From: Conexibacter woesei Iso977N | GTDB taxonomy: Bacteria > Actinomycetota > Thermoleophilia > Solirubrobacterales > Solirubrobacteraceae | Assembly (NCBI RefSeq): GCF_000424625.1 | Contig: NZ_AUKG01000002.1 | Span: forward strand, 1,116,001-1,180,000 | Direction: 5' to 3' | Length of the DNA stretch: 64,000 bases | In this document: in pieces, positions 1 through 64,000 of the stretch | Numbering within the stretch: position 1 is the stretch's first letter | Layout: every line of letters begins with the position of its first letter | Notes under the pieces: model-generated | What the model saw: the letters and a program-made list of their open reading frames with translations, nothing else | Told to the model about the DNA's origin: nothing | The model's database searches: none | Translations under genes and position numbers: made by a program

Positions 1-730
1 CGGCGATCGCGTCGGAGGTCGAGCCGCGGCCGCGGGAGTCCATGAAGCGGACCGGGACGATCCTGGTGGTCCAGCACGTCCCGGCGATCCCGGTCGCGTT
101 GTTGGTGCGGCCGCCGACGATGCCGGCGACGTGGGTGCCGTGTCCGTCCTCGTCGCTGGCCGAGTCCCGGCCCTTGGGGATGTTGACGCCGTAGTAGTCG
201 TCGACGTAGCCGTTGTGGTCGTCGTCCTTGTTGTTGCCCTTGATCTCGTGCGGGTTGTGCCAGATGTTGGCCTTGAGGTCCGGGTGGGCGTACTCGACGC
301 CGGAGTCGAGCGTGGCGACCTTCGCGCACGACGTGCGGGTGTCCCAGGCCTGGCGCGCGGAGATCGAGCCGGTGCCGTTGCCGAGGGCGTACTGGCGCAG
401 GAGGTCCGGGTCGTCCGGCGTCTCGCTGGAGCGCAGGACGTAGTCGGGCTCGACCCAGCGGATGTCGCGGCGACGCTCGAGCGCCCGGCGCAGGACCGCG
501 AGCGCGACGCCGTGGCGGGGGCGGACGGCGACGGCGTCGATCGACGGCAGGTCGCGTGCGACGCGACCGCCAACCTTCCTGATGATCAATGCTCTGCTTT
601 GCGCAGCAGTGGCAGTTGCGAACTGCGCGATCAGTTGATCGCTCACCGTGTCCGGTGCACCCGCACGTGCCGGAGACAGATGGACCTGCGACAGGGCCAC
701 CGCCACGACGACCAACGTCGCGGCTCTCAC
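1..730 (-). CDS. Secreted subtilisin-like serine protease (S8), 3' end outside window
   Basis: An extracellular peptidase of the subtilase family. The product starts at GTG (728-730), directly preceded by an in-frame TAG. It has a short hydrophobic signal peptide (RAATLVVVAVALSQV) and then an inhibitor-like propeptide with the motif WVEPDYVLR near residue 103. The catalytic Asp lies in VATLDSGVEYAHPD and the catalytic His in DGHGTHVAGIVGG. The Ser motif would lie beyond base 1, so the gene is cut by the window edge. Subtilases of this layout are usually exported, self-processed and calcium dependent. No operon partner is visible. The family is sure; the substrate is unknown. Confidence 0.93.
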   Translation of the reverse strand, partial: MRAATLVVVAVALSQVHLSPARAGAPDTVSDQLIAQFATATAAQSRALIIRKVGGRVARDLPSIDAVAVRPRHGVALAVLRRALERRRDIRWVEPDYVLRSSETPDDPDLLRQYALGNGTGSISARQAWDTRTSCAKVATLDSGVEYAHPDLKANIWHNPHEIKGNNKDDDHNGYVDDYYGVNIPKGRDSASDEDGHGTHVAGIVGGRTNNATGIAGTCWTTRIVPVRFMDSRGRGSTSDAIA

Positions 731-771
731 GTCGCCAGGCTACAGGCGGCGCGCGCCGCCGTGGCGAATCT

Positions 772-1302
772 TCAGCGGCGAGGGCGCTCGAAGCGGCGCA
801 CGTTGTCGTCTGCTGCGGGCTCCTCGGCCGGTTGTGCTGTGGGTTGACTCGAGCGGTTGGCGTAGGTGCACAGGGCGGTGAAGCCGGACTGCAGCCAGTC
901 GTTGGCGCCCGCGAGCGCGAGCACCGGGACGACCACCTGCGCCTCGCGCGGCCGCAGCATCCGCATGCCGACGAGCCCCAGAGCACTCCACGATCCCACA
1001 CAACGCGTGCAGCTCAGCAGCTCACCCGTCGCGTACCGCAGCCGTCGTCCCTTCGGCCGCCGCTGCCCATCCGGCCGCTCCTCCACGAACGGCTCCCGGA
1101 CCCACGAATCCACCTTCTCCTTGGCCACCAACTTGGCCAACGCGAACGTCGCGAGCCCCAACGCCGGCAGCTCACCCACCGCGATCGGCCTGCCACCCCT
1201 CACCCGCACGGCAATGACCACCGCACCGGTCAGCGCGCCGTACCCGGCACTCAAAGCGGCGTAGTCGATCGGCTTCGTCGGCGTCCGGCTGACGGGCTCC
1301 AT
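772..1302 (-). CDS. DUF1360 family membrane-associated protein
   Basis: A 176-residue protein with hydrophobic segments at about residues 15-35, 45-62 and 118-135. The signature LLSCTRCVGSWSA (residues 95-107) is typical of DUF1360 proteins (PF07098), which are known from spore-forming and actinobacterial genomes but have no firm biochemical role. The two Cys of CTRC could bind metal or form a disulfide. The C-terminal 30 residues are hydrophilic and Pro/Glu/Arg rich, probably a cytoplasmic tail. It stands alone, upstream of the subtilase on the same strand. The ATG at 1302 is the natural start. Family assignment is from the motif; function is unknown. Confidence 0.72.
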   Translation of the reverse strand: MEPVSRTPTKPIDYAALSAGYGALTGAVVIAVRVRGGRPIAVGELPALGLATFALAKLVAKEKVDSWVREPFVEERPDGQRRPKGRRLRYATGELLSCTRCVGSWSALGLVGMRMLRPREAQVVVPVLALAGANDWLQSGFTALCTYANRSSQPTAQPAEEPAADDNVRRFERPRR

Positions 1303-1539
1303 CCCCCCCGCGCTACCCGAGCCCGGGGTCGCCGACGCACACGAATGACCGCCGCGGATCGAAGCACTTTCGAGTAGTGGCGGTCACACCGTCTCGCTGT
1401 TCAAATGCACCAGGCGCGTTCTCGCGAGGCTGGTCGCTGCCAAACGGCCGCAAATTGCGGCTTCTCTGAGCCCTGCAGCGAAGATACGACTTGTACGTCG
1501 TGGTGGATCTGGCCGGCGTCCGTTTGGGTCCCCGGCGCA

Positions 1540-1797
1540 GTGCAGCCACCCGACGAGATCCTCGCCAGGAACCTCCGCAAGGTCCGGGACCAGCTCGACC
1601 TCAGCCAGGAGGCCGTTGCCGCCGGTGCCGGCATGTCGGCGCGGGCGTACCAGCGCCTCGAGAGCGGCAGGTCCAACCCGACGCTGCGGACGCTGGTCCG
1701 GGTCGCCGCGAGCCTGAGGACCACGGTCGCAGCGCTCACGCACGGCGTGTCCCCGGACCCTGAGGCGGAGGATCCGGCCGCCGAACCCAAGACGTAG
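1540..1797 (+). CDS. Small XRE-family helix-turn-helix regulator
   Basis: An 85-residue DNA-binding protein. Residues 6-65 form a Cro/C1-type HTH: ILARNLRKVRDQLDLSQEAV, then AGAGMSARAYQRLESGRSNP, then a stabilising helix. I chose GTG at 1540 because the 45 codons upstream of it (from an ATG at 1405) are Cys/Trp-rich, unlike any regulator, and lack an RBS. The C-terminal tail is short and acidic (DPEAEDPAAEP). It has no operon partner, so the target is not apparent; autoregulation is common in the family. The upstream bases 1303-1539 hold no recognisable gene. Confidence 0.68.
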   Translation: MQPPDEILARNLRKVRDQLDLSQEAVAAGAGMSARAYQRLESGRSNPTLRTLVRVAASLRTTVAALTHGVSPDPEAEDPAAEPKT

Positions 1798-2020
1798 GAC
1801 AACGCGGAAGAGGCGCCACGACGCTCGCTGCCGGACGCTTTCCGTCCTCGGGGCGCAGTAGCTTCGTGGCCACATAGCTGCCAAGGCCTAGCTCGGGCAG
1901 CGACCAGCCTCGTTCCGTCCTGCCGGGCACCCGGCCCAACTGCCCAAAGTGAACCTATCTTCGGGGCGAGGCGTCTTCCATGTCCGTACTTCGCTGCCAC
2001 GGTGCCGTGGCGGTCGCGAG

Positions 2021-2230
2021 GTGCTGACATTGAACGACAACAACTGGCGCAGGGTGGAGTCCGGATCGATCGAGGAGCTGGTCGAGCGCGTGCTCGTCTG
2101 GGTCGTCGTCCTGGTCCTGCTCGGCGTCGTCGCCTACTGCGCGGTCACGGCCAAGCCGTTGTACGCGACCGGTGGGATGGTGCTGCTGCTCGGCAGCGTC
2201 GTGCACAGGACGCGCGGCGGTGACGCATAG
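2021..2230 (+). CDS. Small two-helix membrane protein, unknown function
   Basis: About 69 residues. A short charged N-terminus (NNWRRVESGSIEELVERV) is followed by two predicted membrane helices (WVVVLVLLGVVAYCAV and ATGGMVLLLGSVV) and a basic end. Start candidates are GTG 2021 and TTG 2030; a GAGG at 2017-2020 would suit the TTG. It lies 12 bases upstream of trpS and could share its transcript. I do not recognise a family. The hydrophobic pattern and codon use support coding, but the gene is short. Confidence 0.5.
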   Translation: MLTLNDNNWRRVESGSIEELVERVLVWVVVLVLLGVVAYCAVTAKPLYATGGMVLLLGSVVHRTRGGDA

Positions 2231-2242
2231 AATCCAGAGGCG

Positions 2243-3268
2243 ATGCGCATCTTCAGCGGGATCCAGCCCACCGGGCGCAAGCACCTCGGCAACTTCATCG
2301 GTGCGATCGTGCAGTACGTCGAGGGGCAGCAGCGGGCGGCCGATGCGGGTGATGTGGCGATCTTCTGCGTCGTCGACCTGCATGCGATGACGGTCCCGTG
2401 GCAGCCGGCCGAGATGCGCGAGCGGGTCTACGACACGGCGGCGATCCTGCTGGCGGCGGGCCTGGACCCGGAGAAGTGCATCTTCATCCGCCAGTCCGAC
2501 GTCCCGGAGCACACGGAGCTCACCTGGACGCTCGGCGCGGTCACCGCCCACGGCGACCTGAACCGCATGCACCAGTTCAAGGAGAAGTCGGCCAAGCAGA
2601 AGGAGCTGGTCTCGGCCGACCTGTTCACCTACCCGGTCCTGATGGCGGCCGACGTCCTGGCCTACCGCGCCAACGAGGTCCCGGTCGGCGACGACCAGCG
2701 CCAGCACGTCGAGCTGATGCGCGACGTCGCGATCCGCTTCAACGAGCGCTTCGGCGACACGCTGGTCGTCCCGGAGCTGAAGATCCCCGCGGTGGGCGCC
2801 CGGATCATGGACCTCCAGGACCCGACGTCGAAGATGTCGACCACCGGCGGCTCGACCGAGGGCACGGTCTACGTGCTCGACGACGCCAAGACGGTGGAGA
2901 AGAAGTTCAAGCGCGCGGTCACCGACTCCGACGACCCGCCGCGGATCGCCAAGGACCAGTCGAAGCCCGGCGTCTCCAACCTGATCGACATCCTCGCCGC
3001 GGCGCGCGGGATCACGCCCGACGAGGCGATCGCCTCGCTGGCCGACGCGCGCGGCTACGGCGACCTCAAGATGGCGACCGCCAACGCGGTCAACGAGATG
3101 CTCGAGCCGGTGCGCACCCGGTACGCCGAGATCCGGCAGGACGAGGACGCGCTCGAGGAGATCTTCGCGGCGGGCGCGACCAAGGCGCGCGCGATCACGC
3201 GCGAGGTCATGGCCGACGTGCGCGCGGCGACGGGCGTCGGCCCGCGCACGCGCGTCCCGGCGAGCTAG
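2243..3268 (+). CDS. trpS: Tryptophanyl-tRNA synthetase
   Basis: Charges tRNA-Trp with tryptophan in the cytoplasm, a class Ic synthetase. The 341-residue length is normal. The HIGH-type motif is PTGRKHLGN (residues 9-17), the KMSKS-type motif is SKMST (196-200), and the substrate-pocket block NRMHQFKEKS lies near residue 107. The C-terminal anticodon-binding helices are complete. ATG 2243 is preceded by a purine-rich AGAGG, supporting the start. Linkage to scpA-scpB is a gene order I associate with Thermoleophilia. A tryptophan-responsive leader is not evident. Confidence 0.97.
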   Translation: MRIFSGIQPTGRKHLGNFIGAIVQYVEGQQRAADAGDVAIFCVVDLHAMTVPWQPAEMRERVYDTAAILLAAGLDPEKCIFIRQSDVPEHTELTWTLGAVTAHGDLNRMHQFKEKSAKQKELVSADLFTYPVLMAADVLAYRANEVPVGDDQRQHVELMRDVAIRFNERFGDTLVVPELKIPAVGARIMDLQDPTSKMSTTGGSTEGTVYVLDDAKTVEKKFKRAVTDSDDPPRIAKDQSKPGVSNLIDILAAARGITPDEAIASLADARGYGDLKMATANAVNEMLEPVRTRYAEIRQDEDALEEIFAAGATKARAITREVMADVRAATGVGPRTRVPAS

Positions 3269-3301
3269 CGCGGATCTTCGCTCTTTGCGGCCTTTCGGGC
3301 A

Positions 3302-3328
3302 TTGACCGTCGGGCCCGGTCGCTACGGT
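3302..3328 (+). promoter_or_regulatory. Possible sigma-70-type promoter upstream of scpA
   Basis: TTGACC (3302-3307) and TACGGT (3323-3328) are spaced 15 bases apart, ten bases before the chosen scpA ATG. The spacing is shorter than the ideal 17 and the transcript would have almost no leader, so this is a weak call based on consensus likeness only. Confidence 0.25.
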
Positions 3329-3337
3329 CCCCAACGT

Positions 3338-4108
3338 ATGAGCACGATCGTCGCCGAGCTGGAGCTCGACCTCGAGGTCTTCACCGGTCCGTTCGACCTC
3401 CTGCTGACGCTCGTCCTCCGCGAGGAGGTCGACCTGCTGGAGGTGGAGCTGGCCGATGTCGTGCTGTCGTACATCGACGTCCTGGAGTCCCGCGGCGAGC
3501 TGGACCTGGAGGTCGCGACCGAGTTCCTGGTGCTCATCGCCGCGCTGCTGGAGCTGAAGTCGCGCCTGATGCTCCCGCGCGAGGACGAGGAGCTGCTCGA
3601 CGTCGAGCCGGACGTCGCGGCCGAGGAGCTGCTCGCCCGGATGCTCGAGGCCAAGCGCTACCGCGGCGCGGCGCTGCACCTGATCGCGAAGCTGCACGGC
3701 GAGGACGGCGTCCGCTTCCGCAGCGCGCCGCTCCCGGCCCACCTGCGCGCGACCGACATCGAGGACCTCGAGGGCGTCTACAGGCCCGCGCGCCTGGGCA
3801 AGGCGATCGGGTCGCTGCTGACGATGCCGGCGAGGGTCGACATCAGGCACCTGACGATCCCGCGCGTGTCGGTCGCCGATCGGCTGGCGCACCTGCGCCG
3901 GCTGCTGCGCTCGCCCGCGGGCAGGACGACGTTCGAGGACGCCGTCCGCGGCGCCGACCGCGTGACCGTCTGCGTGACGCTGTTCGCGCTGCTGGAGCTC
4001 TACAAGCAGGGCGAGGCGACCTGGTCGCAGGACGAGCCGTTCGGCGAGATCGAGATCCGCTCGGGCGCCGCCGAGCAGCGGCCGGCCGCGGCCGCCGCGG
4101 TCGCGTGA
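3338..4108 (+). CDS. scpA: Segregation and condensation protein A (kleisin)
   Basis: Kleisin subunit that bridges the SMC dimer and works with ScpB in chromosome condensation and segregation. The start MSTIVAELELDLEVFTGPFD is chosen because ScpA proteins begin just before the FxGPFDLLL motif, here FTGPFDLLLTLVLREEVDLL. The N-terminal helical domain contains EFLVLIAALLELKSRLMLP. The C-terminal winged helix ends around LFALLELYKQGEATWSQDEPFGEI, which is standard. About 256 residues, usual for the family. It overlaps scpB by GTGA, implying translational coupling. Confidence 0.95.
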   Translation: MSTIVAELELDLEVFTGPFDLLLTLVLREEVDLLEVELADVVLSYIDVLESRGELDLEVATEFLVLIAALLELKSRLMLPREDEELLDVEPDVAAEELLARMLEAKRYRGAALHLIAKLHGEDGVRFRSAPLPAHLRATDIEDLEGVYRPARLGKAIGSLLTMPARVDIRHLTIPRVSVADRLAHLRRLLRSPAGRTTFEDAVRGADRVTVCVTLFALLELYKQGEATWSQDEPFGEIEIRSGAAEQRPAAAAAVA

Positions 4109-4992
4109 GCGACCTCGCGCGGAACCTCGAGGCGCTCCTCTTCCTCTCGACCGACCCGGTCAACGAGGTGGAGCTGATCGCCGCCTGCGAGTGCACCGAG
4201 GACGACTTCGCCGAGGCGCTGGAGGAGCTGAAGGCCGCGTTCGCGCCCGGCGCGCGCGGGCTGGAGCTGCGCGAGCTGGCCGGCGGCTGGACGCTGGCGA
4301 CCGCCGCCGACACCGAGCAGGCCGCGCGACGGCTGCTGAGCAGGCCGCGGACGCCGCCGCTGTCGCCTGCCCAGGCCGAGACGCTGGCGATCATCGCCTA
4401 CCTGCAGCCGGTCTCGCGGCCGGAGATCACGCGGATCCGCGGTGTGTCGGCGGATTCTGCAGCGGGGACCCTGTTGGAACGCGGATTGATCGAGGAGTCC
4501 GGGCGGTCGCCGTTCGGCGCCGTGCTCTACCGGACCACGCCGTTGTTCCTCAAGTTGTTCGGGATGGTCACGCTCGACGACCTGCCCGAGGTCGAGGAAT
4601 GGGACCCGACGCCCGAGGAGGAAGCCGACCTCCGCGAGCGCCTGCTCCGCGCCGGCGAGGCCCGCGCCGGCTCGTCGCCGACGACCCAGCAGATGGAGGA
4701 CGACGCCATCGAAGGCGCCGCCGCCGACCCCGCCGCCGAGGGCCTGACGCCCGAAGCCGACGCCGAGGCCGAAGCCGCCGAGTCCGAGGTCCTCGCCGCC
4801 GCGGAGGACGTGACGGTGGGCGAGGGGACTCCGCCGGAGGAAGTCGCGGGCGAGGACGAGGAAGCTGCGGACGCAGAGACTGCGGCCGAGGGCGAGGACG
4901 CGCTGGATCCTTTTGAGGCGCCGTTCGTCGAGCGGATTCCGGCGGAGGAGGTCGCGGAGGCGACCGAGCCGCCGAGCGACGACGAGGACTAG
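4105..4992 (+). CDS. scpB: Segregation and condensation protein B, with long acidic tail
   Basis: Dimeric winged-helix partner of ScpA in the SMC-ScpAB condensin. GTG 4105 overlaps the scpA stop. Residues 1-175 hold the tandem winged helices with family motifs: EALLFLSTDPV at the N-terminus, ETLAIIAYLQPVSRPEI, and LLERGLIEESGRSPFGAVLY. After residue about 185 comes a 110-residue low-complexity tail dominated by Glu, Asp and Ala, much longer than in Firmicutes ScpB. Such tails occur in actinobacterial ScpB and are probably disordered. Its stop codon interlocks with that of the opposite ankyrin gene (CTAG, 4989-4992). Confidence 0.95.
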   Translation: MSDLARNLEALLFLSTDPVNEVELIAACECTEDDFAEALEELKAAFAPGARGLELRELAGGWTLATAADTEQAARRLLSRPRTPPLSPAQAETLAIIAYLQPVSRPEITRIRGVSADSAAGTLLERGLIEESGRSPFGAVLYRTTPLFLKLFGMVTLDDLPEVEEWDPTPEEEADLRERLLRAGEARAGSSPTTQQMEDDAIEGAAADPAAEGLTPEADAEAEAAESEVLAAAEDVTVGEGTPPEEVAGEDEEAADAETAAEGEDALDPFEAPFVERIPAEEVAEATEPPSDDED

Positions 4993-6374
4993 CGGTCGCG
5001 CAGGAGGGCGGCGAGGGTGGGGTGGTCGCCGACCTCGGCCCAGCCCGCTGCGTCGCCGTTGTGCAGCGCGTCGCGCAGAGAGGGATCGGCGCCGAGCGAC
5101 AACAACAACTTGACGGCTTCGGTGTGGCCGGACTGGGCGGCGAGGTGGAGCGGGGTCACGCCTTCGCCGTGGGTCGGGCCGCCGAAGGTGGAGCGGCCGT
5201 CGACCGCCGCGCCCAAGGACACCAACTCGCTGATCGCGGCCGTGCGACCGGTGGCGGCGGCCCAGGTCAGCGCGGTGCCGCGGTAGACGTCGGCGTCGAG
5301 CTGTGCGCCGCGCTCGGCCAGCGCCCGGATCGCCTCGACGCGATCGGAGCGGGCCGCCCAGGCCAGCGCCTCGTCGAGGATCTCCTGCGGATCGTCGCTC
5401 GGCGCCCACGCCGGGAAGCCGCCGTGGGGGCGGTAGAAGCTGCGCAGCGCGCCCGCCGCCTCGGTCACCGAGGCGGACGCGTCGGAGGGCGCCACATCCG
5501 GGAGGTGGACCAGCTCGGCGATGCGGGCCACGTCGCCGGTGCCGGCCGCGACGCGGAGGTTGTCCGGCCAGCGCCCGGCGCGGAGCAGCACCTCGGTCAC
5601 CGCGTGGTGGCCCCAGAACAGCGCGACGATCAGCGGTGTCCCGCCCGCTCCGCGGCCGGAGACGTCCGCGGGGGCGTCGAAGGACAACAACAACTCCGCG
5701 AGCTCCGCGTTGTCGCCGTAGGCCGCCTGGTGCAACGGCGTCCAGCCGTGGGCGTTGGCGTGCGCGACGTCCGCGCCGGCCTCCAGCAGGGTCCGGACGC
5801 AGCCGGGGTCGGTCGCCATGTTGATCAGGGCGTTGCCGTTGGTCCCGTTGGCCCGCGCGAGCTCCGGGAAGCGCTCCAGCAGCTGGCGCAGCGTGCCGTC
5901 GGCCCCGGACTCGACCGCCAGGTACGCCCGCCGGAACGGGTCGCCGTCCTCGTCGAGCGCGACCACGTGGCGCTTCAGAGCGCTCCAGGTCTCGAAGCCG
6001 TGACGCCGCGCCACGACGGCCCGCGCGCCGGCCGGCGTCAGCTCCTGGCCCTCGCCCTCGAACCGCGCCAGCGCGCCCGGCGTGCGGTCGCCTGCCGACG
6101 CCAGCAGCCCGTCCGCGCGCCCCTCGTAGTACTCGACGTCGACCTGGAACGCGTGCTCCAGCCCCTCGCCCCAGATCTCCTCGCGCTCCACGTAGGCCCG
6201 CAGCCGCTGCCACGTCGAGAACCCGTGCTCGCCCGCCACGACCGCCTGCGCGCCCGCGAGCTTCAGCGGCTTGCGCGCGTCGTTGCGGTGCTCCGCCGCC
6301 CGCGCCACAGCCTCAGCCTCGCCGCGCGCATGCGCGCTCGCGAGCTTCTTGGCCTCGCGGTGCAACCGCTCCAT
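4989..6374 (-). CDS. Ankyrin-repeat protein
   Basis: A 461-residue cytoplasmic protein probably acting through protein-protein contacts. The start MERLHREAKKLAS is preferred; a longer frame would run into the end of rlmN. Residues 1-130 hold two copies of a short helical unit ending in GEHGFSTWQRLRAYV and RRHGFETWSALKRHV, a pattern seen ahead of ankyrin repeats in actinobacteria. Ankyrin repeats follow from about residue 160, including HGWTPLHQAAYGDNAELAEL, GTALTWAAATGRTAAISELV and GVTPLHLAAQSGHTEAVKLL. Several Leu runs are written with TTG codons. It splits the usual scpB-rluB neighbourhood. The target is unknown. Confidence 0.88.
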   Translation of the reverse strand: MERLHREAKKLASAHARGEAEAVARAAEHRNDARKPLKLAGAQAVVAGEHGFSTWQRLRAYVEREEIWGEGLEHAFQVDVEYYEGRADGLLASAGDRTPGALARFEGEGQELTPAGARAVVARRHGFETWSALKRHVVALDEDGDPFRRAYLAVESGADGTLRQLLERFPELARANGTNGNALINMATDPGCVRTLLEAGADVAHANAHGWTPLHQAAYGDNAELAELLLSFDAPADVSGRGAGGTPLIVALFWGHHAVTEVLLRAGRWPDNLRVAAGTGDVARIAELVHLPDVAPSDASASVTEAAGALRSFYRPHGGFPAWAPSDDPQEILDEALAWAARSDRVEAIRALAERGAQLDADVYRGTALTWAAATGRTAAISELVSLGAAVDGRSTFGGPTHGEGVTPLHLAAQSGHTEAVKLLLSLGADPSLRDALHNGDAAGWAEVGDHPTLAALLRDR

Positions 6375-6394
6375 GCTGCTCACGAGCGCGGAGC

Positions 6395-7390
6395 CTAGCT
6401 GGCGGACGCCAGCGCCTTGGCGGCCAGCTGGCCGCACGCCGCGTCGATGTCCTGCCCGCGCGTCAGCCGGATCGTCGCGCCGATCCCGTGCTCCTCCAGC
6501 GCGGCCTTGAACGCGGCGATCGCCTCACGCCCCGACCCGTCGTAGGACCCGGTCGGGTTGTAGGGGATCAGGTTGATCTTGTACTTCTTGGGATCGAGAA
6601 CGTCGGCGAGCTGCACCGCCTGCGCGTAGGAGTCGTTGACCCCCTTCAACATCACGTACTCGATGAAGACCATGCGCTTCTTCGCCTCGTAGAAGCGGTC
6701 GCACGCCTCCAGCACCGACGCCAGCGAGTAGCGGTCGTTCACGGGCATGATCTTCGAACGCAACGCCTCATCGGCCGCATGCAGCGACAGCGCCAGCCGG
6801 ATCGGCATGTCGCTCTCGGTCAGCCGCTCGATCCCGGGGACCCAGCCGACCGTCGAGATCGCCGTGCGCCGGTGCGTGACGCCCACGTCGGGCAGCCGCC
6901 GGCACGCCTCCAGGACGTTGTCGAGGTTCATCATCGGCTCGCCCATGCCCATGAACACGACGTGGTCGACCTCCTCGATCCGGCGGAAGTGCAGCGCCTG
7001 GTCGAGGATCTCGCTGACCGTCAGGTTGCGCCCGAACTTCATCGTGCCCGTCGCGCAGAACGTGCACGTCAGCGGGCACCCGGACTGCGAGGACAGGCAC
7101 AGGGACCTGCGCCCGTCGCGGTAGCGCATCAGGACCGCCTCGACGGGCCGCCCGTCCTTGACGGTCTTGAACAGCGCCTTGACCGTGCCGTCCTTGGAGT
7201 GCGCCTCGTTGGTGACCTCGAGCGTCGAGAACGGCACGCGCGCGGTCAGCTCCGAGCGTACCTCCGCCGGGACGTTGGTCATCGCGTCATACGACGCGAC
7301 CCCGCGCGAGGTCCACTCCCACACCTGCTTGGCGCGGAAGGCGGGCTGGCCGAGGTCGGCCAAGGTGGTGTCGAGCGTCTGGAGGTCCAT
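6395..7390 (-). CDS. rlmN: Dual-specificity 23S rRNA/tRNA adenine C2-methyltransferase
   Basis: Radical-SAM enzyme that methylates C2 of A2503 in 23S rRNA and, in many bacteria, A37 of some tRNAs. The 331-residue protein carries the [4Fe-4S] motif CPLTCTFC (with GCP and ATG around it), the SAM-binding GMGEPMMN, and the Cfr/RlmN block RLALSLHAA. The C-terminal cysteine needed for the methyl-Cys mechanism is present in IDAACGQLA. ATG 7390 gives the canonical N-terminus with the helical accessory domain (AFRAKQVWEWTSRG). It is followed on the same strand by the ankyrin gene, 20 bases downstream. Confidence 0.96.
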   Translation of the reverse strand: MDLQTLDTTLADLGQPAFRAKQVWEWTSRGVASYDAMTNVPAEVRSELTARVPFSTLEVTNEAHSKDGTVKALFKTVKDGRPVEAVLMRYRDGRRSLCLSSQSGCPLTCTFCATGTMKFGRNLTVSEILDQALHFRRIEEVDHVVFMGMGEPMMNLDNVLEACRRLPDVGVTHRRTAISTVGWVPGIERLTESDMPIRLALSLHAADEALRSKIMPVNDRYSLASVLEACDRFYEAKKRMVFIEYVMLKGVNDSYAQAVQLADVLDPKKYKINLIPYNPTGSYDGSGREAIAAFKAALEEHGIGATIRLTRGQDIDAACGQLAAKALASAS

Positions 7391-7410
7391 GAGGAAAGCG
7401 ACCCCACAGG

Positions 7411-7749
7411 CTAGCCCGCCGGGCGCGCGACCTCCGCGAACGTGATCAGCAGCCCGCCGACCTCCGCCTGGACGATGGCGTTGACGCCCGTGCCCATGTC
7501 GGTCGACTGCGCCCCGGCGAAGTCGCCTTCGAGCAGCACGACGGTCGCCGTGCCGATCGCGAACGGCTCGACGCGGCCCGGCGGCGGGTCGATCAGCGTG
7601 ATGTCGCCGTCGTCGCGCGCGAGCAGCGGGCCCGCGGACGAGATCGACGTGTTCCGGATCTCCTCGGTCGCGCCCTGCACCGAGACGACCAGCTGCTTGC
7701 CGAGCCGCGCCCGGAGCCAGGCGATCACCGCGTCGTAGTCCATGCTCAT
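7411..7749 (-). CDS. Conserved hypothetical small cytoplasmic protein
   Basis: About 112 residues beginning MSMDYDAVIAWLRARLGKQL; an alternative ATG is two codons later. The order is a short helix, then mostly beta-strand sequence (VVSVQGATEEIRN, GDITLIDPP, ATVVLLEGDF, GLLITFAEV). This suggests a small beta-barrel-like fold. There is no signal peptide or membrane segment and I do not recognise a family. It lies just upstream of rlmN on the same strand and divergent from rluB, whose start is 25 bases away. It may share the rlmN transcript. Confidence 0.65.
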   Translation of the reverse strand: MSMDYDAVIAWLRARLGKQLVVSVQGATEEIRNTSISSAGPLLARDDGDITLIDPPPGRVEPFAIGTATVVLLEGDFAGAQSTDMGTGVNAIVQAEVGGLLITFAEVARPAG

Positions 7750-7773
7750 CGCCCGGTAGCCTCGCAGCCAGCC

Positions 7774-8508
7774 ATGCGCCTTGCGAAGTTCCTCGCCCAC
7801 GCCGGCGTCGCGTCCCGTCGCGCCGCCGAGGAGATCATCCGCGAGGGACGCGTGACCGTCGGCGGCACGATCGTCACCGACCCGGCGCACGGGGTGGACG
7901 ACGACGGCGCCGACGACGTCGCGGTCGACAACCGGCCCGTCGGCATCAAGGACACCAAGTCGGTCTGGCTCGTCCACAAGCCCTCCGGCGTCGTCTCGAC
8001 GGCCAAGGACACGCACAACCGCCGGACGGTCGTCGACATGGTCGACAGCCCCCGCACGCGCCTCTATCCCGTCGGCCGCCTCGACGCCGACAGCACCGGC
8101 CTGATCCTCCTGACCGACGACGGCGACCTCGCCAACCGCCTCACGCACCCGCGCTACGAGGTCCCCAAGACCTACGTGGTGTCGGTCGGGCGCGGCGGGA
8201 TCGCGGTCCCGGAGCAGGAGCTCCGCCGGCTCCGCGAAGGCGTGGAGCTCGACGACGGCATGACGCTGCCCGCCGACGTCCGCCAGCTCAGGCCCGGCGT
8301 CCTGCAGATCACGCTGCGCGAGGGCCGCAAGCGCCAGGTCAAGCGCATGTGCGCGGAGATCGGCCACCCGGTCCACCGCCTGCAGCGGGTCGCGTTCGGC
8401 CCGCTCAGGCTCGGCGATCTCGGCGAGGGCCGCGTCCGGAGGCTCAGCCCGGCCGAGGTCCAGCGCCTGCGCGACGCAGGGGCACGACCTGGGCCCGTGA
8501 CGGGCTGA
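7774..8508 (+). CDS. rluB: rRNA pseudouridine synthase, RsuA/RluB type
   Basis: Converts a uridine in 23S (RluB) or 16S (RsuA) rRNA to pseudouridine. The 244-residue protein starts with an S4 RNA-binding domain (MRLAKFLAHAGVASRRAAEE). The catalytic domain follows, with the nucleophile Asp in VGRLDADSTGLILLTDDG and the KTYVV and LREGRKRQVKRM blocks typical of this subfamily. Position near scpA-scpB and upstream of cmk-der matches the common rluB gene order. Its 3' end overlaps the opposite GGDEF-like gene by 65 bases. RluB rather than RsuA is inferred from context. Confidence 0.93.
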   Translation: MRLAKFLAHAGVASRRAAEEIIREGRVTVGGTIVTDPAHGVDDDGADDVAVDNRPVGIKDTKSVWLVHKPSGVVSTAKDTHNRRTVVDMVDSPRTRLYPVGRLDADSTGLILLTDDGDLANRLTHPRYEVPKTYVVSVGRGGIAVPEQELRRLREGVELDDGMTLPADVRQLRPGVLQITLREGRKRQVKRMCAEIGHPVHRLQRVAFGPLRLGDLGEGRVRRLSPAEVQRLRDAGARPGPVTG

Positions 8509-9823
8509 CCACCTGGTCGCGCCCGTGCGCCTTGGCCTGGTTGAGCGCCAGGTCCGCGGCGACCAACGCCACCGCGACCGCGTCGTCGCCGGAGCCGACC
8601 ATCGCGATCCCCGCCGACGCCGTCGTCCTGACGTCGTGCGCCCACGTGCCGACCTTCTGCTCGCGGATCGCCGCGATCGCGCGGTCGACCGCCTGCGTGA
8701 CGCCGTCGGCGTCGGTGTCGGGCAGCAGGATCAGGAAGCCCTCGTCGCCCGCGCGGCCGAGCACGTCGGCGTCGCGCAGCAGCTCGCGCAGCCGCGTCGC
8801 GACCGCGGCCATCACGGCGTCCGCCGCCAGCGGGCCGTGGGCGTCGCCGATCGCCCGCAGGCCATCGACGTCGAGCAGCGCCAGCCCCAGCGGCGCGCCC
8901 GCGGCCCGCGCCGCGTTCAGCCGCTCGGCGGCGACCAGCGCGGACGAGCGCGTCTTCGCACCCGTCAGCGGGTCGACCGCGCCGGCCGCCGCGTCGGCGA
9001 CGCGGCCCAGCTCGCCGAGCCTGCGCAGCTCGCCGAGCAACAAGGACAACAACAGCGCCGAGGCGACCAGCTCCAGCGTCATCGACGCGTACCAGCCGAC
9101 CGTGTCGCGGTCGAGCGTCGCCAGCGTCAGCGCGGTCCCGGCCAGGACGCACGCGACGACGACCAGCAGCCGCCGCTCGATCGCGCTGCGCCGGCCGCGC
9201 CTGGCGACGACCACGAGCGCCACGAGGTCCAGCCCGATCACGAGCGGCCCGATCGCGACGCCGAAGGAGGAGAGACGGTGGTGGCGCACGACCGTCGGGA
9301 GGTCGTCGCCGAGCGCGACGACCGCCGCGGTCAGCGCGCACGCGCCGAGGAAGACCACCAGGAACGCCCAGACCAGCGCGCGCGTCCGGCGCGCGGTCGG
9401 CCCCGCGAGGCGCCTGCGCACGACCGCCGGACCGCCCCAGAGCGCGGCGGCGAGGCCGAGCGGCAGGCCGGCGTGCCCGATCGCCCACAGCCACGCGGGC
9501 GCCTGGTCGCTGCTGGCGGCGAAGACGCCGCCGGTCGTCAGCGCGCCCGGCGCGACGAGCAGGTGCACGACCGCCAGCAGCCCCGCGCCCAGGAACGCGC
9601 ACGCGAGCAGCAGCCGCTGCGACGTCCCGTGGCCGAGGAACTGCACGGCCAGCAGGACCGCGGTCAGCAGGTCGAACGCGGCGGCCGCGGTCAGGACGGC
9701 CGGCAGGAACCAGCGCGCCTCGCCCAGCGAGTCGCGCAGGAACGGGAGCAGCGCGAGGCACCCGGCCAGCAAGGCGAGCACGAGCACACGACGGGCGGCT
9801 GAGGGCGCCATCCCTCGTGCCAT
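8444..9823 (-). CDS. Multipass membrane protein with degenerate GGDEF domain
   Basis: About 459 residues; the ATG at 9823 is preferred over an upstream GTG at 9877. The N-terminal half holds roughly eight membrane helices, resembling MASE-type sensor regions. From about residue 295 a GGDEF-like domain starts with DPLTGAKTRSSALVAAE. The active-site loop reads RAGDEGF where RGGDEF is expected, so the first Gly is Ala and the Phe is displaced. Diguanylate cyclase activity is therefore doubtful; a GTP- or c-di-GMP-sensing role is possible. The downstream SAGIAMV block is intact. Its end overlaps rluB convergently. Confidence 0.85.
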   Translation of the reverse strand: MARGMAPSAARRVLVLALLAGCLALLPFLRDSLGEARWFLPAVLTAAAAFDLLTAVLLAVQFLGHGTSQRLLLACAFLGAGLLAVVHLLVAPGALTTGGVFAASSDQAPAWLWAIGHAGLPLGLAAALWGGPAVVRRRLAGPTARRTRALVWAFLVVFLGACALTAAVVALGDDLPTVVRHHRLSSFGVAIGPLVIGLDLVALVVVARRGRRSAIERRLLVVVACVLAGTALTLATLDRDTVGWYASMTLELVASALLLSLLLGELRRLGELGRVADAAAGAVDPLTGAKTRSSALVAAERLNAARAAGAPLGLALLDVDGLRAIGDAHGPLAADAVMAAVATRLRELLRDADVLGRAGDEGFLILLPDTDADGVTQAVDRAIAAIREQKVGTWAHDVRTTASAGIAMVGSGDDAVAVALVAADLALNQAKAHGRDQVVSPSRAQVVPLRRAGAGPRPG

Positions 9824-9941
9824 CGGCCGCACGGGCCGGGAGTCGCAGGGTTCCTGGACGAACGAGCGACGCGTCACAACTCGGCGCCACGATAGAGGCG
9901 CTGCAGGACGCGGCGTCGCGGTTTGGCATGATCACCGCCGC

Positions 9942-10307
9942 ATGCGGCTGTTCGCACTCCGAGGCGCCATCACCGTCGACGTCAACCGGTCCGAGGAGAT
10001 CCTCGACGCGACCGAGGCGCTGATGCGCGAGATCATGACGCGCAACACGCTGACGCCGCAGGACGTCGTCAGCTGCCTGTTCACGGTCACCGAGGACCTC
10101 GACGCCGAGTTCCCGGCCGTCGCGGCGCGGCGGCTGGGCTTCGACCAGGTCCCGCTGATGTGCGCGCGCGAGATCCCGGTCCCGGGCTCGCTGCCGCGGG
10201 TGATCCGGGTGCTGATGCACTACTACGCGGCCGACGACCACGAGTCGAGGCACGTCTACCTCGGGGACGCGCGCAAGCTGCGCATGGACCTCGAGTCCGC
10301 GCAGTAG
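9942..10307 (+). CDS. aroH: Chorismate mutase, AroH class
   Basis: Converts chorismate to prephenate, the first committed step to phenylalanine and tyrosine. The 121-residue protein has the AroH trimeric fold, not the all-helical AroQ fold. Motifs are LRGAITVD at the start, ATEALMREIMTRN, the segment DVVSCLFTVTEDLDAEFPA and the C-terminal HVYLGDARKLR. The Arg of LRGA, the Glu after IMTRN and the late Tyr/Arg are as expected for the active site. Downstream genes encode an aminotransferase, DAHP synthase, TyrA and AroA, so this is the head of an aromatic amino-acid cluster. Confidence 0.93.
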   Translation: MRLFALRGAITVDVNRSEEILDATEALMREIMTRNTLTPQDVVSCLFTVTEDLDAEFPAVAARRLGFDQVPLMCAREIPVPGSLPRVIRVLMHYYAADDHESRHVYLGDARKLRMDLESAQ

Positions 10308-10358
10308 GCGCGGCGGACGCGCTGAGAGCGCGCGCGGCGGCGCATAAGATGCAGGGCC

Positions 10359-11459
10359 ATGGCGATCGAGTTCTCAGCAGCCGTCAAGCGCATCCCGGTC
10401 TACCCGGCGGCCGGGGCGTATGCCCTGCCCGAGGACGTCGCGCTGCTGGCGTCCAACGAGTCGCCGGAGCCGCCGCTGGAGCCGGTGGTCGCCGCGGTCG
10501 CCGCGATCCTGACCGGCGTCAACCGCTATCCAGACCCGACCAACGCCAAGCTGCGCGGCGCGCTGAGCGACCGCTACGACGTCCCGGTCTCGCGCATCGC
10601 GATCGGCAACGGCAGCTGCGACATCCTGCTCGCCGCGGGCGAGGCGCTGCTGGAGCCCGGCGCCGAGCTGGTCTACGCGTGGCCGGCGTTCAGCGTCTAC
10701 CCGCACCTCGCGGCCGCGACCGGCGCGACCGACATCAGGGTCCCGCTCAACGACGCCCAGGAGCACGACCTCGACGCGATGCTCGCCGAGATCACGGCGG
10801 CGACGCGGCTGGTCCTGGTCTGCAACCCCAACAACCCGACGTCGACCGCGATCCCGCTCGACGACATCGCACGCTTCCTCGACGCCGTTCCGAAGCACGT
10901 CTGCGTGATCCTCGACGAGGCCTACTGCGAGTACAACACGCTCGACGACCCGGACGCCTCGATCGACCTCCTGAGCAAGCACCCCAACCTGGTCCTGCTG
11001 CGCACGTTCTCCAAGGTGTACGGGTTGTGCGGGCTGCGCGTCGGCTACGCGCTCTGCGGCTCCGACACGTTCGTGACGGCCGTCAATCAGGTCCGCCAGC
11101 CGTTCTTCTGCAACGCCGCCGCGCAGGCCGCGGCGGTCGAGTCGCTCAGGCACGGCGACGCGGTCGCCGCCCGCGTCGAGCGCGCCGTCGTCGCGCGGAT
11201 CGAGCTGGAGGACGGGCTGAACGACCTCGGCATCGCGCCCGCCGCCTCGCAGGCCAACTTCGCGTGGTTCGACCTGCCGGTCCCGGACGGCCAGGACACC
11301 ACGGAGTTCGAGCGAGAGATCGTCACGGGCCTCACCGAGCAGGGCATCCTCGTCCGGGCCGGCGGCGCCCTCGGCCGCCCGGGCGCGCTGCGTGTGACCT
11401 ACGGCACGCCGCAGCAGAACCAACGCTTTCTGGCAGGGCTTTCCTCGTTGCTGAGCTGA
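10359..11459 (+). CDS. hisC: HisC-type aminotransferase (histidinol-phosphate or aromatic)
   Basis: PLP-dependent fold-type I aminotransferase of 366 residues. Features include the substrate-arm segment ALLASNESPEPP, NRYPDPTNAKLRGAL, IGNGSCDILL, NPNNPTS, the DEAYCEY strand and the PLP-lysine motif TFSKVYGLCGLRVGY. By sequence it belongs to the HisC branch. Because it sits between chorismate mutase and DAHP synthase with no other his gene nearby, it may act on prephenate or aromatic keto acids instead of, or besides, histidinol phosphate. HisC homologues with such broad use are known. The gene symbol reflects family, not proven substrate. Confidence 0.87.
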   Translation: MAIEFSAAVKRIPVYPAAGAYALPEDVALLASNESPEPPLEPVVAAVAAILTGVNRYPDPTNAKLRGALSDRYDVPVSRIAIGNGSCDILLAAGEALLEPGAELVYAWPAFSVYPHLAAATGATDIRVPLNDAQEHDLDAMLAEITAATRLVLVCNPNNPTSTAIPLDDIARFLDAVPKHVCVILDEAYCEYNTLDDPDASIDLLSKHPNLVLLRTFSKVYGLCGLRVGYALCGSDTFVTAVNQVRQPFFCNAAAQAAAVESLRHGDAVAARVERAVVARIELEDGLNDLGIAPAASQANFAWFDLPVPDGQDTTEFEREIVTGLTEQGILVRAGGALGRPGALRVTYGTPQQNQRFLAGLSSLLS

Positions 11460-11775
11460 GAACGGCCTAGGCAACCTCCGGCGCGTCTGCTTCAATGGTG
11501 CGCGCTTCATGTCCCGCTCGCCCTTCACCACGCGCGCTCCGCACGCCGGCCACCTGGCCGACGCGGGCGTCGCTGCGGGCAGCGGCACCTTCACCGCTTG
11601 GTATTGGCGATTTAGCTAGGCGCTCGGCCGGGCTTGTTGCCCGCGTCCGCATCGGACCCCTCGGGTCGAGCGCCGATAGAGCCTCCCTCCGCGCGCGGTT
11701 TTCCGCAAGCGCACCGCAGGTCTCAGCTGTCGCCTCTTTAGACTTCACCCCAAGCCCCGAGAAGGAACCCCTCCA
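11460..11775 (+). other. 316-bp non-coding stretch ahead of DAHP synthase
   Basis: No convincing gene on either strand; the frame across 11495-11779 is low-complexity and lacks an RBS. It holds an AT-richer patch at about 11599-11622, suitable for a promoter, and small inverted repeats such as CGGCCA/TGGCCG and GACCC/GGGTC. A purine-rich AGAAGGAA at 11760-11767 is a good ribosome-binding site for the next gene. I see no T-box specifier or GGTGGNACCGCG antiterminator, and no leader peptide rich in Phe, Tyr or Trp. Confidence 0.5.
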
Positions 11776-12825
11776 ATGATGATCGTCATGAAGCCCACGG
11801 CCACCGAAGAGCAGGTCCAGGCCGTGATCACGCGCATCGAGTCCGTCGGTGCAACCGCGCACCCCAGCCGCGGGGAGGAGGTGACGATCATCGGCGCCAT
11901 CGGCGACCGCGAGCACGTGCAGCGCCTCGGCCTCGAAGGCCACGAGGGCGTGGAGAAGGTCGTCCCGATCCTCAAGCCCTACAAGTTGGCCTCGACCCAG
12001 ATCAGGGACGGCCAGCGCACCGTGCTCGAGATCGGCGGGCGCAGGATCGGCGGCGACCACTTCGCGCTGATCGCCGGCCCGTGCACGGTCGAGACGCGCG
12101 ACCAGACGCTCGACACCGCCGACGCGATGCTCGCCGCCGGCGCCACGATGTTCCGCGGCGGCGCCTACAAGCCGCGCACGTCGCCCTACGCCTTCCAGGG
12201 TCTCGGTCAAGAGGGCCTGCGCCTGCTGGCGGAGGCCAAGCAGCGAACCGGCCTGCCGATCGTCACCGAGCTGATGGACGCGCGCGACATCGAGGCCGTC
12301 GCCGAGGTCGCCGACGTCATCCAGATCGGCGCGCGCAACATGCAGAACTACCCGCTGCTGAGCGAGATCGGCCGCTCCGGCATCCCGGTCCTGATCAAGC
12401 GCGGGCTGTCGGCCACGCTGGAGGAGCTGATCATGGCCTCCGAGTACGTGCTCAAGGAGGGCAACGAGCAGGTGATGCTCTGCGAGCGCGGCATCCGGAC
12501 GTTCGAGACCGCCTACCGCTTCACGCTCGACCTCACGGCGATCCCGGTGCTCAAGGAGATGACGCACCTCCCGATCGTCGTCGACCCGTCGCACGCCGCC
12601 GGGCGCCGCGCGCTCGTCGAGCCGCTGTCGCTGGCCGCCGCCGCGGCGGGCGCCGACGGCATCATCGTCGAGACCCACCCGGAGCCCGACGAGGCGATCT
12701 GCGACGGCCCACAGCAGATCCGCGTCGACCAGTTCAACGCCTACGCGCGCAAGGTCGAGCTGGCCGCCGAGCTGGCCGGCAAGCTGCCGTACGGCGCCGC
12801 GGCCGCCCAGGGCGCAGCCGCCTAG
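11776..12825 (+). CDS. aroF: DAHP synthase, class I-beta with N-terminal regulatory domain
   Basis: Condenses phosphoenolpyruvate and erythrose 4-phosphate to DAHP, the entry to the shikimate pathway. Residues 1-70 form the ferredoxin-like (ACT-type) domain of Thermotoga-like enzymes, known to mediate feedback by Tyr/Phe. The catalytic barrel shows LIAGPCTVE, FRGGAYKPRTSPYAFQGLG, IQIGARNMQNYPLL, KRGLSATLEE and VVDPSHAAGRR. Metal ligands Cys (GPCT), His (DPSH) and Glu (ETHPEPDEA) are visible. Length 349 is normal. ATG 11776 follows a good RBS; a second ATG lies at 11779. The stop overlaps tyrA (TAGTG). Confidence 0.95.
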   Translation: MMIVMKPTATEEQVQAVITRIESVGATAHPSRGEEVTIIGAIGDREHVQRLGLEGHEGVEKVVPILKPYKLASTQIRDGQRTVLEIGGRRIGGDHFALIAGPCTVETRDQTLDTADAMLAAGATMFRGGAYKPRTSPYAFQGLGQEGLRLLAEAKQRTGLPIVTELMDARDIEAVAEVADVIQIGARNMQNYPLLSEIGRSGIPVLIKRGLSATLEELIMASEYVLKEGNEQVMLCERGIRTFETAYRFTLDLTAIPVLKEMTHLPIVVDPSHAAGRRALVEPLSLAAAAAGADGIIVETHPEPDEAICDGPQQIRVDQFNAYARKVELAAELAGKLPYGAAAAQGAAA

Positions 12826-13898
12826 TGCCGGACGCCGGCGCAGAGCCGTCGCCACGGGTCGGCCTGCTCGGGCTCGGCCTGATCGGCGGCTCCGTCGGCC
12901 TGGCCGCGCGTGAGCGACTCAATGCCCATGTGTCGGGGTTCGATCCGGACCCCGACGTGCGGGCGCGTGCGCTGGAGCGCGGGGCGATCGACCATGCGGT
13001 CGAGGACGTCGGCGACCTCGCGGGGAGCGACATCATCGTGGTCGCCGCACCGGTGCAGGCGCTCGCGGAGCGGATCGCCGAGGCGTGCGCGGTCGCTCCC
13101 GACGCGGTCGTGACCGACGTCGGCTCGACCAAGCGGGCGCTCGTCGAGGGGGCGCCCAAGGACTCCAACTACATCGGCAGCCATCCGCTGGCGGGCGCGG
13201 AGGTCGCGGGCGTCGAGCATGCGCGCGCGAACCTCTTCGACAACGCGACCTGGTACCTGACCCCGCGCGCGGACTCCGAGGGGATCCTGCTCGAGCGGCT
13301 GCATCGCTTCGTCGCGGGGATCGGCGCCGTGCCGACCGTCATCGGCCACGCCGAGCACGACCGCCTGATGGCCGCGTTCTCCCACGTCCCGCACGTGGTC
13401 GCCAACGCGCTCGTCGCGCAGGCGGCGCGCGCGCTGGGGGACGAGGCGATCCCGGTCGTCGGCCCCTCGTTCCGCGACGCCACGCGCGTGGCGGGCGCCA
13501 ACCCGCCGCTGTGGGCCGGGATCTACGACGCCAACCGCGAGGCGATCCTCACCGGCCTCGACGACACGATCGCCCTGCTGCAGGAGGCGCGCGCGCTGCT
13601 CGCCACGGCGGGCACCGAGCCGGTCGAGGCCTGGCAGCGCGAGATCGGCGATCAGCGCCGCGCCCTCCTCGACGTCGGGATGACCGGCGGCGCGCTCTCC
13701 GAGCTGCGCTACGTCGTCCCCAACCGCCCCGGCGTGGTCGCCGACCTCGCCCTCACCCTCTCCCGAGCAGGGATCAACATCCACGACATGAGCCTCTCTC
13801 CCCAGCCCGACTTCCGCAGCGGCGAGGTCGCGCTGTGGGTCGCCGACGACCACGCCGACCGCGCCCGCGCGCTGGTCGAGGAGGTGCTTGCACCGTGA
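12825..13898 (+). CDS. tyrA: Prephenate dehydrogenase with C-terminal ACT-like domain
   Basis: Oxidatively decarboxylates prephenate to 4-hydroxyphenylpyruvate with NAD(P)+. The GTG start sits on the last base of the upstream TAG. The Rossmann motif GLLGLGLIGGSVG is near residue 10, followed by the acidic cofactor-binding segment VSGFDPDPD. SHPLAGAEVAGVEHA carries the catalytic His region and AFSHVPHVVANAL the second conserved His. Residues about 290-355 look like an ACT domain (YVVPNRPGVVADLALTLS), implying tyrosine feedback. 357 residues. GTGA overlap with aroA indicates coupling. Confidence 0.94.
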   Translation: MPDAGAEPSPRVGLLGLGLIGGSVGLAARERLNAHVSGFDPDPDVRARALERGAIDHAVEDVGDLAGSDIIVVAAPVQALAERIAEACAVAPDAVVTDVGSTKRALVEGAPKDSNYIGSHPLAGAEVAGVEHARANLFDNATWYLTPRADSEGILLERLHRFVAGIGAVPTVIGHAEHDRLMAAFSHVPHVVANALVAQAARALGDEAIPVVGPSFRDATRVAGANPPLWAGIYDANREAILTGLDDTIALLQEARALLATAGTEPVEAWQREIGDQRRALLDVGMTGGALSELRYVVPNRPGVVADLALTLSRAGINIHDMSLSPQPDFRSGEVALWVADDHADRARALVEEVLAP

Positions 13899-15214
13899 GC
13901 GCCGCCACGAAGTCCGTGCGCTTCGAGCCCGCGCGCAAGTTGAAGGGGTCGGTCACGCCGCCGGCCGACAAGTCGATCTCGCACCGCGCCGCGATCTTCG
14001 GCGCGATGGCCGCCGAGCCGGTCCGGGTCGAGAACTACCTGATGGCCGAGGACACGATCTCGACCCTCAACGCGGTGCGCCAGCTCGGCGCGCTGGTGAC
14101 GGTCGACGAGAGCACCAACTTGGTCACGGTCCGCGGCACGGGCCTGCGCAACACCACGGAGCTCGACGCACCGATCGACGTCGGCAACGCGGGGACGTTG
14201 ATGCGCCTGCTGCCCGGCTGGCTGGCGGGGCAGGAGGGACGCTCCTACACGCTCGACGGCGACGCCTCGATCCGCAGGCGGCCTGTCGATCGCATCGCGG
14301 AGCCCTTGCGGCGCATGGGCGCCGAGATCGACGCGACCGACGACCGGCTGCCGCCGTTCACCGTCCACGGCTCCAGGCTGCGCTCGATCGCCTACGAGCT
14401 GCCGGTCGCCAGCGCCCAGGTCAAGTCGTGCGTGCTGCTCGCCGGCCTCGTGGCCGACGGCGCGACGACCGTGATCGAGCCCGCGCCGTCGCGCGACCAC
14501 ACCGAGCGGATGCTCGCCGCCGCGGGCGTCACCGTGCACCGCAACGGGCGCCACATCACGGTCACCAACGTCGACGAGCTGGTCCTCGACGACCTCGTCG
14601 TCCCCGGCGACCCGTCCAGCGCAGCGTTCCTGATCGCTGCGGGTGTCCTTGTGCCCGGCTCCCGGATCCAGGTCGCGGGCAGCGGGACCAACTGGACGCG
14701 CACCGGCTTCCACCGGATCGTCCGGCGGATGGGCGGGATCGTCGTCGGCGAGCTGGAGGAGGCGCTCGGCGAGGGCGTCGTCGGCACCGAGCCGATCGGC
14801 GACCTCGAGATCGCCCACGGCCCGCTGACCGGCACGGTCGTCGAGCCCGACGAGGTCCCGCTGGCGATCGACGAGCTGCCGCTCGTCGCGCTGCTCGGCT
14901 GCTTCGCCGAGGGCGAGACGGTCGTGCGCGGGGCGGAGGAGCTGAAGTTCAAGGAGTCCGACCGGATCGCGACCGTCGTGGACGGCCTCAACGGCCTCGG
15001 CGGCGACCTCGAGGCGACCGACGACGGCTTCGTCGTGCGCGGCACCGGCGGCCTGCGCGGCGGGACGATCCACTCCCACGGCGACCACCGCCTGGCGATG
15101 CTCGGCGCGATCGCCGGGCTGGCGTCGCAGGAGGGCGTCGAAGTCGTCGGGATGGAGGCCGCCGAGGTCTCCTACCCGGCGTTCGCCAGCGACATCGCGG
15201 CGCTGCTGGGCTGA
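13895..15214 (+). CDS. aroA: 5-enolpyruvylshikimate-3-phosphate synthase
   Basis: Transfers enolpyruvyl from PEP to shikimate 3-phosphate. The 439-residue protein starts at GTG 13895. Motifs are PPADKSISHRAAIFGAMA (substrate Lys/Arg), DVGNAGTLMRLLPGWLAG, PSRDHTERML, ELKFKESDRIATVVDGL and HSHGDHRLAMLGAIAGLA. The NAGT block has the same form as in class II (glyphosate-tolerant) enzymes of Bacillus and Agrobacterium type rather than the class I NAGTAMR; class membership is a tentative reading. It is translationally coupled to tyrA. Confidence 0.96.
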   Translation: MSAATKSVRFEPARKLKGSVTPPADKSISHRAAIFGAMAAEPVRVENYLMAEDTISTLNAVRQLGALVTVDESTNLVTVRGTGLRNTTELDAPIDVGNAGTLMRLLPGWLAGQEGRSYTLDGDASIRRRPVDRIAEPLRRMGAEIDATDDRLPPFTVHGSRLRSIAYELPVASAQVKSCVLLAGLVADGATTVIEPAPSRDHTERMLAAAGVTVHRNGRHITVTNVDELVLDDLVVPGDPSSAAFLIAAGVLVPGSRIQVAGSGTNWTRTGFHRIVRRMGGIVVGELEEALGEGVVGTEPIGDLEIAHGPLTGTVVEPDEVPLAIDELPLVALLGCFAEGETVVRGAEELKFKESDRIATVVDGLNGLGGDLEATDDGFVVRGTGGLRGGTIHSHGDHRLAMLGAIAGLASQEGVEVVGMEAAEVSYPAFASDIAALLG

Positions 15215-15267
15215 GGCGCGGGAGGCCGCGACGCCATCGTGGTGTCCGGCCGCCTACCCTCCCGCGC

Positions 15268-15876
15268 GTGCTTGTGGCCATTGATGGACCTGCCGGAGCC
15301 GGCAAGTCGACCGTGGCGCGCGCCGTTGCGCGCGCGCTCGGCTTCACCTACCTGGATACCGGAGCGATGTACCGGACGGTCGCGCTCGCGTCCACGCGCG
15401 GCCTCGACGAGGCCGGCGCGCTCGACATCGGCTTCGACGGCGACGCCGTGATGCTCAACGGGGAGGACGTCTCCGGGCTGATCCGGACCGCCGAGATCTC
15501 CGAGCGCGCGTCGGTCGTCGCCAACGACCCCGAGGTGCGCCGCGCGATGGTCGCCCAGCAGCGGCTGATCATCGCCGGCGGCGACTACGTGGCCGAGGGG
15601 CGCGACGTCGCGACCGTGGTCGCGCCCGACGCCGAGGTCAAGGTGTACCTGACGGCGTCACCGCAGGAGCGCGCGCGGCGGCGCGCGCAGGACCTCGGCG
15701 TCGACGACGTCGAAGCAGTCGCCCGGGACCTGGCGGCGCGCGACGAGCGCGACCAGAGCCACGGGCGCACGATCCACGAGCCGGCGCCCGGCGCCGTTCC
15801 GCTGGATACGACAGGCTTGTCCGTAGATGAAGTGGTTGGAGAGATCGTGGAACGTGTGAAGACGGTGCGCGCATGA
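15268..15876 (+). CDS. cmk: Cytidylate kinase
   Basis: Phosphorylates CMP and dCMP to the diphosphates. 202 residues. The N-terminus [20 protein letters not shown] contains the P-loop; GTG 15268 is chosen, with GTG 15274 an alternative. [15 protein letters not shown] is the family-specific CMP-binding region. Further motifs are [20 protein letters not shown] and [13 protein letters not shown]-binding insert typical of long CMP kinases is present. Downstream der starts within its stop (ATGA), as in many bacterial genomes, and aroA lies 53 bases upstream. Confidence 0.95.
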
Positions 15877-17201
15877 GCACCGCCGGCCCCAAGGTGGCCA
15901 TCATCGGCTACCCGAACGTGGGCAAGTCGTCGCTGGTCAACCGCCTCAGCGAGTCGCGGATCGCCGTCGTGCACGAGGCGCCGGGGATCACCCGCGACCG
16001 CCACGAGGTGCCGTGCGAGTGGAACGGCCGGGCGTTCACGCTGATCGACACCGGCGGCATGGACATGTTCGACGAGGACCCGATGGCCGGGTCGATCCGC
16101 CAGCAGGCGCAGGCGGCGCTCAACGACGCCGACGTCGCGCTGCTGGTCGTCGACGGCCAGGCGGGTGCGCGGCCCGGCGACGAGGAGCTCGCCGATCTCC
16201 TGCGCCGCTGGAAGAAGCCGGTCATCGTGGTGGCCAACAAGATCGACTCCGTCAAGGACGTCCCGGCCGCGAGCGAGTTCTACGGCTTGGGCCTGGGCGA
16301 GCCGGTGGCGGTCAGCGCCACCCAGGGGCTGGGCACGGGCGACCTGCTGGATCGCGTCGTCGCGGATCTCCCCGAGGGCGACTTCGAGCCCGAGGACGAC
16401 GAGATCATCCGGCTCGCGCTGATCGGCCGGCCGAACGTCGGCAAGTCGTCGCTGGTCAACAAGTTCGTGAAGTCCGACCGCGTGATCGTGTCGGACGTGG
16501 CGGGCACGACGCGCGACGCGATCGACCTCCCGATGGAGGTCGACGGGCGGCGCGTGATCGTCGTCGACACCGCGGGCATGCGCCGCCAGGCCAAGGTCAC
16601 CGAGTCGGTCGAGTACTACACCACCTTGCGCTCGCAGCGGGCGGTCGAGCGTGCGGACGTCGCGCTGGTCATCTGCGACGCGCACGACGGCGTCACCGCC
16701 CAGGACCTCCGGATCGCCGAGCTGGCGATGAAGGCGGGCTGCGCGACCGCGCTCGTGCTGAACAAGTGGGACGTCGCGCCGATGGAAGAGGACGCGCTGG
16801 ACCACGAGCGGGCCAAGGTCAACAACAAGCTGCGGCTGCGCCCGAAGGTCCTGACGGTCAGCGCGCTGTCCGGGCGCAACGTCGAGAAGCTGCTGAAGGA
16901 GGCGATCATCCTCGGCGATCGCGTCAAGACGCGGATCCCGACGCCGCAGCTGAACCGCTTCATCGGCGAGGTCGTCCAGGAGCGCCAGCCGCCCGCCAAG
17001 CAGGGCTCGCGGCTGCGGCTGCTGTACATGGCGCAGTTCGAGACGCGGCCGCCGCGCTTCGCGATCCAGGTCAACTCGCGCAATCGAGTGACGCGCGACT
17101 ACGCCTACTTCGTCGAGAATCGTCTCCGGGCCCGGTTCGGCATGGACGGTGTCCCGCTGATCATCGACTTCAAGGAGCGCAAGCAGAAGGATGACCGCTG
17201 A
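15873..17201 (+). CDS. der: Ribosome-assembly GTPase Der (EngA)
   Basis: Tandem-GTPase needed for maturation of the 50S subunit. 442 residues. G domain 1 has [14 protein letters not shown], the G3 DTGG and NKID; G domain 2 has [22 protein letters not shown] and NKWD. The C-terminal KH-like domain is complete ([20 protein letters not shown] and VNSRNRV...[12 protein letters not shown]), ending in a basic KERKQK tail. Overlaps cmk by ATGA and overlaps the next gene by 11 bases, so it is part of one translation-coupled run. Confidence 0.97.
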
Positions 17202-18687
17202 CGCCCCGCAGCAGGAACGCGACGCGACGCAGGACGAAGCTGAGAGCAGGTCTGGCGGCGGTGGGCTGAGGCTCACGGCCCGCGGCCGCGCCGCGCTGTT
17301 CGGTGGCGGCGCGATGGTGCTCGTGCTGATCGTCGCCGTGGTCGCGCTGGCGAGCGGGGGCGGGGGCGGCTCGTCGTCGTCGGCTCCGCCGGCCGAGAAC
17401 GCGGCTGCGTTGGTCCCGGCCGACGCGCTGGTCTACGTGCACCTCTCGACCGACACGGGGCGCGGCGCGACGACCGACGCCGCGAAGGTGGCCGGCAAGT
17501 TCCCCTCCTGGCCGGCGCTGCGCGACGGGCTCGTCGCGCGCCTGCAGGCGCCGGGCTGCGACGTCGCGACCAGGGCGCTGAAGACCGCCGACGAGGCGGC
17601 GCTGGCGATCTTCGACACGGGCTCGGGCTCGACGGCGAACTCGCTGGTGCTGGTCGACACGGGCAGGACCCATCCGGGCGCCAGGCAGACGGCGTGCGGC
17701 TCGCTGACGTCCACCTACGTCGGGAAGTTCCTGGCGATCGGGCAGCCGGAGTCGCTGCTGCTGGCCGCGAACCTGGCCAAGGGCAGGGGCGCGTCGCTGG
17801 CGAAGGCGGCCGGGCCGCAGGCGGAGTTCGCCAAGCTGCCCGACGACCGCGTCGCCGACGGCTGGCTCAGCGCCGACGGGATCCGGCGGCTGCTGGCGCC
17901 CCAGGGCGGGCTGCTGGGCGCCGCGGGCGTGCTGTTCGACCAGGCGACGCTGAAGGGCGCGGCGTTCGGGCTCAGCGCGCACGGCGACCAGGTCAGGCTG
18001 CGGGTCGAGTCGCAGCTGGATCCGAGGCTCAGGGGCTCCGGGGCGGCGGCGACCGGGACCGGCTTCAAGCCGTTCAGGCCGACGCTGGCCAAGGACGTCC
18101 CGGCCAACGCGATGGCCTACTTGGGTGTCAGCAACCTGGCACCTGCGCTGCAGCGCCTGCTGGCCGCGGCGGGGACGCAGTCCAGGACGCTGCAGCCGCT
18201 GGTCGGGTCGCTCTCGGCACCGCTGCTGAAGGTCTTCCCGGGCGAGGCGGCGATCGTCCTGACCGAGAAGACCCCGGCGCCGGTGCTGACGATCCTGGCC
18301 AGGACCAGCGACGAAGCGGCCACCCGCAGGGCGCTGTCCGGCCTGCCGGCGGCGGTGCGCAGGGCGTTCGCGACGGCGGTCTGGGACGGCAAGGTCGCGG
18401 TGTCGACCGACCCGTCCGGGATCGCGGCCGTCAGGGCCGGCGGGAAGCACCTCGCGGACACCGCGAACTTCACAAAGGCGGTCGGAAATCACCCTGATGC
18501 CGTCTCCTCGCTACTCTTCCTGGACTTCAGCAGGCTGTTGGGCTTGGCGGAGGCCACCGGGCTGGGCGACTCGAGCGCCTACAAGGCGGCCAAGGCCGAC
18601 CTCCAGCGGGTGGGCGCGATCGGCGCCTCGACCTCTGGCAACGACAGCGAATCGACCGCGGAGATCACCCTCCTTCTCACTTCATGA
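17191..18687 (+). CDS. DUF3352-type membrane-anchored protein
   Basis: A 498-residue protein with a cytoplasmic N-terminus of about 45 residues, one membrane helix ([17 protein letters not shown]), a Gly/Ser linker and a large extracytoplasmic region. The block [13 protein letters not shown] right after the linker, and the repeated domain pattern, match proteins annotated DUF3352 in actinobacteria. Function is unknown; the fold may resemble lipoproteins handling envelope cargo. Its frame starts inside the end of der and ends inside the start of metK (ATGA), an odd place for an envelope protein and perhaps only transcriptional convenience. Confidence 0.75.
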
Positions 18688-19910
18688 GCTACGCCGACAA
18701 CGAGTACCTCTTCACATCCGAGTCCGTGACCGAGGGTCACCCGGACAAGGTCGCCGACCAGATCTCCGACGGGGTCCTGGACGCCTGCCTCAAGGACGAC
18801 CCGCTGTCGCGAGTCGCCTGCGAGACGCTCGTCAACACGGGCCTGGTCGTGGTCTCCGGTGAGATCACCACCGACACCTACGTCGACATCCAGGAGATCG
18901 CGCGCGAGACGATCCGCAAGATCGGCTACGTCGACGCGGACCTCGGCTTCAGCGCCGACTCCGCCGCGGTCCTGAACGCGATCGACAAGCAGAGCGTCGA
19001 CATCGCGCAGGGCGTCGACCAGGCCTACGAGTCGCGGACCGACCCCAACGACGACGACGCCCTTGATGTGGCCGGCGCGGGCGACCAGGGCATGATGTTC
19101 GGCTACGCGTCCAACGAGACGCCCGAGCTGATGCCGCTGCCGATCTCGCTCGCCCACAAGCTGGCCAAGCGGCTGGCGGACGTGCGCAAGGCCGGGACGC
19201 TGGACTACCTCCGTCCCGACGGCAAGACCCAGGTGTCCGTGCGCTACCGCGACGGCCGCCCGGTGGAGATCGAGAAGCTCCTGATCTCCACGCAGCACAA
19301 GGAGGGCGCCGAGTCGCTGATCCCGGATGACCTCTGGGAGCACGTCGTGCAGCCGATCCTGCCGGGCGATCTGTACGACGCCGGCAAGCTGCGCAAGGAG
19401 TTCCTGGTCAACCCGACCGGGCGCTTCGTCATCGGTGGTCCGGTCGGCGACGCCGGCCTGACGGGTCGCAAGATCATCGTCGACACCTACGGCGGCTTCG
19501 CCCGTCACGGCGGCGGCGCGTTCTCGGGCAAGGACCCGTCGAAGGTCGACCGCAGCGCCGCCTACGCGGCCCGCTGGGTCGCCAAGAACGTCGTCGCGGC
19601 CGGCCTGGCCGACCGCGCCGAGGTCCAGGTCGCGTACGCCATCGGCGTCGCGCACCCGGTCTCCGTCCTGGTCGAGACCTTCGGCACCGAGAAGATCGGC
19701 CGCGGCAAGATCGCCGAGCTCGTCGACCAGTTCTTCGACCTCCGTCCCGGGGCCTTCCGCCAGGCGCTGGACCTGCACCGCCCGATCTACCAGAAGACGG
19801 CCGCCTACGGCCACTTCGGTCGCGACGACCACGACTTCACGTGGGAGCGCACCGACAAGGCCGCCGAGCTCGCGGAGGCCGCCGGCCTCTCGGCTCCGTC
19901 GGCCGCTTAG
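18684..19910 (+). CDS. metK: S-adenosylmethionine synthetase
   Basis: Makes AdoMet from methionine and ATP in the cytoplasm. 408 residues. Signature sequences are [17 protein letters not shown] (residues 12-28), the [12 protein letters not shown] hexapeptide block, and [19 protein letters not shown]. All three domains are present. No SAM riboswitch could precede it because the start codon overlaps the previous gene. A perfect GC hairpin follows the stop, so the long aromatic-cmk-der-metK transcript probably ends here. Starts from an internal promoter cannot be excluded. Confidence 0.97.
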
Positions 19911-19919
19911 CGATCCTGC

Positions 19920-19943
19920 GCGGGGCGGCCTCGGCCGCCCCGC
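19920..19943 (+). terminator. Hairpin terminator after metK
   Basis: GCGGGGCGGCC and GGCCGCCCCGC form a perfect 11-bp inverted repeat around TC, 9 bases after the metK stop; sterically about nine pairs would form. No T tract follows, as is common for hairpin terminators in high-GC actinobacteria. Confidence 0.7.
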
Positions 19944-19983
19944 AGTGATCCGGTCGCGGGCCGCGGACGGTAGACGTCAGCAG

Positions 19984-20781
19984 ATGCTCGCCTACGACCG
20001 CTCGGGCTCCGGGCCGCCGCTCGTCCTGCTGCACCCGCTGGGTGCCGACCGCCGCGTCTGGCGCCCCGTGATCCCGGGGCTCACGGCGCAGCGCGACGTG
20101 ATCGCCGTCGACCTGCCGGGCTTCGGCGACTCGCCGGCGCTGTCCGGCGACGACGCCTCGCCGCGCGCGCTCGCCGCGGCGGTCGCGCGCTTCCTGGCCG
20201 ACGACCTCGGCCTCGCCGCGCCGCCGCACGTCGCGGGCAACTCGCTGGGCGGCTGGGTGGCGCTGGAGCTGGCGCTCAGCGGGGCGGCGGCGAGCGTCGT
20301 GGCGATCGCTCCCGCAGGCCTGTGGGAGCGTCCGCTCGCGCCCAAGCCCGAGCTGGCCCGGAGCGTCGCGCGCGCCCTGGGCCCGGTCGCCGGCGCGGCC
20401 ATGCGCGTGCCGTCGCTGCGCCGCGCGGCGCTGGCCGGCTCGGTCGGCCACCCCGACCGCGTCCCGCCCCGCGACGCCGCGGCGCTGATCGACGCCTACG
20501 GGTCGGCGCCGGGCTTCACCGCCGCCAACCGCGCGATGCGGGCCGGGACGTTCGGCGGCCTGAACGCGATCACGGTGCCGGTCACGCTGGCCTGGCCGGA
20601 GCGCGACCGCCTGATCGCGCGCCCGCACGCCGTCCCGCCACGGGTCCGCCAGGTCGACCTGCCCGGCTGCGGGCACATCCCGATGTGGGACGACCCCGCG
20701 GCGGTGGCCGCCGTGCTCCTCGCCGGTTCGGAGCCGGACCGCGCGGGTGGCGCGGGCGAGGTCGTGCGCGCCGAGCGTTGA
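19984..20781 (+). CDS. Alpha/beta-fold hydrolase
   Basis: A cytoplasmic hydrolase of about 265 residues. The start MLAYDRSGSGPPLVLLHPLG is preferred; a GTG about 13 codons upstream lies in the metK terminator. Motifs are the oxyanion-hole HPLGADRRVW, the nucleophile elbow AGNSLGGWVA, the acid strand VTLAWPERDRLI, and the catalytic His in GCGHIPMWDDP. The cap domain region (about residues 120-190) is Ala/Arg rich and gives no substrate clue. Possible esterase, lipase or haloalkane-type hydrolase. It stands between metK and the sigma factor on the same strand. Confidence 0.9.
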   Translation: MLAYDRSGSGPPLVLLHPLGADRRVWRPVIPGLTAQRDVIAVDLPGFGDSPALSGDDASPRALAAAVARFLADDLGLAAPPHVAGNSLGGWVALELALSGAAASVVAIAPAGLWERPLAPKPELARSVARALGPVAGAAMRVPSLRRAALAGSVGHPDRVPPRDAAALIDAYGSAPGFTAANRAMRAGTFGGLNAITVPVTLAWPERDRLIARPHAVPPRVRQVDLPGCGHIPMWDDPAAVAAVLLAGSEPDRAGGAGEVVRAER

Positions 20782-20815
20782 TCCGGTCGCCGGTGCGGTG
20801 CGCAGGCTCGGGAAG

Positions 20816-21409
20816 ATGGCTCGTGCCCAGATCCCCGCCGACCTCTACGTCTTGGCCGACGAAGACCTGATGGCGTACCTCAGCGGTGGGCATGCTGCGG
20901 CGTTCGAGGTCGTCTACGCGCGCCACGAGGCGGCCGCGTTCTCGCTCGCCTACCGCGTCGTCGGCGAGCGCGCCACCGCCGAGGAGGTCGTGCAGGACGC
21001 GTTCATGAACGTCTGGCGCAGCGGCTTCCGCTACGACCCCGCGCGTGGCAGCGTGCGCACCTGGCTGCTGGGCATCGTCCAGCGGCGGGCGATCGACGCG
21101 CTGCGCCGCGGCGGCAAGCACGCGCGGCGGCGCGCGTCCGACGAGGGCATCGAGGAGTGGCTGCCGGCCGACGACCGCACCGACCGCCAGGCCGAGGTCC
21201 GCGACCAGGCCGCGACCGTGCGCGCCGCGCTGCTCGACCTCCCCGATGACCAGCGCCGCGCGGTCGAGCTCGCCTACTACGGCGGCTGCTCGCACTCGGA
21301 GATCGCGACGCTGACCGCCGTCCCGATGGGCACGGTCAAGGGCCGCCTGCGGCTCGCGCTGAAGAAACTGCGCGCCGAGCTGGCGCCGCTGGCGGGGGAG
21401 ACGGCGTGA
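20816..21409 (+). CDS. ECF RNA polymerase sigma factor (SigK/RpoE type)
   Basis: Directs RNA polymerase to stress-type promoters. 197 residues from ATG 20816. Region 2: AAAFEVVYARHEAAAFSLAY and EEVVQDAFMNVWRSG with RTWLLGIVQRRAIDALRR. Region 4: LDLPDDQRRAVELAYYGGCS with SEIATLTAVPMGTVKGRLRL. Its stop overlaps the start of a zinc-finger anti-sigma gene, a standard ECF pair. Downstream lie ferritin-like genes that may be its targets, since 78 bases separate the anti-sigma stop from the first of them. Target choice is inference. Confidence 0.94.
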   Translation: MARAQIPADLYVLADEDLMAYLSGGHAAAFEVVYARHEAAAFSLAYRVVGERATAEEVVQDAFMNVWRSGFRYDPARGSVRTWLLGIVQRRAIDALRRGGKHARRRASDEGIEEWLPADDRTDRQAEVRDQAATVRAALLDLPDDQRRAVELAYYGGCSHSEIATLTAVPMGTVKGRLRLALKKLRAELAPLAGETA

Positions 21410-22119
21410 GCGACTGCCGCTTCGCCGACGCGACCGGCGCCTGGGTGCTCGGCGCGCTCGACGACGACGAGGCCCACGCGTTCGCCGCCCACCTCGAGAC
21501 GTGCACGGACTGCCGCCGCGAGGTCGCCGAGCTGCGCGTGCCCGCCGGCCTGCTCGGGCTCGGCGCCCCGCAGGTCACCCCGAGCCCGCAGCTGCGCGAG
21601 CGGATCATGGCGACCGTGCGCGCGGAGGCCGAGCTGCTGGCCGCCGCGGGCGCCGAGGCCGACCGCGTCCCTGCCACCGCCGCACCGCCGCAACGGCGCT
21701 GGTGGACCGGGCGCGGCGCGCTCGGCGCCGGTGCCGGCGCGCTGGCCGCGGCCGCGTGCGCGGCCGTGGTGGCGATCGTCGTGGCGGGCGGCGGTGGCCA
21801 TGACCGCACACGCACGCTCACCGGTACCGGGAACCGCGGGGTGGCCGTCGAGGTGCGGCTCGACGACGACGGCCACGCCGTCCTGCGCCTGAGCAGGTTG
21901 CCGGCGCCACCGTCCGGGCGGGTCTACGAGGCGTGGATCGTCCGCCACGGCACCGCGCGCCCGACGCATGCGCTCTTCGGTGTCCGCCCGGACGGCGAGG
22001 CCCAGGTCGAGATCCCCGAGAAGGTCAGCGGTGCCGAACGCCTCATGGTCACCGACGAACCCGCGGGCGGCAGCGAAGTACCCAGCGGGCGCGTCGTGGC
22101 AAACACGGACCTCGCGTGA
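21406..22119 (+). CDS. Membrane anti-sigma factor, RskA-like
   Basis: Binds and inhibits the sigma factor encoded just before it. The GTG start overlaps the sigma stop. The N-terminal zinc anti-sigma motif is H28-x3-C32-x2-C35 (AAHLETCTDCRREVAELR). A membrane helix follows at about residues 105-130 (GAGAGALAAAACAAVVAIVV). The external C-terminal domain fits the RskA family, with SGRVYEAWIVRHG and GEAQVEIPEKV. Regulated proteolysis of such factors is known. 237 residues. What signal it senses cannot be read from sequence. Confidence 0.9.
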   Translation: MSDCRFADATGAWVLGALDDDEAHAFAAHLETCTDCRREVAELRVPAGLLGLGAPQVTPSPQLRERIMATVRAEAELLAAAGAEADRVPATAAPPQRRWWTGRGALGAGAGALAAAACAAVVAIVVAGGGGHDRTRTLTGTGNRGVAVEVRLDDDGHAVLRLSRLPAPPSGRVYEAWIVRHGTARPTHALFGVRPDGEAQVEIPEKVSGAERLMVTDEPAGGSEVPSGRVVANTDLA

Positions 22120-22197
22120 TGAGCGGCCAGCGGACAAGTTGTTGTTGATCTGACCAAGTTGATGATCCGGTCGGCGGTGGGCCGCGCAGGCCCCTGC

Positions 22198-22962
22198 ATG
22201 ACGAACATCAAGATCGAGCAGTTGGACCGGTCCGGTGACCTCCGCCAGGCCGCGGACGACGCCGGCGCGTGGGACCCGAGCGGCACGCGCCGCGAGATGC
22301 TGCGCAAGGCCGGCATCGGCGGCGCGGCGGTCTTCGGCGTCAACGCCCTGTTGTCGCCGCTGGACGCGTTCGCTTCGGCGAGCAAGAGCCAGAAGGGGGC
22401 CTACTCCACGTCGGCGTCGAAGTCGATCCGCCGTGGCAAGCCCAACGCCAACGACGTCAAGATCGGCAACTACGCGCTGACGCTGGAGTACCTCGAGGCG
22501 GCGTTCTACGCCGCAGCGGTGCAGCAGAACTTCGCTGACGCCGACATCAACGCGTTCGCCAAGACGGTGGCCAGGCATGAGGCCGCCCACGTCGCGGCGC
22601 TCAAGAGGGTCCTGGGCTCGGCCGCGGTCAAGCCCCCGACCGTCAACACCGACACGGTCGGCAGGCTGCTGGCCGACCAGGCGACGTTCATCAAGACCGC
22701 CGCCACGATCGAGCCGGTCGGCACCGCCGCCTACGCGGGCGCCGGGCCGTACCTGAACAACCTGGCGATCACCAAGGCCGCGCTCTCGATCCACTCGGTC
22801 GAGGCCAACCACGCCGCCTACGCGCTGGCGCTGGTCAAGCTGAAGTCGATCGACGCCACCGCCGATCCGATCCCGAACGCCTTCAATCCCGCGTTCAGCT
22901 TCGCCAAGACCATCAGGACGGTCTCGTCGCTGAACGTGGTCAAGGGCGACCTCCAGCCGTAG
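22198..22962 (+). CDS. Tat-exported ferritin-like domain protein 1
   Basis: 254 residues from ATG 22198. A cytoplasmic stretch precedes the twin-arginine signal RREMLRKAGIGGAAVFGVN, so folded export with bound metal is likely. The mature part is a four-helix ferritin-like domain: YALTLEYLEAAFYAAAV, then ARHEAAHVAALKRVLG, then SIHSVEANHAAYALAL. These Glu and ExxH positions suit a carboxylate-bridged di-iron centre. Family match is to Ferritin_2-type (PF13668) proteins, common in Solirubrobacterales and of uncertain role, perhaps iron or oxidative-stress handling. It follows the ECF pair and heads a run of three paralogues. Confidence 0.88.
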   Translation: MTNIKIEQLDRSGDLRQAADDAGAWDPSGTRREMLRKAGIGGAAVFGVNALLSPLDAFASASKSQKGAYSTSASKSIRRGKPNANDVKIGNYALTLEYLEAAFYAAAVQQNFADADINAFAKTVARHEAAHVAALKRVLGSAAVKPPTVNTDTVGRLLADQATFIKTAATIEPVGTAAYAGAGPYLNNLAITKAALSIHSVEANHAAYALALVKLKSIDATADPIPNAFNPAFSFAKTIRTVSSLNVVKGDLQP

Positions 22963-22983
22963 CTCACTCGCGGTGTCACACGT

Positions 22984-23011
22984 GGCGTCCCGCGGTGATC
23001 CGCGGGGCGCC
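22984..23011 (+). terminator. Hairpin between ferritin-like genes 1 and 2
   Basis: GGCGTCCCGCGG and CCGCGGGGCGCC can pair over 12 bases (one G-T wobble) around TGAT. It lies 22 bases after the first ferritin-like gene and 53 before the next. It may terminate or attenuate the transcript between the paralogues. Confidence 0.5.
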
Positions 23012-23063
23012 GCGTTGCGAAGGAACCAGAGCAAGGCCTACAAGCAGGGAAAGGGAGCGGAGC

Positions 23064-23750
23064 ATGATTGATCAGCCTTCCGTCGTAGACTTCGACGGAG
23101 ACGAGGCGGTCGCCGAGGCGATGGCCGGACTGCAGGACGCGGGGACCACACGCGGCGGGCTGTTCCGGCGCGCCGGTGTCGCCGCCGGCGGCCTGGGCAT
23201 CGCGGCGGCGCTCGTGCCGACGTTCTTCGGCGGGACCGCCGGAGCGCGCGAGGGTGGCTCGAAGGCCCAGGACGTCAAGATCCTCAACTTCGCGCTCACG
23301 CTGGAGTACCTGGAGGCCGCGTTCTACGCCGAGGCCGTCGGGCGTGGCATCTACACGGGCACGGTCGGGACGTTCGCGTCCACGGTCGCCTCGCATGAGG
23401 CCACGCACGTCGCGACGCTCAAGAGCGTCCTCGGCGCCAAGGCGGTGGCCTCGCCGAAGTTCGACTTCAAGGGCACCACCAAGCAGTGGAAGACGTTCCT
23501 GCGCACCAGCAAGGTGCTGGAGGACACGGGCGTCTCTGCCTACCAGGGCCAGGCGCCGCGCATCCACCAGAACGCCGTCCTCGGCCCGGCGGCGGCGATC
23601 CTCGCCGTCGAGGCGCGCCACGCCGCGTGGGTCCGTGACCTGCTCGGCGCCGGCAAGACCGTCAAGCCCGCGCCGGCGGCGTTCAGCACGCCGCACTCGA
23701 TGGAGGCCATCCTGGCCGCCGTCAAGAAGACCGGCTTCATCAAGTCCTAG
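23064..23750 (+). CDS. Ferritin-like domain protein 2
   Basis: 228 residues from ATG 23064, with GGAG in the -10 region. The layout is the same as its neighbours: acidic N-terminus, a short hydrophobic segment (AGVAAGGLGIAAALVPTFFGG) and a ferritin-like domain. That domain has FALTLEYLEAAFYAEAV, ASHEATHVATLKSVLG, VSAYQGQAPRI and AVEARHAAWVRDLLG. The pre-hydrophobic region reads TTRGGLFRRAG, so the RR pair is two residues from the hydrophobic core and a full Tat consensus is missing. Export may still occur by Tat or it may be membrane anchored. The C-terminus KKTGFIKS is shared with paralogue 3. Confidence 0.87.
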   Translation: MIDQPSVVDFDGDEAVAEAMAGLQDAGTTRGGLFRRAGVAAGGLGIAAALVPTFFGGTAGAREGGSKAQDVKILNFALTLEYLEAAFYAEAVGRGIYTGTVGTFASTVASHEATHVATLKSVLGAKAVASPKFDFKGTTKQWKTFLRTSKVLEDTGVSAYQGQAPRIHQNAVLGPAAAILAVEARHAAWVRDLLGAGKTVKPAPAAFSTPHSMEAILAAVKKTGFIKS

Positions 23751-23778
23751 CACTCGACCTCGGGAGATCAACCACATC

Positions 23779-24459
23779 ATGACGTTCATGAGCAAGAACC
23801 CACGGGTCGACTTGTCGTCCGTCGTCGCGTTCGACGCTGACGGCGCACTGCAGGAGACGGCGGCTGAGGCGCAGCGACATTCGCGCCGCGCGTTCCTGCG
23901 ACGCGGTGGGATCGCCGCCGGCGGCGCTGTTGCCGCCGGCGCGGTCCTGCCGGGCCTGACCGCCGGCGCGATGGCGGCGACGCCCAAGGGCGACGTCGCG
24001 ATCGCGAACTTCGCGCTGACGCTGGAGTACCTGGAGTCCGCGTTCTACGCCGCGGCCCTCAAGCACGCGGGCCTCAGCGGCGAGCACAAGCGGTTCGCAA
24101 CGACCGTGCACGCCCACGAGGCCGCGCACGTCGAGGCGCTGAAGAGGATGCTCGGCAGCGCGGCGGTCAAGCGCCCGACGTTCGACTTCGGCAGCGCGGT
24201 GCAGTCGCAGTCGGCGTTCACGTCGACCGCGATCACGCTGGAGGACACCGGCGTCTCCGCCTACCAGGGCCAGGCGCCGTTCATCAAGTCCCAGGCGGTC
24301 TTCAAGGCCGCGATCTCGATCCACCCGGTCGAGGCTCGCCACGCCGCCTGGATCCGCCAGCTCGCGCACGAGAACCCGGCGCCTGCCGCGTTCAACCCCT
24401 CCTTGACGAAGTCCCAGGTCCTGGCCGCGGTGGCCGGCACCGGCTTCATCAAGTCCTAG
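23779..24459 (+). CDS. Tat-exported ferritin-like domain protein 3
   Basis: 226 residues. ATG 23779 is used; ATG 23788 (MSKNPRV) is possible. A clear Tat signal SRRAFLRRGGIAAGGAVAAG ends in AMAATP, a plausible cleavage site. The di-iron-type motifs FALTLEYLESAFYAAAL, HAHEAAHVEALKRMLG and HPVEARHAAWIRQLA follow. It shares EDTGVSAYQGQAP and TGFIKS with protein 2, so the two are recent duplicates and protein 1 is more distant. Only 21 bases separate it from tatA, indicating one transcript of Tat substrate and translocase subunit. Confidence 0.88.
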   Translation: MTFMSKNPRVDLSSVVAFDADGALQETAAEAQRHSRRAFLRRGGIAAGGAVAAGAVLPGLTAGAMAATPKGDVAIANFALTLEYLESAFYAAALKHAGLSGEHKRFATTVHAHEAAHVEALKRMLGSAAVKRPTFDFGSAVQSQSAFTSTAITLEDTGVSAYQGQAPFIKSQAVFKAAISIHPVEARHAAWIRQLAHENPAPAAFNPSLTKSQVLAAVAGTGFIKS

Positions 24460-24480
24460 AACACGAAGAAAGGAAGACCT

Positions 24481-24750
24481 ATGCCTTCCGTCGGATTCCC
24501 CGAGATGATCGTGATCCTGGTCATCGCCCTGATCGTCCTCGGACCCAAGAAGCTCCCGGAGGCCGGCAAGTCGCTGGGCAACGGCATGCGCCAGTTCAAG
24601 GACAGCCTCGCCGGCGTCACCGGCGGCGACGACGACGACGAGCGCACGCCCGTCGCAGCCGCCGCACCCGCCGCACCCGCCGCACCCGTCGCCGCGCCGG
24701 TCGTCACGCCCAGCGCGGTCGCCACGCCCAGCACGCACGAACGCGTCTGA
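24481..24750 (+). CDS. tatA: Sec-independent translocase subunit TatA/E
   Basis: 89 residues. N-terminal short helix FPEMIVILVIALIVLGPKKL, the FG-type hinge replaced by LGPKKLPEAGKSLG, then an amphipathic helix GNGMRQFKDSLAG and a disordered Ala/Pro/Val tail with an acidic DDDDE patch. These are the features of TatA, which forms the protein-conducting assembly in the inner membrane. A strong RBS (GAAAGGAAG) precedes ATG 24481. It is encoded right after at least two putative Tat substrates, which suggests a dedicated export unit. tatB and tatC are not in the window. Confidence 0.9.
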   Translation: MPSVGFPEMIVILVIALIVLGPKKLPEAGKSLGNGMRQFKDSLAGVTGGDDDDERTPVAAAAPAAPAAPVAAPVVTPSAVATPSTHERV

Positions 24751-24754
24751 GCGC

Positions 24755-25098
24755 ATGCGCCGCCGCCACGTGGCACCCCTCGCCGCGCTCGTCATCGCCG
24801 CGGTCGGCATCGTGCCGGCCGCGGTGGCGGGTGGTGCTCCGCAGGCACACGCCGCGCGGACGACGACCGTCACGCTGAGGAACATCTCGTTCATCAGGTC
24901 GACCGTCCACATCAGGAAGGGCGACACGGTGAGGTGGGTCTGGAAGGACCCGACCGTGCCGCACAACGTGACGTTCGCCCACAAGCACAGCAGCACGAGG
25001 CAGAAGGGCACTACAGCATGCGCTTCAGCACCGCCGGGACGTTCAAGTACCACTGCACGATCCACCCGGGGATGAACGGCAAGGTCGTCGTCAGCTGA
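24755..25098 (+). pseudogene. Plastocyanin-like cupredoxin, disrupted by a one-base frameshift
   Basis: An exported blue-copper-type protein. The signal peptide (MRRRHVAPLAALVIAAVGIV to AHA) and first half VTLRNISFIRSTVHIRKGDT, VRWVWKDPTVPHNVTF are in one frame. That frame then runs into TTACASAPPGRSSTT and stops at 25075. The rest of the family, HYSMRFSTAGTFKYHCTIHP then GMNGKVVVS, is in the next frame from 25009 to TGA 25098. One extra base near 25006-25009 (GGGC to GGGCC) would restore a 114-residue protein. The first copper His is in one frame and Cys, His and Met in the other. It could be a pseudogene, a sequencing error or, least likely, programmed slippage. Confidence 0.85.
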
Positions 25099-25142
25099 GC
25101 GCGTGGCGCCGGCGGTGGTCGCGACGGGAGCGGACCTGCACC

Positions 25143-26288
25143 TCAGATCCGCTCCCGCCACGTGATCGCCGCCGACGCGACCTCCAGGAGCGCGGCCTGG
25201 AGGGTGGTCGGCGCGCTGCTCGCGCGGGCCTTGGCGAGCGCCTTCAACGACGCCGCCAGCACCGCCGGGCCCGAGGGCCCGGCCGCCCGCAAGGATGAGA
25301 GCTCGCTGCTGGTCAGCCGCCGCGGCTCGCCGGTGATCGCCGCGACCGCCTCGCGCAGCTCGCGCTCGGCGGTCGCCGCACGCTGCTCGGCGACCCGCGC
25401 CGCACGCCGTGCGGCCGCGGCCTCCGCCAGCGCCTCCGGGGAGGACGCGATCGTCCGCAGCGCCTGCGACGCCTCGGCCTCGGCCAACGCCGCCCGCGCC
25501 TCGGCGCGCGCGCCGTCCAGCTCACGCTCGGTGCCCCGCAGCCGCTCGGTCGTGGCCCGCACGTCGGCGACCAGCTCGCGCCGCTCGGCCCGCAGCGCCG
25601 ACACCGTCGACTCCGCGCGCTCGAGCCTGCTCGCCAGCCTCCGCGTGTCGGCCCGCAACGCGGCGACCTCGCCGCGCAGCTCGGCCGCCGCGGCCTTCGC
25701 CGCCTCGGCGGTCGTGGCGGCCTTGACCTCGGCCGCCGCCGCACGGCGCTCGGCGCGCGCGACGGCCGCCTCGTCGACGACCCGGACGACCTGGGGCTTC
25801 CCAACGCTCTTGGTTCTCGACTTCTTCCGGTTCCTGCTCCTTTCGAGCCGCGCCTCCAGGACGGCGACGCGCTTCTCGGCCTCGCGCGCCTGCGCCAGGG
25901 CCGCCTCCAACATCGCCCGTCCTTCCGGGCTGATGACCGCACGATCCGCCTGCTCCGGGTCGACGGAGCCGCGGCGCCGCGGGCCCGGCCTGGCGGGCTC
26001 GAAGCCCGCCGCCCGGATCGCGGCGTTCAGCGACCCGCCGAACGGGCGCTTGGCCGAGTTCAGCGCGGGCCACGGCGAGCCGTCGGCCCGGCCGGCGCGG
26101 TAGCGCTCGACGCGCCACTGCTGGCCGGTCCACTTCGCCGACGACGGGTTCCAGTCCGCCGCACGCGGCGGCTCGCCGTAGACGTCGACCCACTCGCGGA
26201 TCGCTTCGATGACGTTCTCGCGGGTCCAACCACCCCGGCCAACCAGAGGCCGGTCCTTGGTGGCTCCCGCGTAGGTCGCGGGAGCCAT
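25143..26288 (-). CDS. Homing-endonuclease-associated-repeat protein with long coiled coil
   Basis: 381 residues. Residues about 18-95 contain a helical unit of the type called homing endonuclease associated repeat (HNH_repeat, PF18780): GGWTRENVIEAIREWVDVYG, EPPRAADWNPSS, then FGGSLNAAIRAAGFEPARPG. This is thought to bind DNA. A basic linker (ERSRNRKKSRTKSVGKPQ) leads to a coiled coil of about 180 residues rich in Ala, Glu and Arg. No nuclease motif is seen, so it may be a DNA-binding structural or regulatory protein. ATG 26288 faces the divergent LAGLIDADG gene. Function is unknown. Confidence 0.72.
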   Translation of the reverse strand: MAPATYAGATKDRPLVGRGGWTRENVIEAIREWVDVYGEPPRAADWNPSSAKWTGQQWRVERYRAGRADGSPWPALNSAKRPFGGSLNAAIRAAGFEPARPGPRRRGSVDPEQADRAVISPEGRAMLEAALAQAREAEKRVAVLEARLERSRNRKKSRTKSVGKPQVVRVVDEAAVARAERRAAAAEVKAATTAEAAKAAAAELRGEVAALRADTRRLASRLERAESTVSALRAERRELVADVRATTERLRGTERELDGARAEARAALAEAEASQALRTIASSPEALAEAAAARRAARVAEQRAATAERELREAVAAITGEPRRLTSSELSSLRAAGPSGPAVLAASLKALAKARASSAPTTLQAALLEVASAAITWRERI

Positions 26289-26541
26289 GAGCGCTCTCCG
26301 CTACCCGCCGTGGGGCTGGTCGCTGATCGGTCGCGTCGCCTCGGCGCGCGCAGCAGCGAACGACGCCTGGGCGGCGCGATTCTTCTGCGGCAGCTGCGTG
26401 GTGCACACGAGGGACATGCGGCGAATGACGGTAGGGCATGACCCGGCGGTTCGTCAAGCGAAAGCGTCCGGGACCCCATCGGTTCGAGTCCTCGCGCAAT
26501 CGGAGACTCGTCCGAAGACGCTGAGAACCTCTCTCGTCGCG

Positions 26542-27654
26542 ATGGGCGACGGCGACAACGACAACATGGGTGGGATCGCGTTCGACCAACTCGTGCCGTC
26601 GCCTCGAGGGCCGCGGTTTGTCGGAGACCTGACGACAGGGACCAAGGTGTATGGGTTCAACGGCGGAGCGGTCCAGACCTCTTCAGCGCTGGCGGTATTG
26701 CGGCGTGCCGTGGAGCCGCTCTGGACCGTCGCGCTCGGAACGCGCGCCATCGATGTGACCGCGACGACCAAGCTGCTCGTGCTCGACGGAGGGCTGACGA
26801 CGTGGCGTCCGGTTGAGCAGCTGGCCATCCGTGACATCGTGCTCTGCGCCGAGGGCTACTACCCGACCACCGTGGCCTGGCGCGCGCGCAAGGCGCGGCT
26901 GGTCGGAGCGTTCCTGGGCGATGGATGGCTCCGCCAAGATCCGGTCCGCAGCGGCTACAGCTTGGGTTTGGCGATCGGTCGCGGCGATGAGCTTCACACG
27001 ACCAAGTACCTCAAGTTGGCCGAGGAAGTGTTGCCGAACCGCGGCTGGGGCCGTGGCTGGCGTGCCGACGCACCGGGCCACTTCGGCCTGTCGTGCTCGT
27101 CTCGATCGTCCTGGGTCGCGGCCCGTGACCTGGGCCTCGGAAGCAAGGCGCGAGACAAGCAGGTGCCCGCCGATGCCTTCGGTCTGAACCGCGATGACAA
27201 GCTGGCGCTGCTCGCCGGTTACTTCGACGCCGACGGCTCTGTCGCTGGGCCGGGTTCGAGCAACCACGGCCGTGGCTGCGTTGCCGGGACGAGCGAGCAG
27301 CTGGTCGTGGGACTGCGCGAGCTGGCGATCGCCTGCGCGCTGCACGTGACGGCGGTGATCACGAGCCGGCGGAGCACCAACTACGGCACAGCATCGGTGT
27401 GGCGGTTCACGATCGCCGCCGATTCGACGGCTGAGTTGCCCCTTTGGCATCGTGCGAAGGCGGCGAATCAGCGGGTCACGAGCCGGAGGTCGAAGGCGGT
27501 CGCCGCGCGCCATCTCAGTGGAGCGAGGCTCGGAATGGGCATCCACGCGCGTCGTGTTCGTGACGTCGTGCCTGCGGCGCCCCGTCAGGTCGTGAGCGTT
27601 GCCGCGGACGCGATCGGCCTCGTCGCGGCCGGGGTCGTCGTCGCCGGCCGCTGA
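26542..27654 (+). CDS. LAGLIDADG endonuclease in a degenerate intein (Hint) framework
   Basis: About 370 residues from ATG 26542 (ATG 26569 possible). Residues 10-100 resemble the N-terminal Hint half of an intein: SPRGPRFVGDLTTGTKVYGF then IDVTATTKLLVLDGG then WRPVEQLAIRDIVL. There is no initial Cys/Ser and no block-B His. Two dodecapeptide motifs follow: LVGAFLGDGWL (about 120) and LLAGYFDADGSV (about 223). The end, VVSVAADAIGLVAAGVVVAG, mirrors intein block F/G, where VVVHN plus a nucleophile is expected. So the DNA-cleaving core looks intact while protein splicing should be dead, and no extein flanks it. GC is lower than in neighbours, suggesting transfer. Upstream bases 26289-26541 hold no sure gene. 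Confidence 0.8.
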   Translation: MGDGDNDNMGGIAFDQLVPSPRGPRFVGDLTTGTKVYGFNGGAVQTSSALAVLRRAVEPLWTVALGTRAIDVTATTKLLVLDGGLTTWRPVEQLAIRDIVLCAEGYYPTTVAWRARKARLVGAFLGDGWLRQDPVRSGYSLGLAIGRGDELHTTKYLKLAEEVLPNRGWGRGWRADAPGHFGLSCSSRSSWVAARDLGLGSKARDKQVPADAFGLNRDDKLALLAGYFDADGSVAGPGSSNHGRGCVAGTSEQLVVGLRELAIACALHVTAVITSRRSTNYGTASVWRFTIAADSTAELPLWHRAKAANQRVTSRRSKAVAARHLSGARLGMGIHARRVRDVVPAAPRQVVSVAADAIGLVAAGVVVAGR

Positions 27655-27657
27655 GGT

Positions 27658-28149
27658 CTACAGGCCGCTGGGCGGCTGCTCGGTCGCGACCTCGCGGCGG
27701 TGCTCGCGCTGGGCCTTGTCGACGGCGGCGACGATCAGCGCCGGGTTGGCGACGCCGCGGAAGGTGAAGTCGGAGTCGTCGGTCCCGGCGGTGTCGAAGT
27801 CGACGGAGCCGACGCGCAGCAGCCGGTCGATGAAGCGCTGCTCGGTGTTGACGTTCTGGACGCGGTCGATCGACGTCTGCTGGATGTGCTTGGAGAGGAT
27901 CCCGGTCCGGATGTTGAGGCGCTCGGTCGAGATGATGTAGCGCGTGGCCATGCGCTTGATCAGGCCGGCCAGGATGACCAGCGCCATCACGACGACGAAG
28001 ACGACGACGCCGAGCGCGACCGAGGCCGCGAGCCAGGCGATCACGCCGAGGACGACCGCGCCGCCCAGGCCCTTGACGTAGAAGCTCAGCACGCCGCGCC
28101 ACGACGGGTGGCCTTCGAAGACGATCGTCTCGCCGGGATGCAGGTCCAT
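27658..28149 (-). CDS. PH-domain (YdbS/YdbT-like) membrane protein
   Basis: 163 residues. N-terminal GETIVFEGHPSWRG is typical of bacterial PH-like (bPH2) membrane proteins. Two helices follow (LGGAVVLGVIAWLAASVAL and VVVFVVVMALVILAGL). The PH-like part has RYIISTERLNIRTGILSKHI, then DRVQNVNTEQRFIDRLL and GSVDFDTAGTDDSDFTFRGV. Known relatives are linked to envelope stress and resistance but lack a defined reaction. It ends 3 bases from the LAGLIDADG gene stop on the other strand. ATG 28149 is divergent from priA, whose TTG start is 30 bases away. Confidence 0.88.
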   Translation of the reverse strand: MDLHPGETIVFEGHPSWRGVLSFYVKGLGGAVVLGVIAWLAASVALGVVVFVVVMALVILAGLIKRMATRYIISTERLNIRTGILSKHIQQTSIDRVQNVNTEQRFIDRLLRVGSVDFDTAGTDDSDFTFRGVANPALIVAAVDKAQREHRREVATEQPPSGL

Positions 28150-28179
28150 GGTGTGCTCAGCCTATCCTCGGAGCTGCCC

Positions 28180-30258
28180 TTGTCCCAACCCGTGATCCAG
28201 GTGGAGCCGCTGACGACGGCCCGCGCGCTGCGTGGGCCGTTCGACTACGTGCGCCCGGACGAGAGCGTGGACGTCGGCTCGCTGCTGGAGGTCCCGTTCG
28301 GGCGCCAGCGTCTGCAGGCGGTCGTCACCGGGCTGGCGGAGGAGTCCGAGCACAGGCTCGTCGCGCCGCTGAAGGTGCTCCCGGACGCGCTGCCGGCCGA
28401 CCTCGTCGACCTCGGGCTGTGGCTCGGGCGCGAGTACGCGTCGACCCCGGCGCGGGCGCTGTCGCTGATGCTCCCGCCGCGCGGGGCGCGCGAGAAGGTG
28501 CAGCTGTGGGCGGAGCTCACGGCGGACGGCGACATCGCGCTGCAGTCGCTCGACGGCTCGGCGGGCGGCCGCGCGCTGCGGCTGACCGGCAAGCAGGAGG
28601 GGCTGCTGCAGTCGCTGCCGCGCTTCGCGGGGACCGACCTGGGGTCGTTGCGGCGGCTCGAGGCGCGGGGGTTCGTCCGGATCGGGCCGCGGGGGATGCG
28701 GCGCGCGCCCCAGCACGTCGCGGTCGGCGCGCGCAAGCCGCCGCCGGTGCTCAACGCCGAGCAGGCCGCGGCGGTGGATGCGATCACGGGCGCGGCGCCG
28801 GGCGACCAGCTGCTGCTGCACGGCGTGACGGGGTCCGGGAAGACCGAGGTCTACCTGCGCGCGGCCGCGGACACGCTGGCGCGCGGCCGCGGCGTCCTGA
28901 TCCTGGTGCCGGAGATCGGGCTGACGCCGCAGATGATCGACCGCTTCGTGACGCGCTTCGGCGACACGGTCGCGGTGCTGCACTCCAAGCTCGGCGCGGG
29001 GGAGCGCTACGACGAGTGGCGGCGCCTGCGATCCGGCGAGGCGATGGTGTGCGTGGGGCCGCGCAGCGCGGTGTTCGCGCCGATCGAGCGGCTGGGTCTT
29101 GTCGTCGTGGACGAGGAGCACGACGGGTCCTACAAGAACGAGGGCGACCCGCGCTACGACGCGCGGCTGGTCGCCGAGAAGCGGGCGCTGCAACATGGTG
29201 CGGTTCTCGTGGTCGGTTCTGCCACGCCGCGGCCGGAGTCGGTGCACGCGCTGCGGCGGGTCCGGCTGCCGCACCGGGTCGACGGTGCGGACATGCCGCC
29301 GGTGGAGATCGTCGACCTGAAGGGCGTGCACGGCGCGGTCGCGCCGCGGACGCACGAGGCGCTGGTCGACGCCCGCAAGGCCATCGTGTTGCTCAACCGG
29401 CGCGGCTGGTCGAACTTCCTGACCTGTCAGTCCTGCGGACGCGTGTGGGAGTGCCCGCACTGCGACGTCGCGCTGATCCTGCACCGCGACCAGGGCGCGG
29501 TGGCCTGCCACCACTGCGGCCATCGCGAGGCGATCCCGAAGACGTGCCCGGACTGCGGCAGCGTGTCGATCGCGCGTCACGGGTCCGGGACCGAGCGCCT
29601 GGAGCACGACCTCGCCGGGCTCGGCAAGCCGGTGCTGCGGCTGGACGCCGACGTCAAGGACGCGGGCGCGGTGCTCGCGGCCTTCGAGCGGTCAGAGCGC
29701 GCGATCTTGGTGGGAACGCAAGTGGTCGCGAAGGGCCACGACTTCCCGGACGTGGACCTCGGGGTGGTGCTCGACGCCGATTCGACGCTGCGCTTCCCGG
29801 ACTTCCGGGCCGAGGAGCGGACGTTCGCGCTCGTCACCCAGCTCGCCGGCCGGGCGGGGCGCGGGGGCCACGGACGCGTGATCGTGCAGACGATCGACCC
29901 GCACGCCAGCGCCATCATGTACGCCGCGCGCCACGACGCCGACGGCTTCCTCACCGAGGAGCTGGAGCGCCGCGAGCTGCTGCGCTATCCACCGTTCTCG
30001 ACGCTGATCCGGATCGTCTGCGCATCCGAGCAGCCCGGTGCGGCCCACGCGGCGGCCACCGAGGTCCAATCCCGCCTCCCCACATCCCTCGGCCCAGCCC
30101 CCCTCTTCCGCCTCCGCGGCAAGGAACGCTCGCAAGTCGTCGTCAAAGCCGGCGACCGCCGCTCCGCCATCGAGCAGGTCGACGCCGCCGTCCGCGAGAT
30201 CTCCGCCTTCAAGACCTACAAGAACGTCGCCTTCTCCGTTGACGTCGACCCGCAGTAG
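28180..30258 (+). CDS. priA: Primosomal replication-restart helicase PriA
   Basis: 3'-5' helicase that reloads the replisome at stalled forks. The start is set at TTG 28180 because GGAG lies six bases before it and it gives the family N-terminus SQPVIQVEPLTTA; GTG 28192 is an alternative. 692 residues. Walker A GVTGSGKTE (about 215-223), Walker B DEEHD (311-315), and eight zinc-binding Cys at about 416-459 (CQSC, CPHC, CHHC, CPDC). The helicase motif LAGRAGRGGHGRVIVQT is intact. The 3'-DNA-binding domain is at the N-terminus. def and fmt follow, as in many bacteria. Confidence 0.96.
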   Translation: MSQPVIQVEPLTTARALRGPFDYVRPDESVDVGSLLEVPFGRQRLQAVVTGLAEESEHRLVAPLKVLPDALPADLVDLGLWLGREYASTPARALSLMLPPRGAREKVQLWAELTADGDIALQSLDGSAGGRALRLTGKQEGLLQSLPRFAGTDLGSLRRLEARGFVRIGPRGMRRAPQHVAVGARKPPPVLNAEQAAAVDAITGAAPGDQLLLHGVTGSGKTEVYLRAAADTLARGRGVLILVPEIGLTPQMIDRFVTRFGDTVAVLHSKLGAGERYDEWRRLRSGEAMVCVGPRSAVFAPIERLGLVVVDEEHDGSYKNEGDPRYDARLVAEKRALQHGAVLVVGSATPRPESVHALRRVRLPHRVDGADMPPVEIVDLKGVHGAVAPRTHEALVDARKAIVLLNRRGWSNFLTCQSCGRVWECPHCDVALILHRDQGAVACHHCGHREAIPKTCPDCGSVSIARHGSGTERLEHDLAGLGKPVLRLDADVKDAGAVLAAFERSERAILVGTQVVAKGHDFPDVDLGVVLDADSTLRFPDFRAEERTFALVTQLAGRAGRGGHGRVIVQTIDPHASAIMYAARHDADGFLTEELERRELLRYPPFSTLIRIVCASEQPGAAHAAATEVQSRLPTSLGPAPLFRLRGKERSQVVVKAGDRRSAIEQVDAAVREISAFKTYKNVAFSVDVDPQ

Positions 30259-30309
30259 CCCTACACGCGGGGCGGTGGCTTGCGGGCCGCGGAAGCTAGG
30301 ATCCAGGAC

Positions 30310-30915
30310 GTGGCCGAGCACCACGAAGAGCTGGACGAGGCGCCTGAGCCCGTCACCACCATGGACCCGGAGACCGCTGCGCGGCGCAGAGCTGCGCTGA
30401 AGCACGTCCGGAGGTTCGGCGATCCCGTGTTGCGCTCGAAGGCGCGCGTGGTCGATCGCTTCGATGCCGAGCTGCGCGACGAGATCGGCAAGATGGGCGT
30501 CCTGATGGACGATGCCTACGGGATCGGCCTTGCGGCGACGCAGGTCGGGATCCTGCACCGCGTCCTGGTCTACCGCGTCGAGCCGGACTCGCCGGTCAAC
30601 GCGCTCGTGAACCCCGAGATCGAGTGGACCTCCAAGGACAAGGAGTGGGCCGAGGAGGGCTGCCTCTCGCTGCCCGCGGTCCACGTCGACGTCGAGCGCC
30701 CCGTGCACATCCGCGTCAAGGCCCAGGACGAGACCGGCGAGCAGATCCTGGTGGAGGCCTCCGGCCTGGAAGCGCGCGTCATCCAGCACGAGATGGACCA
30801 CCTCGACGGCGTCCTGATCCTCGACCGCACCCCGCGCGACCAGCGCAAGGAGGGCATGCGCGCCCTCCGCGCCGCGCTGGAGGCGGAAGACGACGCCGCG
30901 AACTCCGCGGCCTAG
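30310..30915 (+). CDS. def: Peptide deformylase
   Basis: Removes the formyl group from N-terminal Met of new proteins; a ferrous-iron enzyme. About 201 residues from GTG 30310, with ATG 30361 (MDPETAARR) a possible shorter start. The three family motifs are GIGLAATQVG, EEGCLSLP (metal Cys) and QHEMDHLDG (metal His pair and catalytic Glu). The N-terminal 25 residues are an acidic extension beyond the usual length. The gene lies 51 bases after priA and 10 bases before fmt, the enzyme that adds the formyl group. Confidence 0.95.
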   Translation: MAEHHEELDEAPEPVTTMDPETAARRRAALKHVRRFGDPVLRSKARVVDRFDAELRDEIGKMGVLMDDAYGIGLAATQVGILHRVLVYRVEPDSPVNALVNPEIEWTSKDKEWAEEGCLSLPAVHVDVERPVHIRVKAQDETGEQILVEASGLEARVIQHEMDHLDGVLILDRTPRDQRKEGMRALRAALEAEDDAANSAA

Positions 30916-31719
30916 GCGGCACGTCGTGCCCGGCCTCGTCTACCTCGGGACCTCCGCGTTCGCCGCCGGCGTCCTGCGCGACCTGGCCGACGGGCCGCAC
31001 AGGCCCGTGCTCGTCGTCACGCGTCCCGACGCCAAGCAGGGCCGCGGCCGTAGGCTCGGCCCGCCGCCCGTGGCGGTCACCGCGCGCGAGCTGGGCATCG
31101 ACGTGATCCAGCCCGCCTCCGTCAACGACGACGAGGCCCGCGCGCAGATCGCGGCGGCGAAACCCGACGCGGTCGTCCTCTGCGCCTTCGGGGCCCTGGT
31201 CAAGGAGCCGCTCCTCAGCGACTACGACATCCTCAACGTCCACCCGTCGTTGCTCCCGCGCTGGCGCGGCGCCGCGCCGGTCGAGCGCGCGATGATGGCC
31301 GGCGACGCCCAGACCGGCGTCTCGATCATGCGCCTCGTCGCCGAGCTGGACGCCGGCCCGGTCTACGCCCAGAAGCCCGAGCCGATCCTGCCGACCGACG
31401 ACTACGCGTCGCTCACCGCGCGCCTCAGGGACCTCACGGCGCAGCTGCTCACGTTCGTCCTGGAGACGCACCCCGCGCCCGAGCCCCAGCCCGAGGACGG
31501 CGTCACCTACGCCGACAAGCTGACCGCCGAGGACCGCACGCTCGACCTCACGCGCGCGCCGGAGGAGAACGTCCGGATCGTCCGCGCGCTGCACCCGCAC
31601 ATCGGCGCGCGGATCGCGCTGCCGTCCGGGGACTTCCTCGGCGTCCAGGAGGCGTCGATCGACCTCGAAGGCCGCCTGGAGCTGCTCACCGTCCAGCCCT
31701 CCGGCGGCCGGCCGATGGC

Positions 31720-33345
<1,626 letters not shown>

Positions 33346-33396
33346 GGGACAGCACTCTTGCGCGTTCGGACAACAAGTGCACGAGGGAAGTTCCTA

Positions 33397-34587
33397 GTGT
33401 GTGTCAACGTGCCAGCCAGCCCCGCACGACGGACCGCGCTCACGGTCCTGCGCCGCGTCGAGGAGCAGGGCGCCTACGCCGACCGCGCGCTGCACGGCGA
33501 TGCGCGCGACCTCGACGGGCGTGATCGCGCGCTCGCCAAGCGGCTCGTCTTCGGGACCGTTCAGCGTCGCGGCACGCTCGACTGGATCATCGCCAACCAC
33601 GTCAACCGCAAGCTCGACCCGCAGGTCCGGGCGGCGCTGCTGCTCGGGCTCTACCAGCTGCTCTACACCGACGTCCCGGCCCACGCCGCGGTCGCCGAGT
33701 CCGTGGAGCTGGCCAAGCCGTCGCCGGGCGCCAAGCTCGTCAACGCCGTGCTGCGCAAGGTCCAGCGCGAGGGCGTCAAGCTGCCGACCGACGACACGGT
33801 CGAGGGCGCCGCGATCGCGCACTCGCACCCGGAGTGGCTGGTCCGGATGTGGTGGGACTGGCTCGGCCCCGACGAGACCCGCGCGCTGCTGGCCGCCGAC
33901 AACCAGCCCGCCGAGCTGGCGCTGCGGATCAACCCGCTGGCGAAGATCGACGTCGACCTCGAGGGCCACCGCGAGGACGACGCGCTGATCGTCGAGGGCG
34001 CCTTCGACGTCCTCGCGCACCCCCTGTACGCCCAGGGCGCGATCACGCCGCAGTCGCGCGCCTCGCAGCGCGTCGCGCGCATCTTGGACCCGCAGCCGGG
34101 CGAGCGCGTCCTCGACGTCTGCGCCGCGCCCGGCGGCAAGACCACGCACCTGGCCGCGCTGATGCAGAACACCGGCGAGGTCGTCGCCGTCGAGCGCAAC
34201 CCGCAGCGCGCGCAGGCGCTCACCGTCCAGGCCCAGCGGCTGCACGCGTCGTCGGTGAAGGTCCACCTCGCCGACGCCAAGGAGATCACGCAGGACGCGC
34301 TCGGCGGGACGTTCGACCGCATCCTGGTCGACCCGCCGTGCTCCGGGCTGGGCACGCTGCGCTCGCACCCCGACCTGCGCTGGCGCGCGACGCCGAAGGC
34401 GATCGAGTCGCTGCGCCGAGAGCAGGAGGCGATCGTCGAGGCGGCGCGCTCGGTCCTGGCTCCGGGCGGGCGCCTGGTCTACTCGACCTGCACGCTGTCT
34501 CCGCGCGAGGAGGTGGTGTCGGGTGAGGTGATCCGGACGCTGCCGCACCGTGACGGCACCGACGGCTTCTATATTGCACTGACCTAG
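33397..34587 (+). CDS. rsmB: 16S rRNA m5C967 methyltransferase
   Basis: AdoMet-dependent rRNA cytosine-C5 methyltransferase. The start GTG 33397 is favoured by GAGGG six bases upstream, with GTG 33409 as alternative. 396 residues. The N-terminal NusB-like domain (RRTALTVLRRVEEQGAYADR) precedes the Rossmann core. SAM motif LDVCAAPGGKTTHLAALM, then the two cysteines of the mechanism: DPPCSGLGTLRSHPDLRW and YSTCTLSPREE. The protein lacks the extended C-terminus seen in some homologues. It abuts a zinc-ribbon gene (stop then ATG with no gap) and rpe, an order known from other actinobacteria. Confidence 0.95.
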   Translation: MCVNVPASPARRTALTVLRRVEEQGAYADRALHGDARDLDGRDRALAKRLVFGTVQRRGTLDWIIANHVNRKLDPQVRAALLLGLYQLLYTDVPAHAAVAESVELAKPSPGAKLVNAVLRKVQREGVKLPTDDTVEGAAIAHSHPEWLVRMWWDWLGPDETRALLAADNQPAELALRINPLAKIDVDLEGHREDDALIVEGAFDVLAHPLYAQGAITPQSRASQRVARILDPQPGERVLDVCAAPGGKTTHLAALMQNTGEVVAVERNPQRAQALTVQAQRLHASSVKVHLADAKEITQDALGGTFDRILVDPPCSGLGTLRSHPDLRWRATPKAIESLRREQEAIVEAARSVLAPGGRLVYSTCTLSPREEVVSGEVIRTLPHRDGTDGFYIALT

Positions 34588-34815
34588 ATGTCGACGTCGT
34601 CCAAAGAGCTCGGTCTGAAGTGCCCCGGTTGCGGTGAGCCGTGGCTGCGCCCGACGACGCTCGCGGGGCGCTACCGCTGCGTCTACTGCCTGCACCGCTT
34701 CGAGCTGCGCTCCGTCTGCCCGGACTGCGGCGAGCACGGCACGATCGTCCGCATGTCCTCGACCGCCACCACGGAGTGCAATCACTGTGGCGGGTCGATG
34801 CTGATCGAGATCTAG
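34588..34815 (+). CDS. Small four-knuckle zinc-ribbon protein
   Basis: 75 residues with eight cysteines in four CxxC pairs: CPGC (12-15), CVYC (31-34), CPDC (44-47) and CNHC (63-66). These can form two zinc ribbons. The first resembles rubredoxin-like ribbons that recognise RNA or protein. Its ATG is the next codon after the rsmB stop, so it is almost surely co-translated with RsmB and rpe. A role in ribosome or tRNA metabolism is inferred from context only. Confidence 0.85.
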   Translation: MSTSSKELGLKCPGCGEPWLRPTTLAGRYRCVYCLHRFELRSVCPDCGEHGTIVRMSSTATTECNHCGGSMLIEI

Positions 34816-34834
34816 CCGGTAGGTTCCGGCATTC

Positions 34835-35491
34835 ATGCCCAAGCCCCGCCGTATCGCGCCGAGCATCCTGGCGGCCGACTTCGCCCGCCTCGGCGCCCAG
34901 GTCTCGGAGGTCGTCGATGCCGGCGCCCGCGTCATCCACGTTGACATCATGGACGGCCACTTCGTGCCGCCGCTGTCGATGGGGCCGCAGGTGCTGAGCG
35001 CGCTGGTCGAGCTGGGGCTGCCCGACGTGCAGTACGACGTCCACCTGATGGTCGAGCGCCCGGAGAAGTACGTCGCGGACTTCGCGAAGGCCGGCGCCTG
35101 GAACATCACCGTGCACGCCGAGGCCACGCCGCACCTGAACTACGCCGTCCAGCAGATCCGTGAGCACGGGTGCAGCGCGGGCGTCGCGGTCTGCCCGTCG
35201 ACGCCGCTGGACGTCTTCCGCGAGCTCGACGTCGACCTCGCGCTCTGCATGACCGTGAACCCCGGCTGGGGCGGGCAGTCGTTCATCCCGGCCTCGGCCG
35301 CGAAGATCGCCCGGCTGCGGGAGCTGCTGGGCGAGGAGGTCGAGCTCGAGGTCGACGGCGGCATCGACGTCGACACGGCGCCCACGGCCTCCGAGGCCGG
35401 CGCCTCGCTCTTCGTCGCCGGCAGCGCCGTGTTCGGCGCACCGGATCCAGGTCAGGCCTACCGGGACATCCTGGCGGCAGCCGGGGTGTAG
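34835..35491 (+). CDS. rpe: Ribulose-phosphate 3-epimerase
   Basis: Interconverts ribulose 5-phosphate and xylulose 5-phosphate in the pentose phosphate pathway. 218-residue TIM barrel with the metal and substrate motifs APSILAADFARLG, VIHVDIMDGHFVP, YDVHLMVERPEKYV, MTVNPGWGGQSFIP and ELEVDGGIDVDTAP. Both catalytic Asp residues are present. It follows the zinc-ribbon gene by 19 bases and probably closes the rsmB operon. Confidence 0.96.
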   Translation: MPKPRRIAPSILAADFARLGAQVSEVVDAGARVIHVDIMDGHFVPPLSMGPQVLSALVELGLPDVQYDVHLMVERPEKYVADFAKAGAWNITVHAEATPHLNYAVQQIREHGCSAGVAVCPSTPLDVFRELDVDLALCMTVNPGWGGQSFIPASAAKIARLRELLGEEVELEVDGGIDVDTAPTASEAGASLFVAGSAVFGAPDPGQAYRDILAAAGV

Positions 35492-35540
35492 CCAGCCGTA
35501 CGGTCCTGACCCCGCTGACGGCCGATCATTGTTAGAGCCT

Positions 35541-35894
35541 GTGAGCACGAAGGTCCTCATCGTCGACGACCACCCGACCTTCCGGTCGACCGCTCGCCTC
35601 CTGCTGGAGAGCGAGGGCTTCGACGTGATCGGCGAGGCCCCCGACGGGCTGACCGCGATCGCCGCCGCCGGCGAGCTGCACCCGGACCTCGTCCTGCTCG
35701 ACGTCAACCTCCCGGACCTCGACGGCTTCGACGTCGCGGCCCGGATCACGAGCGTGCTCGGCGCGCCCGCCGTCGTGCTGACGTCCTCGCGCGACAGCTC
35801 GGACTTCGGCCCGCTCGTCCACCGCTCTGGAGCCCGCGGGTTCATCCCGAAGGGCGAGCTCTCTGGCGCGGCGCTCACGGAACTGATCCGATAG
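35541..35894 (+). CDS. Single-domain response-regulator receiver protein
   Basis: 117 residues, all receiver domain. The acid pair is in VLIVDDHPTFRS, the phospho-acceptor Asp in LVLLDVNLPDLDG, and the conserved Thr/Lys in VVLTSSRD and RGFIPKGEL. There is no output domain, so it acts by phosphoryl relay or protein contact. GTG 35541 is preferred to TTG 35529. The next gene, 4 bases after its stop, is a membrane histidine kinase, followed by a DNA-binding regulator; it likely modulates or shares that kinase. Confidence 0.88.
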   Translation: MSTKVLIVDDHPTFRSTARLLLESEGFDVIGEAPDGLTAIAAAGELHPDLVLLDVNLPDLDGFDVAARITSVLGAPAVVLTSSRDSSDFGPLVHRSGARGFIPKGELSGAALTELIR

Positions 35895-35898
35895 CGCC

Positions 35899-37653
35899 AT
35901 GAGCAGCCTCCGCTACGCGCTGGCCGCGCTGTTCGCGGCGTCGGTGGCGATGGCGGCGGTGATGGTCGCGCTCGTCGTGTCCTCCGACCACGAGAGCGCC
36001 AAGGGCGTCACCGCGGTCCTCGGGCCGTTCATCGGGCTGTCGTTCTGCGGGACCGGCGTGTTCGCGTGGATGCGGCGGCCGCACAACCGCTTCGGCGCGC
36101 TGATGACGGCGGTCGGGTTCGCGTGGTTCCTGGGCGGGTTGACCGAGGCCAACGACCCGTGGGTCTACACGCTCGGCGTCTACGTCGGGCCGTTGTACCT
36201 GGTGTTGGTCGGGCACATGCTGCTGGCGTTCCCGTCCGGGCGGCTGGAGACGCCGGCCGCGCAGTGGCTGGTGGCGATCGCCTACGTGACGGCGCTGGCC
36301 GTGCAGGTGCCGTTCTTCCTGCTGGGCGGGGACATCAGCGGCGACGACAACGCGCCCAGGAACGCGTGGGCGATCTGGGACAACCCGGACGGCGCGCAGG
36401 TCTTCGCGACGGTCGCGCAGCTCGTGGCCGCGGTGCTGATCGTGTGGCTGGCGGTGCTGCTGTGGCAGAAGCGCCGCGACGCGTCGGCGCCGCAGCGGCG
36501 CGCGATGGCCCCGGTGCTGTGGACGGGCTTCGTGCTGATGGTGACGCTGGCGGTCGCGGTCGCCGAGCAGCTGTTCGGGGCGTCGTCGCCGATCGTGGCG
36601 GGGCCGTCGCTGCCGGCGCTGGTGGCGTTCGCCGCGGTGCCGTGGGCGTTCGTGATCGGGCTGCTGCGGTCGCGGTACTCGCGGGCGGGCGCGGTCGGGG
36701 ACCTCGTCGAGCGGCTGAACGCGCAGGGCGCGGAGGGGGAGTCGCTGCGGGATGCGTTGAGCGAGGCGCTGGGCGATTCCTCGCTGGCTTTGGCGTTCTG
36801 GTCGCGCGGGTCGGAGCGGTACGTCGACCAGCACGGTCAGCCGGTCGACCTGCCGCCGGCCACGTCGCGGTCGCGCGCGGTCACGGAGATCGAGCGCGAG
36901 GCGGTCCCGGTGGCGGCGATCGTGCACGACGCCGCGCTGCTCGACGAGCCGGGGCTGGTCCGAGCGGCCGGTGCTGCGGCCGCGCTGGCGCTGGAGAACG
37001 AGCGCCTGGAGGCCGAGCTGAAGGCGCGCGTCGCCGAGCTGCAGGTCTCGCGCGCGAAGGTCATCGAGGTCGGGATGGCCGAGCGGCGGGCCCTGGAGCG
37101 CAACCTGCACGACGGCGCGCAGCAGCGGCTGGTCGCGCTGTCGCTGCAGTTGGGGCTGGCGAAGACGAAGCTGCGCGCCGATCCAGACGTGGCGGAGCGG
37201 ATCCTGGACGGCGCGCGCGTCGAGCTGGCGAGCGCGCTGGAGGAGCTCCGGGAGCTCGCGCGCGGCATCCACCCGGCGATCCTGACCGACCGCGGATTGG
37301 GCCCGGCGCTGGAGGCGCTGGCGTCCCGCGCGCCCGTTCCGGTGGAGGTCGACGCGGTGCCGGAGGGGCGGATGCCGACCGCGGTGGAGGCCGTCGCGTA
37401 CTTCGTCGTGGCCGAGTCGCTGACGAACATGGCCAAGTACGCGCACGCCGAATATGCGAGCGTCCGCGTTCTCAGAGAGAATGGCTACGCAGTGGTGGAG
37501 ATCGAGGACAACGGCATCGGCGGGGCGGACCCGTCGGCGGGGTCGGGGCTGCGAGGACTCGCAGACCGGCTCGCTGCTCTCGATGGAAGGCTGGAAGTCG
37601 ACTCCCCGCCGGGTGTCGGCACGACCGTAAGAGCGAGGATCCCGTGCGCGTAG
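35899..37653 (+). CDS. Membrane histidine kinase, NarL/DesK type (HisKA_3)
   Basis: 584 residues. About seven to eight membrane helices occupy residues 5-255 (for example FAASVAMAAVMVALVVS and AVPWAFVIGLLRS) without a large external domain, so sensing is likely within the membrane. A degenerate GAF-like segment (about 285-365) and a coiled coil follow. The phosphotransfer helix is ERRALERNLHDGAQQRLVAL with His404. The ATPase has VVAESLTNMAKYAHA (N box) and EIEDNGIGGADP with GSGLRGLADRLAAL. The downstream regulator overlaps by 10 bases and is the obvious partner. The signal is unknown. Confidence 0.93.
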   Translation: MSSLRYALAALFAASVAMAAVMVALVVSSDHESAKGVTAVLGPFIGLSFCGTGVFAWMRRPHNRFGALMTAVGFAWFLGGLTEANDPWVYTLGVYVGPLYLVLVGHMLLAFPSGRLETPAAQWLVAIAYVTALAVQVPFFLLGGDISGDDNAPRNAWAIWDNPDGAQVFATVAQLVAAVLIVWLAVLLWQKRRDASAPQRRAMAPVLWTGFVLMVTLAVAVAEQLFGASSPIVAGPSLPALVAFAAVPWAFVIGLLRSRYSRAGAVGDLVERLNAQGAEGESLRDALSEALGDSSLALAFWSRGSERYVDQHGQPVDLPPATSRSRAVTEIEREAVPVAAIVHDAALLDEPGLVRAAGAAAALALENERLEAELKARVAELQVSRAKVIEVGMAERRALERNLHDGAQQRLVALSLQLGLAKTKLRADPDVAERILDGARVELASALEELRELARGIHPAILTDRGLGPALEALASRAPVPVEVDAVPEGRMPTAVEAVAYFVVAESLTNMAKYAHAEYASVRVLRENGYAVVEIEDNGIGGADPSAGSGLRGLADRLAALDGRLEVDSPPGVGTTVRARIPCA

Positions 37654-38288
37654 CGCTCGCTGATGATTCCGTGCTGCTCCGCGAAGGACTCGCGGCGCTG
37701 CTCGAAAGCAAGGAGTTCGAAGTCGTCGCCCAGTCCGGGGACGCCGAGGACCTCTTGCGCAAGGTGGGGGCCCACAAGCCCGATGTCGCGATCGTCGACG
37801 TGCGGATGCCGCCGACGCACACCGACGAGGGGTTGAAGGCGGCGCTGGAGATCCGGGAGCGCTTCCCGGACACCGGCGTGCTCGTGCTGAGCGCCTACGT
37901 CGAGGAGACCTCCGCGCTGGAGCTGCTCTCCGACGACGCCGCCGGCATCGGCTACCTGCTCAAGGACCGCGTGAGCGACGTCGAGCGCTTCACCGAGGCG
38001 GTCCGCCGCGTCGGCGAGGGCGGCTCGGCGCTGGATCCCGAGGTGGTGTCCCGCCTGCTCGGCCGCCGCCGCCGCGAGGACCCGCTGGAGGCGTTGTCCC
38101 CGCGTGAGCGCGAGGTGTTGGGCTTGATGGCCGAAGGCCGCTCCAACCACGCGATCGCCGACGCCCTCGTCGTCACCGAGCGCGCCGTCGAGAAGCACGT
38201 CACCTCGATCTTCACGAAGCTCTCGCTTCCGCCCACGGTCGTGGACCACCGCCGCGTCCTGGCGGTCCTGGCCTACCTCCAGGCCTAG
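37644..38288 (+). CDS. LuxR/NarL-type response regulator
   Basis: 214-residue DNA-binding partner of the preceding kinase, starting at GTG 37644 inside the kinase gene. The receiver has ALADDSVLLREGL, the phospho-Asp in AIVDVRMPPTHTDEG and the Lys of GYLLKDRVSD. The GerE/LuxR HTH is ALSPREREVLGLMAEGRSNH, then ALVVTERAVEKHVTSIFTKL. Ends at 38288, six bases before a perfect hairpin. Target promoters are not evident; autoregulation is possible. Confidence 0.94.
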   Translation: MRVALADDSVLLREGLAALLESKEFEVVAQSGDAEDLLRKVGAHKPDVAIVDVRMPPTHTDEGLKAALEIRERFPDTGVLVLSAYVEETSALELLSDDAAGIGYLLKDRVSDVERFTEAVRRVGEGGSALDPEVVSRLLGRRRREDPLEALSPREREVLGLMAEGRSNHAIADALVVTERAVEKHVTSIFTKLSLPPTVVDHRRVLAVLAYLQA

Positions 38289-38293
38289 AACCC

Positions 38294-38315
38294 GGCGGCG
38301 CCTCGCGGCGCCGCC
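38294..38315 (+). terminator. Hairpin terminator after the two-component operon
   Basis: GGCGGCGCC, loop TCGC, GGCGCCGCC: a perfect 9-bp stem just after the response-regulator stop. It marks the end of the conserved block and the left border of the island that follows. Confidence 0.7.
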
Positions 38316-38325
38316 ACTCTCGCTA

Positions 38326-38384
38326 CACGTTCGCCGCCACTCGCGGCACACCAACCGCGGGTGTTGCGGTGCGCAGTCCGCAAC
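38326..38384 (+). repeat. 59-bp repeat copy A, left island border
   Basis: Begins CACGTTCGCC and ends GTCCGCAAC. It agrees at 52 of 59 positions (counted by eye) with copy B at 38461 and, in inverted orientation, with copy C at 45387. The bases after copy A (to about 38448) also resemble, inverted, those before copy C. Confidence 0.75.
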
Positions 38385-38460
38385 GCCTCGCAGCGTGGTC
38401 TCTGGAGAGTGGTCCTGGCGGGCGCCGCGACCCTCTCCGCTCTCCGCCCGTCCTTTGGCA

Positions 38461-38519
38461 CACGTTCGCCGTCACCCGCGGCACGCCAATCGCTGGCGTC
38501 GCGGTGCGCAGTCCGCAAC
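38461..38519 (+). repeat. 59-bp repeat copy B
   Basis: Direct copy of the unit at 38326, with the same length and the same CACGTTCGCC...GTCCGCAAC ends. The seven differences are spread between positions 12 and 40. The spacing of 135 bp suggests a duplicated longer unit. Confidence 0.75.
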
Positions 38520-38766
38520 CGCTTCGCGCCGTCGGTTCCAGAGCGTTGTCGCCAGCAGCACTGCCACCTCGGACCGCTCTCCGCGAGCCTGGCGATGGCG
38601 CACCCTCTGATGCGTCGCCGCATCTGCGGTCTGGTGCTACGACGGATGCCGAGGACCGTCCCGTATTCCTGCTGCTCTGCCTGTGCCCGCCACGGATACT
38701 CCAATCGACGACGGCGCTGTCTGCCGCCGGAGGTAGCCTGGCTCGTACTCGACTCAGTCACGCACC

Positions 38767-40959
38767 TTGCCGACGCTCCTGCACTTATCCGATATCCATC
38801 TCGCGCGTGTACGTAGCGAGGACGTCCTAGGGGACTACAAGGACGAATTCGTCCCGCTCGACGAACGACTCGGACGAGTGCAGATGCTCGAGGAAACGCT
38901 TGAGCGGCTGGCGACCGAGTTGGAACAGCCGCTTGACGCTCTAATCGTTTCAGGCGATATCACCGTCAGTGGTTCGCGCGATGGATACGAGCGGCTCGAA
39001 CCGCTACTCGAGAAGTTGGGCGCTCGCAGACCGCCTGTGGAGCGGACGTTGTTCGTTCCTGGCAACCACGACGTAACTTGGTACACGCCGCCCAGCTCAG
39101 CTTCTCGCTACGAGTTGTTCGAGGAGTTCATTAGCAGTCGCGGCTACGTTCGTCCGATCCTAGATGGAGTCGATCTCGACGAGAGCGGGGTGTGGCGTTC
39201 TGGTCGCGAGCATTGCCCGCTGATCATCGGGCCCGACGCGTCATATGTGGTTGCGGCGATCAACACCAGCAACTACTCCGGCTCGCGCGAACCACTTCTC
39301 GAAGTCGACGGAGTCGACTGGGACGCGCTTGAGGCTTCCCTCCCCGAGGAAGGCCGGAAGGAGCTGCTCCGTGTCTTAACCCGTGACGCGGCGCGCGTGG
39401 CTCCCTCGCAGTTGACGAACCTGCGCCGAGCGCTGGAGCAGGCTGACGTAGCGATTGCTGCCGACGGACACGACCCGCGACGAGCTGTGCGTATAGCTGT
39501 CCTCCACCATCAGCTCCTCCCTGTCTCTGCGACCGAAGAGCTGAAGTCGACCGAGGCCATCGTCAATCTCGGGCTGTTGCGCGCTTTCCTTCGAGATAAC
39601 CATTTCTCTGTGGTGATGCATGGGCACAAGCATGTCGGGGCGCTGTACTGGGACCACGTTGCGCAGGATCCGTCGACGCTCGACAACGAGCCTCATCGGA
39701 TGCTGGTGGTCTCGGGAGCCACGATTAACGGCCCGTCAGCGGAACAACACGAGGTTGCCCGGCTACTCGAGCTGGGGGGACCGAAGTCGGCCCCGCACTG
39801 CAACGTCATCTCTTTGAGCGGAGTAGTTGCCGGTGGAGACCTACGTCGCGGAGCTTCGAAGCGCGCACGACTGTGGCCGCAGGCGTCGCTTCCACCGAGT
39901 AGCAGACGACTTGGTCTGGACGTGATTCGCGGCGACGACCTCGACGATGCCTACGACCGGCTGATGAGCGAGTTCGACCTCCATCGCCCGCTTCAGGAAG
40001 TCAATCACGTGGTATGCGAGATCGCCGATATCTCCAAAGCGCCGTCGCCGCCCGAGCGATATCCGGAGCTACCGAACGTGCGACGCGAGGATCGCGATCG
40101 CTGGTTCGAAGATCTCGTCACGTGGTGGCAGGCGCCACGATCGATCCTGTCGAACGGCTTGCGCTTCACGCACGGCGGGCGCATCCACGAGTATGGGCTG
40201 ACGAAGATCCGTCAATTCGAGCACGCAGTCGAAGCTCTCGGCCAGAAGGAGACCTCAAGTCGCGCGGTGCTCGTCCTGGTAGATCCGCTCGAGGACGACC
40301 TTCGAAAGGCAGATCAGAAGTTCCCCGCGTTCTGCCTCGCGCAGCTTTTGATTCGCTCGACGCCACACGGCCGGCGCCTAGACTGCGTCGCCTACTTCCG
40401 CAAACAGGAGATGCGGTACTGGTGGCCAATCAACGTCGCCGAACTCGCATCGCTGCAGAAGAGGGCATGCTCCGAGCTACGCGGCTCGCACTATTCCGAC
40501 CTGGAGCCGGGGTTCTTGCGCACAATCTCGACAATGGCATTTGCCGGCACGACCGTGCCGCGTGTCGCCGTGCCCAAGATCGACCGGGCGGCAGACGAAG
40601 ACCTGGTGAAGCTCACCCTGCTAGCCGTAGCGGCGTCGACTCCTACGCTGAGCGGCCGAGAAGACTTGTTCGCTACGTGGAATGAGTTTGTGGATGATCT
40701 CGAGCCGCTCGACGCACGCGACCCCGACGGCGTCCCAGTGGCAGAGGCGGGACTTCGCAAGGTCATCGAGGCTCTTAGCCAGGTGTCTGGGGAAGCCGAG
40801 AGCGGCGAGCTCCAGCAGTCTCTTGACGCGCTACTCCAGCGGAACATTGCCTACACGGCCGCGCCTCAGACCGACGACCGCCACTCGGAATGGGTGGCTG
40901 GCGTGCGAAGCGACCTACAACGGATCCGACTAGCGCTAACCGCTGCCAGAGGAATCTGA
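38767..40959 (+). CDS. Calcineurin-like phosphoesterase fused to a thymidylate-synthase-like domain
   Basis: 730 residues from TTG 38767, the only start after the in-frame TAG at 38734. Residues 1-330 are a calcineurin-type metallophosphoesterase with all metal motifs: HLSDIHL (6-12), VSGDIT (61-66), VPGNHDVTW (97-105), VLHHQLLP (245-252) and MHGHKHVG (284-291). Residues about 430-600 align with thymidylate synthase: SSRAVLVLVDP, then FPAFCLAQLLI, then LDCVAYFRKQEMRYWWPINV with A559 onward. The Arg of YFR (545) and Asn of PIN (556) match TS. At the nucleophile position, five residues before Gln526, there is Ala521, not Cys. Predicted: hydrolase of nucleotide or nucleic acid with a pyrimidine-nucleotide-binding or altered TS domain. 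Confidence 0.78.
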   Translation: MPTLLHLSDIHLARVRSEDVLGDYKDEFVPLDERLGRVQMLEETLERLATELEQPLDALIVSGDITVSGSRDGYERLEPLLEKLGARRPPVERTLFVPGNHDVTWYTPPSSASRYELFEEFISSRGYVRPILDGVDLDESGVWRSGREHCPLIIGPDASYVVAAINTSNYSGSREPLLEVDGVDWDALEASLPEEGRKELLRVLTRDAARVAPSQLTNLRRALEQADVAIAADGHDPRRAVRIAVLHHQLLPVSATEELKSTEAIVNLGLLRAFLRDNHFSVVMHGHKHVGALYWDHVAQDPSTLDNEPHRMLVVSGATINGPSAEQHEVARLLELGGPKSAPHCNVISLSGVVAGGDLRRGASKRARLWPQASLPPSSRRLGLDVIRGDDLDDAYDRLMSEFDLHRPLQEVNHVVCEIADISKAPSPPERYPELPNVRREDRDRWFEDLVTWWQAPRSILSNGLRFTHGGRIHEYGLTKIRQFEHAVEALGQKETSSRAVLVLVDPLEDDLRKADQKFPAFCLAQLLIRSTPHGRRLDCVAYFRKQEMRYWWPINVAELASLQKRACSELRGSHYSDLEPGFLRTISTMAFAGTTVPRVAVPKIDRAADEDLVKLTLLAVAASTPTLSGREDLFATWNEFVDDLEPLDARDPDGVPVAEAGLRKVIEALSQVSGEAESGELQQSLDALLQRNIAYTAAPQTDDRHSEWVAGVRSDLQRIRLALTAARGI

Positions 40960-40960
40960 C

Positions 40961-41572
40961 ATGAACCAGACAGTGCACATCGACCCCCGTCCCGCCGCAG
41001 ATCGCTCGTCAGCGTGGGTAGCCGCCGCCGCAGACCTTGCTATCGCGGCAGCGGCAGTCTCGAACTTCTGTGACCACCTGGAGCACTGCGAGGCCAACGA
41101 ACGGGCGGACGTCGCGCAGGCTGCCCGTACTCTTCGTAACTTGGCGCTAGTCCTGGCGGAGGTCGAGGGCGTCAATCTAATCGAGCTCTATGGTGCCCGC
41201 CTGAACGCCATTGAACGACGTCATCCAATGAATCCCGTTGATGGGTTCATCGGAGGTGAACGCGTCCGAGATGCCGGCACGTGGGATGACCTGCAAGAGA
41301 TCCAGTGGAATCACGATCGTCTGTACCACCCGGACGTCGTAGGTCTAGCCAAGTTCGAGCAAGCGCGCCACTGCGCCCTGCACCTGGCGAAGCTCGCGGG
41401 TGCTGCAGCGACCGCGACGAGAGACCCTGATCAGCGGCCGGACTTCATCGATCGTCGGCTGCCCGACACGCTGCTGTTCGGTCTCAAATTGGCAACGCTA
41501 TTTGGTGAGCGTCTGCCGGCGGTACCGCTGGCGCTGGATCAAGCCCCCATTTCGGCGGATAGAACGGCGTAG
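40961..41572 (+). CDS. Uncharacterised helical protein of the island
   Basis: 203 residues, almost wholly helical by composition, cytoplasmic. Starts one base after the phosphoesterase stop, so the two are co-translated and probably act together. The most conserved-looking segment is EIQWNHDRLYHPDVVGLAKF then EQARHCALHLAKLAGA, with His and Asp residues that could bind metal. A MazG-like NTP-pyrophosphatase relation crossed my mind but the ExxE/ExxD pattern is not convincing. I do not recognise a family. Its last 89 bases overlap the end of the opposite operon. Confidence 0.7.
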   Translation: MNQTVHIDPRPAADRSSAWVAAAADLAIAAAAVSNFCDHLEHCEANERADVAQAARTLRNLALVLAEVEGVNLIELYGARLNAIERRHPMNPVDGFIGGERVRDAGTWDDLQEIQWNHDRLYHPDVVGLAKFEQARHCALHLAKLAGAAATATRDPDQRPDFIDRRLPDTLLFGLKLATLFGERLPAVPLALDQAPISADRTA

Positions 41573-42479
41573 GAAGCGCAGCGGTTGGCGCGAATCGCGC
41601 CTTGATTCGGGTGCGGTTGCTCTTGAGGTCCGGGAACGCGACCCGCGAGTACTTGTCCAACTCGCAAAACAGATTCTGGATGTCGATCGCTTGCAGCGGG
41701 CGGCCGTAGAGAGACTCGAAGTCGAGGTTCAGCCGCTCGAACTCTTCGGCTTGGCGATCGGCCATCCATCGGATGAGCCGGTCATCGTCCCACCCAACAG
41801 TGTCGACGAAGCATTTGGTGATTCCACGTTTCGCGCCCGGCCCCGCGACCGCGTGCTCGTTCTCGGAGAACGAGCAAAGCTCGCTGTAGTTAAGGTCGAT
41901 GGCAAGCTGATACGCCATGAATGGGCCGATCAAGGGATAGCTGGCGAGGAGGTCGTACAACTCACGTAGAGACTTGGCATTCGCAAGCGACTGAGGCAGG
42001 CCGCCAGGGCGTAGCATCAACTCAAGGAGGGCAAGATGATTGCGATGCTTCCGGTCGTGCCCGAAGGCGCGGTTCGCGCAGAGAATGAACGCGCCGGTGT
42101 AAAGCTTGCGCCCCCTGGAAAACGCGTCATCTAGGACGCGGCCGAACCCGTCCGAACGGAACGTCTCGACGGTCACGTCGCCGAGCGTGTCTACTAGTAA
42201 CTCCCATGTAGCTGGCTTGGAGAAGAGGCGGAACAGCACAATCCGCAGGACGTCGTCTTCGGCCGTGTAGTCGGCCCGCCCGTAGATGACCTCCCGAATC
42301 AGGTACTGCGAGACGCGATCACTTGCGCGATACGCGTTGCAGAACTTGTACTCCGCCAAGATCGGGTCCTCGGTCCATGGACCGGCATCGCCGGCGAGCC
42401 GACGGAAAAGGATTCGCTGCCGCTCGGCGGCGAGTCTCCAGTAGGCGTCAAGAACTTCCTGGCGAGGGACCGGCGGCAC
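41484..42479 (-). CDS. 5-hmdU DNA kinase helical-domain (aGPT-pyrophosphorylase-like) protein
   Basis: 331 residues from GTG 42479. The N-terminal signature YWRLAAERQRILFRRLAG, GPWTEDPILAEYKFCNAYRA and SDRVSQYLIREVIY matches what I know of the HMUDK_hel family (PF18723), tied to hypermodified thymine in phage DNA. LASYPLIGPFMAYQLAIDLN resembles a helix-hairpin-helix as in DNA glycosylases. FCELDKYSRVAF is a late family block. No P-loop kinase domain is attached. In phages such proteins act on 5-hydroxymethyl-dU in DNA; in a bacterium it may bind, modify or remove such bases. It is the last gene of a four-gene operon and overlaps SLATT by 32 bases. Confidence 0.68.
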   Translation of the reverse strand: MPPVPRQEVLDAYWRLAAERQRILFRRLAGDAGPWTEDPILAEYKFCNAYRASDRVSQYLIREVIYGRADYTAEDDVLRIVLFRLFSKPATWELLVDTLGDVTVETFRSDGFGRVLDDAFSRGRKLYTGAFILCANRAFGHDRKHRNHLALLELMLRPGGLPQSLANAKSLRELYDLLASYPLIGPFMAYQLAIDLNYSELCSFSENEHAVAGPGAKRGITKCFVDTVGWDDDRLIRWMADRQAEEFERLNLDFESLYGRPLQAIDIQNLFCELDKYSRVAFPDLKSNRTRIKARFAPTAALPTPFYPPKWGLDPAPAVPPADAHQIALPI

Positions 42480-43362
42480 CCAGCGAGCCTATCGCCCGCC
42501 GGCGAGCGAGCCACCGGGTGTGCTCGCGTGAAATTGCAGCCTCAGCGTCCGCAACGAACGTGGCCCAGGCCGTTTCGTCGTTCCTGACCGGCAGGTTATC
42601 GCGCACGAGCACCAGCTCGTGGGCGGTCGTGGCATAAGCCTCCGCAAGGCCCGAGTGGTCCTTTGATGCCAACCACGCGATTCCCGACGCAGCGGCCGCC
42701 GCCGCGAGGCCCATGAGATCGATTTGGATCACATCGGTAGCACGGAGAGTTGCAGCGAGGACCCCGGACGCTTGCAGTCCGAGCGTCGCGACCGCCCAGC
42801 GCCGGGCGAGAGTTTCGTTGTCCTTCGCCTTTTCGCTGTACCACTGCACCTGATCGAGTAGCCGATCCGAGTCATACACAGACCGACGTACGTCGAGTGA
42901 TTCGCTCCGGAGCGTTTTCATCCAGCCGGTCAGCTGACGCGCATCGGGCCGCGGCGCATCTTTCAGGCCAGCGTGTGAGTCGAGCAGATCGCGGAACCGC
43001 TTGGTCAAGCGGCGTTGTGCCTCTTCGTCATCACCTGACGTTGTGAAGGGTGTGCCGCCAACCGCGTATTGCCAGGTGAGCGTCTTGACCGATTCGGCAC
43101 CCGCTCGGGCGTCGTACCAGTCTCGTTCGGGACGATCCTTGACAAGGAGGAACTGGCAAGCAGCACCGGCGAGGAACGCGAGCAGCGCAATGATCGCGCC
43201 CCAGTCTGCTCCATCGCTCCCAGCGACGACTCCTGCGGCTGCTGCCACCACCCCCGCGAGTAGGCTGCCACGCGTCAGTCGCATCGTCCTGTTCTGAGCC
43301 GCTGTCGAGCACCGATCGAAGCTCAACTGGAGCGCCGGATATTCCGGCTCGTCGAATTTCAC
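42448..43362 (-). CDS. SLATT-type (DUF4231-like) membrane protein, candidate effector
   Basis: 304 residues from GTG 43362, which overlaps the TIR stop (GTGA). Two helices near the N-terminus (SLLAGVVAAAAGVVAGS and WGAIIALLAFLAGAACQFLL) are followed by the family-type stretch DWYDARAGAESVKTLTWQYA then VGGTPF. A second pair of helices lies at about 185-230 (AVATLGLQASGVLAA and DLMGLAAAAAASGIAWLAS), with cytosolic helices after each. This fits tandem SLATT modules. SLATT proteins are predicted pore-forming or membrane-disturbing effectors of nucleotide-signal immune systems (Burroughs and Aravind). Direct linkage to a TIR gene supports that. Channel activity is not proven for the family as a whole. 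Confidence 0.75.
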   Translation of the reverse strand: MKFDEPEYPALQLSFDRCSTAAQNRTMRLTRGSLLAGVVAAAAGVVAGSDGADWGAIIALLAFLAGAACQFLLVKDRPERDWYDARAGAESVKTLTWQYAVGGTPFTTSGDDEEAQRRLTKRFRDLLDSHAGLKDAPRPDARQLTGWMKTLRSESLDVRRSVYDSDRLLDQVQWYSEKAKDNETLARRWAVATLGLQASGVLAATLRATDVIQIDLMGLAAAAAASGIAWLASKDHSGLAEAYATTAHELVLVRDNLPVRNDETAWATFVADAEAAISREHTRWLARRRAIGSLGAAGPSPGSS

Positions 43363-43844
43363 GCTGCCCGACCACAGCCCGATGCTCCGCCAGCAGCGGA
43401 CCCACTGATCGCAGATCCGCGACCAGCTCTCAGCGCCGCTCGCTCGATCGCGTCCTCAAACGTCTCGACGTTGGAGGGACGGGTCCAGTCGATGATCTCG
43501 GCACCGTAGTCCTCCAGCCCCGCGGGGACCGTCGCGTCCTTATCGATCTTGATTCCGACGACGCCGTTCGGAGAATCCTTGGCGAGACTCCACTCGATCT
43601 CCTTGCGAACCCAATCGCTCTTGTGCGTGTCCTTGCCGATCAGCACCACGGTGACGCTGGTGTGCTTCTGCTGCTCGCGGATCTTCCGCCCGATGTATGC
43701 GTCATCGGTCGATGCCACAGGGTTCAATAAGTGACGCACCGAGTACTCCGCCTTCACGTGTGGCGAATGACGCATGAGGTCGAACCCCTTCGCTCTTCCG
43801 TGATCACGATGCTGGTACGACAGGAACACGCGACGAGTCATCAT
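43359..43844 (-). CDS. TIR-like (ThsB/MTH538-type) signalling protein
   Basis: 161 residues. ATG 43844 follows AGGAG and overlaps the previous stop (ATGA). Residues 4-12 RVFLSYQHR are the first TIR strand; GRKIREQQKHTSVTVVLIG is strand/helix 3-4 and SDWVRKEIEWSL (77-88) carries the conserved Trp and Glu of this family. GVVGIKID is the last core strand. The match is to the ThsB-type TIR-like domain (PF08937). In Thoeris, ThsB proteins turn NAD into cyclic ADP-ribose signals that trigger an effector. The usual effector ThsA is absent and a SLATT gene occupies its place. The last 20 residues are Gly/Ala rich and add nothing. Confidence 0.75.
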   Translation of the reverse strand: MMTRRVFLSYQHRDHGRAKGFDLMRHSPHVKAEYSVRHLLNPVASTDDAYIGRKIREQQKHTSVTVVLIGKDTHKSDWVRKEIEWSLAKDSPNGVVGIKIDKDATVPAGLEDYGAEIIDWTRPSNVETFEDAIERAALRAGRGSAISGSAAGGASGCGRAA

Positions 43845-44656
43845 TTCTCCTGAGGGATCTCTGATGCCGACACTGCCCGCAGTGTGTCCAGGACATGGCA
43901 ATGTGGACAGGCCTTCAGCAATGCGCCGTTTTCCACGAACCCGCCGCAGTCGGCGCACCTCCACCAACCAGTTGGCGACGAGTTCATGATCTTGGGCGCC
44001 TTCGGGTCGTAGGGAGCGTCGCGCAGGTATCGCGTGGCGTCAGCCCAACTCCATGGCTGCTCGCGTCTCCACGTCGGATACCGGAAGCCCGAGTAATAGA
44101 GGTTGATCCGCTCTGCGCGCGCGATCTCATCGAGGTAGTCGTGCGTCCGGTCTTCGGCAGCGCGCATGAAGGTGAGCAGCGTCTGAGTCTGCTCGGGATC
44201 GAGGCGCCTATTGAGACGCCACCTCGCCGACATCGCGGGCTCGACCTCGGGAGGAAGCGCTGTCAGCGGAACCGGCTCAATGAACTTCACGGTGCGTGCC
44301 GCAAGAGCGAAGTCCGCGATCCGGCGGCTCAATGATCCCGGTGCGTACCAGCCGAGCTCGTAGTAACCGACGAGATGCCGGCGCTGGCCTCGTGGTCGCG
44401 TGACAAAGAAGAGATACCGTGGCTGGGTCTGCACGATGCCTGATCGCATCTTCTGCTGGCAGGTCGAGAACAGTCCGTAGGTGCCTGTCTCGAGATTTGG
44501 ATCGCTCTTGTTGTCCTTGATTCGAGTGACGGCGCGCACAGGCAAGGCCGCAAGCTCGTCGGCTAGGTAGTACGAGGCGTAGCCGATTGGAGGATCGGTG
44601 GATCCCAGCGATTGCCAAGGAGCGGCTGGAGGCGATGCGATTGGCGAGTTGACCAT
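43841..44656 (-). CDS. Uncharacterised protein with C-terminal zinc ribbon, first gene of TIR operon
   Basis: 271 residues from ATG 44656; upstream in-frame sequence would overlap the divergent gene. Residues 20-125 look like a compact alpha/beta or beta-barrel module: ETGTYGLFSTCQQKMRSG, QPRYLFFVTRPRGQRRHLVG, YYELGWYAPG and DFALAARTVKFIEPVPL. The pattern recalls EVE/PUA or Nmad domains that handle modified bases, but I cannot be sure. A helical middle follows. The end WWRCADCGGFVENGALLKAC, PHCH is a CxxC...CxxH/C zinc ribbon. As the operon's first gene it is a candidate sensor. Its stop overlaps the TIR start. Confidence 0.65.
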   Translation of the reverse strand: MVNSPIASPPAAPWQSLGSTDPPIGYASYYLADELAALPVRAVTRIKDNKSDPNLETGTYGLFSTCQQKMRSGIVQTQPRYLFFVTRPRGQRRHLVGYYELGWYAPGSLSRRIADFALAARTVKFIEPVPLTALPPEVEPAMSARWRLNRRLDPEQTQTLLTFMRAAEDRTHDYLDEIARAERINLYYSGFRYPTWRREQPWSWADATRYLRDAPYDPKAPKIMNSSPTGWWRCADCGGFVENGALLKACPHCHVLDTLRAVSASEIPQEK

Positions 44657-44748
44657 CGTCGTAGACGTAGATACGTGTTGCGTCGCGTAGTAAAGCCTCG
44701 CAGTCGGACGGAGACTTCTCGTCCGCCGCCCGGCGTAACTTTCCGAGC
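44657..44748. promoter_or_regulatory. Divergent promoter region of the island
   Basis: 92 bases between the zinc-ribbon gene (leftward) and the HARE-HTH-like gene (rightward), the only place a promoter for the four-gene operon can lie. The sequence is AT-richer around 44660-44690. The adjacent winged-helix protein may regulate this spot. No clear operator was found. Confidence 0.45.
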
Positions 44749-45198
44749 GTGCCGCCACATGATCTGACTCGTCAGCTGCTAGCCGAACGACGGGCACTGG
44801 CGCAACGCGTTGAGATGCAGCGCGAGCAGCTCGAGCGCCTTCGCCGGATCACCGAGCAACTCGAAGAACACCTGGCGCGCGACGAACATCTCCTCATCGA
44901 GCTTGACGGGATCCTGGGTACCTCCGCTCAGCTTCGGCTGGAGACGCTCGACGAGCGGCTACGAGGTCAACGCCTGGAAGAAGTCGCTATCGAGATCCTG
45001 AGAGCAGAACTTGGGTCCGACTCTGTGGTTCATTATCGCGAATGGTTCGGTTTGATCCGCGATCGTGGCCATTCCGTAAGCGGCAAAAACCCACTCGGTA
45101 CGTTCCTAGCTCAGATCAACCGATCCACCGCAGTGGAGAGCGTGGGGCGGCGCACAGGCCGATACCGGCTCGCAGCAGGCCACGCCAACAGCCGGTAG
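44749..45198 (+). CDS. Coiled coil plus HARE-HTH-like winged-helix protein
   Basis: 149 residues from GTG 44749. Residues 5-70 form a coiled coil (LAQRVEMQREQLERLRRITE then QLEEHLARDEHLLIELDG). Residues 80-143 form a winged helix: RLEEVAIEILRAELGSDS then VVHYREWFGLIRDRGHSVSG then KNPLGTFLAQINRS. The core hYREW...I...G...SGKNPLGT... matches the HARE-HTH (ASXH-related) fold, predicted by Aravind and Iyer to read modified DNA. It may be the island's regulator or a DNA-recognition subunit. GC is lower than in the housekeeping genes. It is divergent from the TIR operon. Confidence 0.65.
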   Translation: MPPHDLTRQLLAERRALAQRVEMQREQLERLRRITEQLEEHLARDEHLLIELDGILGTSAQLRLETLDERLRGQRLEEVAIEILRAELGSDSVVHYREWFGLIRDRGHSVSGKNPLGTFLAQINRSTAVESVGRRTGRYRLAAGHANSR

Positions 45199-45585
45199 CA
45201 GTCTGTGTCTGCAAACTTGCGAACTAGCCCAGCCGCAACGACCGATTGGGTTGCGGGACGAGCGGCGACGTTGCAGCACCGAGTCGGTGCCGTGCAAGAG
45301 GTTCCCCGCCTGCACGCGAGCGCTCGCGGAGAGAGCGGACGGCGGCGGTATCGGTCAGGACCGCTCTGGGGACGACGTCGCGCGGTGTTGCGACCTGCGC
45401 ACCGCAACGCCAGTGGGTGCGGGGCGCCGCGGGTGGCGGCGAACGTGTGCTGAGAGCGGTGCCGGGAGGTGGCGGTGGACGCCGGGCGAGGGTCGCTGTC
45501 AGGGGTGACCATGTGACATCCCCTAGGGGGTCGATGGGGGCTAGCCGTACCCCTGGGAAATGGGGTGCCTGGGAGCCTGCTGGGC
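45199..45585. other. 387-bp non-coding region at right island border
   Basis: No convincing gene. It contains the inverted repeat copy C at 45387-45447 and related sequence from about 45325. After it comes the promoter region of the ABC transporter, with the palindrome CCCCTAGGGG (45520-45529) and a near repeat CCCCTGGG followed by AATGGGG at about 45553-45570. These could be operator sites for the transporter operon. Confidence 0.55.
45387..45447 (-). repeat. Inverted repeat copy C, right island border
   Basis: On the minus strand this 61-bp sequence matches copies A and B: the first 22 bases of its plus strand agree at 20 positions with the complement of A, and the last 21 at 20 positions, with two extra bases in between. 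Flanking bases to about 45325 are also related. Confidence 0.7.
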
Positions 45586-46296
45586 ATGACCTCCATCGTC
45601 TCTGCGCAGGAGCTCCGTCGTGTCTACGGCGAGGGCGGGGCGGCCGTCACGGCGCTCGACGGCGTCAGCGTCGACTTCCCCGCCGGAGCCTTCACGGCCA
45701 TCATGGGCCCGTCGGGCTCCGGCAAGTCGACGCTGATGCACCTGCTCGCCGGCCTCGATCGGCCCACCTCCGGGAAAGCGATCCTCGACGACGTCGACCT
45801 GACCACCCTCAACGACGACGCGCTGACCACCCTGCGGCGCGATCGTGTCGGCTTCATCTTCCAGGCGTTCAACCTGCTGCCGGTCCTCAACGCGGAGGAG
45901 AACATCCTCCTGCCGTTGTCGATCGCCGGCCGGGACCCCGACCGCGCCTGGGTCGACCAGCTGATCGACCTCGTCGGCCTCCGCGACCGCCTCACCCACC
46001 GGCCGTCGGAGCTCTCCGGCGGCCAGCAGCAGCGCGTGGCCGTCGTCCGGGCGCTCGCCTCGCGCCCCGCGGTCGTCTTCGCCGACGAGCCGACCGGCAA
46101 CCTCGACTCGGTCGCCTCGACCGAGATCCTCCAGCTCCTGCGCCGCTCGGTCGACGAGTTCGGCCAGACCATCATCATGGTCACCCACGACGAGGAAGCG
46201 GCAGCCTACGCCGACCGCCTGCTCGTCCTCCGCGACGGCCAGCTCGTCGAGGACCGCGAGACGACCCGCGCGGCGGGCACGGCCGGGGCCCTCTAG
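45586..46296 (+). CDS. MacB/LolD-type ABC transporter ATPase
   Basis: 236 residues from ATG 45586. Walker A GPSGSGKSTLMHLLAGL, Q-loop FIFQAFNLLPVLNAEENILL, signature ELSGGQQQRVAVVRAL, Walker B ADEPTGNLDS and the switch His in MVTHDEEAA. The STLMHLLAGLD and LPVLNAEEN blocks are typical of the MacB/LolD branch, which powers mechanotransmission with FtsX-like permeases. The permease gene starts 3 bases downstream. Substrate could be a lipid, peptide or lipoprotein. A palindrome upstream (45520-45529) may be its operator. Confidence 0.94.
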   Translation: MTSIVSAQELRRVYGEGGAAVTALDGVSVDFPAGAFTAIMGPSGSGKSTLMHLLAGLDRPTSGKAILDDVDLTTLNDDALTTLRRDRVGFIFQAFNLLPVLNAEENILLPLSIAGRDPDRAWVDQLIDLVGLRDRLTHRPSELSGGQQQRVAVVRALASRPAVVFADEPTGNLDSVASTEILQLLRRSVDEFGQTIIMVTHDEEAAAYADRLLVLRDGQLVEDRETTRAAGTAGAL

Positions 46297-46299
46297 CCG

Positions 46300-48840
46300 A
46301 TGCGCAAGATCGCCCTCCGGGGCCTGCTCGCGCGCAAGCTGCGCCTCGCGCTGACGGCGCTCGCCGTCGCGCTCGGCGTCACGCTGATCGCCGGCACCTA
46401 CATCTTCACCGACACCATCACCAAGTCGTTCGACAACATCTTCGTCCAGACCAACAAGGGCACGGACGTCGCGATCTCCCCGAACGACGACCTCTCCGGC
46501 GACGAGGACCCGCCGCCGATCCCGGCCCGGGTCCTCGAACGGATCAAGCAGGTCGACGGCGTCGACGCCGCCGAGGGCGCCGTCTTCTCCCAGGGCGGCT
46601 CGTTCCGCAAGGCCGACGGCTCCAAGCTCAAGGGCCAGGGCTTCAACGCGATCGCGGGCGCCCACGACGTCCAGCGCTTCGAGTCCTTCGCGCCCACCCA
46701 GGGCCACCTGCCCAAGACGGCCGACGAGGTCGCGATCCCCAAGGGCACGGCCGACAACAACAACTTCAGGGTCGGCGACAAGCTCCAGATCCAGGACGCC
46801 GCCGCCAAGAAGACCTACACGATCTCCGGCATCGTCACGATCGCCGGGACCGACTCGCTCGGCGGCGGCGTGATCGCCGTGCTGACCCTGCCCGAAGCCC
46901 AGCGCATGACCGGCAAGGGCGACGCGTTCGACGAGATCGACGTCGCCGGCAAGCCCGGCGTCTCACCGGCCACGCTGAAGCAGCGGATCGCCCCCATCGT
47001 CCCCAGGAACGTCGAGGTCCGCACCGGCACCGAGCAGGCCGACAAGCAGACCAGGGACATCAAGACCGGCTTCCTCGACGTGCTGCGCACCGCGCTGCTC
47101 GCCTTCGCCGGGATCTCGCTGTTCGTCGGCGCGTTCCTGATCTTCAACACGTTCTCGATCACCGTCGCCCAGCGCACCCGCGAGTTCGCGCTCCTGCGCG
47201 TGCTCGGCGCCAAGCGCAAGCAGGTGCTGCGCTCGGTGCTGGGCGAGGGGCTGGTCCTCGGCGTCGTCGGCTCCGCGGTCGGGCTCGTGCTCGGGATCGC
47301 GGTCGCCGCCGGCCTGAAGGCGCTGTTCAGGGCGTTCGGCGCCGACCTGCCATCGACGAGCACCGTCATCGAGACCCGGACCATCGTGGTGTCCTTGCTC
47401 GTCGGGACGGTCGTGACGCTGATCTCGACGCTGGCGCCGGCCTTCCGGGCGACCCGCGTGCCGCCGCTGGCGGCGCTGCGCGAGGGCCTCAGCGCCGAGC
47501 AGAGGCGCTCGCGCTTCGCGCTCCCGTTGGCCATCATCTTGACCATCGGCGGCCTGGCGATCATGGCCCTCGGCCTGTTCGGCGGCGCCAAGGCGAGCGC
47601 GGCGCTGTCCCTCATGGGCATCGGCGCGGTCTTCACGTTCCTCGGCGTGGCGTTCCTGAGCCCGCGCCTGGTCGGCCCGATCGCCGGCTTCGTCGGCGCG
47701 CCGTTCGAGCGCTTCCGCGGGATCACCGGCCGGATCGCGCGGGAGAACACCGTGCGCTTCCCCGGCCGCACCGCGGTCACCGCGGGCGCGCTGATGGTCG
47801 GCGTCGCGCTCGTCACCTTCGCCTCCGTCTTCGCGGCGGGCGCCAAGGAGACGATCAGCGACGCGGTCCACAACGGCTCCCGCGCGCAGGCCGTCGTCGA
47901 GGGCAGCAACTTCGGCTCGTTCTCGCACGAGGCGACGCAGGCCGTCGCCCAGGTCCCGGGCGTCAAGGAGGTCGGCGCGCTGCGCAACGCGCAGGCCAAG
48001 GTCGACGGCAGGAAGGTCGGGGTCTCGGGCATCGACCCGCAGACGTTCCCGGACCTCTACCACTCCGACTGGAAGCAAGGCAATGACGATGTCTTGCGCA
48101 GGCTCGCGCCCGGTCAGGTCATCGTGACCAAGAAGTACGCCGAGGACCACAGCGTCAAGGTCGGGGACATCTTGAAGGTCAAGACCGCCAAGGTGGACAA
48201 CCTGCCCCTGAGGGTCACGGGCATCATCGACGACAAGGGCGGGTTGTACTCCGCCTTGACCGTCAGCAACGACGTCATCCAGCGCGCGTTCGGGGCGACC
48301 AAGGACGCGTTCGTGCTCGTCGGCTACGACGGCGGCAGGAGCAACGCCCAGACCAAGGCCGCGATCGACCACCTGCTCGACAGCCGCTTCCCGGAGGCCG
48401 AGGCCAAGACCAACCAGGAGTTCATCGACCAGCAGGAGGGCCAGATCGACCAGCTGCTGTCGTTGATCTACGCCCTGCTCGCGATGGCGATCATCGTGTC
48501 GCTGTTCGGCATCGTCAACACGTTGGTGTTGAGCATCTCCGAGCGCGTGCGGGAGCTGGGGCTGCTGCGCGCGATCGGGATGTCGCGCCGCCAGATCCGG
48601 CGCGTGATCCGCTACGAGGCGATCATCACCGCCGAGATCGGCGCGATCATCGGCCTGGCGCTCGGGATCGTGCTGTCGATCCTCGTGACCCGCGCGATCG
48701 ACGACTTCAAGCTGTCGATCCCGATCCCGACGCTGATCATCCTGCTGATCGTCACGGCCTTTGCGGGCGTCCTCGCCGCGATCATCCCGGCGCGCCGCGC
48801 CGCGAGGCTCGACGTCCTCGAGTCCCTCGCCTACGAGTAG
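46300..48840 (+). CDS. FtsX-like ABC permease with two MacB-type halves
   Basis: 846 residues. Architecture: N-terminal helix (ALTALAVALGVTLIAGTYIF), a periplasm-side MacB core domain of about 220 residues, three helices (from TALLAFAGISLFVGAFLIFN to about 380), a middle pair of helices, a second MacB core, and the final three helices (SLIYALLAMAIIVSLFGIVN, IGLALGIVLSILVTRAID, LIVTAFAGVLAAIIPARRAA). The FtsX motifs RTREFALLRVLGAKRKQV and RVRELGLLRAIGMSRRQI are both present, so both halves are intact. It works with the preceding ATPase. A GC hairpin follows 38 bases after the stop. Confidence 0.94.
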   Translation: MRKIALRGLLARKLRLALTALAVALGVTLIAGTYIFTDTITKSFDNIFVQTNKGTDVAISPNDDLSGDEDPPPIPARVLERIKQVDGVDAAEGAVFSQGGSFRKADGSKLKGQGFNAIAGAHDVQRFESFAPTQGHLPKTADEVAIPKGTADNNNFRVGDKLQIQDAAAKKTYTISGIVTIAGTDSLGGGVIAVLTLPEAQRMTGKGDAFDEIDVAGKPGVSPATLKQRIAPIVPRNVEVRTGTEQADKQTRDIKTGFLDVLRTALLAFAGISLFVGAFLIFNTFSITVAQRTREFALLRVLGAKRKQVLRSVLGEGLVLGVVGSAVGLVLGIAVAAGLKALFRAFGADLPSTSTVIETRTIVVSLLVGTVVTLISTLAPAFRATRVPPLAALREGLSAEQRRSRFALPLAIILTIGGLAIMALGLFGGAKASAALSLMGIGAVFTFLGVAFLSPRLVGPIAGFVGAPFERFRGITGRIARENTVRFPGRTAVTAGALMVGVALVTFASVFAAGAKETISDAVHNGSRAQAVVEGSNFGSFSHEATQAVAQVPGVKEVGALRNAQAKVDGRKVGVSGIDPQTFPDLYHSDWKQGNDDVLRRLAPGQVIVTKKYAEDHSVKVGDILKVKTAKVDNLPLRVTGIIDDKGGLYSALTVSNDVIQRAFGATKDAFVLVGYDGGRSNAQTKAAIDHLLDSRFPEAEAKTNQEFIDQQEGQIDQLLSLIYALLAMAIIVSLFGIVNTLVLSISERVRELGLLRAIGMSRRQIRRVIRYEAIITAEIGAIIGLALGIVLSILVTRAIDDFKLSIPIPTLIILLIVTAFAGVLAAIIPARRAARLDVLESLAYE

Positions 48841-48877
48841 GACTCCAACAACTCGCTCCCCAGCACACCCCACGAAC

Positions 48878-48911
48878 CCCGGGCGGCGGGCGGCACACGC
48901 CGCCGCCCGGG
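48878..48911. terminator. Bidirectional hairpin terminator
   Basis: CCCGGGCGGCGG and CCGCCGCCCGGG pair perfectly over 12 bases around a 10-base loop. It sits between the permease stop and the stop of the opposite monooxygenase gene, so it can serve both transcripts. Confidence 0.75.
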
Positions 48912-48929
48912 AGTGGGGAGGCTCCGAAG

Positions 48930-49259
48930 CTAGATGGTGGCCTTGGCCGGATCGCCGACCGCCAGCGGCGTCGTGAAGACGATCACCGGCGGCTCGGCCA
49001 GCAGCGGCCCGACGACGCCGAACATCGCCTTGAGGTGCTCGGCCTGGCCGTGGGCCTCCAGCGCGTCCTGCGACGCCCACTTCTCGACGATCACGAAGCG
49101 CGCCGGGTTGGTGTTGTCCTCGTGCAGGGCGTAGGCGATGCAGCCGTCCTCGGCGTGCGTGCCCTCGATCCCGGTCCTCAGCGCGCCGAGCGCCTCCTCG
49201 CGGGCCTCGGGCCGGACGTTGACGATGGCGGTGACGACGACCTGCGCGGTGGATGACAT
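48930..49259 (-). CDS. Antibiotic biosynthesis monooxygenase (ABM/YgiN-like)
   Basis: 109 residues, dimeric alpha-beta barrel. Family marks: VVVTAIVNVRPEAREEALGA at the start, GCIAYALHEDNTNPARFVIV and EKWASQDALEAHGQAEHLKA. Proteins of this type include quinol monooxygenases and heme-degrading enzymes, but many small members are uncharacterised. ATG 49259 is divergent from the sigma factor gene, 69 bases away. No partner gene suggests a substrate. Confidence 0.9.
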   Translation of the reverse strand: MSSTAQVVVTAIVNVRPEAREEALGALRTGIEGTHAEDGCIAYALHEDNTNPARFVIVEKWASQDALEAHGQAEHLKAMFGVVGPLLAEPPVIVFTTPLAVGDPAKATI

Positions 49260-49328
49260 GCGCGCACCCTAGTGTCCCGGTCCGCCGACGGTCACATGCG
49301 GGCTGCTCGCTGCACTTGTGCGTAGACG

Positions 49329-49871
49329 ATGGACGAGCTGGTCCCGATCACCGACGCGGAGGGCTTCGTCGCGCTGTACCGGCGCGAGAGCCCGATGCTG
49401 CTCACGTTCTGCGCGCGGCGCGTGCTGGACGGCGAGACGGCGCTGGACCTCGTCGCCGAGACGTTCGCGCAGGCCTTCAAGGGGCGCAGGCAGTTCCGCG
49501 GCACGACCGAGGTCGAGGCGCGCGCCTGGCTGCTGACGATCGCCCGCCGCCAGATCGCGCGGTACATGGAGAAGGGCGCGCTCGATCGCAAGTTGGTGCA
49601 GAAGGTCGGGATGCAGGTCCCCACGATGGCGCCCGACGAGATCGCCGAGGTCGAGCGGCTCGCCGGCCTGCCGGACCTGCGCGCGCTGATCGGCGCCGAG
49701 CTGGCGAGGCTGACCGCCGACCAGCGCGAGGCGCTGCGCCTGCGCGTCGTCCAGGAGCTGCCCTACGACGAGGTCGCCGCGACCCTCGGCGTGTCCGAGC
49801 AGACCGCACGCGCCCGCGTCTCACGCGGCCTGCGCGCGCTCAACGCGGCGCTGGAGGGGGAGGGCGCATGA
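49329..49871 (+). CDS. ECF RNA polymerase sigma factor
   Basis: 180 residues. Region 2: GFVALYRRESPMLLTFCARR and TALDLVAETFAQAFKGRRQF with the core-binding ARAWLLTIARRQIARYME. Region 4: LTADQREALRLRVVQELPYD then EVAATLGVSEQTARARVSRG. A short linker replaces region 3. It overlaps the following membrane protein gene by ATGA, which takes the place of an anti-sigma factor. The promoter probably lies in the 69-base divergent gap. Confidence 0.93.
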   Translation: MDELVPITDAEGFVALYRRESPMLLTFCARRVLDGETALDLVAETFAQAFKGRRQFRGTTEVEARAWLLTIARRQIARYMEKGALDRKLVQKVGMQVPTMAPDEIAEVERLAGLPDLRALIGAELARLTADQREALRLRVVQELPYDEVAATLGVSEQTARARVSRGLRALNAALEGEGA

Positions 49872-51124
49872 GCGACCAGCAGCCCCTGATCGCCCCGCTG
49901 GAGCGGCTCGGCCTCGAGGTCGAGCGGATGGCGCGCGCCGCCGAGCAGCCCGCGCGGCGCCGCCGCAGCGCGCGCCTGCGCCGCCCGCACGTCCGGCGCC
50001 CGGGCCTCGTGATCGCGCTCGTCCTGCTGCTCCTGCTCGCCGCCGCCGCGGCGATCGCCGCCTCGGGCCTGCTCTCGGGCGACCCCGTCAGGGACCACGG
50101 CCCGCGGCTCAGGCCCAACCAGGGCGTCGGCACGGTCCTCCCGGGCAGCGCGCGGCTGACGACCCTGCGCGTCGCCGACCCCGGCGGCGGCCCGCCGTGG
50201 GGGCTGCGGACGGTCCGCACGACGCGCGGGATGACCTGCGTGCAGGTCGGCCGGCTGGTCGGCGACCAACTTGGTGTCCTCGGTCAGGACGGCGCGTTCG
50301 CCAACGACGGCGCGTTCCACCCCCTGCCGCCGACGGTGATCGAGCGCGCGCAGTGCGTGCCGCGCGACGCGGCCGGCCACGCGTTCGTGTCGGTGTCCTT
50401 CCGCGGCGTGCCCGCCGCCGGCTTCGGCGGGACGTGCTCGCCCAACTGCCCGCGCGCCGAAGTCCGCTACCTCGTCTACGGGCTGCTCGGGCCGCACGGC
50501 ACGGCCGTCGACTACCGGGACCCGGCGACCGGCCGCACCGTCACCCGGCACGCGGCCGGGCCCGACCACGCCTACCTCGTCGTCACGCGCCCGGACCACC
50601 CCGCGACGTGGGTGTCGTTCATGACGAGCACGCCCGGGCGCGACCTGACCGCCGTCCACTACGACGACGGCACGACCTGCGTCGTCCACGCGCCGAGGCT
50701 CTGCCCGCTGAAGGGCTACGCGAGCCCGGCCGCCGCCGCGACCGCGATCCCGCGCACGGCGATCCACGCGAGCATCGGCCCGAGCGGGAGGTTCGGGCTG
50801 CGGCCACTGGCCGTGAGCTTCCGCGCGCCCGTCGCGACGCGCACCGCGAACCGGTTCTACACCGTGTCGCTGAAGACGAGCGGCCGGCGCACCACCGCGC
50901 GCTGCGGCTTCGACCGCCTGTTCGCGTCGATCGAGGTGACGAGCCCCGCGGGCGCGACCGTGGGCCGCAGGCTGTACCTCAAGAAGCGCTGCCACGGCGT
51001 GCTGACGCTTACGATCCGCCTGCACCAGGCGGCTCCGGGCGGCGCGAACGAGGTGCCCTACAGCGCCTTGCCGGAGGACGCCAAGCGCGACCCGCTCGTC
51101 GGCACCGTGACCGTCCGGCCCTGA
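49868..51124 (+). CDS. Membrane-anchored protein, possible partner of the ECF sigma factor
   Basis: 418 residues. The N-terminal 55 residues are cytoplasmic with a basic patch (RRRRSARLRRPHVRRPG), then one membrane helix (LVIALVLLLLLAAAAAIAAS) and a large external region. That region has six or more Cys (MTCVQVG, AQCVPRD, GTCSPNC, TTCVVHA, RLCPL) that could form disulfides. No zinc anti-sigma motif is seen in the N-terminus, yet ATGA overlap with the sigma gene argues for a regulatory role. I do not recognise a family. The last 67 bases overlap the opposite YeeE gene. Confidence 0.78.
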   Translation: MSDQQPLIAPLERLGLEVERMARAAEQPARRRRSARLRRPHVRRPGLVIALVLLLLLAAAAAIAASGLLSGDPVRDHGPRLRPNQGVGTVLPGSARLTTLRVADPGGGPPWGLRTVRTTRGMTCVQVGRLVGDQLGVLGQDGAFANDGAFHPLPPTVIERAQCVPRDAAGHAFVSVSFRGVPAAGFGGTCSPNCPRAEVRYLVYGLLGPHGTAVDYRDPATGRTVTRHAAGPDHAYLVVTRPDHPATWVSFMTSTPGRDLTAVHYDDGTTCVVHAPRLCPLKGYASPAAAATAIPRTAIHASIGPSGRFGLRPLAVSFRAPVATRTANRFYTVSLKTSGRRTTARCGFDRLFASIEVTSPAGATVGRRLYLKKRCHGVLTLTIRLHQAAPGGANEVPYSALPEDAKRDPLVGTVTVRP

Positions 51125-51558
51125 CGCGACGCGTCGGACGCCGGCTCGGTCTCGACCGCCCGCTGCTTCAAGTACACCAAGATGCCCAGCGCCGCGCCCG
51201 CTGCGGTGAAGACCGCCCAGCCGACGCCCTGGCCGAGCTGCGCGGCGATCGGCGCCGGGCACGCGTCCGCGACGCCCCAGCCGATCCCGAACAGCAGCGC
51301 GCCGGCGACGTGGCGGCGCTCGACGGCGTCGCGCGCGTAGGTCAGGCGCTCGCCGCCGAAGACCGCGCGGCGCTCGCGCCGGCGCAACAGCGCCAGGCCG
51401 AGCCACGCCGTCGCGACCGCGGAGGCGAACATCAGGAACAGGTAGGACTGCTCGAACAGCAGCGCTTGGCGGATGACGACCGGCGACGCCATCCCGCTCC
51501 AGGAGATGACCACGCCGAAGACGATCCCGACCAGCGCGCCGACCGACACCTTCAACAT
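51058..51558 (-). CDS. YeeE/YedE-type transporter half, C-terminal partner
   Basis: 166 residues, about four membrane helices (VGALVGIVFGVVISWSGMA, LFLMFASAVATAWLGLALL, VAGALLFGIGWGVADACPAP, WAVFTAAGAALGILVYL). The motif GIGWGVADACPAPI carries the Cys typical of sulfur-transport (Sulf_transp, PF04143) proteins that move thiosulfate or other sulfur species. Its ATG directly follows the stop of the upstream half (51559), so both are made together. The final residues overlap the sigma-partner gene on the other strand. Confidence 0.88.
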   Translation of the reverse strand: MLKVSVGALVGIVFGVVISWSGMASPVVIRQALLFEQSYLFLMFASAVATAWLGLALLRRRERRAVFGGERLTYARDAVERRHVAGALLFGIGWGVADACPAPIAAQLGQGVGWAVFTAAGAALGILVYLKQRAVETEPASDASRQGRTVTVPTSGSRLASSGKAL

Positions 51559-52020
51559 CTAGATCAACCCCTTGATGACGAAGCTGACGGCGATCGCGGT
51601 CCCGAAGAACGTCGCGGTCGCGGCCAGCGAGGCGGGGGAGACCAGCGCGTTGCCGCTGAGCCCGTTGCCCGACGTGCAGCCGCCCGACAGCTTGGCGCCG
51701 TAGCCGATCAGCGTGCCCGCGGCGACCAGGATCGGCGCGATCACCCAGCGCGCGCCGCCCGTGAACGTGTCGGTCAGCCAGCCGTAGCCGTGGAAGTCCG
51801 GGCCGCCGGCGAGGACCGCGAACAGCGTCCCGCCGAGCAGGACGCCGAGCGCGAACCAGCCGCGCCAGTCGAACCGGACCGACCCGCGCGACAGCTTGCC
51901 GATCAGCTCCGAGAAGCCGCCGGTGACGCCCAGGCGCGCGTTGAACAGCAGGCGGACCGCCACGACGCACAGGCCCAGGACGGGCCCCGCGATCCACCAC
52001 GCCAGCTGATGGTGCTCCAT
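51559..52020 (-). CDS. YeeE/YedE-type transporter half, N-terminal partner
   Basis: 153 residues from ATG 52020 (MEHHQLAWWIAGPVLGLC). Four membrane helices are likely, with the second conserved Cys motif in GYGAKLSGGCTSGNGLSGNA. In full-length YeeE/YedE proteins the two Cys motifs line the path for thiosulfate. Here they are on two adjacent genes that abut exactly, a split layout known for this family. A divergent gap of 31 bases separates it from a glutaredoxin/GST-like gene. Confidence 0.88.
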   Translation of the reverse strand: MEHHQLAWWIAGPVLGLCVVAVRLLFNARLGVTGGFSELIGKLSRGSVRFDWRGWFALGVLLGGTLFAVLAGGPDFHGYGWLTDTFTGGARWVIAPILVAAGTLIGYGAKLSGGCTSGNGLSGNALVSPASLAATATFFGTAIAVSFVIKGLI

Positions 52021-52051
52021 GCCGCGAGGGTAGCCGGGTAGGCTCGCGCCC

Positions 52052-52321
52052 ATGGCCAAGGTCAAGTTGCACCGCTGCTCCTGGACGTTCCTGCACCACG
52101 ACCTCGACGCGTGCTGGCGCGTGCAGAAGGCGCTGGACGAGCAGGGCGTCGAGTACGAGGTCGTCAAGCACGGCTTCGGGAAGGGCAAGCGCCCGCACGT
52201 CGAGGAGCTCAGCGGGCAGAGCAAGCTGCCGGTCCTGGAGGTCCAGGGCGGCGAGGTCTACCGCGAGGAGTCCAAGGAGATGGCGGCCCGGATCCGCGCG
52301 GGGGCGTTCGGCGCGGTCTAG
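52052..52321 (+). CDS. Glutaredoxin/GST-N-like thioredoxin-fold protein
   Basis: 89 residues with the thioredoxin-fold pattern of GST N-terminal domains: VKLHRCSWTFLHHDLDACWR, EVVKHGFGKGKRP, the cis-Pro in QSKLPVLEVQGGEVYRES-type segment (here KLPVLEV then EVYREESKEM). The redox CxxC is missing: the first strand ends in RCSWTF, with one Cys. The Glu-Ser motif after cis-Pro that binds the thiol cofactor is seen as EESK. It may use a low-molecular thiol. It sits between sulfur transporters and a secreted protein gene. Confidence 0.8.
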   Translation: MAKVKLHRCSWTFLHHDLDACWRVQKALDEQGVEYEVVKHGFGKGKRPHVEELSGQSKLPVLEVQGGEVYREESKEMAARIRAGAFGAV

Positions 52322-52328
52322 CGCCGGC

Positions 52329-53024
52329 CTAGCCGCAGAACGGGCGCGTCCAGCCGCCGTTCCAGGTGATCCCGACGCGCGTGGACGGCGCGGCGGGGTC
52401 GGGCGCGAACGTCACGCGGTAGTCGGCGGCGCCGCCGCACTCGTCGCCGTCTTCGTTGGCCGAGTCGAGCCTGACCGTCCGGCCCAGGTCGGTCGGCGAC
52501 AGCGCCCCGAACGTCCCGGCCACGGCGAGGTGCGAGCGCGCCGCGGGCGCCGAGGGCAGCGCCCCGATCGCCTCCGGGTCGGCCTGCGGCTGCTCGAGCG
52601 CGAAGACGACCGCGCCCGCCTTCGTCACCCACGCGGCGGTGGAGTCGTAGACGAACAGCCGCTGCACGCGTGCCTCGGAGGAACCGAGCGCGCGCGTGCC
52701 GAGCAGCCAGCGCTTGCCGTTCTCGGTCGAGCCCGCCCAGATCCGGTCGCCCCTGGCCGCCGGGACCGACCAGGCCGCGTGCGTCGGCTCCCACGCCAGC
52801 TTGCTCCCGGACTTCCACGGCCCGAGCCGCACGACGCGCTTGTGGCCGTACACCGTGGTGCACGAGTAGAGCGAGCCCCTCGCGTGCCAGGCCCGGCCGT
52901 ACGAGTTGTGGAACAGCGTCCCGGCCTTCGCCGGGCACGTCGGCGCCCTGGCCGAAGCGCCCGCCGGGACGGCGAGCAGCGCGGCGGCGGCGAGCAGGGC
53001 GGGGGCGAGGCGGCGGACGGTCAT
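52329..53024 (-). CDS. Secreted protein of unknown function
   Basis: 231 residues from ATG 53024 (MTVRRLAPALLAAAALLAVP), with a signal peptide ending near AGASARA. The mature part is rich in beta-strands and Trp/Gly, with repeats like GRAWHARGSLYSCTTVYGHK and KRWLLGTRALGSSEA that hint at a beta-propeller-like or sandwich fold. Cys pairs are near both ends (TCPAK, SCTTV, DECGG, PFCG). No family is recognised. It lies downstream of the flippase gene on the same strand but 31 bases apart, with its own start. Confidence 0.75.
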   Translation of the reverse strand: MTVRRLAPALLAAAALLAVPAGASARAPTCPAKAGTLFHNSYGRAWHARGSLYSCTTVYGHKRVVRLGPWKSGSKLAWEPTHAAWSVPAARGDRIWAGSTENGKRWLLGTRALGSSEARVQRLFVYDSTAAWVTKAGAVVFALEQPQADPEAIGALPSAPAARSHLAVAGTFGALSPTDLGRTVRLDSANEDGDECGGAADYRVTFAPDPAAPSTRVGITWNGGWTRPFCG

Positions 53025-53055
53025 GTCCAAGCACAACGGCCGCCGGCCGCGCAGG

Positions 53056-54402
53056 TTACGCGGCGGCGGCGGGCGGCTGCACGGTCGCCGGGCCCTGCCG
53101 GTACAACCCGTACAACAACGCGCAGAGCACCGCGGCCGCGCCCGCGTAGCCGACCTCGGCCCGCGTCAGCTCGCTGCCGACCAGCGGGATGACCATCCAC
53201 ACCACGAACAGCACCGCGGCGACCAGCCACGCGGCCGCCGCCTGCCCCGCCCGGCCGCGCGCCAGCGCCGCCTGGTTGAACGTCCCGGCGGTGAGGTGCA
53301 GCCCCATGCCGATCGCGATCACCGCGAGCCCGACGTGGGTGTAGCCCTCCTTGTCGAAGACGACGTGCAGCGCCCACGGGCCGATCGCCAGCAGGCCGAC
53401 GGCGCACAGGCCGGCGAAGCCCCAGATCGCCAGGATCGTCGTCCGGATCGCGCGGTGGAACGCCTCGCCGCCCTCGGTCGCCTCGAGCCCCGCGAGGTGC
53501 GGCAGCAGCGACGTCTGGACCGCCTGGAAGAGCTGCAGCGGCGCGCGCGCGACCATCAGCGCGCTGAAGACGACGCCCGCCGTGGCGGAGTCCGGGACCA
53601 GCAGGACCGCCGCGTTGAGCAGCGTCTGCTCGGAGAGCTGGATCAGCGCGACCGAGCCCGCGAAGCCGGCCGACTCCTTCATCTCGCCGCGGTCGCGCTC
53701 GACCCCGGACGCGGCGGCGGCCGCGGCCTCGTGCCTGCCCAGCGCCCACGGGATCACGCACAGCGACGCCAGCGGCGCCGCGACGATGCCGAGCGCGACG
53801 GCGGTCTCACCGCTCGCGACGCCCACGGCGACGGCGACCGGGAAGCAGAAGCGCGACAGCGACTCGAACAGCACCAGGCCGCCGTAGAGCCCGAACCACT
53901 GGTGCCCGGCGAAGTAGCCGCGCGCGAAGTACGACGCCGCGTAGGCCATTGCCGCGCCGATGAAGATCCAGTACAGCGAGGACTCGCCGTCGAACAGGCC
54001 GTCCTTGATCGGCCCGTGCAGCGCCAGCGCGATGACGAGGAAGGCGAGGGCGAACGAGCCCTGGATCAGCGCCGGCGTCCGCAGCGGGTGCCCGGCGTTG
54101 ATGCCGCGCGCGCGGCGGTCGGCGATCGTCCGCGAGAGCAGCTGCTCGACCGGCCGGTAGATCACCGACATGATCACGAACAGCAGCGACCACAGCAGCG
54201 AGATCCGCCCGTAGGCGTCCTCGTCCAGCACGTGGCCGGCGACGCCGAAGTAGGCGAACGTGAAGAGGCCGGTCGCCGCGATCCCGATCGACAGGATCCG
54301 GGCGCCCGACCCGTAGGACTTCTCGCCGCCCGTGGCCCCCGCGTCGCCGTCGGCGGACGCGGGGATCAGGTCATCGGGAGCCGTGGTGCCGCTACTGGCC
54401 AA
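53056..54402 (-). CDS. Polysaccharide flippase (MOP superfamily), Wzx-like
   Basis: About 448 residues with 12-14 predicted membrane helices. After a 30-residue charged N-terminus the first repeat begins SYGSGARILSIGIAATGLFT. The conserved half-helix VLDEDAYGRISLLWSLLFVI and VEQLLSRTIADRRARG resemble oligosaccharide flippases. Probably moves a lipid-linked glycan across the membrane. The start is TTG at 54402, overlapping the methyltransferase stop (54392). The gene is last in a leftward GT2-methyltransferase-flippase operon. Confidence 0.87.
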   Translation of the reverse strand: MASSGTTAPDDLIPASADGDAGATGGEKSYGSGARILSIGIAATGLFTFAYFGVAGHVLDEDAYGRISLLWSLLFVIMSVIYRPVEQLLSRTIADRRARGINAGHPLRTPALIQGSFALAFLVIALALHGPIKDGLFDGESSLYWIFIGAAMAYAASYFARGYFAGHQWFGLYGGLVLFESLSRFCFPVAVAVGVASGETAVALGIVAAPLASLCVIPWALGRHEAAAAAASGVERDRGEMKESAGFAGSVALIQLSEQTLLNAAVLLVPDSATAGVVFSALMVARAPLQLFQAVQTSLLPHLAGLEATEGGEAFHRAIRTTILAIWGFAGLCAVGLLAIGPWALHVVFDKEGYTHVGLAVIAIGMGLHLTAGTFNQAALARGRAGQAAAAWLVAAVLFVVWMVIPLVGSELTRAEVGYAGAAAVLCALLYGLYRQGPATVQPPAAAA

Positions 54403-55027
54403 TGCGGACGAGGAGCATCGTCCACGGGAACGGCGACCGCGCCTCGACGACGGTCCCGTACCGGCCCAGCAGCTGCGTGAAGCTGCGCTTGGACCAGTGG
54501 TTCAGGTGGCCGGGCGTGTTGCCCAGGTCCTTCAGGTACGCGCCGCGGGCCATGTTCAGCCCGCGCCACAGCGGCTCGCGCGGGACGCTGACCAGCAGCC
54601 ACTTCGACGCGATCCGCGCCATCTCGGAGACCGTGTGCTCGGGGTCCGGGACGTGCTCCAGGACCTCGATCGCCGTGGCGACCTCGAACTCGTTCTCGGC
54701 GAACGGGAGGTTCTCGGCCTTCATCACGACGTACTCGAGGCACGGGTGCTGGCGGCCCTTCCAGGCCTCGTGCAGCTGCGGGTCGTCGAGGTCGAGCCCG
54801 ACGATCCGCTTCATGCCCGGCGTCTGCGCCCACTGGTGGGTCAGCACGCCCTCGCCGCAGCCGACGTCGAGCAGCGTCGTCGGCGCCGCCTTGGCGAACA
54901 GCTCCTCGAGCGTGTGCTCGAAGTTCGCCTGCAGCCTCTTGGCGAGCGGGTTGGTGGTGTTGTACTTGTCGTACGTGTTGCCGGTGACCGTGCCTTCTTG
55001 GTCCACGGTGACGGTCGGAGGGGTCAT
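54392..55027 (-). CDS. Class I SAM-dependent methyltransferase
   Basis: 211 residues from ATG 55027. Motif I TTLLDVGCGEGVLTHQWA, motif II acidic residue GLDLDDP, and ATAIEVLEHVPDPEHTVSEM followed by KWLLVSVPREPLW are typical of the ubiquinone/sugar methyltransferase group. The C-terminal HLNHWSKRSFTQLLGRYG block is common in glycan-associated members. Overlap with GT2 by ATGA and with the flippase gene suggests it methylates a sugar or lipid intermediate of the same pathway. Confidence 0.9.
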   Translation of the reverse strand: MTPPTVTVDQEGTVTGNTYDKYNTTNPLAKRLQANFEHTLEELFAKAAPTTLLDVGCGEGVLTHQWAQTPGMKRIVGLDLDDPQLHEAWKGRQHPCLEYVVMKAENLPFAENEFEVATAIEVLEHVPDPEHTVSEMARIASKWLLVSVPREPLWRGLNMARGAYLKDLGNTPGHLNHWSKRSFTQLLGRYGTVVEARSPFPWTMLLVRIGQ

Positions 55028-56070
55028 AGCTTGAGGGCCTCTCGTTCCTCGGTGCGGCCGGCCTGCGCGCCGGTGGTGGCCTGCTGGCCGGTGTCGCGCG
55101 CGCCGGGCTCGTAGTGGGACGGGGGAACGCCGAGCTGGAGCTCGATGCGCCGGACGCGCTCGAAGATCCGCTGGCTCATGATGCGCTGGCCGTACAGGAG
55201 GTCGCCGATGATCCCGAGGACCCCGACGACGACCGACGCGTTGAACAGCACGGCGCCGAAGATCAGCGACTGCACGTGGCCGGCGCCCTCGCCGTCGGCG
55301 TAGGCGATCACGAAGCGCACGAACGGGATCAGCGCCAGCACGAACAGCAGCAGCGCGAAGTACGAGAACACCTTCAGCGGCTCGTACTGGGTGTAGATGC
55401 GCGTGATCGCGACCGCGTTGCGGCGCACGTACGACGACATCGACGGGAACAGCCGCGACTCGCGCGTCTTCGGGTTGGTCCGGATCGCGACGTGGTCGGT
55501 GGCGACCAGCAGCTTGCCGGCCTGGATGATCGTCTCCAAGGTGTAGGTGTACTTGGAGACGACCGCCATCTGGATCGCGGCCTCGCGGTTGTAGGCGCGG
55601 AAGCCGGAGGTCGTGTCGGGCACGTCGGTGTTCGACGCCTGGCGCACGACCCACGAGCCGAGGTTCTGCAGCCGCTTCTTCAGCGGCGAGAAGTGCTCGA
55701 TCGTGTCGGTCTCGCGGTCGCCGACGACCATGTCGGCGCGGCCGGCGATGATCGGCTCGACCAGCTTCGGGATGTCGCCGCCGAAGTACTGGTTGTCGGC
55801 GTCGGTGTTGACGATGACGTCGGCGCCGAGCTTGAGGCAGGCGTCGAGGCCCGCCTGGAACCCGGCGGCCAGGCCCTTGTTGTTCGTCAGCTTGACGATG
55901 TGGTCGACGCCGTTGGCACGCGCGACCTCGATCGTGCGGTCGGTGGAGCCGTCGTCGATGACGAGCCACTCGACCGTGTCGAAGCCGGGGACCTCACGGG
56001 GGAGGTCTGCCAGCGTGCCGGGCAGCGTCTCCTCCTCGTTGAGGCAGGGGATCTGGATGATGAGCTTCAT
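55024..56070 (-). CDS. Glycosyltransferase family 2, dolichol-phosphate-mannose-synthase-like
   Basis: 348 residues. GT-A fold: IIQIPCLNEEETLPGTL, VIDDGSTDRTIEVA, LTNNKGLAAGFQAGLD, and the metal motif NTDADNQYFGGDI. The acceptor part has VVGDRETDTIEHFSP and DTTSGFRAYNREAA. Two C-terminal helices (KVFSYFALLLFVLALIPF and GAVLFNASVVVGVLGIIGD) anchor it, as in polyprenyl-phosphate glycosyltransferases. It likely charges polyprenyl phosphate, which supplies the GT-C-like genes to the right. The gene's promoter region (56071-56220) is shared with the first of those. Confidence 0.93.
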   Translation of the reverse strand: MKLIIQIPCLNEEETLPGTLADLPREVPGFDTVEWLVIDDGSTDRTIEVARANGVDHIVKLTNNKGLAAGFQAGLDACLKLGADVIVNTDADNQYFGGDIPKLVEPIIAGRADMVVGDRETDTIEHFSPLKKRLQNLGSWVVRQASNTDVPDTTSGFRAYNREAAIQMAVVSKYTYTLETIIQAGKLLVATDHVAIRTNPKTRESRLFPSMSSYVRRNAVAITRIYTQYEPLKVFSYFALLLFVLALIPFVRFVIAYADGEGAGHVQSLIFGAVLFNASVVVGVLGIIGDLLYGQRIMSQRIFERVRRIELQLGVPPSHYEPGARDTGQQATTGAQAGRTEEREALKL

Positions 56071-56220
56071 GAGAAGGATGGGGACGGCACGCGGGGGAAC
56101 GCCGAGCTGGGCGAAGGCGTGCCGTACACTCGCGAGCCCAGTATCTCAGGTGCCGGGGACGCTAGCGGGTTGCCGTAAAACGTCCTAACACGGCCCGGGG
56201 TGCTGACCCTCGACGACTGC

Positions 56221-57744
56221 ATGGAGAGCGCGACGCTCACCTCGCCGCGCCCCGGGCACGGCTTCTTCGCGCGGCTGAAAGCCGTGCCGGAACGCGTTTG
56301 GGCGCGAGCCGGCTTCGCGCTGCTCTGCTTCGGGGCGCTCATCGCCTACGTGGTGTACCCCACGTATCCGAACTACGACTCGGCCTACGCGCTGGTCTGG
56401 GGCCGGGAAGTGGTGCATGGGATCGCGCCGTCCTTCGACGCCTACCGCGCGCCGACCCAGCATCCGCTGGCCGTCGCGGCGGGCGCGCTGCTGTCGCTGC
56501 TGGGCGGATCGGTCGCGCCGCACGCGTGGCTGCTGCTGACCGTCGGCGCGTTCTGCCTGCTGATCGCAGGCGTCTACCGGCTCGGCCGCGCGGCGTTCGG
56601 GCCGTGGGTCGGGCTGGTCGCGGCCCTGTTGGTGATGTCGCGCCTGGACTACGCGTTCCTGGCCGCGCGCGGCTACATCGACGTCCCGTACCTGGCGCTG
56701 ATCGCCTGGGCAGCGGCGCTGGAGACGGCGAAGTGGCGGCGCGGCGGGGTCGTCTGGGTCCTGCTCGCGGTCGCGGGGCTGCTGCGCCCGGAGGCGTGGC
56801 TGCTGCTGGCCGCCTACTGGCTCTGGTGTGGCTGGCCGCTGCGTCGTGCGTGGCGCGCGAACCTCGGGACGCTCGCCCGGACCGCCGCCTACGCCGCGAT
56901 CGCGCCGGTGCTCTGGGTCGCGGTCGACTGGATCGCCACCGGCCATCCGCTGTTCAGCCTCCAGCACACCTCGTCGCTGGCCAACGACCTGCAGCGCACC
57001 AAGCCCGCCTCGCAGGCGCCGTCGTTCGCGCTGCACTCGCTCGACGGGACGCTGAAGTGGCCGGTCCTGCTCGGCGCGATCGCGGGCGTGGTCCTGGCGT
57101 GGGTCTACGCCCGCCGCCGCGCCGCGATCCTGTTCGCGCTCGCCGCGTCCGGGCTGATCACGTTCTTCGCGATCGCCGTCGCCGGGCTGAGCGTCATCGA
57201 CCGCTACCTCGCCGCGTCCGCGCTGGCCCTGCTCGTCTTCGCCGGCTTCGCGATCGCCGGCTTCACGATCCTGGACCGCGCGCACCCGCTGCGCCGCGCC
57301 TGGATCGGCGCCGCGTGCGTCGTCGCGCTGGGCGGTGCCGCGTTCACGGCCACGCACCTTCATCCTGGGTACATCAACCGCGAGCTGAAGACCCGCCGGG
57401 AGCTGCGCCAGGAGCTGGCGCGCGACGTCTCCTCGCCCGCCTTCGCCGCCGCCCGTGCCCGCTGCGGCTCCACGATCTACGTGCCCAACCACAAGCTGAT
57501 CCCCGACGTCCGCTGGATCCTGCATGCTGACCAGGACGCGGTCGTCGCGCGGTCGAGCCTGCGCGACTTCGGCGCAACCGCGCGCGGCGTCCACGTGTTC
57601 GTGGATGGCGCGAGCATGTTGACGAACTCGACCTACGGCCCGTTCGTCCCCGGCTCGCGCGACGATGCACGGATCCAGGACCCTGGCCCGGACCTCCGGG
57701 TGATCTCCCGCAGCCCCCATTTCGTGACCTATGCCTCCTGCTGA
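56221..57744 (+). CDS. GT-C-like membrane glycosyltransferase 1
   Basis: About 507 residues from ATG 56221 (GTG 56200 also possible). Ten or so membrane helices. The first loop YPTYPNYDSAYALVWGREVV then APSFDAYRAPTQHP carries the acidic pair expected of GT-C enzymes that use polyprenyl-phosphate sugars. RLDYAFLAARGYIDVPYLAL and GLLRPEAWLL are shared with the next gene. The C-terminal 110 residues are extracytoplasmic (CGSTIYVPNHKLIPDVRWIL). It starts a three-gene rightward operon; its stop lies 14 bases inside the next gene. Confidence 0.85.
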   Translation: MESATLTSPRPGHGFFARLKAVPERVWARAGFALLCFGALIAYVVYPTYPNYDSAYALVWGREVVHGIAPSFDAYRAPTQHPLAVAAGALLSLLGGSVAPHAWLLLTVGAFCLLIAGVYRLGRAAFGPWVGLVAALLVMSRLDYAFLAARGYIDVPYLALIAWAAALETAKWRRGGVVWVLLAVAGLLRPEAWLLLAAYWLWCGWPLRRAWRANLGTLARTAAYAAIAPVLWVAVDWIATGHPLFSLQHTSSLANDLQRTKPASQAPSFALHSLDGTLKWPVLLGAIAGVVLAWVYARRRAAILFALAASGLITFFAIAVAGLSVIDRYLAASALALLVFAGFAIAGFTILDRAHPLRRAWIGAACVVALGGAAFTATHLHPGYINRELKTRRELRQELARDVSSPAFAAARARCGSTIYVPNHKLIPDVRWILHADQDAVVARSSLRDFGATARGVHVFVDGASMLTNSTYGPFVPGSRDDARIQDPGPDLRVISRSPHFVTYASC

Positions 57745-59266
57745 CGCCGCCGCCGCGACGGCGTCCCGCCCGAACCCCGCGACCGCCCCCGAAGGCGGCC
57801 GCTTCGCACGCGTGCTCGGGCTGCCGTGGCCGGCGATCCTGCTGGCGCTGCTCGCGCTGGCCACCCTGATCGGGTTCTTCGTGTACCCGATGTACCCCAA
57901 CTACGACAGCTACTACAGCTTGATCTGGGGCCGGGAGATCCTGCACGGCCACCTGCCGAGCTTCGACGAGTACCAGTCGCCGACCGAGCACCCGCTGGCC
58001 GTCGCGTTCGGCGCGCTGCTGTCGATCCTCGGCCGCCACGGCGACCGCGTGATGGTCTTCTGCACGCTCGCGTCGTTCGTCGTGCTGTGCGCCGGGATCT
58101 ACCAGGTCGGGCGACGCGCGTTCACGCCGCTGGTCGGCCTCGCCGCCGCGGCGATCCTGTGCACGCGCTTCGACTTCCCGTTCCTGGCCGCGCGCGCCTA
58201 CATCGACATCCCGTACCTGGCGTTCGTCGTCTGGGCGGCGGCGTTCGAGCTGGCCAAGCCGCGGCGCGGTGGTGTCGTCTGGTGGCTGCTGGCCGCCGCC
58301 GGATTGATGCGCCCGGAGGCCTGGCTGATCATCGGGATCTACTTCCTGTGGATGTGCAGCGGCGAGCTCGGCGCCGACCATCCGGACGCCGCCACGCGCT
58401 GGCGCCGCTGGGCCAAGTACGCCGCGTGGGCGGCGATCGGGCCGTTCGTGTGGGTGCTGACCGACTTCGTCGTCACCGGCCACCCGTTCTTCTCGCTGCA
58501 GCACACGACGGGCCTGGCCGAGGAGCTGGGGCGGACCAAGGGCCTGGCCGAGGTGCCGGAGGCGACGCGCAGGTTCTTCCTGAACCTCGCCAAGGCGCCG
58601 GTGCTCTACGCGGGCATCGCGGGCTTCCTGGCGTCGCTGGTCCTGGTCCCGCGCCGCGTGCTGATGCCGCTGGCGCTGTGGCTGATCGGGACCGGGACGT
58701 TCGTCCTGGTCGGGATCGCCGGGCTCTCGGTGATCGACCGCTACCTGCTGGTCCCGACGCTGATGGTGATGGTCTTCGCGGGCTTCACGCTCGCGGGCTG
58801 GACGACGCTGCGCCCGGGCTGGTGGGTCCGGAAGGTCTGGGCGATCGTGGCCTTCGGCGTGATCGTCTACGGCGGCGTCTTCACCGCCACGAGGGTCAAC
58901 TTCCACAACTTCGACGCCGAGCTGAGGCTGCGCGGCAACTCGCACCGCTCGCTCGTGCAGCTGCTCGACAGGCCCGAGGTCCGGGCGGGCATGAGGTGCG
59001 GCCCGGTCTCGACCCCGAACCACAAGCTGATCCCGGACACGCGCTGGATCCTCGACGCGTCGCCCAAGCAGGTCATCGCGCGCGCCGACGACCGCCAGTC
59101 GGACCGCATCAAGCAGGGCGTGTCGATCTTCGTGGTCGACCGCGGCGCGCTGCTGCGCCAGGCGCTGGTGGCCGACACCGACGACCCGTTCGACAACGTG
59201 CCGCTGCCCGGCTTCCACAGGCGCGCGTTCACGTCCTACTACGCCGCGTATGTCCGCTGTCGATGA
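57731..59266 (+). CDS. GT-C-like membrane glycosyltransferase 2, paralogue of 1
   Basis: 511 residues. Same plan as gene 1: YPMYPNYDSYYSLIWGREIL, SFDEYQSPTEHPLAVAFGAL, TRFDFPFLAARAYIDIPYLA and GLMRPEAWLII. It ends with CGPVSTPNHKLIPDTRWILD. The clear one-to-one correspondence of these blocks shows tandem duplication. It may extend the same glycan with a different sugar or position. Overlaps with gene 1 upstream and gene 3 downstream (59250-59266) show translational coupling. Confidence 0.86.
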   Translation: MPPADAAAATASRPNPATAPEGGRFARVLGLPWPAILLALLALATLIGFFVYPMYPNYDSYYSLIWGREILHGHLPSFDEYQSPTEHPLAVAFGALLSILGRHGDRVMVFCTLASFVVLCAGIYQVGRRAFTPLVGLAAAAILCTRFDFPFLAARAYIDIPYLAFVVWAAAFELAKPRRGGVVWWLLAAAGLMRPEAWLIIGIYFLWMCSGELGADHPDAATRWRRWAKYAAWAAIGPFVWVLTDFVVTGHPFFSLQHTTGLAEELGRTKGLAEVPEATRRFFLNLAKAPVLYAGIAGFLASLVLVPRRVLMPLALWLIGTGTFVLVGIAGLSVIDRYLLVPTLMVMVFAGFTLAGWTTLRPGWWVRKVWAIVAFGVIVYGGVFTATRVNFHNFDAELRLRGNSHRSLVQLLDRPEVRAGMRCGPVSTPNHKLIPDTRWILDASPKQVIARADDRQSDRIKQGVSIFVVDRGALLRQALVADTDDPFDNVPLPGFHRRAFTSYYAAYVRCR

Positions 59267-61064
59267 GGGCGTGACGGCCGAGCACGCAGCCCTCGGCGAC
59301 GACGCGCCGGTCGGCGAGGACGCGGCGCGGCGCGCGGTCCGGCGCGCCGACCGTGCGGAGAGGCTGCGCTGGGCGCCGTGGGTCCTGCTGCTGCTGGTCG
59401 CCTCGTTCGTGCTGCGCGTCTGGGGCGCGAAGCAGGGGCTGCCGTACGCGTACAACGCCGACGAGAACGCGCACTTCGTGCCGAAGGCGATCGGGCTCTT
59501 CGACCACGGCTGGAACCCGCACTACTTCGTCAACCCGCCCGCGTACACGTACGTGTTGCACCTCGTGTTCGACGTGTGGTTCGGCGGCCGCGCGGGCGTC
59601 AGCGCGTCGTTCGCGAAGGACCCGACCGACGTCTTCCTGGTCGCGCGCGTCGTGAGCGCCGCCTTCGGGACCGCTGCGGTGTGGTTCCTGTACCTGGCGG
59701 GCGCCAAGCTGTTCGAGGACCGCCGGATCGGGTTCCTGGCCGCGGGGCTGCTGGGCGTCGGCTTCCTGCCGGTCTTCTACTCGCACCTGGCGCTCAACGA
59801 CGTCCCGACGCTGGCGCCGATCTGCCTGGCGCTCTACGGCGTGGCGGGGATCGTCCGGCAGGGGCGCGTGCGCGACTTCCTGTGGGCCGGGATCGGCCTC
59901 GGGCTGGCGTGCGCGACGAAGTACACGGGCGGGATCGTGCTGCTGCCGATCCTCGCGGCGGCCGGCGGCTGGCTGTTCGGGCGGCGCAGGCTGCGCGCGA
60001 CCACGCTGGTGGGCGGGCTGTTCCTGACGGCGCTGTTCGCGCTGATCGCGTTCGCCGCGCTCAACCCCTATGCCCTGCTCGACTTCAGCGGGTTCAGGGA
60101 CGGGCTCAACCACCAGACCTCGGTCGCCGACGACGCGCTGGGCAAGCTCGGGCTGACCGAGAACAACGGGCTCGAGTACTACCTCTGGACGCTGACGTGG
60201 GGGCTGGGCTGGATCCCGGCGATCGCCGCGGCGTTCGGCGTCGTGCTGACCGCGCGCGACAACTGGCGGATCGCGCTCGTGCTGGTCCCGGCGCCGGTGC
60301 TGTTCCTGCTGTTCATGGGCACCCAGGAGCGCTACTTCGGGCGCTGGCTGATGCCGGTGTTCCCGATGATCTGCCTGCTCGCCGCCTACGCGCTGCTGCG
60401 CGGCGCCGACTGGGTCGGGCGCCGGCGGCCGGTCCTGGCGCCCACGATGCTGGTGCTCGCCGCCGCGCTGCTGTGCGGGCAGGGGCTCGTCTACTCGCTG
60501 CACAGCGCGAAGGTGCTGTCGCGCGAGGACACGCGCAACATGGCCCGGACGTGGCTGGTCGACCACGTGCCGCCGAAGACGAAGATCGTCGTCGAGCCGG
60601 TCGTCCCCGACGGCTGGGCGCAGGACGTCGGGCACCCGTCGCCGCTGACGTCCAACGGCAACCGCTGGGTGAAGTTCCCGACGTCGCGCTCGAACATCGC
60701 CAACGACGGCTCGGAGATCCCGGGGCCGGGGCGGATCGTCAACATCGAGGACTACGAGCGGACGCTCTACCCGGGCCTCGTCGACCAGTACGAGCAGGGC
60801 GGCTACTGCTGGGTGGTCGTCGGCTCGACGCAGCGCGGGCGCGCGGAGGTCGACGCGGCCGCCGTGCCGAGGGCGCTGGCGTACTACAGGGAGCTCGAGG
60901 CTCGGTCCGACACGGCGTTCGTGGCGTCGCCCTACCGCGACGGCGCAGGGCCCGTGAACTTCAACTTCGACTGGTCGTTCGACTTCTACCCGCTGGCCTA
61001 CGACCGGCCCGGGCCGACGATGACGATCTACCACCTCAAGGGCGGGCGCTGCGCGGGCGGCTGA
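59250..61064 (+). CDS. PMT/GT39-like membrane glycosyltransferase
   Basis: 604 residues. A cytoplasmic N-terminus (about 45) precedes 11-13 membrane helices. The first external loop YAYNADENAHFVPKAIGLFD with its Asp-Glu pair matches the catalytic loop of the ArnT/PMT (GT39/GT83) family. NPPAYTYVLHLVFD and YLAGAKLFEDRRIGFLAAGL follow. GTQERYFGRWLMPVFPM is a late family block. The C-terminal 150 residues face outside. Not a close paralogue of the preceding two, but in the same operon. Confidence 0.87.
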   Translation: MSAVDEGVTAEHAALGDDAPVGEDAARRAVRRADRAERLRWAPWVLLLLVASFVLRVWGAKQGLPYAYNADENAHFVPKAIGLFDHGWNPHYFVNPPAYTYVLHLVFDVWFGGRAGVSASFAKDPTDVFLVARVVSAAFGTAAVWFLYLAGAKLFEDRRIGFLAAGLLGVGFLPVFYSHLALNDVPTLAPICLALYGVAGIVRQGRVRDFLWAGIGLGLACATKYTGGIVLLPILAAAGGWLFGRRRLRATTLVGGLFLTALFALIAFAALNPYALLDFSGFRDGLNHQTSVADDALGKLGLTENNGLEYYLWTLTWGLGWIPAIAAAFGVVLTARDNWRIALVLVPAPVLFLLFMGTQERYFGRWLMPVFPMICLLAAYALLRGADWVGRRRPVLAPTMLVLAAALLCGQGLVYSLHSAKVLSREDTRNMARTWLVDHVPPKTKIVVEPVVPDGWAQDVGHPSPLTSNGNRWVKFPTSRSNIANDGSEIPGPGRIVNIEDYERTLYPGLVDQYEQGGYCWVVVGSTQRGRAEVDAAAVPRALAYYRELEARSDTAFVASPYRDGAGPVNFNFDWSFDFYPLAYDRPGPTMTIYHLKGGRCAGG

Positions 61065-61092
61065 GGCCGCGCCGTGAGCCCTATCCTCCTGC

Positions 61093-62229
61093 GTGGTGCA
61101 GCGGACCGACACCGACCATCAGCATCTCTCGCGGGCGATCGACCTCGCGACCCGGGGCCGTGGTCGGGTGCATCCCAACCCGGTCGTGGGCGCCGTCGTC
61201 GTCAAGGACGGGGTCGTCCTGGGCGAGGGCTGGCATGCCGAGTACGGCGGGCCGCACGCGGAGGTCAACGCGATCGCCGCCTGCAACGGGGCCGACCTGT
61301 CCGGCGCGACGATCTACGTGTCGCTGGAGCCGTGCTGCCACACCGGGAAGACCGGGCCGTGCACGGAGGCGATCATGGCCGCGGGGATCTCGCGCGTCGT
61401 GGTGGCCAGCGACGACCCGACCGGCAAGGCGTCCGGGCGGGGTCTGGGGATCCTGCGCGACGAGGGCGTGACGGTCGACGTCGCGGGCGGCGAGCTGGCC
61501 GAGCGCGCGCGGCTCGCCAACCAGGCGTTCCGCAAGCACGCGCGGACCGGTAGGCCGTGGGTGTTGTTCAAGTCCGCGATGACGCTCGACGGCAAGGTCG
61601 CGACGCGCACGGGCGACTCGAAGTGGATCTCTTCTGAAGCTTCCCGGGCCCTGGCCCACAAGTGGCGCGCGTCGGTCGACGCGGTGGCGGTCGGGATCGG
61701 GACGGCGCTGGCCGACGACCCGCAGCTGACGGCGCGGATCGAGGCCGATCCCGCGGCCGGCGAGCTGAAGCAGCCGCGTCGTGTCGTCTTCGACGCGACG
61801 GGCCGGCTGCCGCTGGACTCGAAGCTCGTGGCCCAGGCGCCGGAGATCCCGCTGACCGTCGTCGTGTCCCGTGCGGCGCCGCGTTCCGCGTGCGACGCGC
61901 TGGAGACCGCGGGCGCCGACGTGATCGTCGCGACCGGCGAGAACGAGCCGGCGCGGGTGAGGTCGGCGCTGGACGCGCTGGGAGACGCCGGCGTTCACGC
62001 CATCTTGCTCGAGGGCGGGCCGCACCTGGCGGGCGCGTTCCTCGACGCGGGGGAGATCGACGAGGTCCGGCTGTTCCTGGCGCCGTTGCTGCTCGGCGGA
62101 TCGAAGGCGCGCGATCCGCTGGAGGGCGAGGGCGTGGAGAAGATCAGCGAGGCGCTGCGCGCGCTGACGCTGGACTGCGAGCGCGTCGCCGACGACGTCC
62201 TGATCAGCGCCCGTCTGCGGGAGTGGTAG
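61093..62229 (+). CDS. ribD: Bifunctional riboflavin deaminase/reductase
   Basis: 378 residues from GTG 61093. Residues 1-145 form the deaminase: HPNPVVGAVVV, the zinc site GGPHAEVNAI with the Cys pair LEPCCHTGKTGPCTEAI. The remainder is the reductase (VLFKSAMTLDGKVATRTGDS then WISSEASRALAHKWRA and ILLEGGPHLAGAFLD). It converts the early pyrimidine intermediate to the ribityl form in riboflavin synthesis. It stands 28 bases after the glycosyltransferase stop. No FMN riboswitch fits in that gap. Confidence 0.96.
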   Translation: MVQRTDTDHQHLSRAIDLATRGRGRVHPNPVVGAVVVKDGVVLGEGWHAEYGGPHAEVNAIAACNGADLSGATIYVSLEPCCHTGKTGPCTEAIMAAGISRVVVASDDPTGKASGRGLGILRDEGVTVDVAGGELAERARLANQAFRKHARTGRPWVLFKSAMTLDGKVATRTGDSKWISSEASRALAHKWRASVDAVAVGIGTALADDPQLTARIEADPAAGELKQPRRVVFDATGRLPLDSKLVAQAPEIPLTVVVSRAAPRSACDALETAGADVIVATGENEPARVRSALDALGDAGVHAILLEGGPHLAGAFLDAGEIDEVRLFLAPLLLGGSKARDPLEGEGVEKISEALRALTLDCERVADDVLISARLREW

Positions 62230-62232
62230 TCG

Positions 62233-62826
62233 ATGTTCACGGGACTTGTTGAGGATCTTGGAGAAGTCGTCGCGGTCGACGCGGGCGCCGAGGGCTCGGT
62301 CCTGACGGTCGCCTCGAGGCTGACCGACGAAGTCGGGCTGGGCGACTCGGTCGCGGTCAACGGCGTCTGCCTGACCGCGACGCGGATCGAGGACGGCCGC
62401 ATGTCCTTCGACGTCATGCTGGAGTCGCTGCGGCGCTCGTCGCTCGGCGGCGTCGAGGTCGGCTCGGGCGTGAACCTCGAGCTGGCGATGAAGGCCGGCG
62501 CGCGCCTGGGCGGTCACATCATGCAGGGGCATGTCGATGGCATTGGGTCGGTCTCCGGCATTGCCGAGGACGGCTTCTCGCGCGTCGTGACGATCGACGC
62601 GCCCGCAGACTTGTTGAAGTACGTGGTGGAGAAGGGCTCGATCGCCGTGGACGGGATCAGCCTGACCGTGTCGCGGGTCGATGACACGTCGTTCGACGTG
62701 TCGTTGATCCCGGAGACGCTCGAACGCACCAACCTGGGCGGCACCGCTGTGGGCCGCACCGTGAACCTGGAGGTCGACGTCGTGGCCAAGTACGTGGAGA
62801 AGCTCGTCGGGGTGCATGCCCGATGA
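62233..62826 (+). CDS. ribE: Riboflavin synthase alpha chain
   Basis: Dismutates two 6,7-dimethyl-8-ribityllumazine molecules to riboflavin. 197 residues with the usual pseudo-repeat: [43 protein letters not shown] in barrel 1 and [13 protein letters not shown] then [14 protein letters not shown] in barrel 2. The gene starts 4 bases after the ribD stop and its TGA overlaps the ribBA start (ATGA). Confidence 0.96.
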
Positions 62827-64000
62827 AGCCGACCGGTGAGGTCGCGCGCGAGGACGTGAGGTTCTCGACGATCGAGGAGGCGCTGGAGGACATCGCCGCC
62901 GGCAAGATGATCGTGGTCGTCGACGACGAGGACCGCGAGAACGAGGGCGACGTCGTCATGGCGGCGGAGTTCGTCACCGCCGACGACATCAACTTCATGA
63001 CGCGCCAGGCGGGCGGCTGGATCTGTCTCACGCTGACGCCGGACCGCTGCGACGAGCTCGGCCTCGAGCTGATGTCCTTGAAGAACGAGTCCGCGCACGA
63101 GACGCCGTTCACGGTCACGATCGAGGCGCGCGAGGGCGTCACCACCGGCATCTCGACCGCCGACCAGGCGACGACGATCCGGACCGCGGTCGCGCCGGAC
63201 AAGGGCAAGGCCGACATCGTGGTCCCGGGCCACGTGCATCCTTTGAAGGCGCGCGAGGGCGGCGTGCTGGAGCGCACGGGGCACACCGAGGCGTCGGTCG
63301 ACCTCGCGCGGCTGGCGGGCGTCATGCCCGCGGGCGTGATCTGCGAGGTGCAGAACGAGGACGGCTCGATGGCGCGCGTCGGCGACCTCGCCGCGTACTG
63401 CCACAAGCACGGCTTCAAGATGATCACGATCGCCGACCTGATCGCCTACCGGCGGCGGCACGACAAGCTCGTGGAGCGCGTGGTCTCGACGTCGATGCCG
63501 ACCGGCTTCGGCGACTTCACCGTGTACGGGTACCGGTCGCTGGTCGACGACAAGCACCACGTCGCGATGGTCAAGGGTGACGTCGAGGGCAAGGAGGACG
63601 TGCTGGTGCGCGTACACTCCGAGTGCCTGACCGGTGACGTCTTCCATTCGCTGCGCTGCGACTGCGGCGAGCAGCTGGAGAGCGCGCTGTCGATGATCGA
63701 GGCCGAGGGCGAGGGCGTCCTGCTGTACCTCGCCCAGGAGGGGCGCGGCATCGGCCTGCTCAACAAGCTCAAGGCCTACAAGTTGCAGGAGGAGGGCTAC
63801 GACACCGTCGACGCCAACCTCAAGCTGGGGCTCCCGGCGGACCTGCGCGACTACGGCATCGGCGCACAGATCCTGGCCGACCTCGGGCTGTCGTCGCTGC
63901 GGATCCTGACCAACAACCCCAAGAAGATCCGCGGGTTGGAGGGCTACGGGCTGCGGGTGACCGACCAGGTCCCGATCGCGCACGCGCCGAACCCGCACAA
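62823..64000 (+). CDS. ribBA: Bifunctional DHBP synthase / GTP cyclohydrolase II, 3' end outside window
   Basis: Starts at ATG 62823 and is open to the window edge (392 codons visible). The RibB half has the acidic loop [33 protein letters not shown] and the substrate block [20 protein letters not shown]. The RibA half has [20 protein letters not shown] (zinc Cys) and [20 protein letters not shown] with the GTP-binding Arg. It supplies both precursors of riboflavin. The visible end ([12 protein letters not shown]) is close to the expected C-terminus. ribH would be expected next. Confidence 0.96.

What the first reader, a model, noticed from the sequence alone, without database searches (positions are those of the whole stretch)
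38767..40959. Calcineurin phosphoesterase fused to a thymidylate-synthase-like domain lacking the nucleophile
The N-terminal metal motifs are complete. The C-terminal part follows TS order: SSRAVLVLVDP (TS SRR block), FPAFCLAQLLI (TS PCH...Q block), LDCVAYFRKQE (TS LsCqlYqRS.D) and PINVAELASL (TS PFNIAsyAlL). The residue aligned with the catalytic Cys is Ala521; a Cys sits two residues on. This suggests a nucleotide sensor or a changed reaction rather than dTMP synthesis. I am not aware of this fusion being described.
Basis: partly seen in the sequence, partly recalled or inferred. Interest (0 to 1): 0.8.

Follow-up and report, generated by a model that had tools for sequence, protein, structure and literature searches.

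The report
Phosphoesterase fused to dead thymidylate-synthase-like domain
A bacterial gene joins a complete phosphate-cutting enzyme to a thymidylate-synthase-shaped domain that has lost its catalytic cysteine, and its relatives sit in a recurring cassette of DNA-base and nucleotide enzymes that looks like a little-studied antiviral system.

Summary
Window 38767-40959 encodes a 730-aa protein: an N-terminal calcineurin-type phosphoesterase with complete metal motifs, and a C-terminal domain (about residues 382-600) with the thymidylate synthase/pyrimidine hydroxymethylase fold (AlphaFold model; Z 17-13 to AfhB, MilA, T4 dCMP hydroxymethylase and TS). The catalytic Cys position is Ala or Ser in 27 of 27 relatives with an uninterrupted TS domain. 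The Arg166 and Asn177 equivalents are kept in all; the Arg126, Ser167, His207 and Tyr209 equivalents are not. The Cys two residues on is not conserved (21 of 27).

Relatives occur in a modular cassette: one glycosylase-type base enzyme (uracil-DNA glycosylase or HMUDK_hel; never both in 30 sets examined), MazG, a standalone hydroxymethylase-like TS or a 203-aa partner, and an HTH/IrrE/papain/TS-like module or a TIR module. The window copy (HMUDK_hel, SLATT, TIR) lies in a 7.2-kb low-GC island missing from same-genus relatives (two aligned, a third by gene spacing).

Best reading: a nucleotide-centred antiviral system whose dead TS domain binds a pyrimidine nucleotide and steers the phosphoesterase. 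The steering is inferred. My paper searches did not turn up the fusion; two likely papers were not held.

The parts
38767..40959 (+). MPE-TS: calcineurin-type phosphoesterase (res. ~3-330) fused to a nucleophile-less TS-fold domain (res. ~382-600) and a helical tail (res. ~604-727)
40961..41572 (+). 203-aa partner, no Pfam family at cut-off; starts 1 bp after MPE-TS; homologues directly beside MPE-TS in L003, L020, L024, L026, L030
   Evidence: no MazG relation found
41484..42479 (-). HMUDK_hel protein (PF18723, E 3e-101); predicted fold resembles HhH-GPD DNA glycosylases, the queuine-salvage enzyme and the phage thymine-hypermodification enzyme PUGT
   Evidence: not significant in Foldseek alone
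42448..43362 (-). SLATT_3 + SLATT_1 two-TM membrane protein, putative effector
43359..43844 (-). ThsB-like TIR protein (ORF opens to 43967; the homologues' length and the MMTRRVFLSY start suggest 43844)
43841..44797 (-). 318-aa ORF with a C-terminal zinc-ribbon-like stretch (below Pfam cut-off), overlapping the TIR gene; start uncertain
44749..45198 (+). 149-aa ORF, no family at cut-off, divergent from the 318-aa ORF; inside the island, link to the system not shown
38289..45488 (.). 7.2-kb low-GC island; absent in same-genus genomes G113 and G144 at base level (and, from gene spacing, G150)
38309..38407 (+). left arm of an imperfect inverted repeat bounding the island (second partial copy 38460-38527)
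45364..45464 (-). right arm of the same inverted repeat (75-80% complementary)

Best explanation
The protein is a two-domain regulator-enzyme of a modular, nucleotide-centred antiviral cassette. Shown by computation: the MPE domain keeps its metal ligands; the TS-fold domain has lost the nucleophile in every member examined but keeps two substrate-site residues; its relatives travel with genes for base excision or exchange, NTP hydrolysis, pyrimidine hydroxymethylation and defence-type effectors, on plasmids and, in the window, in a genomic island. Inferred: (1) the dead TS domain binds a pyrimidine mononucleotide or a 5-substituted form of it, such as phages make when they replace or decorate thymine; (2) binding switches or directs the attached phosphoesterase, which cleaves a phosphoester of a nucleotide or signalling molecule; (3) this, with the glycosylase-type partner that reads DNA bases (UDG or HMUDK_hel), releases the response module, in the window a ThsB-like TIR enzyme whose product would open the SLATT membrane protein. 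Rough odds: antiviral nucleotide-centred system 0.8; TS domain as ligand-binding regulator rather than catalyst 0.5; the exact chain (1)-(3) about 0.3.
For: Fold and motifs. Full-length relatives: 3 of 200 other genomes of the order, 6 plasmids (one with an in-frame stop), more in genome contigs; 27 distinct members with an uninterrupted TS domain in the tree (one, L012, is cut by its contig's end behind that domain). Neighbourhoods: of 30 sets (29 fetched loci and the window), 15 have UDG, 12 have HMUDK_hel, none has both, and three have neither: L007 (HMUDK_hel lies across the plasmid's origin), L012 (gene at the contig's end, no cassette gene found in the 8 kb on the other side) and L032 (MPE part only, another architecture). 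On the MPE-TS tree UDG and HMUDK_hel swap at least 4 times (25 labelled rows) and the TIR gene changes at least 5 times (quick tree, long branches flagged). The HMUDK_hel model resembles DNA glycosylases and phage PUGT, which would explain why UDG and HMUDK_hel can stand in for one another. Among solved structures the standalone TS is closest to the CMP hydroxymethylase MilA (E 3.7e-43). Defence-type neighbours: TIR, SLATT, HTH/IrrE, caspase-family, SIR2/AAA and ABC-3C genes in one or more loci. PMC13092281 (passages and sections 7-8 read): metallophosphatase residues are needed for defence by DS-8 and DS-9, and a thymidylate synthase and a 5-hydroxymethyluracil kinase are among newly validated defence domains. 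PMC9503650 (passages read) notes TIR-SLATT pairs and predicts SLATT to be an ADPr-derivative-regulated effector. PMC10853773 (passages read) predicts a different domain as sensor of phage-derived modified nucleotides.
Against: No ligand, substrate or phage phenotype is known. Equivalents of Arg126, Ser167, His207 and Tyr209 are lost, which weakens ordinary dUMP binding. The DS9_1 match is far below the equivalog cut-off (80.8 against 420 bits), and PADLOC gives only weak partial matches to the MPE part (E 3e-4 and 0.004) and none to HMUDK_hel or the 203-aa partner. Foldseek alone gives no significant hit for HMUDK_hel (best E 0.15), a profile search of it against solved-structure sequences gives only chance-level annexins, and Z about 10 for a helical protein may be a common arrangement (note). 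UDG of L006 is just under Pfam's cut-off (23.4 against 24.3). Neighbourhood is association, not function. The UDG/HMUDK_hel count and module counts come from loci chosen by MPE-TS similarity, are phylogenetically dependent, and some loci are cut by contig ends.
Confidence: 0.4

Rival explanations
1. Biosynthetic or salvage enzyme: the TS-fold domain only holds a 5-substituted pyrimidine nucleotide (or DNA base) as substrate for the phosphoesterase, which removes a phosphate, so that the cassette makes or clears a modified thymidine derivative (a modified-DNA mark or a signal molecule).
For: Partners are nucleotide and base enzymes: HMUDK_hel with PUGT-like fold, MazG/MazG_C, MilA-like TS, Nmad2, TylF methyltransferase and radical SAM next to HMUDK_hel elsewhere.
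Against: Swapping of UDG for HMUDK_hel would hardly preserve one biosynthetic route; effector-type genes (TIR, SLATT) need a trigger, not a base modification (inference).
Confidence: 0.25
2. The TS-fold domain is a structural or dimerisation scaffold that no longer binds any nucleotide; the phosphoesterase alone is the active part (as its kinship with DS-9A might suggest).
For: Loss of nucleophile and of the equivalents of Arg126, Ser167, His207, Tyr209; TS enzymes are obligate dimers (general knowledge).
Against: Arg545 and Asn556 are invariant in 27 of 27 and H469-G470-R472 in 21 of 21, as expected of a kept site.
Confidence: 0.15
3. The TS-fold domain catalyses another reaction without Cys, for instance flavin-dependent hydroxylation as in its closest structural match AfhB.
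For: Top structural matches are two entries titled dCMP hydroxylase AfhB with dCMP and riboflavin-dependent monooxygenase with dCMP and FAD (Z 17.0 and 16.8).
Against: Both keep the Cys in the alignment, so they are no precedent for Cys loss; I looked for no flavin site.
Confidence: 0.08
4. Ordinary: an uncharacterised housekeeping metallophosphoesterase with a decayed domain, in this spot by chance.
For: Public annotation of the plasmid relatives is 'metallophosphoesterase' (5 of 6) or that plus 'hypothetical protein' for the broken one.
Against: Sporadic distribution (4 of 201 genomes of the order incl. own; 1 of 396 of the phylum, where few candidates per genome were scored), island insertion, plasmid carriage, recurring cassette.
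Confidence: 0.04

Closest known systems
Thymidylate synthase / pyrimidine hydroxymethylase superfamily (ThyA, T4 dCMP hydroxymethylase, MilA, AfhB; TIGR03283, PF00303)
   Same: Fold over about 190 residues; PxFxxxQ, YxR and P-x-N-x-A blocks in order; Arg166 and Asn177 equivalents
   Different: No nucleophilic Cys, His147 equivalent is Phe, no Arg126, Ser167, HxY equivalents; fused to a phosphoesterase
DS-9A / DS-8 anti-phage metallophosphatases (DefensePredictor, PMC13092281)
   Same: Homologous MPE domain (NF053862 E 9e-23)
   Different: DS-9 is described with a HAD phosphatase partner, DS-8 with a NACHT domain; ours has a TS-fold domain, and its score is far below the DS9_1 cut-off
Nucleotide-modification defence candidates (DefensePredictor Fig. 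3C and 6F: TS, dNMP kinase, 5-hmdU kinase, NMAD, aGPT-Pplase, MazG, MazG-C, UDG; Burroughs 2015, recalled, not read)
   Same: Same domain families in defence-like clusters
   Different: Only text and legends were seen; no MPE-TS fusion is mentioned in them, the supplement was not seen
Thoeris (ThsB) and phage TIR-SLATT pairs (PMC9503650)
   Same: ThsB-like TIR next to a SLATT membrane protein
   Different: No ThsA among the five neighbours scanned with PADLOC; linked instead to MPE-TS and HMUDK_hel
Phage thymine hypermodification (HMUDK_hel in 488 phage records; PUGT of phage PaMx11)
   Same: HMUDK_hel homologues, TS-family hydroxymethylases
   Different: Here in bacterial islands and plasmids with immune-type effectors

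Membership tests
Thymidylate synthase superfamily (fold) | TS fold by structure comparison | tested here: met
   Z 17.0-12.7 in the 50 rows shown, TS-family by title except one designed hydrolase entry; Foldseek E 4e-8
Thymidylate synthase (enzyme) | Cys nucleophile in PCH | tested here: not met
   A/S in 27 of 27
Thymidylate synthase (enzyme) | Arg166 and Asn177 equivalents (numbering recalled) | tested here: met
   R545, N556 in 27 of 27
Thymidylate synthase (enzyme) | His207/Tyr209 ribose-binding motif (numbering recalled) | tested here: not met
   His in 0 of 21, Tyr not among the commonest residues; window F and G; the alignment there is less sure
Calcineurin-like metallophosphoesterase | DxH, GD, GNHD, H, GHxH metal motifs | tested here: met
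   invariant in 16 of 16 MPE domains; PF00149 over cut-off
Calcineurin-like metallophosphoesterase | Metal-dependent phosphoester hydrolysis | not testable with these tools
   needs biochemistry
DS-9 anti-phage system | DS9_1 equivalog score | tested here: not met
   80.8 bits against cut-off 420
DS-9 anti-phage system | HAD phosphatase partner | tested here: not met
   no HAD family in the six island neighbours scanned
Thoeris | ThsB-like TIR protein | tested here: met
   PF08937 E 4.7e-16; PADLOC ThsB E 3e-15
Thoeris | ThsA partner | tested here: not met
   no ThsA match among the five neighbours scanned with PADLOC
HMUDK_hel (window 41484-42479) | Pfam PF18723 over cut-off | tested here: met
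   338.9 against 25 bits
HhH-GPD glycosylase-like fold (HMUDK_hel) | structural match | tested here: inconclusive
   Z 10.6-7 to a coherent set, Foldseek E 0.15
Anti-phage defence system | Protection from phage | not testable with these tools
   only association with defence-type genes

The most novel reading that the evidence does not exclude
A new class of immune sensor: a thymidylate synthase stripped of catalysis is reused as a receptor for phage-made (hydroxymethylated or further decorated) pyrimidine nucleotides and gates a phosphoesterase; around it bacteria have assembled a plug-in antiviral system in which the base reader (UDG or a PUGT/HMUDK-type protein) and the response module (TIR-SLATT, TIR-Nmad2, or IrrE/papain protease) are exchanged freely.
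Probability: 0.25. Interest if true: 0.85.

Novelty: new variant of a known kind. Interest (0 to 1): 0.62.

Why it matters
Many phages replace or decorate thymine to escape restriction (general knowledge). How bacteria detect the altered nucleotides themselves is hardly known. A family in which a TS without nucleophile is fused to a phosphoesterase with complete motifs, and which travels with one base-reading enzyme in 27 of the 30 neighbourhood sets examined, makes this testable: it names the pocket (R545, N556), the expected activity and the partners. It also links a plasmid-borne gene family that databases call 'metallophosphoesterase' to an antiviral hypothesis.

Tried and rejected
Direct profile search of the TS domain against solved-structure sequences gave nothing at E 0.01 and, with the longer profile, TS hits only at E 0.15 and above, behind unrelated chains; the fold evidence therefore rests on HMM, hhalign and the model. 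PHROGs was not searched. A Pfam match to an erythronolide docking domain (E 0.004, below cut-off) lies within the MPE part and was set aside. I suspected that the 203-aa partner is MazG-like; hhalign with the MazG family gave no support, so the idea is dropped. I asked whether AfhB is a precedent for a TS fold without Cys; it keeps the Cys. I asked whether the island's end repeat is a genome-wide repeat; at E 0.001 the left arm matches only the island's three places in the own genome. MPE-TS in phages: no match in 50,697 phage records at E 1e-8 and only a weak MPE-part match in viral contigs. The phylum search scored only about 7 candidates per genome, so 1 of 396 is a lower bound. Literature: ten searches listed no paper whose title or abstract start describes the fusion. 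I read passages of four listed papers (PMC13092281; PMC7824862, where the two domain names occur apart; PMC10853773; PMC9503650). PMC4678834 (Burroughs 2015), 10.1093/nar/gkt573 (Iyer 2013) and one preprint were not held. Rows dropped before counts: L011 (in-frame stop) and L031 (N-part only) were left out of the alignments and the tree but kept in the 30 neighbourhood sets; L032 has the MPE part only and was kept in those sets as one of the three with neither enzyme; L002/L020 and L004/L024 are the same contigs and were counted once; L005 is part of L003's gene. In the tree, L007 and L012 carried no UDG/HMUDK_hel label, and L003, L007 and L012 no TIR label.
Full report
What is there. The ORF at 38767-40959 (+) encodes 730 residues. 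Homologues start at the same place, so the TTG start is plausible. Residues 3-290 match Pfam Metallophos; the metal motifs are invariant in 16 aligned relatives. Nearest solved sequences to the MPE domain are Rv0805, Lmo2642 and SbcD/Mre11. The NCBIfam model of DS-9A, an anti-phage phosphoesterase, matches at E 9e-23 but far below its cut-off (80.8 against 420 bits).

The C-terminal domain. TIGR03283 (thymidylate synthase) matches residues 462-589 at E 4e-10, below the family's cut-off. Profile comparison with two other TS-family groups found in the same neighbourhoods gives E 1.6e-6 (standalone TS) and 3.1e-9 (standalone TS-like protein D). An AlphaFold model of residues 335-730 from 21 family members reached pLDDT 83.8 and pTM 0.80. 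Its best structural matches are phage dCMP hydroxylase AfhB (Z 17.0, 190 residues, 3.7 A), CMP hydroxymethylase MilA (Z 16.0, 192 residues, 2.9 A), T4 dCMP hydroxymethylase (13.4-13.9) and ThyA proteins (about 13) (Foldseek; viral models).

The missing nucleophile. Aligned with the host's own ThyA, the catalytic Cys column is C in 7 of 7 standalone TS, C in 17 of 17 TS-like D proteins and S (18) or A (3) in 21 of 21 fused domains; the next residue, His in ThyA, is Phe in all 21. Six more relatives read PAF or ASF, so 27 of 27 lack Cys. The Cys two positions later is in 16 of these 21 and 5 of the 6. Kept in all 27: R545 (Arg166 of E. coli TS; numbering recalled) and N556 (Asn177). Changed in the 21: the first Arg of the SRR pair (S/T), Ser167 (A/K/T), Asp169 (E, once D); the HxY motif is not found, where the alignment is less sure. 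This is what a retained but altered pocket would look like; it does not prove binding.

Distribution. In the same order 4 of 201 genomes, own included, carry it; in a draw of 396 genomes of the phylum only the own one was found, with few candidates scored per genome. Six plasmids of Rhizobiales carry it, one with an in-frame stop; no phage record does at E 1e-8. The genome-contig scan, capped, added members whose record titles name Alpha-, Beta- and Gammaproteobacteria, Myxococcus and Actinomycetota.

The cassette. Neighbouring ORFs were clustered and assigned by profiles, and representatives were named with Pfam and NCBIfam. The parts are: UDG; MazG with MazG_C; HMUDK_hel; a standalone TS closest, among solved structures, to MilA; the 203-aa partner; a module of HTH, IrrE with a chagasin-type inhibitor domain, papain-like peptidase (absent in some) and the TS-like D protein (TIGR03283 E 2.7e-8); and a TIR module with Nmad2 or, in the window, SLATT. 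Of 30 sets (29 loci and the window), 15 have UDG, 12 have HMUDK_hel, none has both and three have neither: L007 (its HMUDK_hel gene lies across the plasmid's origin), L012 (gene at the contig's end, nothing of the cassette found in the 8 kb on its other side) and L032 (MPE part only). On the MPE-TS tree this choice changed at least 4 times and the TIR gene at least 5 times (quick method, long branches flagged, the window row among them; some loci are cut by contig ends).

Why UDG and HMUDK_hel may replace each other. A model of the window's HMUDK_hel protein (pLDDT 86.5) is closest to the queuine-salvage enzyme (Z 10.6), the PaMx11 5-phosphomethyl-dU glycinyltransferase (10.3), and 8-oxoguanine, 3-methyladenine and endonuclease III glycosylases (9.5-7). 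Foldseek by itself is not significant (best E 0.15), and a sequence profile finds no such relative among solved structures, so this is a lead, strengthened by the coherence of the list. Both would then be proteins that read and act on bases of the uracil/thymine type. HMUDK_hel relatives are common in phages (488 records at E 1e-5). Of 21 plasmid records with one I viewed six: three have TIR and Nmad2 beside it, with TS and TylF, MazG, or radical SAM genes (L095, L097, L100); one has HTH, IrrE, TS and MazG (L096); one has only a dihydrofolate reductase of note (L098); one is L007's own plasmid (L099). The first five are not among the plasmids with MPE-TS.

The window copy. The order is MPE-TS then the 203-aa gene (+), facing HMUDK_hel, SLATT, TIR and a 318-aa gene (-), with overlapping ends. 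G+C is about 0.60-0.65 in 38.5-45.0 kb against 0.68-0.76 on the left and 0.69-0.73 on the right. In G113 and G144 the flanks of 38289-45488 are adjacent at base level. By gene spacing, G150 has the same short gap, G005 a gap of about 3.9 kb, and in G201 and G202 the two flanking genes lie on different contigs. The island is bounded by an imperfect inverted repeat of about 100 bp, found at no other place of the own genome at E 0.001. The simplest reading is gain of the stretch as a unit.

Function. Association with TIR, SLATT and protease-type response modules, plasmid carriage, island insertion and sporadic distribution argue for an antiviral role. DefensePredictor (PMC13092281; passages, sections 7 and 8 and legends read) reports that metallophosphatase residues are essential in DS-8 and DS-9, lists a thymidylate synthase and a 5-hydroxymethyluracil kinase among newly validated defence domains, and shows predicted systems with aGPT-Pplase, MazG, MazG-C, NMAD and UDG. 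Whether any of these contains an MPE-TS fusion could not be seen. PMC9503650 (passages) describes TIR-SLATT neighbourhoods and predicts SLATT to be an ADPr-derivative-regulated effector. PMC10853773 (passages) proposes, for another system, sensing of phage-derived modified nucleotides. My preferred reading joins these: the dead TS domain receives a pyrimidine nucleotide and directs the phosphoesterase, whose action sets off the response module. Only the anatomy is shown; the signal path is inferred.

Verdict. Observation confirmed, interpretation partly supported, and the thing is best seen as a new variant within nucleotide-modification-linked defence systems.

Noticed in passing
window 38309-38407, 38460-38527, 45364-45464: Imperfect inverted repeat of about 100 bp at both ends of the 7.2-kb island, matched only at these three places in the own genome (E 0.001), and no transposase or integrase family among the seven island ORFs scanned: possibly an element moved in trans.
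   Followed up: partly
L094:7756-9327 (own genome C2, about 897 kb): A second TS-like protein in the same genome (523 aa, PF00303 plus PterinBD-DUF4346, a PCL motif with Cys) near an ORF that looks by eye like a type I restriction methyltransferase (not searched).
   Followed up: partly
own genome, L092 and L119: The genome has both ThyA and ThyX matches, whereas in a draw of 61 genomes of the order, own included, only this one matches PF00303 at E 1e-5.
   Followed up: partly
L095, L097, L100: TIR + Nmad2 + HMUDK_hel cluster on plasmids of Sinorhizobium, a cyanobacterium and Parabacteroides that are not among the MPE-TS plasmids, joined by TS and TylF methyltransferase, MazG, or radical SAM genes: a wider family of such cassettes.
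   Followed up: partly
L006:3428-4441: IrrE metallopeptidase domain fused to a chagasin-type papain inhibitor (I42), encoded next to a papain-like peptidase: looks like a built-in protease-inhibitor pair in the alternative response module.
   Followed up: no
window 44749-45198: 149-aa ORF whose C-terminal half looks by eye like a winged-helix/HARE-HTH type stretch (recalled impression; no Pfam match at cut-off).
   Followed up: no
L032:7164-10202: 1013-aa protein with an Exo_endo_phos match and an MPE domain: another multi-domain phosphoesterase architecture.
   Followed up: no
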